Assembly (NCBI GenBank): GCA_011959805.1
Contig: BLMC01000033.1
Location: forward strand, 1 to 32,040
Source of the DNA: Lachnospiraceae bacterium
GTDB lineage: Bacteria > Bacillota > Clostridia > Lachnospirales > Lachnospiraceae
Reading direction: 5' to 3'
DNA: 32,040 nucleotides
Position numbers and translations under genes: made by a program. Below, one piece after another: positions 1 to 32,040 of this stretch (position 1 is its first letter; every line of letters begins with the position of its first letter). The notes beneath the pieces are model-generated. The model did no database searches, was not told the DNA's origin, and worked only from the letters and a program-made list of their open reading frames with translations.

Positions 1-39
1 TTCACGGCGGTAACACGGGTTCGATTCCCGTTGGAGTCA
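1..39 (+). tRNA. tRNA-Glu (TTC), 3' part only
   Basis: The window opens at the anticodon TTC. What follows is the 3' side of the anticodon stem (ACGGCGG context), a short variable loop, and a perfect 5-bp T stem (15-19 with 27-31) around the loop TTCGATT. Next come the 3' acceptor strand TGGAGTC (32-38) and discriminator A39. CCA is not encoded. The anticodon-arm and variable-loop sequence match bacterial tRNA-Glu. The 5' half lies outside the window, so the identity rests on the anticodon position and this similarity. Confidence 0.88.
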
Positions 40-186
40 TGATTATAAAGTCATTGTCAGCTCTGCTAACTACTGACTTTAGACAAGTTAAAAATAAGAA
101 TTTTTTGCTGGATTTTTATGGACGCAGAGGGAAGTATACAGCGAAAACTGCTCGCATCTGGTGCAAGAATTAGTATTTATTTAGTA

Positions 187-214
187 AGCGATGATGATTT
201 ATCATTGCTTTTTT
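187..214 (+). terminator. Rho-independent terminator after the tRNA
   Basis: An 8-bp stem (187-194 with 202-209, one G-T pair) is followed directly by a run of T to 214. It probably ends the tRNA transcript. Between the tRNA and this terminator (40-186) there is only a weak inverted repeat (AAAGTCA 47-53 with TGACTTT 74-80) and no gene that I can recognise. Confidence 0.7.
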
Positions 215-298
215 GTTGTGCATGAGTGTCTAAATTAAATATGTAGGGAAGTTGATTTGTTATTTTACATTAAATTTTTGTGTACTAAGGAAGGAATA

Positions 299-327
299 TT
301 GAACTTAGCGATATCTTGTGTTATACT
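299..327 (+). promoter_or_regulatory. Sigma-A promoter of metY
   Basis: TTGAAC (299-304) and TATACT (322-327) are separated by exactly 17 nt. The expected transcript start near 334 leaves a leader of about 65 nt before metY. I see no SAM riboswitch or T-box consensus in that leader, so sulfur or methionine control is not visible here. Confidence 0.7.
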
Positions 328-398
328 ACATCAAAAAGGGGACAGCGAAGTTTATCATAATATTACATATAATATAAATATGAAAAGGAGCAGGCAGT

Positions 399-1682
399 AT
401 GAGTAAAGGATATTCTATTGAAACAAAATGTATTCAGTCAGGATGGCATCCAAAAAATGGAGAAGTGAGAGTTTTACCTATTTATCAATCAACTACCTAT
501 AAATATGAAACATCAGATGAGATGGGAAAACTATTTGATTTGGAACAAGAAGGATATTTTTATACAAGATTACAAAATCCTACAAATGATATGGTTGCAC
601 AAAAAATTTGTGAATTGGAAGGTGGGGTGGCAGCTATGCTGACTTCATCAGGGCAGGCAGCAAATTATTATGCAGTATTTAATATCTGTGAAGCAGGAGA
701 TCATGTGGTTTTATCTTCTACAGTTTATGGTGGAACTTTTAATCTTTTGACAGTTACTATGAAAAAAATGGGAATTCAATGTACGATTGTAGATCCTGAT
801 TCGGATGAGGAAACATTAAATAAAGCGTTTCAGGATAATACCAAGTGTGTTGTAGCAGAGTCAATCGCAAATCCAGCATTGGTTGTATTGGATTTCGAGA
901 AATTTGTAAAAATTGCGCATGCGCATGAAGTTCCTCTGATTGTGGATAATACATTTGCGACGCCAATCAATTGTCGTCCATTTGAATATGGGGTTGATAT
1001 TGTTACACATTCTACAACAAAATATATGGATGGACATGCTATGTGTGTGGGAGGGGCAATTGTTGATTCTGGAAATTTCGATTGGAAAAAGTATGGAGAG
1101 AAATTTCATGGTTTGACAACACCAGATGAATCTTATCATGGCGTAATCTATACAGAAAAATTTGGGAAGAAGGCTTATATTACGAAGGCAACGGTACAGC
1201 TTATGAGAGATTTAGGTTCCATTCCTTCGCCAATGAATTCATTTTTATTGAATATTGGTCTGGAAACATTACATTTAAGAGTTCCTAGACATTGTGAGAA
1301 TGCACTGAAAGTAGCAGAATGGCTTGAGCAAAACGAAAAGGTTGCATGGGTAAATTATCCAGGATTGAAAGGTAACAAATATTATGAATTGGCTCAAAAA
1401 TATATGCCAAATGGCACTTGTGGTGTAATATCCTTTGGACTTAAGGGGGGAAGACAAGTTAGTGTTTCCTTTATGGATCATTTAAAATTGGCGGCGATTG
1501 TGACACATGTTGCAGATGCTAGAACTTGTGTTTTACATCCGGCAAGTCATACGCACAGACAGATGAATGATGAACAATTAATGGAAGCAGGCGTTCAGCC
1601 AGATTTGATTCGATTTTCTGTAGGAATCGAAAATGCTGATGATATTATTGCGGATATAGAGCAGGCGCTTATGTATATTTAA
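399..1682 (+). CDS. metY: O-acetylhomoserine sulfhydrylase (O-acetylhomoserine aminocarboxypropyltransferase)
   Basis: This is a PLP enzyme of the Cys/Met metabolism family that makes homocysteine from O-acetylhomoserine and sulfide in the cytoplasm, for methionine synthesis. The 427-residue length is typical of MetY and longer than cystathionine gamma-synthase/lyase (about 380). The PLP lysine is K208 in HSTTKYMDGHA, with the family Asp at D183 (VDNTFATP) and the substrate-side YTRLQNPTND near residue 55. The ATG has an AAGGAG site 10 nt upstream. The stop is 2 nt before the next start, so the following membrane gene is probably cotranscribed. Methionine gamma-lyase is a related alternative, but the length and the HSTTKYMDGHA context favour MetY. 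Confidence 0.9.
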   Translation: MSKGYSIETKCIQSGWHPKNGEVRVLPIYQSTTYKYETSDEMGKLFDLEQEGYFYTRLQNPTNDMVAQKICELEGGVAAMLTSSGQAANYYAVFNICEAGDHVVLSSTVYGGTFNLLTVTMKKMGIQCTIVDPDSDEETLNKAFQDNTKCVVAESIANPALVVLDFEKFVKIAHAHEVPLIVDNTFATPINCRPFEYGVDIVTHSTTKYMDGHAMCVGGAIVDSGNFDWKKYGEKFHGLTTPDESYHGVIYTEKFGKKAYITKATVQLMRDLGSIPSPMNSFLLNIGLETLHLRVPRHCENALKVAEWLEQNEKVAWVNYPGLKGNKYYELAQKYMPNGTCGVISFGLKGGRQVSVSFMDHLKLAAIVTHVADARTCVLHPASHTHRQMNDEQLMEAGVQPDLIRFSVGIENADDIIADIEQALMYI

Positions 1683-1684
1683 TT

Positions 1685-2455
1685 ATGAAAAAATATAGCT
1701 GGTTATCAAGTTTGTTTTTACTGATTTTGTCAGGTATTGCAATCAGTGTAAGACTTTATTATATTAATAATTTAATGGTTGAGATAAATATTAGTGAGGA
1801 GATTTATCATGCAGCTAAGGTGAATGTTGACAATACAAGTCTGGCAACTATATTTTCAGATGGATTTCAGATACAATCATTGTACATATCGAATTTATAT
1901 TTTATGTTTTTAATTTTTGGTAACTTTACAGTAGCAGGAGTTTACTTAAATATTTTATATCAGATTGCAACGATTATTTTGATATACTTTATAGTAAAAA
2001 GGATAGCTAATAAATATATTGGTTTTGGAATTGGATTGATGATTGCTGTATTGCCGATATATGTCGATTATTTGTCAAAAGTTAATATAATAAATATGGT
2101 AATTTTTCTTATTACATTGATGCTAAATATGATTGTTTTTCTGATGTATTCTTTTTATAATAAGTTTCATTCTAAACAAATGTTGATGGTAATATCAGAT
2201 AAGAATACAACAAGTACAAAACAAAGACTAAATGTAGAAAAAGAAGTAAATACCGAAATTTTGATGGATCACTCTATGAGGGAGATTCATTATGATGATT
2301 TGGAGGATAATAAAGTACACTATATTGAAAATCCACTTCCAGTTCCCAAAAGAAAAGAACATAAAGAGATGGATTTTGCATTTGAACTGACTAACAGTAA
2401 TGATGATTTTGATTTAAAGGATTTAACAAACAAAGATTTTTATGATATTGAATAA
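1685..2455 (+). CDS. Membrane protein of unknown function
   Basis: I do not recognise a family. The 256-residue product has an N-terminal hydrophobic segment (about 7-27). Three further probable membrane helices lie at about 70-88, 88-110 and 112-130, with another at about 133-155. A charged, Asp/Asn-rich cytoplasmic tail of about 100 residues follows, ending in DLTNKDFYDIE. The short extracytoplasmic stretch at about 28-68 is Asn-rich. It resembles only the membrane-anchor half of larger polytopic enzymes. It begins 2 nt after metY, has no strong ribosome binding site of its own, and is likely translated by coupling. A terminator follows the stop. Confidence 0.7.
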   Translation: MKKYSWLSSLFLLILSGIAISVRLYYINNLMVEINISEEIYHAAKVNVDNTSLATIFSDGFQIQSLYISNLYFMFLIFGNFTVAGVYLNILYQIATIILIYFIVKRIANKYIGFGIGLMIAVLPIYVDYLSKVNIINMVIFLITLMLNMIVFLMYSFYNKFHSKQMLMVISDKNTTSTKQRLNVEKEVNTEILMDHSMREIHYDDLEDNKVHYIENPLPVPKRKEHKEMDFAFELTNSNDDFDLKDLTNKDFYDIE

Positions 2456-2479
2456 TTGAAATAGCTATGTGCACATAAT

Positions 2480-2511
2480 AAAAAGGACCTTGTGATAAAG
2501 GTTCTTTTTTT
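2480..2511 (+). terminator. Terminator of the metY unit, framed by TGTGCACA palindromes
   Basis: A 12-bp stem (2480-2491 with 2498-2509, one G-T pair) ends in seven T residues. The 8-bp palindrome TGTGCACA lies on both sides (2468-2475 and 2511-2518) and can extend the hairpin. Confidence 0.85.
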
Positions 2512-2601
2512 GTGCACACGGACGTGAAGAGGAACTGTACTGTGGAAATCGCAGAAAAAAGATTGAATGAAACTTTATTGGAAAATAGAAAGGAAAACAA
2601 T

Positions 2602-3321
2602 ATGAGTAATCAGAATGAGAAAAAGAAAGAGAATGACGATGAACTGGAAGCAAAGAAATACAAAGATGAAAAAATAGAGAAAGAAAGTCAGGTGACTTTG
2701 GATGAAAATAATAATAACCATAGAATTCATCTGATTACCATTATTGGAGAGATAGAAGGTCATGAAAATGCAGGAAATCAATCCAAAGTGACAAAGTATG
2801 AATTACTTTTGCCACAATTGGCTTCTATAGAGGATAGTAATGAGGTGGATGGTGTATTATTGCTTTTAAATACTATGGGTGGAGACGTAGAGGCAGGACT
2901 TGCAATAGCAGAAATGATAGCATCACTGAGTAAGCCTACTGTTTCGTTAGTTTTGGGAGGAAGTCATAGTATTGGGGTTCCAATTGCAGTAAGTACAAAT
3001 TATTCTTTTATTGTTCCGACAGGAACAATGGTTGTGCACCCAGTTAGAATGAATGGAATGGTAATTGGAGTACCGCAGACATTTAATTATTTTAGAGAGG
3101 TACAAAATCGCATCACAAGTTTTGTATGTTCTCACTGTAAAATAGCAAAAGAGCGATATGAGGAACTAATGATGGAGACAGAGGTCCTCACAAAAGATGT
3201 AGGTAGTGTATTAGAAGGTAAAGAGGCGGTCAAAGAAGGGATTATCTGTGAAATTGGTGGAATATCACAGGCAGTTGCAAAACTGCATGAACTGATTTAT
3301 AAGGATAAAGCTCAAAATTAA
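2602..3321 (+). CDS. ClpP-class serine protease, TepA-like
   Basis: This is a homologue of B. subtilis TepA/YmfB (translocation-enhancing protein, ClpP/crotonase fold), a cytoplasmic serine peptidase. The first 40 residues are charged and low-complexity (Glu/Lys/Asn). The ClpP-like core runs from about 42 to 235. The nucleophile is S123 in GGSHSIGVPIA, the histidine is H146 in VVHPVR, and the oxyanion-side loop is NTMGGDVEAG (90-99). GVPQTFNYF after the histidine is characteristic of TepA rather than housekeeping ClpP. The open frame extends upstream to a GTG at 2512, but that lies inside the terminator. ATG 2602 has AGAAAGGA just upstream, so I use it (239 aa). It is monocistronic. Its substrates cannot be told from sequence. 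Confidence 0.82.
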   Translation: MSNQNEKKKENDDELEAKKYKDEKIEKESQVTLDENNNNHRIHLITIIGEIEGHENAGNQSKVTKYELLLPQLASIEDSNEVDGVLLLLNTMGGDVEAGLAIAEMIASLSKPTVSLVLGGSHSIGVPIAVSTNYSFIVPTGTMVVHPVRMNGMVIGVPQTFNYFREVQNRITSFVCSHCKIAKERYEELMMETEVLTKDVGSVLEGKEAVKEGIICEIGGISQAVAKLHELIYKDKAQN

Positions 3322-3337
3322 ATAAATCACATAGAAT

Positions 3338-3369
3338 AAGGACTACGCTATTGACATTGTGTAGTCCTT
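3338..3369 (+). terminator. Probable terminator of the TepA-like gene
   Basis: A perfect 9-bp stem AAGGACTAC/GTAGTCCTT (3338-3346 with 3361-3369) lies 16 nt after the stop. The T run is very short, so it is a weak intrinsic terminator or only an mRNA 3' end stabiliser. Confidence 0.55.
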
Positions 3370-3370
3370 T

Positions 3371-3608
3371 GATAAAATGGAAACAATAAAGAACGTATCA
3401 CGTCATTCGAGAATACTATCAAAATTCTCGCTATGGTGTGTAAGTTAGCTCTGTTGATATATTAACCAATTCGCACGTCTGCAATTTTATTGGAAATTTA
3501 TAAAGTTATATTTCGTCGAAGATTGTTTTTTCTAGGATAAAATTGTATTTTGTTTATTATTTACAATAGTGGGAGTCTTTTTCTGAGATAGCATAGATAA
3601 TGTAAATG
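3371..3608. other. Intergenic stretch without a gene
   Basis: No plausible coding frame. The only structure I see is a 7-bp hairpin, CGAGAAT (3408-3414) with ATTCTCG (3424-3430). It has no T run and no gene close by. Confidence 0.5.
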
Positions 3609-3637
3609 TAGACAAATTGATTATTGCGATATTTAAT
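3609..3637 (+). promoter_or_regulatory. Possible promoter of the kinase gene
   Basis: TAGACA (3609-3614), a 17-nt spacer, then TTTAAT (3632-3637). Both boxes are imperfect, so the call is tentative. Confidence 0.35.
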
Positions 3638-3675
3638 AATGATTTACAGAATACATAAAAGGAGAGAATCAGAAA

Positions 3676-4482
3676 ATGAATATTACAATTACAGGCAATC
3701 TTGGAAGTGGTAAGTCAAGCGTGGCAAAGATACTGAAAGAGCGAGGATATGAGTATTCTTCAACAGGAAATATATTTCGGCAACTTGCTATGGAAAATGG
3801 ACTTTCTGTTGAAGAATTTAATAAAAAGGTGAATGAAGCTGCAAACCGTGGTGATCATTCTGTCGATAAGATGATTGATGATACTACAACAAGAATTGCT
3901 AAGGAGCGAGATAATGTTGTTTTTGATTCACGCCTTGCATGGCATTTTGCACCAAAAAGTTTTAAAGTATTTATTATCACTAATATTGACGAAGCAAGTC
4001 GCAGAGTATTTCATGACAGTCTCCGTGTAAATTCAGAAGTTTATGAATCTCAGGAAGTGTGTAGAAAAGCATTGATTAATAGGCAGAAATTAGAGACTGT
4101 GCGTTATCAGGAAGTATATCATATAGATTACTATGACATGAGTAATTATAATCTGGTAATTGACAGTACATATGCAACACCTGCTGAAATTGCACAGGAA
4201 ATTTTAGATAAAATGGTTGAATATCAGAATGGTAATTTCGAGAAAATGATGGAGTTAAACCCTGCATCTATAAAATTTATAGAGGAGGTAGATTCAGATT
4301 TACCCAAAAAAGATGTTGTGGAAGTTTTAGAAAAAGGAGGAAGTTTTAGCCTTCATGTTGGAAAAAACAGGCTTAAGGAGGCCCTAGCACACAACGAAAA
4401 ATTTATACCTGTTAGAGTGACTGGTTTAGAGCCGGGAGGAGAGGACGGTTTTATGAATTTTGGTAATATGGTGAAATTATAA
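3676..4482 (+). CDS. (d)CMP-kinase-like P-loop kinase with C-terminal extension
   Basis: This is a cytidylate-kinase-like NMP kinase. The P-loop is GNLGSGKSS (7-15). The SSTGNIFRQLA motif near 29-39 matches the CMP-binding start of Cmk, and FDSRLAWHF (about 83-91) corresponds to the family DGRD region. The kinase core ends near residue 185. About 80 residues follow that are not part of standard Cmk, including a VDSDLPKKDVVEVLEKGG segment and a VRVTGLEPGGEDGF segment. The usual Cmk is about 220 residues and often sits next to rpsA or ispH; neither is here. A GGAGAG ribosome binding site lies about 10 nt upstream of the ATG. A role as the cell's CMP kinase is possible but unproven. Confidence 0.72.
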   Translation: MNITITGNLGSGKSSVAKILKERGYEYSSTGNIFRQLAMENGLSVEEFNKKVNEAANRGDHSVDKMIDDTTTRIAKERDNVVFDSRLAWHFAPKSFKVFIITNIDEASRRVFHDSLRVNSEVYESQEVCRKALINRQKLETVRYQEVYHIDYYDMSNYNLVIDSTYATPAEIAQEILDKMVEYQNGNFEKMMELNPASIKFIEEVDSDLPKKDVVEVLEKGGSFSLHVGKNRLKEALAHNEKFIPVRVTGLEPGGEDGFMNFGNMVKL

Positions 4483-4567
4483 AAGCTTTTTGGGAAAAAT
4501 ATTGTATGCTTCAACATTAATTGAATATATTTAAATAAAAAATTTTTACATAGTGTTAGCACTGTTT

Positions 4568-4673
4568 TACAAGCCTTGGTGTAGTAGTTGGTTAAGCCAA
4601 GGCTTGTAGTTTATATTCAAGAATGCCAATGGGTATTCTTGCTACGAAGCACACATCATGCACAGTATGCTTC
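4568..4673. repeat. Cluster of three consecutive strong hairpins
   Basis: Three inverted repeats follow one another. The first is a perfect 12-bp pair TACAAGCCTTGG/CCAAGGCTTGTA (4568-4579 with 4597-4608). The second is a 10-bp pair CAAGAATGCC/GGTATTCTTG (4618-4627 with 4632-4641) with a 4-nt loop. The third is GAAGCA/TGCTTC (4646-4651 with 4668-4673). None is followed by a clear T run. The cluster lies between convergent genes. It looks like a dispersed intergenic repeat element or a structured RNA; I infer this without having seen a second copy here. Confidence 0.6.
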
Positions 4674-4762
4674 AAGTCGATTATTGCTATCATTTTCTCA
4701 CTTCACAATAAAATTTTATTATGTGTCTATGCTGAAAATTAGGCACAAAACATTTATAATTG

Positions 4763-5236
4763 TTAATTCATTAAATAAATCATGAAATTCAGATAACCAG
4801 CAAAAGTTACCCACAATAAATAAGGAATTTGAAGGTAAGCGGCAATTGTATCTAGCTGGCTAAATTTGAAAATCATTTTAAGAATGGCGGACCATAATAC
4901 AACAAGCCATATAAATGCGAACAAGAATGTAAGCATATTAAAGAAAATAATTGGCCAGAAAAAGTTTAGGATAAGTTGTAATGCATAGCTGAGCAATGCG
5001 TCTAATACTTCATAGGAGGATTCGGCTTTCTGTAGATAAATGCGGGCACTTCCAATCCCCATCAATACATATAGAACTGTCCAGACGATAGGAAAAAGAA
5101 TTGCAGAAGGAGCAAGCGGAGGTTTGTTCAACACAGCATAAATTTTTATATTGCCGTGTGTAAGTATAGTTGAAAGGCCGCCAACACCAAGTGCGATAAA
5201 GACAGAAATAAAATAGGGTTTTAGTTTAGCCCACAT
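4763..5236 (-). CDS. tspO: TspO/MBR family tryptophan-rich sensory protein
   Basis: A five-helix membrane protein of the TspO/peripheral benzodiazepine receptor family, which binds tetrapyrroles and related ligands. Family marks are KPPLAPSAILFPIVWTVLY (helix 2), LMGIGSARI, LNFFWPIIFF (helix 4) and PYLLWVTFAGYLN at the C-terminus. The reading frame extends to a TTG at 5260 and an ATG at 5247. ATG 5236 is preceded by GAGG at a 6-nt distance and gives a normal 157-aa protein starting MWAKLKPYF, so I choose it. It lies 82 nt downstream of tyrA on the same strand and may be read through from the tyrA promoter. The in vivo ligand is unknown. Confidence 0.82.
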   Translation of the reverse strand: MWAKLKPYFISVFIALGVGGLSTILTHGNIKIYAVLNKPPLAPSAILFPIVWTVLYVLMGIGSARIYLQKAESSYEVLDALLSYALQLILNFFWPIIFFNMLTFLFAFIWLVVLWSAILKMIFKFSQLDTIAAYLQIPYLLWVTFAGYLNFMIYLMN

Positions 5237-5318
5237 AGGAAACCTCATAACAACAATCAATTCTATACTATTTTATGCAATAATGAAATTTCCTATGAAA
5301 GTAAAAAGCAGTTATTCT

Positions 5319-6431
5319 TTATTTTCTTTGGTAAATGGAATAGTGTAGGTTTTTAAGTAGCGTGATAGCCTCCTTTAAAGAATTCTGATTATAAAATTCG
5401 ATTCGTAATACACCTTCCTCAAAATCTCTGTTATGTATGATTCCAATATTTTTGATGGAAATATCTGCCTTGGCAAGTAGTGTGGCAAGTGAGGCAATTG
5501 CGCCGGCTTCATCAGGAATATCTACGTAACATGCGAATACTTTGTCGATTGGTCCTCTTGGGAGGTCAGAAAAAGAATCTCGATATTCTTTGGAGGCAGC
5601 AAATAGGTCATGCGTAAATCCGACCTTTTTTGTGCGTACAGCAGTGCTAATTGACTGTAATGAATGGATGTAATCGTCCAGTAAATTAGCAATATTTTCT
5701 GTGTTTGACATACAGATGGATTCCCACATATCAGGGGAAGAAGAAGCAATGCGCGTAATATCTTTGAAACCTCCTGCAGCAATCATTTTCATAGTGCCTT
5801 CTGCAAAATCATGGTCATGCACTAAATTTGCAAGAGCAGCGGCGACAAGATGCGGAACATGACTGATAGCAGCAGTTACATAATCATGTTCTTGACTGTT
5901 CAAAATCATTGGGATAGCTCCCATTTTTTTTACAAGGGAGTGATATGCGGCAACAGCTTCTTTGGAGACCGTTTTTGTAGGGGTAAGAATATAATATGCA
6001 TTCTCCAAAAGGATAGAAGTAGCATTTGCAAATCCGGTTTTTTCACTGCCTGCCATGGGATGACCACCGATAAATTGGTGGTCTAATCCAAGCTGTGAGA
6101 CAGTTTGATGAATAGAACCTTTGACACTTCCAACATCTGTGATTATTGTTTTGTCAGATAGAAAAGGTTTTAGTTGTTTTAAAAACTGGTTATTTACAGA
6201 GACAGGACCGCATAGAAATATCATATTGCAATCAGAAAAAAGTTCATTTATTTCAGTGGTGCCGATATCAATTGCGCCAGTCGCAAGTGCTTCGTCTAGG
6301 GTTGATTGCCTGCGAGCATATGCCACAATTTGAATGTTTTTATTAATTTGTTTGATTGCTAGTGCGATAGAGCCGCCGATTAATCCAAGACTAAGGAAAC
6401 CGAACTTATTACTGTTTATCATACAATTCAT
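5319..6431 (-). CDS. tyrA: Prephenate dehydrogenase with C-terminal ACT domain
   Basis: This enzyme oxidatively decarboxylates prephenate to 4-hydroxyphenylpyruvate in tyrosine biosynthesis, using NAD(P). The Rossmann motif GLIGGS lies at about 16-21. The catalytic histidine region is IGGHPMAGSEKTG (about 120-132), and SHVPHLVAAALA (about 189-200) is a second family block. Residues from about 295 onward (YVDIPDEAGAIASLA) form an ACT domain, usually a feedback site for tyrosine. ATG 6431 has AAGAAGGAA upstream; an alternative ATG lies 9 nt further in. No chorismate mutase or other aromatic genes are beside it. Confidence 0.92.
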   Translation of the reverse strand: MNCMINSNKFGFLSLGLIGGSIALAIKQINKNIQIVAYARRQSTLDEALATGAIDIGTTEINELFSDCNMIFLCGPVSVNNQFLKQLKPFLSDKTIITDVGSVKGSIHQTVSQLGLDHQFIGGHPMAGSEKTGFANATSILLENAYYILTPTKTVSKEAVAAYHSLVKKMGAIPMILNSQEHDYVTAAISHVPHLVAAALANLVHDHDFAEGTMKMIAAGGFKDITRIASSSPDMWESICMSNTENIANLLDDYIHSLQSISTAVRTKKVGFTHDLFAASKEYRDSFSDLPRGPIDKVFACYVDIPDEAGAIASLATLLAKADISIKNIGIIHNRDFEEGVLRIEFYNQNSLKEAITLLKNLHYSIYQRK

Positions 6432-6486
6432 AATATAAAATTCCTTCTTAAAAATGTTGTGAAAGTTTTTTGACTTTTGCTAATCT

Positions 6487-6515
6487 ATTTTAACATTGTG
6501 ATAGAAATCTGTAAA
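6487..6515 (-). promoter_or_regulatory. Sigma-A promoter of tyrA
   Basis: On the minus strand, TTTACA (complement of 6510-6515), a 17-nt spacer, and TAAAAT (complement of 6487-6492). It lies about 56 nt before the tyrA start. Confidence 0.6.
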
Positions 6516-6745
6516 GAGTGTTGGAGATGTCCAATGATATGTTATTATTTATACTTGAATTTAACATAATTTGATTCAATAAAAGTATGAATATTCTATA
6601 ACCATTATAAAGAATTTTATAGATAATATTAATATAAGCAATATCATATTTTAGGATTCCTGTCAAGCATAAAGTTTCGTCAATTTTTATAAAATTTACA
6701 ACAGTATTTTATGAAAAATATTATATGCAAGCTGCACAAAAATGA
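6516..6745. other. AT-rich spacer between divergent promoters
   Basis: No gene and no strong structure seen. It separates the leftward tyrA promoter from the rightward promoter of the EF-G-like gene. Confidence 0.5.
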
Positions 6746-6774
6746 TTGAATTGTCTGAAAATATATAGTAAAAT
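6746..6774 (+). promoter_or_regulatory. Sigma-A promoter of the EF-G-like gene
   Basis: TTGAAT (6746-6751), a 17-nt spacer and TAAAAT (6769-6774). Transcription would start near 6781, giving a 5' leader of almost 200 nt. Confidence 0.65.
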
Positions 6775-6780
6775 TGTAAT

Positions 6781-6978
6781 AGTTAAGCCATGCACAATTG
6801 ATTGTAGAATCAATTTTATAGAGTCTATGCCGGATGACGGAATAAATTGTCATAGGCAGCTTAAAAACGAATAGAAATGTTTTAGGTGACAGCTTATGAA
6901 GTGGCATGGGTAATTATCATTAAATAAGAGTATTCTTAGAATCGCTAGGAATACTCCCTAAAATAGGAGGTAGCTGCA
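6781..6978 (+). promoter_or_regulatory. Structured 5' leader of the EF-G-like gene
   Basis: Three hairpins lie between the promoter and the start codon: 8 bp at 6796-6803/6808-6815; TGCC plus ATGAC with GTCAT plus GGCA at 6828-6858; and a 12-bp stem at 6928-6939/6945-6956. Directly after the last, CCTA (6957-6960) can pair with TAGG (6964-6967) at the edge of the AGGAGG site (6965-6970). Its 5' flank overlaps the third stem, so two exclusive folds around the ribosome binding site are possible. No known riboswitch class was recognised. Confidence 0.45.
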
Positions 6979-9069
6979 ATGAATGTTTACACAACTGATA
7001 AGATCCGAAACATAGTGTTGTTAGGTCATGGTGGTGCTGGAAAGACAAGTCTCGTGGAATCAATGGCGTATCTGTCAGGTATTACGTCGCGTATGGGACG
7101 TGTAGAGGACGGTAACACAGTCAGTGATTTTGGCAAAGAGGAGCAGAAAAGAAAGATTTCAATTAGCACATCAGTCGTGCCAATTGAGTGGGATGGCGTA
7201 AAGATTAATATACTTGATACACCTGGATATTTTGATTTCATTGGTGAGGTTGAGGAAGCGATTAGTGCGGCAGATGCGGCTGTCATCGTGGTGTCAGGAA
7301 AGTCTGGTGTTGAAGCAGGTACAGAGAAGGCTTGGGAGTTGTGTGAAAAATACAAGTTGCCAAGAATGATTTATGTGACTGGAATGGATGCAGATAATGC
7401 ATCGTTTAAAAATGTTGTAGAAAAACTCACTGATATGTATGGTAAGAAAATTGCGCCGTTTCATTTTCCTATTCGAGAGAACGAGAAGTTTGTAGGTTAT
7501 GTGAATGTCGTAAGTGAGACTGGGAATCGCTGGAAGGGTAAAGATGTAGAGGCATGCGAGATACCTGATTATAGTAAGGATAATTTGAGCTTGTACAGGG
7601 ATACATTGATGGAAGCAGTAGCTGAGACAAGCGAGGAGTTTATGGATCGATATTTTGGCGGTGAGACATTTTCAGAGAATGAGATTCGTGCAGCGCTTCG
7701 TACCAATGTAATTGATAGTTCTATTGTTCCAATTAGTATGGGGTCAAGTTTGCTTTGTCAAGGTACATACACGTTACTAGATGATATTGTAAAGTATATG
7801 CCAAGTCCTGAGAACAAGCAAATTGCGGGCTTTAACATGAAGACAAATGAAGTTTTTGAAGCAAATTTTGATTTCTCAAAAGCGAAATCCGCCTATGTGT
7901 TTAAAACGATTGTCGATCCATTTATTGGAAAGTATTCTTTGATTAAAGTATGTTCTGGTGTGTTTAAGTCAGATGATACAATCTACAATAAGGATAAGGA
8001 TGTTGAGGAAAAAGTCAATAAACTTTTTATATTACAGGGTAGCAAGCCTATTGAAATAAGCGAGTTACATGCAGGTGATATCGGTGCGATTGCAAAGCTT
8101 ACTGCTGCTAGAACAGGAAATACACTTTCTACAAAGGCGACTGTGATTGAATATGGTAAGTTTGAGATTTCAAAGCCGTATACGTCAAAACGTTATAAAG
8201 TGCCAAATAAGGGGGATATTGATAAGGTTTCACAGGCATTACAGAAGATGTCGCACGAGGACCAAACCTTGAAAGTGGTAAATGATGTGGAGAACAGGCA
8301 GACTTTACTTTATGGTATTGGTGATCAACAGCTTGAAATTATTCAGAGTCGTTTGGCAAATGAGTATAAATGCGAAATTGAGTTAAGTGATCCTAAAATT
8401 GCATTCCGTGAAACTATTAAGAAGAAATCGGATGTAGAATATAAATACAAGAAACAATCTGGTGGACATGGACAATACGGGCACGTTAAAATGCGTTTTG
8501 AACCGTCTGGCGATTTGGAGAAGGCATATGTATTTGAGCAGGAGGTTGTCGGTGGAGCAGTTCCAAAGAATTATTTTCCGGCTGTTGAGAAAGGTATGCA
8601 AGAATCTGTTCTGAAAGGGCCTTTGGCGGCTTATCCAGTTGTAGGTGTGAAGGGAATTTTGTATGATGGTTCATATCATGCGGTAGACTCGTCAGAAATG
8701 GCGTTTAAGACGGCGGCAATTCAGGCGTTTAAGAAAGGGTTTATGGAGGCAGGACCTGTGTTGCTTGAGCCGATTGCGTCCCTCAAAGTGACAGCGCCAG
8801 AGCGCTATACAGGCGATATTATGGGGGATTTGAATAAGCGGCGTGGAAGAGTGCTTGGCATGAATCCAGCTGGAAGTGGAAAACAGGTCATTGAAGCAGA
8901 TATTCCGATGATGGAATTAACAGGCTACTGTACGGTACTTCGCTCTATGACAGGCGGACGTGGCAGTTTTGAGTATGAAGTGACAAGATATGAACAAACT
9001 CCAAGTGATATTCAAGAAGCACAAGTAAAGGCAAGAGCGAACAAATTGGTGGATTCTTCTGAGGTATAA
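6979..9069 (+). CDS. Elongation factor G-like translational GTPase (EF-G2 type)
   Basis: A full-length (696 aa) EF-G family protein. G1 is GHGGAGKT (16-23), the switch I region has KRKISIST instead of the usual RGIT motif, and G3 is DTPG (80-83). G4 reads VTGMD (133-137), lacking the Asn-Lys of canonical NKxD. Domain II follows from about 290. The EF-G domain IV block SGGHGQYGHV and the C-terminal domain V (GYCTVLRSMTGGRGSFEYEV) are intact. It has a perfect AGGAGGT site. It is not in an rpsL-rpsG-fusA-tuf operon, so it is the accessory copy rather than the main fusA. TetM-type ribosome protection proteins are shorter and differ in domain IV. The biological role of this subgroup is uncertain. 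Confidence 0.85.
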   Translation: MNVYTTDKIRNIVLLGHGGAGKTSLVESMAYLSGITSRMGRVEDGNTVSDFGKEEQKRKISISTSVVPIEWDGVKINILDTPGYFDFIGEVEEAISAADAAVIVVSGKSGVEAGTEKAWELCEKYKLPRMIYVTGMDADNASFKNVVEKLTDMYGKKIAPFHFPIRENEKFVGYVNVVSETGNRWKGKDVEACEIPDYSKDNLSLYRDTLMEAVAETSEEFMDRYFGGETFSENEIRAALRTNVIDSSIVPISMGSSLLCQGTYTLLDDIVKYMPSPENKQIAGFNMKTNEVFEANFDFSKAKSAYVFKTIVDPFIGKYSLIKVCSGVFKSDDTIYNKDKDVEEKVNKLFILQGSKPIEISELHAGDIGAIAKLTAARTGNTLSTKATVIEYGKFEISKPYTSKRYKVPNKGDIDKVSQALQKMSHEDQTLKVVNDVENRQTLLYGIGDQQLEIIQSRLANEYKCEIELSDPKIAFRETIKKKSDVEYKYKKQSGGHGQYGHVKMRFEPSGDLEKAYVFEQEVVGGAVPKNYFPAVEKGMQESVLKGPLAAYPVVGVKGILYDGSYHAVDSSEMAFKTAAIQAFKKGFMEAGPVLLEPIASLKVTAPERYTGDIMGDLNKRRGRVLGMNPAGSGKQVIEADIPMMELTGYCTVLRSMTGGRGSFEYEVTRYEQTPSDIQEAQVKARANKLVDSSEV

Positions 9070-9093
9070 AGTATCTAGTATAAAAATATATTA

Positions 9094-10446
9094 CTATGAA
9101 ATTATAATTACAAAAGTTGTGCCGCCGCCAGGAGTATCAGTTACTTTGATGCTTCCGTGATGTGCTATAATAATATCATTTGCTATGGAAAGACCAAGTC
9201 CGAAGTGAGTTTTATCGCTTCGGGCTTTTTCGCTGCGATAAAAACGGTCAAATATTTTTGTTTTTTCTTCGTCACTGATTCCGATACCTGTATCGGAAAT
9301 TTTCACTTCAAAGTGTTTTTTTATATAGGAAACAGATAGACGGATAGTTCCATCTTCAGGAGTATAACTAATGGCATTGTGAAGAAGAATAGTAAGTACC
9401 TGTACAATGCGGTCACTGTCACATATACAATCAGGAAGCGGATTTTCAGGAAGCGAGACGTTGACTTTGATATGTTTTGCTGCTGCCATGTTTTCAAAGG
9501 CTTCACTGGTATTTAGCACTAATGTATCAAGTTGAGTTGGCGCTAGTTTAATGTCGAGTTGGCCAGTATCATAGCTAAGCAAGGTAAGCATATCGTTTAA
9601 AAGCCTTGATGTGCGAAGAGCTTCGTTTTTAATCGTGGTTAATTCAGAACATATGTCTTTGTCAAGTCCAGCTTCAGCACAGGAGAGTATAATTGCAAGT
9701 GGTGTGCGAAGTTCATGTGAGGCAGATGCAATAAACTGATTTTGCCGCAGCCGATTTGCCTCAATGGGTTTTAGGACTTTTCCTATAAAAATCCATGCAA
9801 AAATCCAGATTGCAGTAAGTGCAAGTATAATGATTCCCAAAAATAAAAAACGTTGTTTTATAATTTGATTTTGTATATTATCAAGTGGTGCGACAAGTAA
9901 AATTTCTAAGTTAGATGTATTTTTTTCTATTTGAATTACAAAGCAGCAGTAAGAGGTAACTTTTGTATTATTTACTTTTATATCTGTATCTGATGTGTGA
10001 GCAGCAGAAAATAATTTTTCCTTTTCTTTATTTGATTGTCTTAGAATAAAAGAGACATAACTACTTTTATAGGAAAGTGTATGTCGAGTTTGAGAAAAAT
10101 TTTTATATTGATAAAAGTCCCATGCTTTGTCGAGTGCTATTTTTCTTATAGAATTTTCTTGCGTTTTATTAATATCATACAAAAATTCAGTATTATTATC
10201 TTTCAAAGATACATAGTATTTATTGTTGGATTCTAACTGTGATAGCCAGGTGTTGCTAATAATGTTTTGTTGTTCAACATAGGAAGCGATCGTGTAGATA
10301 TCACTCTGATAAGAATACATTTTATTTTTTATCATATTGTTTTCAGATATGAATAGATAACCAAGTGTCATAATAACTAAAATTAATGTTGTAATACTGC
10401 CGCTCAATAGAGTTAGTTGAAGATGCGCTTTTTTTATTGTATTCAT
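9094..10446 (-). CDS. Sensor histidine kinase (HisKA/HATPase)
   Basis: Membrane-bound sensor kinase partnered with the response regulator upstream. With the ATG at 10446 it has 450 residues: TM1 about 11-33, an extracytoplasmic sensor of about 165 residues with no family I recognise, TM2 about 199-222, and H-box SASHELRTP with H244. The HATPase domain follows, with N-box LLHNAISYTP, G1 DTGIGIS, F-box FDRFYR and G2 GLGLSIA. The open frame runs to 10533, but that would overlap the regulator gene. The chosen ATG lies 32 nt after the regulator stop and has GGAAGG about 13 nt upstream. It converges with the EF-G-like gene. The signal is unknown; no resistance or transport gene is directly attached. 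Confidence 0.87.
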   Translation of the reverse strand: MNTIKKAHLQLTLLSGSITTLILVIMTLGYLFISENNMIKNKMYSYQSDIYTIASYVEQQNIISNTWLSQLESNNKYYVSLKDNNTEFLYDINKTQENSIRKIALDKAWDFYQYKNFSQTRHTLSYKSSYVSFILRQSNKEKEKLFSAAHTSDTDIKVNNTKVTSYCCFVIQIEKNTSNLEILLVAPLDNIQNQIIKQRFLFLGIIILALTAIWIFAWIFIGKVLKPIEANRLRQNQFIASASHELRTPLAIILSCAEAGLDKDICSELTTIKNEALRTSRLLNDMLTLLSYDTGQLDIKLAPTQLDTLVLNTSEAFENMAAAKHIKVNVSLPENPLPDCICDSDRIVQVLTILLHNAISYTPEDGTIRLSVSYIKKHFEVKISDTGIGISDEEKTKIFDRFYRSEKARSDKTHFGLGLSIANDIIIAHHGSIKVTDTPGGGTTFVIIIS

Positions 10447-10478
10447 ATTAGAAATTTTTCCTTCCAAAATTGTATTTC

Positions 10479-11153
10479 TTATTCTTCTAATAAACAGTAT
10501 CCAATACCTCGGATTGTTCTTAACTTTAGGCAACTTCCTACGGATTTGAGACGTCTGCGAACAAAATAAATATAGTTGTCAAGATTCCCTTCTTCAACAT
10601 CGCTGTCAGGTCCCCAGACCTTTAATAAAAGAGTATTTCTCGAGAGGGTCTGTCCACCATTTTTAATAAAAATTTCAAGCATTGTGCCTTCCCGTTTTGA
10701 GCAGGTACAATGACCGTTTGGGCCAGTGAGAGTGTTTGACGTTTTGTCAAATTGGAGATCACAGTAGGAAGGGATATCTATTTGACTCATGATAGGAGAA
10801 CGCCTTGTAACACATTGAATGCGTGCTAGTAGCTCTTCAAATGCGAAGGGCTTTACCAGATAGTCATCGGCTCCAAGGTTTAATCCAGTTACTTTGTCAT
10901 TTAGCGTTCCAAGTGCAGTAATAAGTATAATAGGAATATTAATACCTTGTTTGCGCAGTTTGCTCAATACTATAGTGCCTTCTATACAAGGTAGCATTCT
11001 GTCAAGTAGTATTATATCATGAATATTTTGTACAGCATAGTAGAATGCTTCTTCCCCGTCATAGCAGGAGTCTACATTAAATCCTCTTGAAATTAACTGA
11101 TTTGTAAGTAATTCATTCAATTTTTTATCATCTTCGGCAAGTAATATACGCAT
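10479..11153 (-). CDS. OmpR-family response regulator
   Basis: A two-domain DNA-binding regulator (224 aa). The receiver has the acidic pocket AEDD (6-9), phosphoacceptor D51 (LLDRMLP), T79 and K101 (LVKPFAF). The C-terminal winged helix contains LSRNTLLLKVWG and the terminal hairpin KLRTIRGIGYCL. The frame extends to 11210. MRILLAEDD at 11153 has GGAGGA at ideal spacing and is the canonical start. It heads the two-gene unit with the kinase, and the direct repeat upstream suggests autoregulation. Confidence 0.92.
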   Translation of the reverse strand: MRILLAEDDKKLNELLTNQLISRGFNVDSCYDGEEAFYYAVQNIHDIILLDRMLPCIEGTIVLSKLRKQGINIPIILITALGTLNDKVTGLNLGADDYLVKPFAFEELLARIQCVTRRSPIMSQIDIPSYCDLQFDKTSNTLTGPNGHCTCSKREGTMLEIFIKNGGQTLSRNTLLLKVWGPDSDVEEGNLDNYIYFVRRRLKSVGSCLKLRTIRGIGYCLLEE

Positions 11154-11210
11154 AGCAATTCCTCCATCTGGTAAGTAAGACTTCAAGAGTCTATAAAAAT
11201 TAATTGTCAA

Positions 11211-11251
11211 TTTATAGTTTACTTTATTTTTCTCTAAATTATCTCTAAATT
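11211..11251 (-). promoter_or_regulatory. Promoter with OmpR-type direct repeat, likely autoregulated
   Basis: Two exact copies of TCTCTAAATT (plus strand 11231-11240 and 11242-11251) repeat with an 11-bp period, one helical turn. This is the usual layout for OmpR-family dimers. A -10-like TATAAA (complement of 11211-11216) lies downstream on the minus strand without a good -35. The regulator gene starts 58 nt further on. I infer activation by the encoded regulator. Confidence 0.5.
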
Positions 11252-11659
11252 TACTATCAATTTTATTGGCAGAGAAAAAGATATATTTAATTAAGTATAT
11301 TGTTAAATGGTTAGGTTAAAAAGTATTATATGAAAAAATTTGTATACTATCAACTATAAAACAACAAGTTCTAAGAATTGCACAGTTCATTTGTCTTTTA
11401 TCATAGTGAAAATTGTGCATTAAAATATACGTACTTGAGGATTTTGTTTATACTCTAATTAGATAAGGCATAAGCAGTAACTTTTTATCTAAGAGTCTAT
11501 CTACAAACAAATCTAAATATTGTAATTTTTATAGAAACATGGTATGCTAACGACATAGTGTCAAAGATAGGTATTTTATACCAACAGAGCTGACCCATAC
11601 ACTGTGGTAAGAATGTTGATGGTATTTTTGAATGAAATTTGAGAAATGAGTAAATAGTA
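11252..11659. other. Intergenic region between divergent genes
   Basis: AT-rich, with no convincing coding frame on either strand. The short minus-strand frames here overlap the zinc-ribbon gene or lack a ribosome binding site. No RNA gene recognised. Confidence 0.45.
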
Positions 11660-11866
11660 ATGAGACCAAAAATAAAAGAAATGGTGGAATATATTTGTCC
11701 AAAATGTAAAATGAAAATTTCTGTAGAAAAAGGCAAGCGAGTGCCGTCATTATATTGTAGAAATTGCTTAAAGAATAAACAATTAATTATGTTAAGATTG
11801 ATATATCAAAAAACAGAGCAATCATCAGACACGATTTTTCAGAATGAATTGAAAGCAAAAGATTAA
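11660..11866 (+). CDS. Small zinc-ribbon protein of unknown function
   Basis: A 68-residue product with one CxxC pair (YICPKCKMKI, about 12-15) and a second (YCRNC, about 33-36), the arrangement of a rubredoxin-like zinc ribbon. The rest is basic and rich in Leu and Lys. No strong ribosome binding site precedes the ATG; an internal ATG at residue 8 is an alternative start. It is an isolated gene ahead of a strong terminator. The two CxxC pairs are the main reason to believe it is real. A nucleic-acid-binding role is possible but not shown. Confidence 0.5.
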   Translation: MRPKIKEMVEYICPKCKMKISVEKGKRVPSLYCRNCLKNKQLIMLRLIYQKTEQSSDTIFQNELKAKD

Positions 11867-11895
11867 TTTTAACATAAAAGAAAATATGAATCAAA

Positions 11896-11937
11896 ATATA
11901 GAAAACAGGAAGTTTTAATATTTCCTGTTTTCTATAT
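11896..11937. terminator. Long bidirectional terminator hairpin
   Basis: A perfect 16-bp stem (11896-11911 with 11922-11937) around a 10-nt loop lies between the zinc-ribbon gene and the convergent ABC permease gene. The stem has T-rich 3' arms in both directions and likely serves both transcripts. Confidence 0.7.
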
Positions 11938-11969
11938 ATAGAGGTATCTAAATAAAATATGTCAGTAAG

Positions 11970-12806
11970 TTATATTCTTTTTTCTAATAGATTGAGAAGC
12001 CCATAAATACCCATTGCGATAATACAAAGGATAACAATACTCAAAATAACCATATCTAGTTTAAATACTTGGCTACCATAGATAATTAGATATCCTAATC
12101 CTTTTTTTCCAGCAAGAAATTCTCCAATAATAACACCTACTAAGGCAAGACCAATGTTGACTTTGGATAGAGAGATGAAGGTAGGGATATTTCCAGGAAA
12201 TACAACTTTTGTAAAAGCTTGTAGTTTTGTACCGCCCAATGTCTCAATTAATTTAAGACGTTCGGGGTCTGTCTGTTCAAATGATTGATATAAATTTAGT
12301 ATACAACCAAATATTCCAACCGATATTCCACATAGAATAATTGTGCGGGAACCTGTTCCTAACCAAACAATAATAAGTGGTGCAAGTGCAGATTTTGGCA
12401 GACTGTTGAGCACGATTAAGAAAGGTTCAAACATTTTTCCAAGAGAAGGATAAAACCAGAAAAATGTGGCAGTTAATACAGAAAGAATAATAATCAGAAA
12501 AAAACTTACTCCTGATTCTAAAAGGGTAATGCCAATATGACTTAATAAAGACATATCTTTTATATCATGCCAGAATAGCTTTGCAATTGCGATAGGAGAG
12601 CTAAAATAAAAACGGTCAATCCAGCCAAGGTCAGAAGAAATTTGCCAAAGCATTACGAAAGCCGTAAATAGTAGTATCCGACTCCAGAAGATATATAATT
12701 TTTGCATTTTCTGATGGTGCAAAAAATTTTTTTGTCCCGCGGTAAGTGTAATTACATCTGCTTTGTTTGTCTCATGTGATATAGCACTATTTTTCAGTAT
12801 TTTCAT
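11970..12806 (-). CDS. ABC transporter permease, SsuC/TauC/ThiX type
   Basis: Inner-membrane permease of the nitrate/taurine/aliphatic sulfonate/thiamine-precursor importer class (BPD_transp_1). About six membrane helices are visible, after a charged N-terminus of about 45 residues. The EAA-like loop is LKLIETLGGTKLQAFTKVVFPGNIPTF, and LVGVIIGEFLAGKKGLGYLI is a typical C-terminal signature. The frame opens at 12833, but ATG 12806 has GGAAGGA upstream and gives 278 aa. It overlaps the ATPase gene by 20 nt, indicating translational coupling. The substrate cannot be assigned, because the binding protein is absent from the window. Confidence 0.87.
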   Translation of the reverse strand: MKILKNSAISHETNKADVITLTAGQKNFLHHQKMQKLYIFWSRILLFTAFVMLWQISSDLGWIDRFYFSSPIAIAKLFWHDIKDMSLLSHIGITLLESGVSFFLIIILSVLTATFFWFYPSLGKMFEPFLIVLNSLPKSALAPLIIVWLGTGSRTIILCGISVGIFGCILNLYQSFEQTDPERLKLIETLGGTKLQAFTKVVFPGNIPTFISLSKVNIGLALVGVIIGEFLAGKKGLGYLIIYGSQVFKLDMVILSIVILCIIAMGIYGLLNLLEKRI

Positions 12807-13575
12807 TTTGCATTTCCTTCCATATTTTATCAAAATATTCTTGAAATAGACTCGATTTTCTTATGTCCTCTCTTAGGATTTTGTTCTTTTCAAATTCAAT
12901 TGGAATAATATCCTTTATGGTACAGGGCGATTTTGTAAGCACAAAAATTACGTCTGCCATAGAGATTGCTTCAGAGATATCATGTGTTACAAGGATAGCT
13001 GTTTTTTGTTCAGATTTGATAATATCGTGTACATCTTTCGATACATTTAGTCTTGTTTGGTAGTCAAGCGCGCTGAATGGCTCGTCAAGTAAGAGAAGAT
13101 CAGGACGAATGGCGAGTGTCCGAATAAGCGCAATTCGTTGACGCATACCACCAGATAACGCAGAAGGTTTCTGATTTTTGACATTGGATAGATGATATTT
13201 TTCTAAAAGATTGTCTACTAATTCTAGGTTTTCTGCTGTTTTCTTTTTCTGTATTTCAAGTCCAAGAGTGATATTTTGATAAACGGTACGCCATTCTAAT
13301 AAATGGTCATGTTGTAGCATATATCCGACACGTGGAGCGTTAAAGTCATCAGAATAAAAAGTAATATAGCCACTTACAGGTTTAAGTAGATCTGCAATTA
13401 AAGAAAGTATTGTGGATTTTCCGCAGCCGCTTGGCCCAACTAAGGCTGCAAAAATACCTTTTTCAATTGAAAAATTTATATTATTTAAAACCTTAACCTC
13501 ACCGAGATTACTATAGTAAGAGAAATTGACGTGGTCCAGACGGAGAAAAGGTTTTTTATTAGGATTTTGGGACAT
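12787..13575 (-). CDS. ABC transporter ATP-binding protein, SsuB/TauB type
   Basis: Cytoplasmic ATPase of the importer, 262 aa. Walker A is GPSGCGKST (47-55), the Q-loop is MLQHDHLLEW, the signature is LSGGMRQR, Walker B is LLLLDEPFSALD and the switch His is in VTHDISEA. LLEWRTVYQN is typical of the SsuB/TauB/NrtD group. The minus-strand ATG has an AAAGG-containing site upstream. It is the first gene of a two-gene unit with the permease. No TPP, FMN or other riboswitch consensus was found upstream, so the ligand stays open. Confidence 0.9.
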   Translation of the reverse strand: MSQNPNKKPFLRLDHVNFSYYSNLGEVKVLNNINFSIEKGIFAALVGPSGCGKSTILSLIADLLKPVSGYITFYSDDFNAPRVGYMLQHDHLLEWRTVYQNITLGLEIQKKKTAENLELVDNLLEKYHLSNVKNQKPSALSGGMRQRIALIRTLAIRPDLLLLDEPFSALDYQTRLNVSKDVHDIIKSEQKTAILVTHDISEAISMADVIFVLTKSPCTIKDIIPIEFEKNKILREDIRKSSLFQEYFDKIWKEMQNENTEK

Positions 13576-13617
13576 ATTGCAACTGCCGCCTTTCTGTATT
13601 TTGTTTTGGTAGGAGAT

Positions 13618-13646
13618 ATATAATAATATATGAAAAACTATAACAA
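13618..13646 (-). promoter_or_regulatory. Possible promoter of the ABC unit
   Basis: Minus strand: TTGTTA (complement of 13641-13646), a 17-nt spacer, then TTATAT (complement of 13618-13623), about 40 nt before the ATPase start. Boxes are moderate and the region is AT-rich, so chance matches are likely. Confidence 0.35.
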
Positions 13647-13810
13647 AAGTGATATGATATATTTACGAAAATAGAACTAGATAGTTTAATAGACAAAAAT
13701 GATAAGACTTTATGATACGGTTTCAAGAGAAAAAGTAGTATAAGAGTAAGAAAACTTGGTTTTTATAACATAAGCAGCAGGAATATTATTTGGAATGTCA
13801 TATTTTATAC

Positions 13811-13839
13811 TTACGTAATATGTGTTGATTTACGTAATA
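13811..13839. repeat. Two TTACGTAATA direct repeats
   Basis: TTACGTAATA occurs at 13811-13820 and 13830-13839, 19 bp apart (centre to centre). Each contains the palindrome TTACGTAA. They lie in the 446-nt gap between the divergent ABC and recombinase-like genes. This spacing and symmetry fit a regulator binding site. The rest of the gap (13647-13957) shows no gene. Confidence 0.4.
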
Positions 13840-13957
13840 CTTCAACCTCCCCTTCCACAACAAAAACAAAAATCCAAAACATCACGCCATCAAAAAATAA
13901 TATATAAACAGAAGGGAAGATTATTCTAATTATTAATAATAGAATTTTGTCTATATA

Positions 13958-13987
13958 TTGAACACACGCTGTTATCCGTGCTATACT
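13958..13987 (+). promoter_or_regulatory. Promoter of the recombinase-like gene
   Basis: TTGAAC (13958-13963), an 18-nt spacer, then TATACT (13982-13987), about 35 nt before the start codon. Confidence 0.6.
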
Positions 13988-14021
13988 ATTCTTATCTTAT
14001 ACCACGGAAAGGAGAGATTTC

Positions 14022-14966
14022 ATGGGTTATCCAATTGACACTGAAATTAATGATTCTCATTTTACAAAATTAATAGCAGAGTTTAAAGCAACTTCACAAG
14101 GAAGAAAAAATACTATATCAGCACTACGAAAATTAGTAGATAGAAGTGGAAAAAAAATATTTTATATTACAAAAAACGATGCAAAAATTTTTTATGATTC
14201 TTGTATGAATGATATCTTAAATGGCACTTATAAACCTTTATATATTAAAACTCTAATGCATTCTTTAAAAGCTTTTTATAAATACCTAAATGAACTATCT
14301 GCAAACAATGAACTAGAAAAATCATTTCCCTGTTGTTATAATGGAAATCCATTTGATAGCATTATTATAACTATTCCTGACAAATTAGAATACCGAGAAA
14401 CTGATTTTCCTTCTATAGAACATGTAGATACATTGTTGTCGTTATGTTCCACTTTAAGTTTAAAGGCTGCTGTATGCCTTGCTTTTAAGATGTGTTTAAC
14501 AATAAGCGATATTTCTACCTTAAAAAAGAAACAAATTATTATGAGTGATGACAAGATGTATATTAAATTTATCTGTACAAATGAGTTAGGAGAGTATCCT
14601 CGATATCTAGCAGTTCCAGATGACTTATATTCCATGATTCAGCAACTTTGCAATAATACAGAATCCAGTTATGAATATTTGTTAATATCCAAACGGCATA
14701 CGCCTTGTGCTGTTCGCACCCTAGAACATGCATTAAATAAAATCGTAACTGAAAATAATCTTGGTAATAATTTAACTTTTTCTTCTTTGAGAAATATGGG
14801 AATACGAATCCTACTTAATAATGGAGCCCTTCCACAAGAAGTTGCAGATTATTTAGGAATACAAGGTAAATGGCTTAGTCGGTATGAAAATCTTCCTCGA
14901 TATCTAATCAAAGACATGAATCAGTTTTCTAATATTGAAATTAAAAAAACTGTATTTGACGCATAA
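14022..14966 (+). CDS. Tyrosine-recombinase-like protein with degenerate active site
   Basis: A 314-residue protein with the two-domain outline of phage-integrase-family recombinases: an N-terminal SAM-like helical region (about 10-95, including TLMHSLKAFYKYL) and a catalytic-like domain (about 130-300). Aligning by eye, the first catalytic Arg is replaced (CLTISDISTL, T160). The HxxR motif is SSLR (His lost, R257 kept), and the LGH histidine is LGI (I280). A tyrosine in LSRYENL (Y288) remains. It is therefore probably not an active recombinase and may bind DNA. The AAAGGAGAG ribosome binding site and own promoter suggest it is expressed, not decaying. No attachment sites or phage genes are near. 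Confidence 0.7.
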   Translation: MGYPIDTEINDSHFTKLIAEFKATSQGRKNTISALRKLVDRSGKKIFYITKNDAKIFYDSCMNDILNGTYKPLYIKTLMHSLKAFYKYLNELSANNELEKSFPCCYNGNPFDSIIITIPDKLEYRETDFPSIEHVDTLLSLCSTLSLKAAVCLAFKMCLTISDISTLKKKQIIMSDDKMYIKFICTNELGEYPRYLAVPDDLYSMIQQLCNNTESSYEYLLISKRHTPCAVRTLEHALNKIVTENNLGNNLTFSSLRNMGIRILLNNGALPQEVADYLGIQGKWLSRYENLPRYLIKDMNQFSNIEIKKTVFDA

Positions 14967-15051
14967 AATTTTATGTAAAAGCAGGAAAAAGTAGCCTCAA
15001 AAAATAATTTTGTATAATACAACACTCCTTATAACACTCTTGATTTTTTTA

Positions 15052-15080
15052 TTGCATGGATTAAAAAATTATGCTATTAT
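15052..15080 (+). promoter_or_regulatory. Promoter of argH
   Basis: TTGCAT (15052-15057), a 17-nt spacer, TATTAT (15075-15080). It lies 55 nt ahead of the argH ATG. No T-box or ARG-box consensus seen. Confidence 0.6.
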
Positions 15081-15134
15081 TACTAATATTTGTGGAATAC
15101 AAGAAATTCTGAGGAAAGTAGGAGGCGACTTAAG

Positions 15135-16511
15135 ATGGCACAACTTTGGGGCGGTAGATTTACTAAGGAAACAGATAAACTTGTATATAATTTTAATGCA
15201 TCCATTTCATTCGACCAAAAGTTTTTTCGACAGGATATAGAAGGCAGTATGGCACATGTAAAGATGCTTGCAAAACAAAGTATTTTGTCTGAAAACGAAA
15301 AAAATCAGATATTATTAGGACTGGAAAGTATTTTAACAGATGCTGAAAATGGCAAACTTACAATAACAGACGAATATGAAGATATTCATAGTTTTGTGGA
15401 AGCAAATCTAATTGATAGAGTTGGCGATGTTGGAAAAAAACTTCATACGGGTAGAAGTCGAAACGATCAAGTAGCACTTGATATGAAGCTTTACACAAGA
15501 CACGAAATTATAGAGATTAAAGAATTGTTGAAAAATTTGCTTGATAGCATTCTGAAAATAATGGAGCAAAATATAGATACCTATATGCCCGGATTTACCC
15601 ATTTGCAAAAAGCACAGCCAATTACATTGGCACATCATATGGGTGCATATTTTGAAATGTTTAAACGTGATAGGCAACGACTCGAGGATATCTATAATAG
15701 AATGAATTATTGTCCATTAGGTTCTGGTGCTTTGGCGGGAACCACATATCCATTAGATAGAGATTATACTGCGCAATTACTTGATTTCAATGGTCCGACG
15801 TTAAATAGTATGGATTCGGTGGCAGATAGAGATTATATTATTGAGTTGTTGTCCGCATTATCTACTATTATGATGCATTTAAGTCGATTTAGTGAAGAAG
15901 TTATTTTGTGGAATTCCAATGAATACCATTTTGTAGAAATAGATGATGCGTATTCGACAGGAAGCAGTATTATGCCGCAGAAAAAAAATCCAGATATTGC
16001 AGAACTTGTACGTGGCAAAACAGGACGTGTGTATGGTGCATTAATGTCAATTCTTACAACAATGAAAGGAATCCCCCTTGCATATAATAAAGACATGCAA
16101 GAAGATAAGGAACTGACTTTTGATGCAATTGATACTGTAAAAGGCTGTGTAGCACTATTTACAGGAATGCTAAGCACTCTAAAATTTAATAAAGATATTA
16201 TGAAAACAAGTGCGATGAAGGGATTTACAAATGCAACTGATGCAGCAGATTATCTCGTAAATCGTGGCGTTCCATTTCGAGATGCACATGGCATTATTGG
16301 AAAACTTGTATTATATTGCATTGAAAAAGACAAAGCACTTGATGAACTATCACTTGATGAATTAAAATCAATTAATCCGGTATTTGAACAGGATATTTTT
16401 GAGGCAATTAGCCTTGAAACCTGTGTGAATAAGCGCATAACAATCGGTGCTCCCGGACCAGATGCCATGAAAGAAGTTATTCAAATTTATAAGGAGTATC
16501 TGCGTTTTTGA
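15135..16511 (+). CDS. argH: Argininosuccinate lyase
   Basis: Last enzyme of arginine biosynthesis, splitting argininosuccinate into arginine and fumarate in the cytoplasm. It belongs to the fumarase/aspartase superfamily: N-terminal LWGGRF, the HTGRSRNDQVALD block (about 104-116), FTHLQKAQP with the catalytic-region His, and the flexible signature loop GSSIMPQKKNPD. The 458-aa length is normal. The frame opens 45 nt earlier, but ATG 15135 has AGGAGG at ideal spacing and begins MAQLWGGRF as in the family. argG is not adjacent, so the pathway is dispersed. Confidence 0.95.
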   Translation: MAQLWGGRFTKETDKLVYNFNASISFDQKFFRQDIEGSMAHVKMLAKQSILSENEKNQILLGLESILTDAENGKLTITDEYEDIHSFVEANLIDRVGDVGKKLHTGRSRNDQVALDMKLYTRHEIIEIKELLKNLLDSILKIMEQNIDTYMPGFTHLQKAQPITLAHHMGAYFEMFKRDRQRLEDIYNRMNYCPLGSGALAGTTYPLDRDYTAQLLDFNGPTLNSMDSVADRDYIIELLSALSTIMMHLSRFSEEVILWNSNEYHFVEIDDAYSTGSSIMPQKKNPDIAELVRGKTGRVYGALMSILTTMKGIPLAYNKDMQEDKELTFDAIDTVKGCVALFTGMLSTLKFNKDIMKTSAMKGFTNATDAADYLVNRGVPFRDAHGIIGKLVLYCIEKDKALDELSLDELKSINPVFEQDIFEAISLETCVNKRITIGAPGPDAMKEVIQIYKEYLRF

Positions 16512-16524
16512 CAGATATAGGTAA

Positions 16525-16554
16525 TTGAATTTTTAAGAAGATGAAGATTATGAT
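16525..16554 (+). promoter_or_regulatory. Promoter of asd
   Basis: TTGAAT (16525-16530), an 18-nt spacer and TATGAT (16549-16554), starting only 14 nt after the argH stop. I see no terminator between the two genes, so read-through from argH is also possible. Confidence 0.55.
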
Positions 16555-16601
16555 ATATAAAATATATGCTGATAGTTCTATTAGCAGAATGGAGGAGAAA
16601 T

Positions 16602-17687
16602 ATGAGTGAAAAGTTAAAAGTAGGTATTCTTGGTGGTACAGGAATGGTAGGACAGAGATTTATTTCTTTATTAGAGAATCATCCATGGTTTGAAGTGACG
16701 ACAATTGCTGCAAGTCCACGTTCTGCCGGAAAAACATATGCGGAAGCAGTTGGCGATAGATGGAAGATGGCAACACCCATGCCAGAAGCAGTGAAAAACA
16801 TTATTGTTATGAATGTTAATGAAGTTGATAAAGTGGCTTCTGAAGTTGATTTTGTATTTTCTGCTGTTGATATGACAAAAGAAGAAATTAAAAAAATTGA
16901 AGAAGATTATGCAAAGACAGAAACTCCAGTAGTCAGCAATAATTCTGCACATAGATGGACGCCTGATGTACCAATGGTAGTACCTGAAATTAATCCTGAA
17001 CATATGAAAGTGATTGATTTTCAGAAAAAGCGTCTTGGCACGACAAGGGGTTTTGTAGCAGTCAAACCAAATTGTTCTATTCAAAGCTATGCGCCTGTTT
17101 TGACGGCATGGAAAGAATTTGAACCGTATGAGGTGGTTGCAACTACTTATCAAGCAATTTCTGGTGCTGGAAAAACCTTTAAAGATTGGCCTGAAATGGA
17201 AGAAAATATTATTCCCTATATCGGCGGTGAGGAAGAAAAGAGTGAGAAAGAACCACTTAGAATTTGGGGTGAAATTAAAGATGGGGTAATTAAGCCGGCA
17301 ACATCTCCAGTTATTACATGTCAATGTATCCGTGTTCCTGTATTAAACGGTCATACTGCTGCCGTGTTTGTTAAATTCAGAAAACAGCCAACAAAAGAAC
17401 AATTAATAGAGAAGTTAGTGAATTTTAAAGGGATTCCACAGGAACTTGAACTTCCAAGTGCACCAAAACAGTTTATTCAGTATCTTGAAGAAGATAATAG
17501 ACCACAAGTAAGTCTTGATGTTGATTATGAGAATGGTATGGGTGTCTCTGTAGGACGTATTCGTGAAGATAGTGTATATGACTGGAAGTTTATAGGGCTT
17601 TCACACAATACAGTGCGTGGTGCAGCTGGTGGTGCTGTACTTTGTGCAGAGCTTCTGAAAGCGCAGGGATATATTACTAAGAAATAA
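16602..17687 (+). CDS. asd: Aspartate-semialdehyde dehydrogenase
   Basis: NADPH-dependent reduction of aspartyl phosphate to aspartate semialdehyde, the branch point to lysine, threonine and methionine. Nucleotide motif GGTGMVGQ (11-18), active-site C158 in VKPNCSIQ, and QAISGAGK and NGHTAAVFV with the substrate-side His. The 361-aa form with GDRWKMATPMP and the VKPNCS motif matches the archaeal/fungal-type Asd also common in Clostridia. The frame opens at 16566, but ATG 16602 has GGAGGA and begins MSEKLKVGILGGTG. A terminator follows. Confidence 0.94.
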   Translation: MSEKLKVGILGGTGMVGQRFISLLENHPWFEVTTIAASPRSAGKTYAEAVGDRWKMATPMPEAVKNIIVMNVNEVDKVASEVDFVFSAVDMTKEEIKKIEEDYAKTETPVVSNNSAHRWTPDVPMVVPEINPEHMKVIDFQKKRLGTTRGFVAVKPNCSIQSYAPVLTAWKEFEPYEVVATTYQAISGAGKTFKDWPEMEENIIPYIGGEEEKSEKEPLRIWGEIKDGVIKPATSPVITCQCIRVPVLNGHTAAVFVKFRKQPTKEQLIEKLVNFKGIPQELELPSAPKQFIQYLEEDNRPQVSLDVDYENGMGVSVGRIREDSVYDWKFIGLSHNTVRGAAGGAVLCAELLKAQGYITKK

Positions 17688-17703
17688 AATAATGGTATAA
17701 ATG

Positions 17704-17732
17704 AAAAAGAGCGGTATATTGCTGCTCTTTTT
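17704..17732 (+). terminator. Terminator of asd
   Basis: A 9-bp stem AAAAAGAGC/GCTCTTTTT (17704-17712 with 17724-17732) ends in five T. It lies 17 nt after the asd stop. Confidence 0.75.
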
Positions 17733-17742
17733 GACGTATCTA

Positions 17743-17770
17743 TTGGGATATCTAAAAAAGAAAATATTAT
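17743..17770 (+). promoter_or_regulatory. Possible promoter of the 17800-22735 gene group
   Basis: TTGGGA (17743-17748), a 16-nt spacer and TATTAT (17765-17770), directly after the asd terminator and 30 nt before the GTG start. Confidence 0.4.
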
Positions 17771-17799
17771 ATTTCTACAAAAGAATATGGAGGATAAAT

Positions 17800-18336
17800 G
17801 TGAAAGAGCTTATTCAAGACAATATTTATGCAATATTAATAAATGAATATTCTGAACTTTTACTCGACTATGTTTTATTTTCTTTTAGTAATGATGAATA
17901 TTGTGGGCAAAAGTCTCATAAAAAAGCAGTAATTGAAGCAATATCAGTATTTAATACAAGAAGGCGAGTTGGTAATCATCTCAATCATTCTTATTTTTAT
18001 ATAGATGAAAATAAAATGTGCTGTATGAAATATAATATAGAAGATTTCTTTTATGATAATGATACTTGGGGAAATAGTAACTTTTCTTATATGACATATT
18101 GGAGAGCATTTTCAGAACCACCATATAATATTCCATATTCAAAAGGAGATTTTCGTAAAATTAATTCTTTACTTTTTCCAATTCAATTTAGAAATGACTT
18201 GGAAATTTATTGTTGGAATGATGAATTTTCTAACTATTTTGACGATGGAAAAGACTGGTGGGGTACCGCACTTTGGAGTGTGTATGACAAATGGACAAAA
18301 CGTTTTGTTATTGTAGGAGCTTCATTGAGTGATTAA
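17800..18336 (+). CDS. Uncharacterised soluble protein
   Basis: I do not recognise this family. The open frame starts at 17701 inside the asd terminator. GTG 17800 is preceded by GGAGG at 6-7 nt and yields 178 residues beginning (V/M)KELIQDN, so I choose it. The protein is rich in aromatic residues and has no membrane segment or signal. Striking parts are the Trp/Tyr-rich centre (WGNSNFSYMTYWRAF) and the C-terminal block DWWGTALWSVYDKWTKRF followed by IVGASLSD. The shape, a small acidic aromatic-rich protein, is reminiscent of immunity proteins, but nothing confirms that. It lies 59 nt upstream of topB in the same direction. Confidence 0.65.
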   Translation: MKELIQDNIYAILINEYSELLLDYVLFSFSNDEYCGQKSHKKAVIEAISVFNTRRRVGNHLNHSYFYIDENKMCCMKYNIEDFFYDNDTWGNSNFSYMTYWRAFSEPPYNIPYSKGDFRKINSLLFPIQFRNDLEIYCWNDEFSNYFDDGKDWWGTALWSVYDKWTKRFVIVGASLSD

Positions 18337-18395
18337 TGAATTGATTATATTGCAGGTTTTATATGCTTTAAAAACAGAAGGGGGAAGAAAAGAGC

Positions 18396-21300
18396 TTGGG
18401 AAAGAAACTGATTATTACTGAAAAACCATCTGTTGCGCAAGATTATGCAAAAGTTTTTCAGGTATCGGGAAAACATAATGGCTATATAGAAAATAATACT
18501 TATGTTATAACTTGGTGTGTTGGGCATTTAGTAGAAATGGTTTATCCAGAAGAGTATGATGATCGATATAAAAAGTGGACTTTGCAGGATTTACCATTTT
18601 TGCCAGAGAAATATAAATATGGTGTTATCAAAAATGTCAAACAACAATATGATATTGTACATACACTGTTACAACGTGATGATATTGACTCTGTATATTG
18701 GGCAGGTGACTCTGGAAAAGAAGGACAAACAATCGAGGAAAATATTCGTAATTTTGGTGGTGTTCGTCAAGGAATGCAAGAGTTCCGTGTGTGGATTGAC
18801 TCGCAGACCGAAACGGAAATCAAACGAGGAATGGCACAGGCAAAGCCGATGTCTGACTATGAAAATCTCGGAAAATCTGGTATTATGCGTTCTATTGAAG
18901 ATTATGCTATGGGAATTAATTTCTCGCGTGTTATGTCTATCAAGTACGGAAAACTTCTCAATGACGCTGCCGCGACAAAAAGTTATTCTGCAATTGCAGT
19001 TGGAAGGGTTATGACTTGCGTCCTTGGTATGGTTGTCAATAGAGAACGTGAGATACGTAACTTTCAAGAAACCTTTTTTTATAGAGTAGTCGGAGATTTT
19101 ACTGATGCTAATATCGAAGCAGAGTGGAAAGCTGTAGAAGGTTCTATGTATTTTGAATCCACAAAACTTTATAAAGAAAATGGATTTAAAGAAAAGGAAG
19201 ATGCAGAAGCGCTAATTTCTTCTTTTGAGGGAAAAGAAGCGATTGTTAAAACGTTAGAGAAAGGTATCTCTAAAAAGAAAGCCCCTTTATTATTTAATTT
19301 GGCAGAATTACAGGCTGAGTGTACCAAACGTTTTAAAATTAGTCCTGATCAAACATTACAGATTGCACAAGATTTATATGAGAAAAAATTAACTACATAT
19401 CCTCGAACAGATGCAAGAGTATTAACTACGGCAGTTGCAAATGAAATTGATAAAAATCTTAATCAATTAAAAGGCTATACACCAACACAACAATTTACTG
19501 ACCATATTCTGTCTAATAAACTCTATACAAATATCGCAAAAACCCAATATACAGATGATAACAAAGTCACTGACCATTATGCTATTATTCCGACCGGACA
19601 GTTGACAGAATTAGGAACACTGACGCCACTTCAAACTAAAGTTTTTGAATTGATTGTACGGCGGTTTTTAAGTATTTTTTATCCTCCGGCAGAATATCAA
19701 ACATTAAAGCTTGTTATAGGTATAGAAAAAGAATCTTTGTTTTCCAATGCAAAAGTTCTTAAAGTACTCGGATTCCTTGAAGTTATGGGTAAAACGCTTG
19801 AAGATGCTGAAGAGGAAGACAATATTGTCGACGAGAAAAGTAAAACAGATAACTCTACATTTTCAAAAGCAAATGAAAGTTTAGAGGATTCGATTAAAGA
19901 AAAGCGAAACAACTCCAAAAAATTACTTGCATTGGCAGATACACTAAAGCAAGGTGATACGCTTAATATTAATTATTTTGAAGTAAAAGATAGTAAAACT
20001 ACACCTCCAAAAAGATATACATCTGGTTCCATGATTCTTGCAATGGAAAATGCAGGTCAGCTTATTGAAGACGAAGAACTTCGTGCCCAGATAAAAGGGT
20101 CTGGCATTGGCACAAGTGCAACTCGTGCAGAAATTATTAAGAAACTAATTCGCATTGGTTATTTGAATCTCAATCAAAAAACGCAGGTCATTACACCACA
20201 AAATTTTGGTGAGATGGTGTATGAAGTTGTTGCAATGACAGTTCCTGCACTTTTAAATCCTCAGATGACTGCTTCTTGGGAAAAGGGCTTAGATGGCATT
20301 ACAAATGGAACTGTAGATGTTAATGAATATCGTGCAAAGTTAGAAGACTTTATACGTCGAGAAACCATACAGATACGCGATAAGGATTTGACAAATCAAA
20401 TAGCTATCCATATAAATCAATTTATCGGAAAAGGTGCAAAAGGACTAGCTGTGCGCCGAAAATTAGATATTCAATGTCCTTTATGTGGTGGTGACATTAT
20501 TACAACATCTTTCGGATATGGTTGTGGTAATTATCAAAAAGATGGAAATGGTTGTAATTTTGCAATTGGAACAGTTGCGGGAAGAGATTTATCAGAAGAA
20601 GAGTGTATTGCATTAGTTCGAGATGGACATACATCTATTTTAAGTAATTTTGTATCGAAGCAAAGAAAAAAATTTGATGCAGCATTAATTTTAAATAAAA
20701 CTGAAGATGGAAAAGCAGAGATTACTTTTGATTTTTCACAAGTGCAGCCACAAGTGTTGGAAGATGTAGTTTGTCCTGATTGTGGCGGACAAATTATGAT
20801 AAAAGGATTTGGATATGGTTGTGCGAATTATAATCCAGAAGTACCGGAAAGTTGTAAATTTGGAATTGGCAAAATTGCGGATAAAGAGATTACCTCAACA
20901 CAAGTAAAAGAATTAATAAATAATGGTATTACTGAAACAATACGAGGTTTTAAAAGTAAATCGGGTAAAAAGTTTGATGCAGTTTTAGTTTTAGAAAAAG
21001 GCGATGATGGGAGACATACTATTAATTTTAATTTTGAAAAAGTAGAAGTAAAGAAGATTAAAGATGTTGTATGTCCACTCTGTGGTGGTGAGATTATTCA
21101 AACGCCTTTTGGCTATGGGTGTGCTAATTATAATAAGTTGGACGAAAATAGTTGTAAGTTTTCTATTGGTAAAATGGCAGGTAAAGATATTTCTGAAACT
21201 CAAATTAAGGAATTGTTAACCAATGGAAAAACTTCAACAATTCGTGGGTTTAAATCAAAAGCGGGTAAAAAGTTTGATGCACGCATTATTCTTAATCGTG

Positions 21301-22034
21301 ATGAGACAGGTAAAATTACAGGTTTGAAATTTGATTTTGACGATGTTGAACAGCAAAAACTTAAAGATGTGGTTTGTCCAATTTGTGGTGGTGATGTTAT
21401 CAAAACATCTTTTGGCTATGGTTGCTCCAATTATAATAGGGATGATATAGAACATAGTTGCCATTTTTTTATTAATAATAAAATTGCAGGTATAAAAGTG
21501 TCAGATATGATTGTAAAGAAATTACTTAATAATAAAAAAACAGATATAGTAAAAGATTTTACATCAAAAAATGGAACTAAATTTGATGCAGCATTAAAAC
21601 TTACTGATAATGGACAAGTAATCTTTGATTTTCCAGATAAACCAGAACCAATAGAGACAAACCTTGCATGTCCGAGGTGTAACGTGCATAAACTAAAAAA
21701 GAGCCAGTGGTATTATGAATGTGTATGTGGATTTAAAGTTGGACATACAATTGCGCAGCTTACACTTACTGAAGATATTGTGCAAGAGTTATTTACAAGT
21801 GGAAAAACAAAAGATAGGCTAACAGGTTTTATTTCAAAAACGGGAAGTCCATTCGATGCATATTTAAAATATATAGATGAAAAAATACAATTTGATTTTA
21901 ATAATAATTTAAATGCATCATCAACAGAAAATGTGTTACCTATCTCTCAGCAATGGTTTGGCGACGAACCTGCATCAGACGAATATTGGGCATCTTTAAT
22001 GGTCGAAACAGTAGAAGAATCAACAAATCTTTAA
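18396..22034 (+). CDS. topB: DNA topoisomerase III (type IA) with five C-terminal zinc repeats
   Basis: Type IA topoisomerase that relaxes and decatenates single-stranded regions of DNA. The TOPRIM domain begins at once (IITEKPSVA, E9) and carries GDSGKEG (D105, E109). The cleavage-transfer tyrosine is Y335 in TTYPRTDAR. GSGIGTSATRAEII near 565-580 is a conserved core motif. From residue 694 to about 1168 there are five tandem repeats of about 100 residues, each starting with a CPxCGG-like zinc motif (Toprim C-terminal repeat type); the fifth is divergent. At 1212 aa it is far longer than E. coli TopB (653 aa). The start is TTG at 18396, preceded by GGGGGAAG; it gives MGKKLIITEKPS as in the family. 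Plasmid or conjugative origin is possible, but no mobilisation genes are near. Confidence 0.92.
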   Translation: MGKKLIITEKPSVAQDYAKVFQVSGKHNGYIENNTYVITWCVGHLVEMVYPEEYDDRYKKWTLQDLPFLPEKYKYGVIKNVKQQYDIVHTLLQRDDIDSVYWAGDSGKEGQTIEENIRNFGGVRQGMQEFRVWIDSQTETEIKRGMAQAKPMSDYENLGKSGIMRSIEDYAMGINFSRVMSIKYGKLLNDAAATKSYSAIAVGRVMTCVLGMVVNREREIRNFQETFFYRVVGDFTDANIEAEWKAVEGSMYFESTKLYKENGFKEKEDAEALISSFEGKEAIVKTLEKGISKKKAPLLFNLAELQAECTKRFKISPDQTLQIAQDLYEKKLTTYPRTDARVLTTAVANEIDKNLNQLKGYTPTQQFTDHILSNKLYTNIAKTQYTDDNKVTDHYAIIPTGQLTELGTLTPLQTKVFELIVRRFLSIFYPPAEYQTLKLVIGIEKESLFSNAKVLKVLGFLEVMGKTLEDAEEEDNIVDEKSKTDNSTFSKANESLEDSIKEKRNNSKKLLALADTLKQGDTLNINYFEVKDSKTTPPKRYTSGSMILAMENAGQLIEDEELRAQIKGSGIGTSATRAEIIKKLIRIGYLNLNQKTQVITPQNFGEMVYEVVAMTVPALLNPQMTASWEKGLDGITNGTVDVNEYRAKLEDFIRRETIQIRDKDLTNQIAIHINQFIGKGAKGLAVRRKLDIQCPLCGGDIITTSFGYGCGNYQKDGNGCNFAIGTVAGRDLSEEECIALVRDGHTSILSNFVSKQRKKFDAALILNKTEDGKAEITFDFSQVQPQVLEDVVCPDCGGQIMIKGFGYGCANYNPEVPESCKFGIGKIADKEITSTQVKELINNGITETIRGFKSKSGKKFDAVLVLEKGDDGRHTINFNFEKVEVKKIKDVVCPLCGGEIIQTPFGYGCANYNKLDENSCKFSIGKMAGKDISETQIKELLTNGKTSTIRGFKSKAGKKFDARIILNRDETGKITGLKFDFDDVEQQKLKDVVCPICGGDVIKTSFGYGCSNYNRDDIEHSCHFFINNKIAGIKVSDMIVKKLLNNKKTDIVKDFTSKNGTKFDAALKLTDNGQVIFDFPDKPEPIETNLACPRCNVHKLKKSQWYYECVCGFKVGHTIAQLTLTEDIVQELFTSGKTKDRLTGFISKTGSPFDAYLKYIDEKIQFDFNNNLNASSTENVLPISQQWFGDEPASDEYWASLMVETVEESTNL
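20475..21899 (+). repeat. Five tandem repeat units inside topB
   Basis: Units begin at the first Cys codon at 20475, 20772, 21072, 21375 and 21669 (residues 694, 793, 893, 994, 1092), so the period is 98-101 codons. The shared plan is CPxCGG, then FGYGCxNY, a third Cys, a K/L-rich helix, SKxGKKFDA, and a closing FDF. Unit 5 has CPRC and CVCG but loses FGYGC. Units 2 and 3 look most alike. Confidence 0.85.
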
Positions 22035-22069
22035 TGTCAGTTTAAAATAGAACAGGGGGAATAAAGATA

Positions 22070-22735
22070 ATGGAACAATTACAAATCAAAAATCTTTATA
22101 ATTTAGAAGAAACATTAGCGGCAACACTTTTTGATGGGGCAGTTTATCCTTGGGAATTATTGCCCAAAATCAGTGCGTACATCATAGCACTTGGAAAAAC
22201 ACTTTCTACTGATAAATATGAGAAACATGGTGAGAATATTTGGATAGCAAAATCCGCAGTAATTGCGCCAACGGCATATATTAATGGTCCTTGTATTATT
22301 GATGAAGAAGCTGAAGTTCGTCATTGCGCGTTTATTAGAGGAAATGCTATTGTTGGAAAAGGTGCTGTTGTTGGTAATTCTACAGAACTAAAGAATGTGA
22401 TTTTATTTAATAAAGTACAAGTACCACATTATAATTATGTAGGTGATAGTATTCTTGGTTATAAATCACATATGGGTGCTGGGTCTATTACATCTAATGT
22501 AAAAAGTGATAAAACATTCGTTGTTGTAAAATCTCCATATGGAAATATAGAGACTAGATTAAAAAAGATGGGAGCAATGCTTGGTGATAATGTGGAGGTT
22601 GGTTGTAATAGTGTACTTAATCCAGGAACTGTAATTGGGCGCAACACTAATATTTATCCAACTTCTATGGTAAGAGGATATGTTGAAGCAAATAGTATTT
22701 ATAAAAAACAAGATGAAATCACAACTAAATTTTAA
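22070..22735 (+). CDS. Left-handed beta-helix protein, GlmU C-terminal-like
   Basis: A 221-residue hexapeptide-repeat protein resembling the acetyltransferase half of GlmU. It has repeats such as AVIAPTAYINGPCIIDEEAE (about 63-82) and NVEVGCNSVLNPGTVIGRNT, and a block with a catalytic-type His, VPHYNYVGDSILG. The next block, GAGSITSNV, parallels GlmU GAGTITCNY. The nucleotidyltransferase (uridylyltransferase) half is absent; the first 55 residues are helical and unassigned. An AGGGGGA ribosome binding site lies upstream. It starts 35 nt after topB, so the two are probably cotranscribed, although no functional link is evident. It is likely a sugar-nucleotide acyltransferase; the true substrate is unknown. 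Confidence 0.75.
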   Translation: MEQLQIKNLYNLEETLAATLFDGAVYPWELLPKISAYIIALGKTLSTDKYEKHGENIWIAKSAVIAPTAYINGPCIIDEEAEVRHCAFIRGNAIVGKGAVVGNSTELKNVILFNKVQVPHYNYVGDSILGYKSHMGAGSITSNVKSDKTFVVVKSPYGNIETRLKKMGAMLGDNVEVGCNSVLNPGTVIGRNTNIYPTSMVRGYVEANSIYKKQDEITTKF

Positions 22736-22902
22736 TAAAAACTTTTCAAAATTAAATATAACCTTTAAATAATATTTCAATATATTCTATAGTCTATTTT
22801 AATACTTTTGACAATTTTTTGGCAAAAGTATGAATTTTTAATTGCTATTTTTCTAAAAATGTGCGAAAATATCAATGGGTAGATAACCTACCAAAGTCAG
22901 AT

Positions 22903-22931
22903 TTTACACAATATTGTAAAATATCTAATAA
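22903..22931 (+). promoter_or_regulatory. Promoter of the NifU-like/GGGtGRT unit
   Basis: TTTACA (22903-22908), a 17-nt spacer, TAATAA (22926-22931). A second -35-like TTGACA at 22808-22813 lacks a well-spaced -10. The start point would be near 22938, before the palindrome at 22959. Confidence 0.5.
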
Positions 22932-22958
22932 TATTTATCTGTAATTTCTAAGTTAGAA

Positions 22959-22980
22959 ATGTGGGACATATGTCTCACAT
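22959..22980. promoter_or_regulatory. 22-nt near-perfect palindrome ahead of the NifU-like gene
   Basis: ATGTGGGACAT followed by ATGTCTCACAT is symmetrical over 22 nt with one G-T pair. It lies 36 nt before the start codon and just after the predicted promoter. This position fits an operator for a dimeric repressor, or a leader hairpin. The regulator is not identified. Confidence 0.5.
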
Positions 22981-23016
22981 TCAAATAAAAGTTAAGTAAT
23001 CGAAAGGAGTTTTCAC

Positions 23017-23721
23017 ATGATTTATTCAAAGGAAATTGAAGAAATGTGTGTAGTAGCACGCGACGGTAATCATGGTTGTGCACCGATTCCAGAAGAGGCA
23101 AAATGGGTAAAAGCGAAGGAAGTAAAAGATATTTCTGGCTTTACACATGGTATAGGCTGGTGTGCACCACAGCAAGGTGCTTGTAAGCTGTCTTTAAACG
23201 TAAAAGAAGGTATCATTCAAGAAGCATTGGTTGAGACAATTGGATGTTCAGGAATGACACATTCTGCAGCGATGGCAGCAGAGTTACTTCCAGGCAGAAC
23301 TGTTATGGAGGCATTGAATACAGACCTTGTGTGTGATGCAATCAACACTGCTATGAGAGAACTGTTTTTACAGATTGTATATGGACGTTCTCAATCCGCT
23401 TTCTCTGAAGAAGGACTTCCTATCGGCGCAGGACTTGAAGACTTAGGGAAAGGATTGAGAAGTCAAGTTGGTACAATGTATGGTACTTTAAAGAAGGGAC
23501 CTCGTTATCTTGAGATGGCAGAGGGTTATGTTACAGGTATTGCACTTGACGCTGATGATAAGATTATTGGTTACAAGTTTGTAAGTCTTGGAAAGATGAC
23601 TGATTTTATTAAGAAGGGCGATGACCCAAATACAGCATGGGAGAAGGCTTCAGGCCAATATGGACGTGTTGCGGATGCTGTAAAGATTATTGATCCTAGA
23701 ACAGATAAGGAGGTAAAATAA
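23017..23721 (+). CDS. NifU/IscU-like iron-sulfur scaffold protein
   Basis: A 234-residue protein with a NifU N-terminal-like fold. GWCAPQQGACKLSL (C49, C56) corresponds to the first scaffold-Cys region, and ETIGCSGMTHSAAMAAELLPG (C77) corresponds to the GCG(S)A region of IscU. Further cysteines are C11, C21 and C106. The third IscU cysteine motif (HCS) is not evident, so cluster ligation would differ. The last 100 residues have no IscU counterpart. It has an AAAGGAG site before the ATG. It is 2 nt upstream of the GGGtGRT gene, so the two are coupled. No IscS/NifS or SUF gene is near; a classical Fe-S assembly role is therefore inferred only. Confidence 0.75.
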   Translation: MIYSKEIEEMCVVARDGNHGCAPIPEEAKWVKAKEVKDISGFTHGIGWCAPQQGACKLSLNVKEGIIQEALVETIGCSGMTHSAAMAAELLPGRTVMEALNTDLVCDAINTAMRELFLQIVYGRSQSAFSEEGLPIGAGLEDLGKGLRSQVGTMYGTLKKGPRYLEMAEGYVTGIALDADDKIIGYKFVSLGKMTDFIKKGDDPNTAWEKASGQYGRVADAVKIIDPRTDKEVK

Positions 23722-23723
23722 TT

Positions 23724-24740
23724 ATGGCATTATTCGAATCCTATGAAAGAAGAATAGATAAGATTACCGAAGTGTTAAATAATTATGGTATCAATTCCAT
23801 CGAAGAGGCAGAAAAGATTACAAAGGACGCAGGTCTTGATGTATATGATCAGGTTAAAAAAATTCAACCAATCTGCTTTGAAAATGCTTGCTGGGCTTAT
23901 ACAGTAGGTGCCGCGATTGCTATTAAAAAAGGTTGTAGAAAAGCAGCAGACGCAGCAGCAGCAATTGGAGAGGGACTTCAGGCATTCTGTATTCCTGGTT
24001 CTGTTGCTGATAACCGCAAAGTAGGTCTTGGACACGGAAATTTAGGAAAAATGCTTTTGGAAGAGGAGACAGATTGTTTTTGTTTCTTAGCAGGGCATGA
24101 GTCCTTTGCAGCTGCTGAAGGTGCGATTGGAATTGCTGAAAAAGCAAACAAAGTTCGTCAAAAACCGCTTCGTGTTATATTAAATGGTCTTGGAAAAGAT
24201 GCAGCAGAAATTATTGCACGCATTAACGGATTTACATTTGTAGAGACAGAATATGATCCTTACACAAATACAGTAAAAGAAGTATTTAGAAAATCTTATT
24301 CTGACCCAGAAGGTCCTCGTGGTAAGGTAAATTGCTATGGAGCAAATGATGTTTGCGAAGGCGTTGCAATCATGTGGAAGGAAAATGTTGATGTATCTAT
24401 TACAGGAAATTCAACAAACCCTACAAGATTCCAGCATCCAGTTGCAGGTACATACAAAAAGGAAAGAATTGAAGCGGGTAAGAAGTATTTTTCAGTGGCT
24501 TCTGGTGGTGGTACAGGTCGTACACTTCACCCAGACAATATGGCAGCAGGCCCAGCTTCTTATGGTATGACAGATACATTAGGACGTATGCATTCTGATG
24601 CACAGTTTGCAGGTTCCTCATCTGTTCCTGCTCATGTAGAAATGATGGGACTTATCGGTATGGGTAATAATCCTATGGTTGGTGCTACAGTAGCAGTAGC
24701 AGTTTCCTTAGAGGAAGCAGCAAAGGAAGGCAAATTCTAA
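23724..24740 (+). CDS. GGGtGRT family protein
   Basis: A 338-residue protein of the uncharacterised family named after its GGGTGRT motif, seen here at 261-267 within SVASGGGTGRTLHPDNMAAG. Other features are many conserved-looking cysteines (51, 56, 71, 89, 118, 120, 204, 211), a Gly-rich CIPGSVADNRKVGLGHGN segment, and the block FLAGHESFAAAEGAIG. There is no membrane segment or signal, so it is cytoplasmic. It always seems to follow a NifU-like gene in the neighbourhoods I recall from Clostridia, and does so here with a 2-nt gap. This suggests a two-protein complex, possibly an Fe-S enzyme. The reaction is unknown. A strong terminator follows. Confidence 0.82.
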   Translation: MALFESYERRIDKITEVLNNYGINSIEEAEKITKDAGLDVYDQVKKIQPICFENACWAYTVGAAIAIKKGCRKAADAAAAIGEGLQAFCIPGSVADNRKVGLGHGNLGKMLLEEETDCFCFLAGHESFAAAEGAIGIAEKANKVRQKPLRVILNGLGKDAAEIIARINGFTFVETEYDPYTNTVKEVFRKSYSDPEGPRGKVNCYGANDVCEGVAIMWKENVDVSITGNSTNPTRFQHPVAGTYKKERIEAGKKYFSVASGGGTGRTLHPDNMAAGPASYGMTDTLGRMHSDAQFAGSSSVPAHVEMMGLIGMGNNPMVGATVAVAVSLEEAAKEGKF

Positions 24741-24775
24741 GTATATCTTGTTAATCAAAAATACTAGAAGACTTG

Positions 24776-24811
24776 AAAGTACCGTAATCTTTGGGATTGC
24801 GGTACTTTTTT
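24776..24811 (+). terminator. Terminator of the NifU-like/GGGtGRT unit
   Basis: A 14-bp stem (24776-24789 with 24795-24808, one G-T pair), a 5-nt loop and a T run to 24811. Confidence 0.9.
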
Positions 24812-25456
24812 CATGTTTAAATTGGAAGATAAATAATATGGTATAATTTTGTCAAAGATAGGAACAAAAGATATCACAGCTATCAAGATCAGATTCAATA
24901 ATGTTCTTATTGATTGGAAAAACTTTCAATAAGAATACAAGAGACATATAAGGTAGGCTGTACTAGACGGAACATTAAGGATTAGGAAAAACAAACTATC
25001 GTTGGTTTAACAAAAAGTAATGCAATGGCAACATGTATATAGCAGAAGAACAGATAGAAATAGAAAAGATACGACAGACATAGAAAGGCTATCTCAGAAC
25101 CATAAAAGGAGGTAGAGTGCATTGATATAGCATATATCAAACATTTGATGAACATACTTGAGAATGTTTGGCATAATGATGAGAACAAATAAGGAATTGT
25201 AGAATATGCGAAAAAAATGCCAAAAACTTAAGAGGAGCCTTTTCTACGTTTCAATTATGATGAATAATAAGTGGTTATAAGAAAACAATCAAAAAACTAT
25301 TGACTGAATATGAAAAAAGCAAATTGCTAATATTTGTTATATGGAAGAAATAATTGATAGATGCTGCCAGTCAGAAACGGTTTGGTGGTATTTTTATATT
25401 CATATTCTAAAGGCAGCAGTAATAAAGATAAGAAATCGGAACTGTTAAATACTCCA
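24812..25456. other. Non-coding, probably decayed DNA
   Basis: Stop codons interrupt all frames. A 10-bp inverted repeat TTCTTATTGA/TCAATAAGAA (24904-24913 with 24926-24935) is present. A good ribosome binding site (AAAGGAGGT near 25107) is followed by no proper frame, only a 28-codon stretch without a start. This looks like gene debris. I recognise no family. Confidence 0.5.
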
Positions 25457-25490
25457 AACTATTCGCTAAAGTATGCTTTAGCGAATAGTT
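25457..25490. repeat. Perfect 15-bp hairpin
   Basis: AACTATTCGCTAAAG (25457-25471) pairs perfectly with 25476-25490 around a TATG loop. There is no T run, and it lies upstream of a transposase relic. It may be a former insertion-sequence terminator or end, or a folded small element. Confidence 0.65.
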
Positions 25491-25619
25491 GTGGTGCCCA
25501 CTTATAGACATTTTGGGAATAAGCATAAGTGAAGATCGTCAACATGGTTTTGGGTCCACTGCGCAAGCCTGATATATCAATATGAATTGGAACGAGACTT
25601 TTTAAATTTAATGGAAAAA

Positions 25620-25887
25620 CCAGTTAATAAAATACTTTTTTCTATATCGATGATTGAAACGCTGTAATTCCTAAATGCCTTTTATTATGCATATCCTATG
25701 CAAAAATTATTCCAACTTTATAAACACTACTACTTCTTTAACTTTAAATCTTACACTAGAAAAACTACAATCACAACCTGTTTTTCTTTGTATTGATGGT
25801 ACGATGGTTTCGAGTTCGATAAAATTTCAAGAATACTGCAAAGTTTTCCGGCCATACCACAATAAATATTCACTGATTTTTATATAA
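25620..25887 (+). pseudogene. Transposase relic (IS4-like family)
   Basis: The frame at 25675-25887 encodes NYSNFINTTTSLTLNL, then SQPVFLCIDGTMVSSSIKF. This resembles the start of IS4-type transposases common in Lachnospiraceae, which carry FLCIDDTMVxKxGxKFE with the first catalytic Asp. In this copy the second Asp of IDDT is Gly. Just upstream a different frame reads AFYYAYP, matching the expected preceding segment and implying a frameshift. After residue 70 similarity ends in stops. No ribosome binding site. The family assignment is from memory of the motif, not a search. Confidence 0.5.
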
Positions 25888-26552
25888 CAATGCAAAATCT
25901 TCTATTTCCATGAGGTCAAGGCTTAAAAAGAATGATAATATTCTTCTTTGTATGAAATATAGATATTTATAACATATAGTAATACTATCCATTTAGATAA
26001 TCGAAACCTTATAGCTACATACAGGGTATTCACAAACATATTTGGAAGAAGAATCTGCGAATAAGGAAAATGACAGCAAATGCCTATTTTTCTGGAAAAT
26101 CAAAAAAAACTTAATGAATGTCTTAAAACAAATTGTTCAGTAACAAGAATATTATAAAGTGATATAGAAATAAAACAATATTTATTATTAGTTGCATTCT
26201 GTTATTACTCTTCTACTATGATTTCATTAATTTTATAAGTTTTATACTTTCTAGTTATATTAAATTTGAAAAATATAAATTTTAAGAGATTCTGTTTATA
26301 AATTGTGTTTTGTATTTTTTTTTGATGTGGTGAGGAGGTAGTTTTTGCGTAAATTTAAACATATTACGTAAAATATAATAGAATTTTTTTTAGTTTTTTG
26401 ACTTTTATTACTATTTACTTTTTCAAATGATTTATTTATTGTACAAAATTCAGTATTAGGAAAATATATTTTACATAATAAAATAGAAAAAGATTAAACG
26501 AATAATATTTAATTAAGCTAAAAGATTAATATTTTAATTTAAGATATTCTAA
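25888..26552. other. AT-rich region without a clear gene
   Basis: All frames are interrupted. AGGAGG at 26333-26338 is followed at 6 nt by TTG and an eight-codon frame ending at 26371, then by hydrophobic coding-like stretches in shifted frames up to about 26498. This could be a leader peptide or the remains of a small membrane-protein gene. A further TTACGTAA copy is part of the stretch around 26364-26371. Confidence 0.4.
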
Positions 26553-26624
26553 AACAAACGTGCAGATACTATAACTTAGAAATTATATCAACTGCACTCT
26601 TCTATTTAATCCTACACGTTTGTT
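26553..26624. repeat. Overlapping, mutually exclusive inverted repeats
   Basis: AACAAACGTG (26553-26562) is complementary to CACGTTTGTT (26615-26624). GTGCAG (26560-26565), which shares three bases with it, is complementary to CTGCAC (26592-26597). Two alternative hairpins can therefore form. The predicted promoter of the next gene lies downstream, so this may instead be the ends of a small element or a regulator site. Confidence 0.5.
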
Positions 26625-26644
26625 GTGACATAAAATGGAAAATA

Positions 26645-26673
26645 TTGAAAAAGAAAATTTAGTATGATATCAT
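26645..26673 (+). promoter_or_regulatory. Promoter of the MotA/FliG-like gene
   Basis: TTGAAA (26645-26650), a 17-nt spacer and TATCAT (26668-26673), leaving a leader of about 60 nt before the gene. Confidence 0.55.
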
Positions 26674-26740
26674 AAAAAATAAAATTACTTTTAAAATAAA
26701 TCAAAGTAATTTCCATCCAAATATTAGGAGGCAAAACAAA

Positions 26741-27550
26741 ATGGAAATAACATTAAATACAATTCTGAATCAAATGCGACTTGACGCTATTGAAAAATTT
26801 AAAAATACAGATAAACATCAAAATGAAATAGTTGATGCAGCAAAAAATATTATGATTCTTGCCAATCTTGCACGAAAAGAAGGACTGCTTTCCTTAGAAA
26901 GTATTGCTCAAACTATATCATCAAATTTTTTAAAACAGCTTATCATTCTAGTTGTAGATGGGACTTACCCAGAAATTATCATAGAAATTGCGACAAATAT
27001 ATATTGGACAAAAACTCCATCTGGTACAAATGCTATGATAAACTATATTTATCTTAGGGGTATGCTTGGAATTCAAAATGGAATAAACCCTAGATCATTA
27101 GAAGAAATTCTTCTTAGTCTAATGCCTAGTGAACAACAAAAAAATTATCACATACAAATGAAACTATTACATCAAAATAATGATGTCGATAAAATATTTC
27201 AGATTCATCCAAATTTTCAAGATGCAGAAATTTGGGAGTCTATTCATTCTCTGGAAACAATAATTAACAAACTATCAAATCGATGTATACAACGACTAAT
27301 ACGGGATTTGCAAAATCAGGATTTAGCTATTTGTATTTACGTGTTTGAACAGGATATTCGTAAAAAAATTTTGGATAATCTAAGTAAAGGATTATCTCAT
27401 GCTATTATAGAAGATGTTGCACTCTGCACATCAATTAGTGCACAAGATGTGTCTGCAAGTATTTTAAAGGTACAAGATACAATCAACTCATTATGGAAAG
27501 CAGGAGAAATCTACCAGCCAGATAATATAAATTCTTATAATGAAAACTAA
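26741..27550 (+). CDS. MotA-segment/FliG C-terminal-domain chimeric protein
   Basis: A 269-residue soluble protein. Residues about 36-85 (LARKEGLLSLE, then FLKQLIILVVDGTYPEII) match the cytoplasmic loop of flagellar stator MotA (ARREGLLALE, FLxxGLxLVVDGTDPE), but MotA's membrane helices are absent. Residues about 176-257 (NRCIQRLIRDLQNQDLAICI, EQDIRKKILDNLSKGLSH, DVSASILKVQDTINSLWKAGEI) match the FliG C-terminal domain. The torque-face LDDR of FliG reads LSNR here. It has AGGAGG at a 9-nt distance and its own promoter and terminator, so it looks intact and expressed. No flagellar or chemotaxis gene is in the window. Function unknown; it could be a scaffold built from motor parts. Confidence 0.75.
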   Translation: MEITLNTILNQMRLDAIEKFKNTDKHQNEIVDAAKNIMILANLARKEGLLSLESIAQTISSNFLKQLIILVVDGTYPEIIIEIATNIYWTKTPSGTNAMINYIYLRGMLGIQNGINPRSLEEILLSLMPSEQQKNYHIQMKLLHQNNDVDKIFQIHPNFQDAEIWESIHSLETIINKLSNRCIQRLIRDLQNQDLAICIYVFEQDIRKKILDNLSKGLSHAIIEDVALCTSISAQDVSASILKVQDTINSLWKAGEIYQPDNINSYNEN

Positions 27551-27555
27551 GATGT

Positions 27556-27593
27556 AAAAAGACCTACGTTTAATATTATCGTAGATCTTTTTT
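27556..27593. terminator. Terminator between convergent genes
   Basis: AAAAAGACCTACG (27556-27568) pairs, with one mismatch, with CGTAGATCTTTTT (from 27580), followed by T residues. A-rich 5' and T-rich 3' arms could serve both the MotA/FliG-like gene and the exporter gene. Confidence 0.75.
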
Positions 27594-27600
27594 ATTTAAC

Positions 27601-28977
27601 TTATTTTGCTTGTGACTTATCTTCATTCTTATTGACTAATTTTTTCTCATGACCTTTTACTAATATTTTTGTAATTTCAGGAAAAGGTTTTTTCGCATTT
27701 ATTGGAAATTCAACATATTCTTTAGACTTTGTATCAATATATAATAGTCTTAAATACTTTCCCGTTTCTGAAGATAAATTTCTAGCGGCAAGTCGTGTCT
27801 CAACAAGAGATTTCACAAAAGCAAACAAAATCGCAAATATCGGAACCCCAACAATCATGCCTAAAATTCCCCAAATTCCTCCGAAAAAAGTAATAGAAAA
27901 GATTACCCAAAAACTTGATAATCCAGTTGAACTTCCAAGAATTTTAGGTCCAATAATATTTCCATCTACTTGTTGAAGAATAATAACAAATATTGCAAAA
28001 TATACAGCCTTTAATGGATCAACAAAAAGAATTAATAATACCGAAGGAATCGCACCCAAAAATGGACCGAAAAAGGGTATAATATTTGTCACACCAATAA
28101 TTACACTAATTAATACACAAAAAGGCATTCCTAATATACTAGTTATCGCAAAACAAATCACACCAATAATGATAGAGTCTAATATCTTTCCAACAAAAAA
28201 TCCTCCAAAAGTTTTATGGGCAAAACGAACATTACTGATAAAACGATTTGCTCCCTCTACAGAACAAATAGAATAAATAATTTTTTTCGCTTGTGCAGCA
28301 AATAATTCTTTACTTGCCAACAAATAAATTGAAATAATAAAACCAATCACTAAATTCCAAACTGCTTTAAAGATAGAATAAACACTCATTGATACAGAAG
28401 TTATTACATTAACTACATTACTCAATTGTGACAACATTTTTGTAACATTATTAACACTATTGAGCTGAGGAAGCACTGTCGTATTAATAAATGTTGTCAA
28501 ATCCATAGAAGATTGATTGATAAATTCAATAACACTCTTTTCAAATTCTGGATTGTCTCCCAAAATTTTTGATATCCACATTATTATAGTATTAATATAA
28601 TTCGGAAATTGTTCTAAAATTGTCCGAATACTATTATAAATCTGAGGAATTACAATTGAAAAAAATGCATAGATTGCCCACAATACAAATACTTCTGTAA
28701 TAATTATCGACAAAAAACGCTTTGCTCCTTTTTTATGATCAATATTGAAAAATTCAAATATCGGGGTTGTAAAATTTCGTTCTGTTGCATTCACAAGTGG
28801 TGCAATTAAATATGCAAGTATAAATCCGTCAATAACTGGCATTAAAACTATAAATAATTTTTTTAAAGTTAATGATAAACTATCTAAATGAAAAATAACA
28901 TAATAGCTGGCGAATCCTCCTAAAATCACTAAAAAAGCTGTCAATCCCCATTTCACATAATCCTTGTTGCTTTTCAT
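27601..28977 (-). CDS. AI-2E family transporter (PerM/YdiK-like)
   Basis: A polytopic membrane protein of the AI-2E/PerM exporter family (458 aa; usual range about 350-450). Eight or so hydrophobic segments are visible: near 10-30, 38-60, 85-110, 200-225, and a C-terminal cluster. The family signature GVTNIIPFFGPFLGAIPS is at about 287-304. The following segment QQVDGNIIGPKILGSSTGLS is also characteristic. A large soluble loop lies between helices 3 and 4. A hydrophilic Lys-rich tail of about 70 residues closes the protein. The minus-strand ATG has AGGAGAG at 9 nt. Members export various small molecules or sodium; the substrate here is open. The gene is monocistronic. Confidence 0.9.
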   Translation of the reverse strand: MKSNKDYVKWGLTAFLVILGGFASYYVIFHLDSLSLTLKKLFIVLMPVIDGFILAYLIAPLVNATERNFTTPIFEFFNIDHKKGAKRFLSIIITEVFVLWAIYAFFSIVIPQIYNSIRTILEQFPNYINTIIMWISKILGDNPEFEKSVIEFINQSSMDLTTFINTTVLPQLNSVNNVTKMLSQLSNVVNVITSVSMSVYSIFKAVWNLVIGFIISIYLLASKELFAAQAKKIIYSICSVEGANRFISNVRFAHKTFGGFFVGKILDSIIIGVICFAITSILGMPFCVLISVIIGVTNIIPFFGPFLGAIPSVLLILFVDPLKAVYFAIFVIILQQVDGNIIGPKILGSSTGLSSFWVIFSITFFGGIWGILGMIVGVPIFAILFAFVKSLVETRLAARNLSSETGKYLRLLYIDTKSKEYVEFPINAKKPFPEITKILVKGHEKKLVNKNEDKSQAK

Positions 28978-29132
28978 GTTCTACTACTCTCCTATCCTTT
29001 TCAACAGTTAAACTACTTATATCTAATAACTCAAAAGTTATTATTCGCACCCATTCAATTTGACATAATTCTATTTATCAAAATTATAGAAATTAACAAT
29101 TTCTACATTCAAATCGACATACAAATTTCACT

Positions 29133-29160
29133 ATTTTAATGAACAATCAAACCAAATCAA
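29133..29160 (-). promoter_or_regulatory. Possible promoter of the AI-2E transporter gene
   Basis: Minus strand: TTGATT (complement of 29155-29160), a 16-nt spacer, TAAAAT (complement of 29133-29138). The leader would be about 150 nt. The surrounding 617-nt gap (28978-29594) is very AT-rich and shows no gene. An additional plus-strand pair TTGGAA-17-TAAAAT occurs at 29190-29218. Confidence 0.38.
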
Positions 29161-29541
29161 TATTCTATAAAAAATAATTTATTCTTTTGTTGGAAAATAT
29201 TGAAAAGTGTTATAAAATAATTATAGCATAATATATAAGATAATTATACTAAAGTTTTGCTAAATAAACAAAAATAGATTATAAAAATTACTATTTGCTT
29301 TATTATAGTAATAGGTAAAATCCATACAAAATTCACTTTACTAATGTATTTTACTGGTCAGTAATACGTTTTCAAGCATTTAATCAACTACTGAATCTAA
29401 TATAGATAACAATAAATAACATTACTTTTCATTTGTTACGATAGGATAATTCTTGATTCAAAGATTCTAGCATTCTTATCTTGGTAAAAACAAACATATA
29501 GCAACAAGCAACATACTTCGATAAAATTTATAAAAGGTTAC

Positions 29542-29570
29542 TTTAACATAACTTTAAAGTATCTTAATAA
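29542..29570 (+). promoter_or_regulatory. Possible promoter of the recombinase gene
   Basis: TTTAAC (29542-29547), a 17-nt spacer, TAATAA (29565-29570). It gives a very short leader to the TTG start at 29595. The pair at 29190-29218 is an alternative. Confidence 0.4.
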
Positions 29571-29594
29571 TTAATAAAAAGGAGTTTTAGAAAA

Positions 29595-30662
29595 TTGGAA
29601 CGGACAAATAAAGCAACAACTTATCATGATGAAATAAATAAAAAAAACATTTTACACCTAAGAGAATTATTGGATACACTTCCTTCCTTTTGTGGTCAGT
29701 ATTTCAGAGGAATGCAAGAATATACATCCAGTAGAACAAGAATCGCATATGCTTATGACATTCGTGTGTTTTTTTCGTATCTTCATGATAACAACCCAAT
29801 TTTCAAAAAAACTCCAATTAAAGAATATCAACTTGAAATTCTCGATCAAGTTACTAGACTTGATATTGAAGAATACTTGGAACACTGCACTTATTATATC
29901 AAAAATGGAAAAGAATATATGAATGACGAAAGAGGCAAGGCAAGAAAACTTGCCTCTTTACGAAGCTTCTATAATTATTTTTTAAAAAACGAAATGATTG
30001 AAAAAAATCCAGTAGCGTTGGTTCAAATGCCTAAACTTCATGAAAAAGAGATTATTCGTCTTGATCCAGACGAAATTGCGATTTTGCTTGATACTGTTGA
30101 AACTGGAGAGAAACTTACCAAAAAGCAACTACAATATCATAAAAAAAATAAGCTGCGTGACATCGCATTGCTTACATTAATGCTAGGAACAGGAATTCGC
30201 GTGTCTGAATGTGTTGGCATTGATATTCAAGATGTTGATTTTAAAAATAATGGCGTAAAAATACGACGCAAGGGAGGCTATGAAGCTGTAATCTATTTCG
30301 GAGAAGAAGTTGAGTTAGCACTGCTTGATTATTTGGAACAACGGTCTAATATAACACCTGTTAGCAAACATGAAAATGCTTTATTCCTATCAATGCAAAA
30401 CAAGCGAATTACTGTACGTGCTGTAGAAAATTTAGTAAAAAAATATGCTTCTATAGTTACCACCCTAAAAAAAATAACCCCACATAAATTGAGAAGCACT
30501 TATGGTACTACCCTATATCGAGAAACTGGGGACATTTATCTTGTAGCCGACGTATTGGGTCACAAAGATGTAAATACCACTCGAAAACACTATGCTGCTC
30601 TTGAGGAAGAACGTCGACGGCAAGCAGCAAAAGCGGTTACATTAAGAGATAAACGAAAATAA
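29595..30662 (+). CDS. Tyrosine recombinase, XerC/XerD-like
   Basis: A complete 355-residue integrase-family recombinase. The N-terminal SAM-like DNA-binding domain spans about 30-135. All catalytic residues are present: R202 (GTGIRVSE), K226 (IRRKGG), H297 and R300 (HKLRST), H323 (LGHKDVNTT) and nucleophile Y333 (KHYAAL). The start is TTG with AAAAAGGAG upstream and no better ATG. Two inserts near 98-115 and 170-186 make it longer than standard XerC (about 300). Its stop is 1 nt from the end of the convergent LysM gene. The position beside lexA suggests a chromosomal, XerC-like role rather than a mobile element, but a dif-site function is unproven. Confidence 0.88.
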   Translation: MERTNKATTYHDEINKKNILHLRELLDTLPSFCGQYFRGMQEYTSSRTRIAYAYDIRVFFSYLHDNNPIFKKTPIKEYQLEILDQVTRLDIEEYLEHCTYYIKNGKEYMNDERGKARKLASLRSFYNYFLKNEMIEKNPVALVQMPKLHEKEIIRLDPDEIAILLDTVETGEKLTKKQLQYHKKNKLRDIALLTLMLGTGIRVSECVGIDIQDVDFKNNGVKIRRKGGYEAVIYFGEEVELALLDYLEQRSNITPVSKHENALFLSMQNKRITVRAVENLVKKYASIVTTLKKITPHKLRSTYGTTLYRETGDIYLVADVLGHKDVNTTRKHYAALEEERRRQAAKAVTLRDKRK

Positions 30663-30663
30663 T

Positions 30664-31038
30664 CTATTCCATTTCTCTTTGTTCCCATTCAGACAAATAA
30701 TATGGAATAATAATATAACTTCCCGCTATGATATCATCAGAAGTCAAATTATTCATTTTCTTTACTTCTTTGACATAATCAGAAGCGTTACTATAATGCT
30801 TTGAGTCAAAATGGTCATATGCAATTGACCATAATGTATCTCCTTTTGTGATTTGAATACTTTTATAATACTTATATGAGTGCTGATTTACTTTGTTATT
30901 TTCATCTGTTAAAAAAGAAATCAATAGAATAAATACCATTGTCAAAATAATGATAAATACTATCTTGTAAAGTTTTATCTGATTTAAGCGTTTTTGTTTA
31001 TTAATAAACGCTCTTATTGTATAATCTGTGCTTATCAT
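30664..31038 (-). CDS. LysM-domain membrane protein, YneA-like
   Basis: A 124-residue protein with a cytoplasmic N-terminus of about 25 residues, one membrane helix (about 27-44), and an extracytoplasmic LysM domain (about 61-112: ITKGDTLWSIAYDHF, then IIAGSYIIIPY). Divergent pairing with lexA and this layout match B. subtilis YneA and related SOS-induced cell-division inhibitors, which bind peptidoglycan and delay septation. The AAGGAG ribosome binding site lies 10 nt before the ATG. The consensus promoter overlaps LexA-like sites, so I expect induction after DNA damage. Sequence identity to YneA outside the LysM domain cannot be judged here. Confidence 0.82.
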   Translation of the reverse strand: MISTDYTIRAFINKQKRLNQIKLYKIVFIIILTMVFILLISFLTDENNKVNQHSYKYYKSIQITKGDTLWSIAYDHFDSKHYSNASDYVKEVKKMNNLTSDDIIAGSYIIIPYYLSEWEQREME

Positions 31039-31089
31039 AATACATTTCTCCTTATTTCAAAATCGAACATAATTTCCGAACTATTATTC

Positions 31090-31103
31090 CGAACGGCTGT
31101 TTA
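31090..31103. promoter_or_regulatory. LexA-box-like operator at the LysM gene start point
   Basis: CGAACGGCTGTTTA matches the Gram-positive SOS box CGAACnnnnGTTCG at 8 of 10 positions. It covers the predicted transcription start of the LysM gene. Confidence 0.55.
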
Positions 31104-31109
31104 AAGAAG

Positions 31110-31138
31110 ATTATACCGAACAAAAATTTGTTTGTCAA
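31110..31138 (-). promoter_or_regulatory. Consensus promoter of the LysM gene with inverted repeat in the spacer
   Basis: On the minus strand, TTGACA (complement of 31133-31138), exactly 17 nt, then TATAAT (complement of 31110-31115): full consensus. The spacer holds an imperfect 18-bp palindrome starting CGAAC (31117) and ending GTTTG (31134). A promoter this strong needs repression, which fits LexA control. Confidence 0.75.
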
Positions 31139-31157
31139 CATTTATCTAAAAATTTTC

Positions 31158-31210
31158 CAAACAATTCTTCGGAATATACGTTTGCATTTTTTTGTATTAT
31201 GTGTTATGAT
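31158..31210 (+). promoter_or_regulatory. lexA promoter with LexA-like sites
   Basis: TTGCAT (31182-31187), a 17-nt spacer, TATGAT (31205-31210). CAAACAATTCTTCG (31158-31171) matches the SOS box at 8 of 10 positions. GGAATATACGTTTG (31171-31184) is a weaker match that overlaps the -35 box. Autorepression is the expected mode. Confidence 0.6.
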
Positions 31211-31266
31211 GATATGGAAAGGGTTAATCCATATTGTAAACACAAAGAAAAAAAGGAGGCTATACT

Positions 31267-31884
31267 ATGGCATATGGAAAAATAACAGTTAAACAAAAGG
31301 AAATTTTAGAGTTTATTAAGTCAGAGATTCTTAGAAAGGGCTATCCCCCTTCAGTTCGAGAAATTTGCGAGGCTGTAAGCCTTAAATCTACCTCTTCCGT
31401 TCATTCACACCTGGAAACTCTTGAGAAAAATGGATATATAAGAAGAGATCCAACAAAACCTCGTGCTATTGAAATTATGGATGACAGTTTCCAAATGGTT
31501 CGACATGAGATGACAAGCGTTCCTATTATTGGAACTGTTGCTGCTGGTGTTCCAATTCTAGCAGAACAGAATATTGAAGGATACTTTCCTATTCCCGCGG
31601 ACATGGTACCTGCAGGAGATTCTTTTGTATTAAAGGTTAAAGGAGATAGCATGATTAAAGCGGGAATTTTCAATGGAGACCGTATTTTTATACACGCATG
31701 TAATACGGCTGAAAATGGCGATACAGTTGTTGCTTTGGTTGATGACTCCGCAACAGTAAAGACTTATTACAAAGAAGATGGTCATTATAGACTCCAGCCA
31801 GAAAATGATTCTATGGACCCAATTATTCTGGATGATGTAGAAATATTGGGAAAAGTTTATGGAGTTTTTCGTCTATATCACTAA
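31267..31884 (+). CDS. lexA: LexA repressor
   Basis: SOS master repressor with RecA-stimulated autoproteolysis, 205 aa. The N-terminal winged helix includes GYPPSVREICEAVSLKSTSS (25-44) and the wing GYIRRDPTKPRAIE (57-70). The autocleavage site is A93-G94 in GTVAAGVPI. The catalytic dyad is S128 (GDSMI) and K165 (ATVKTYY). All elements are intact, so a functional SOS switch is expected. The AAAAGGAGG site precedes the ATG. It is divergent from the YneA-like gene and shares its operator region. Confidence 0.96.
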   Translation: MAYGKITVKQKEILEFIKSEILRKGYPPSVREICEAVSLKSTSSVHSHLETLEKNGYIRRDPTKPRAIEIMDDSFQMVRHEMTSVPIIGTVAAGVPILAEQNIEGYFPIPADMVPAGDSFVLKVKGDSMIKAGIFNGDRIFIHACNTAENGDTVVALVDDSATVKTYYKEDGHYRLQPENDSMDPIILDDVEILGKVYGVFRLYH

Positions 31885-32002
31885 ATATAAAAGATTATTA
31901 ATATAATTTAGCAAACCCTATATGATGTAATCGAGAGGTTTCCTACCATTAGCAACTTTTTCTGCATATTTCCTTTTCGCGTTCGTTTGCATAAAAATAA
32001 AG

Positions 32003-32040
32003 AGGGCGTTGCAAAATAGATGAGTGATCATCTATGGAGC
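32003..32040. mobile_element. Possible insertion-sequence edge at the window end
   Basis: GGGCGTTGCAAAA followed by a perfect 8-bp hairpin ATAGATGA/TCATCTAT (32016-32023 with 32028-32035) looks like the terminal region of an insertion sequence. The element would continue beyond the window, so this is tentative. The 118 nt between lexA and this point hold no clear terminator. Confidence 0.3.

Follow-up and report, generated by a model that had tools for sequence, protein, structure and literature searches.

The window analyzed here, a 32,040-nt stretch of DNA, is contig C33 of a 4.25-Mb assembly that comprises 431 contigs and is 86.5% complete. It contains an ORF that encodes a soluble protein combining cytoplasmic parts of the stator protein MotA with the torque domain of the rotor protein FliG. 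The features of this locus are collected in Table 1. The original prediction had credited the gene with a strong AGGAGG site, a promoter and a terminator of its own, and the first of these is indeed in place. A promoter candidate was found as well, but sites of its kind were no commoner than in shuffled sequence (7 vs. 10.3 expected). Likewise, an imperfect stem (AGACCTACG/CGTAGATCT, one mismatch) with a T run could be read by eye, whereas a terminator scan returned none.

Table 1. Features at the chimera locus (positions are those of the window; residues are those of the chimera)
Feature	Position	Strand	Basis
Soluble MotA-FliG_C chimera gene, 269 aa, ATG start	26741..27550	+	ORF, family matches, relatives in the genus
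First MotA cytoplasmic segment, residues 22-85, including R45 and E53	26804..26995	+	NCBIfam PRK08124, E=1e-13
Second MotA segment (C-terminal cytoplasmic tail), residues about 90-139	27008..27157	+	PDB 6ysf, 8ucs
FliG C-terminal (torque) domain, residues 163-257	27227..27511	+	Pfam PF01706, E=4.9e-13
AGGAGG ribosome-binding site	26726..26731	+	Read in the sequence
Possible sigma-70-type promoter, TTGAAA-17-TATCAT	26645..26673	+	Best site of the scan; weak
Possible terminator: imperfect 9-base stem, 11-base loop, T run	27560..27593	.	By eye
AI-2E family transporter, convergent to the chimera gene	27601..28977	-	Pfam PF01594, E=1.1e-46

The chimera gene sits among chromosomal genes, including those for the AI-2E transporter and LexA. 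As predicted, a Pfam scan of 10 other ORFs in the window identified no flagellar genes, and Rfam gave zero matches at gathering scores between positions 22000 and 32040. The ~2 kb upstream of the gene (24741-26740) contain neither an ORF of at least 80 aa nor an Rfam match, and a 70-aa ORF within them (25675-25887) might be a transposase remnant.

The prediction had also suggested that the gene might act in a non-motile cell. A genome search for fliG, motA and flagellin, which it had put forward as a check, found all three and spoke against this view: fliG (E=6.2e-135) and motA both lie on contig C10, and three flagellin matches were found on contigs C107 and C46. Around fliG and motA, reading of the translations identified flgB, flgC, fliE, fliF, fliH, fliI, fliJ and flgE, in addition to motB, fliL, fliM, fliY, cheY, flhA and flhF and the chemotaxis genes cheB, cheA, cheW, cheC and cheD. 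Given this cluster and the flagellins, the host cell appears equipped to swim. The start of one gene in the same cluster (L040:12356-13081) resembled, by eye, a YcgR-type PilZ protein, and this cell may thus possess the common c-di-GMP brake in addition to the chimera.

Domains and contact residues of the chimera

Residues of about 36-85 had been predicted to be MotA-like and residues of about 176-257 to resemble the FliG C-terminal domain, and profile searches bore out both assignments (Table 1). The Pfam FliG_C score of 49.7 bits exceeded the gathering score of 23.3. The other Pfam profile named in the prediction, MotA_ExbB, did not match the window protein at E≤1, though the NCBIfam models for MotA (PRK08124, 1e-13), MotP (2.4e-13) and PomA (5.8e-11) did, as did the NCBIfam fliG model (5.1e-12). 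When PDB was searched using phmmer, the window protein matched the MotA structures 6ysf and 8ucs (both chains of the latter) with an E of about 2e-12 and in two pieces, query residues 29-84 corresponding to MotA 76-131 and query residues 58-139 to MotA 180-260. The second piece indicates that the C-terminal cytoplasmic tail of MotA, missed in the original prediction, is also present. Conversely, when ordinary MotAs were matched by a profile of the soluble form, the match fell into two pieces and skipped the membrane-spanning stretch between them. The best 19-residue Kyte-Doolittle mean was 1.56 for the window protein, compared to 2.92 for the MotA and 1.66 for the soluble FliG of the same genome, and no membrane helix was indicated by this measure, in agreement with the single soluble chain that had been predicted. 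By hydropathy and by the two-piece match, the four transmembrane helices of MotA are absent. A weak MgtE_N match, below its gathering score, overlapped FliG_C at residues 151-216 of the window protein and was also seen in 4 of 19 family members. Taken together, the MotA matches, the FliG_C match and the hydropathy show that in the window protein the FliG torque domain follows the cytoplasmic face of MotA, and that the occurrence of both parts in one soluble chain is real.

In E. coli, residues R90 and E98 of MotA contact D288/D289 and R281 of FliG, according to two reports (PMC12505986, PMC7564593). The equivalent residues of the window protein, R45 and E53, are both kept. Among 24 family members, the Arg90 position was occupied by Arg in 19 and by Lys in 3 more, and the Glu98 position by Glu in 21 and by Asp in 1; both residues were kept in 41/41 MotA rows, with the MotA of the window's genome counted twice. 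In place of the FliG torque residues K264, R281, D288, D289 and R297, the window protein has Y, G, E, D and S, thus keeping two of the five charges. Counts for the FliG half covered 20 members, with L164 and L083 near-identical and L116 outside the counts. Each of the two acidic positions was acidic in 16 of these, Lys was found at K264 in 11, Arg or Lys at R281 in 9, and Arg at R297 in 9, and all five charges were kept in only 3. Within the window's subclade the three basic torque residues are all lost and the MotA face is intact. These counts suggest that the half that would dock on the rotor is more constrained than the half that would dock on the stator, and that rotor docking is the stronger part of the role proposed below. 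In the window's subclade, the stator-docking half may have changed its partner or its mode of binding.

Distribution, genomic context and selection

The chimera had been regarded as an orphan; it is instead a member of a family that occurs sporadically in Lachnospiraceae. Within the genus, 7 of 38 genomes gave matches at E≤1e-15, namely the window's own, G007, G016 (two copies), G022, G033, G060 and G061 (27% identity). The gene has relatives in the genus at 54-65% identity. The G060 copy is broken: its frame is split in two, and about 22 codons have been lost. Using chimera and soluble-MotA profiles, we found soluble MotA in 14 of 397 sampled Lachnospiraceae genomes, in 14 genera (G000, G425, G173, G103, G348, G411, G369, G367, G140, G084, G417, G273, G212, and G204). 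A carrier was called where a profile match spanned the junction at which MotA has its membrane part (in G204 the match spans 2-88 of 109). The soluble-MotA profile matched 50 genomes, and in the remaining 36 the match ended by position 68, as in plain MotA. The FliG_C part was not evident in G084, G417, G204 or the second gene of G425; a FliG_C-like end was found in G273 and G212. All seven members of a first alignment (A1) matched the NCBIfam MotA and fliG models, and in a second (A2) Pfam FliG_C was matched by 19/19 members and each of NCBIfam MotA and fliG by 18/19, rates above those expected by chance. Some flagellated gut bacteria, to judge from their sequences, carry a small soluble stator-rotor chimera protein.

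A single-sequence scan of genome contigs found zero relatives. A profile scan found 198, and the best 80 of these mostly matched the MotA or the FliG stretch only. In a sample of 391 Clostridia genomes, the window's own was the only match at E≤1e-16; since 20 of the unmatched genomes were listed (15 in Lachnospiraceae) and 370 unlisted, this gives only a rough range beyond the family. A Defluviitaleaceae protein (L116), in which the first MotA segment is joined to FliG_C via a different linker, may represent an independent case. In its genome (G835), contigs C31, C72 and C77 gave two long fliG matches, and three frames of 245, 107 and 238 aa matched the FliG C-terminal domain over short stretches. 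In G367, two divergent chimera genes lie on the same strand about 3 kb apart with other ORFs between them (L158:7455-12070). A soluble-MotA protein of G425 that lacks FliG_C (contig C110, L196:7314-7943) ends in LNQDEIMELL, which resembles the starts of FliM (LSQSEIDSLL) and FliY (LSQDEINALL) of the window's genome, both of which are CheY-binding motifs. Shuffling reproduced the pattern, which had been chosen after being seen, in 3/20000 cases for the protein's own tail and in 12/2000 across all 24 family proteins. A search of viral contigs gave 9 pattern matches and no relative, and PHROGs matched 0 of 19 members. ZorA, of the Zorya defense system, is a MotA-like protein. A Zorya-like identity was rejected, as no PADLOC model matched the window protein at E≤0.01; the 19 members gave two weak single matches (E of 0.0041 and 0.0054), both to other models.

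Of the 397 Lachnospiraceae genomes, 211 possess fliG, and these include all 14 soluble-MotA carriers, spread over 14 genera (hypergeometric p=1.2e-4, a value that ignores relatedness and genome completeness). Full-length fliG was also present in 3/3 further carriers in named records. Within the genus, fliG was found in all 7 carriers (as a partial frame of 192 aa in G061) and in 35 of 38 genomes, and for the latter reason the genus adds little to the association. As a whole, these counts support a link of the family with flagella.

No conserved gene neighborhood was found for the family by eye. The chimera gene is convergent to an AI-2E transporter gene in four genomes (the window's, G016, G022, and G060). 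Of 27 AI-2E loci found, 14 were examined, and a chimera gene was present at 4 of these; at the other 10, the 0.3-1.5 kb beside the transporter showed other ORFs and no chimera match. One of the genomes with such a locus, G007, has the chimera gene elsewhere. The variability of this site suggests that the chimera gene comes and goes. Genes for T4SS coupling proteins adjoin the G411 gene (L051) and flank the G204 gene on both sides (L199), and a Tn916-type integrase occurs near the G173 gene (L156), which suggests that family members may be transferred by conjugative elements. By reading of translations, no mobile-element genes were seen at the other family loci. Genes for a hybrid histidine kinase and a response regulator precede the G033 copy, and beside the G411 copy lies a receiver-domain protein with a sub-threshold Pfam score. 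In two genomes (L081:5882-8864 and L083:3763-8774), chimera genes are found downstream of metallo-beta-lactamase-fold genes and small genes unmatched in Pfam.

Of the 15 pairs among the six intact genes of the genus, 8 were computable and gave dN/dS ratios of 0.10-0.22. Overall, dS was near saturation: the other 7 pairs were uncomputable, and only one of the 8 had a dS below 1 (window vs. the G016 copy on C23; dS 0.94, ratio 0.21). These ratios point to purifying selection and, with open frames persisting at 54-65% identity, agree with the earlier impression that the gene is maintained; a non-functional gene was rejected on the dN/dS values, despite the near-saturated dS. The window protein shares 51% identity with the corresponding segment of its own genome's MotA and 34% with its FliG. 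When a tree was built from the MotA part, a branch with support of 98/93 separated every one of the 24 soluble rows from 24 MotA rows, a result that fits a single origin of the soluble form; the tree used the first 24 of 42 MotA rows, each consisting of two joined pieces, and omitted E. coli MotA. In the FliG_C-part tree one origin was not shown (4 changes, many long branches), and long branches occurred in both trees. On the basis of these identities, the tree split and the purifying selection, we rejected the possibility that the gene is a recent fragment of a flagellar operon.

Possible roles of the chimera

We propose that the chimera is a soluble accessory protein that regulates the flagellar motor, a clutch or brake at the stator-rotor contact, and give this reading a probability of about one half. 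It would have been built from duplicated motor parts, i.e., the cytoplasmic torque face of MotA and the C-terminal domain of FliG. For the MotA-like half, the most likely docking site would be FliG's torque helix in the rotor; the FliG_C-like half may fit between MotA subunits of the stator. Either as a competitor at the normal contact between stator and rotor or as a bridge across it, the chimera would uncouple or lower torque. We infer both that the protein binds the motor and which way it acts. The proposal retains the predicted idea of a repurposed motor part or interaction switch but not its non-motile setting, as swimming genes are present. We counted in its favor the presence of fliG in 14/14 carriers and in the 3/3 further ones, the kept R90 and E98 equivalents, the acidic FliG positions, the dN/dS ratios, an engineered fusion (see below) and the L196 motif; we counted against it the absence of flagellar neighbors and of a conserved neighborhood, the retention of all five FliG charges in 3/20 members, the sporadic distribution and the one broken copy. 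A bolder reading, possible though doubtful, is that the family constitutes a new class of regulators, in which flagellated Lachnospiraceae, partly via mobile elements, keep soluble mimics of motor parts that plug both sides of the contact and turn torque off. The mimics would comprise the torque face of MotA, FliG_C and, in one member only, a CheY-binding motif like that of FliM/FliY. On this reading, the chimera would be nature's equivalent of the fusion engineered to trap the stator-rotor contact.

The association with fliG would be equally expected if the chimera aided the motor as a stator chaperone or recruiter, holding MotA or FliG while stators are assembled or exchanged, and FlgX of Campylobacter, reportedly a stator chaperone (PMC6686046), would provide a precedent. 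We consider this unlikely, since the chimera has no transmembrane or MotB-like part with which to follow a membrane stator and at least 197 of the 211 fliG-bearing genomes do without it. The chimera might also have left the motor, its halves binding each other within or between chains as a scaffold or switch elsewhere, e.g., behind a two-component system. The missing basic torque residues of the window's subclade, the signaling neighbors of the G033 and G411 copies and the absence of flagellar neighbors in the window point in this direction, but fliG accompanies every one of the 14 carriers and the MotA contact residues are retained, and we regard such a departure as improbable.

Quite improbable, in our estimate, is a mobile-element cargo that halts the swimming of its host, for example in favor of conjugation, and that later became chromosomal in the window's clade. 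The T4SS coupling-protein genes, the Tn916-type integrase and the variable AI-2E site are consistent with such a cargo, whereas no genes of this kind were seen at the other loci by reading of translations, the window copy sits among chromosomal genes, and neither viral contigs nor PHROGs yielded a relative. Finally, the split G060 copy and the long branches in both trees might reflect a functionless, decaying by-product of duplicated flagellar genes; this is very unlikely in view of the intact frames and low dN/dS ratios of the diverged copies and of the one soluble-MotA group that extends across 14 genera.

Comparison with known motor proteins and regulators

Known brakes and clutches of the motor are unrelated PilZ or enzyme-like proteins; YcgR and MotI are PilZ proteins, and MotI is a clutch or brake protein. 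In PMC3000366, PMC10140304 and PMC12713396, the glycosyltransferase-like clutch EpsE and the brake YcgR are described as acting at FliG or MotA. The chimera resembles EpsE, YcgR and MotI in its proposed role only, as a soluble protein with FliG and/or MotA as its site of action. It differs from them in that it is built from the motor parts themselves, and neither a glycosyltransferase-like domain nor a PilZ domain (Pfam, E≤1) was matched. With the stator subunit MotA it shares the two cytoplasmic segments and the Arg90/Glu98 contacts, but it bears FliG_C, lacks the membrane helices and reaches only 50.8 bits against the NCBIfam whole-protein cut-off of 340. With the switch protein FliG it shares the C-terminal domain, corresponding to positions 233-326 of the 338 in TIGR00207, but scores 45.8 bits against a cut-off of 226.7, shows no Pfam match to the N-terminal or middle domains, and, in the window's subclade, has lost the basic residues.

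Among the matches listed in the open-access literature there was no natural MotA-FliG fusion, and the sole fusion was an engineered one. This C. sporogenes MotA(1-262)-FliG(239-333) protein (PDB 8UCS) was made to trap the stator-rotor contact; in it, two neighboring MotA subunits grip FliG_C, and the torque helix lies in the cavity (PMC11302681). Its two parts and their order equal those of the natural chimera; it differs in that it keeps the membrane helices and was made with MotB (PMC11302681), whereas the chimera is soluble and has no membrane helices. If our proposal is true, a single natural protein that mimics both contact faces in soluble form would offer a genetically simple means of uncoupling the motor, and would show that motor tuning can evolve from components of the motor itself.
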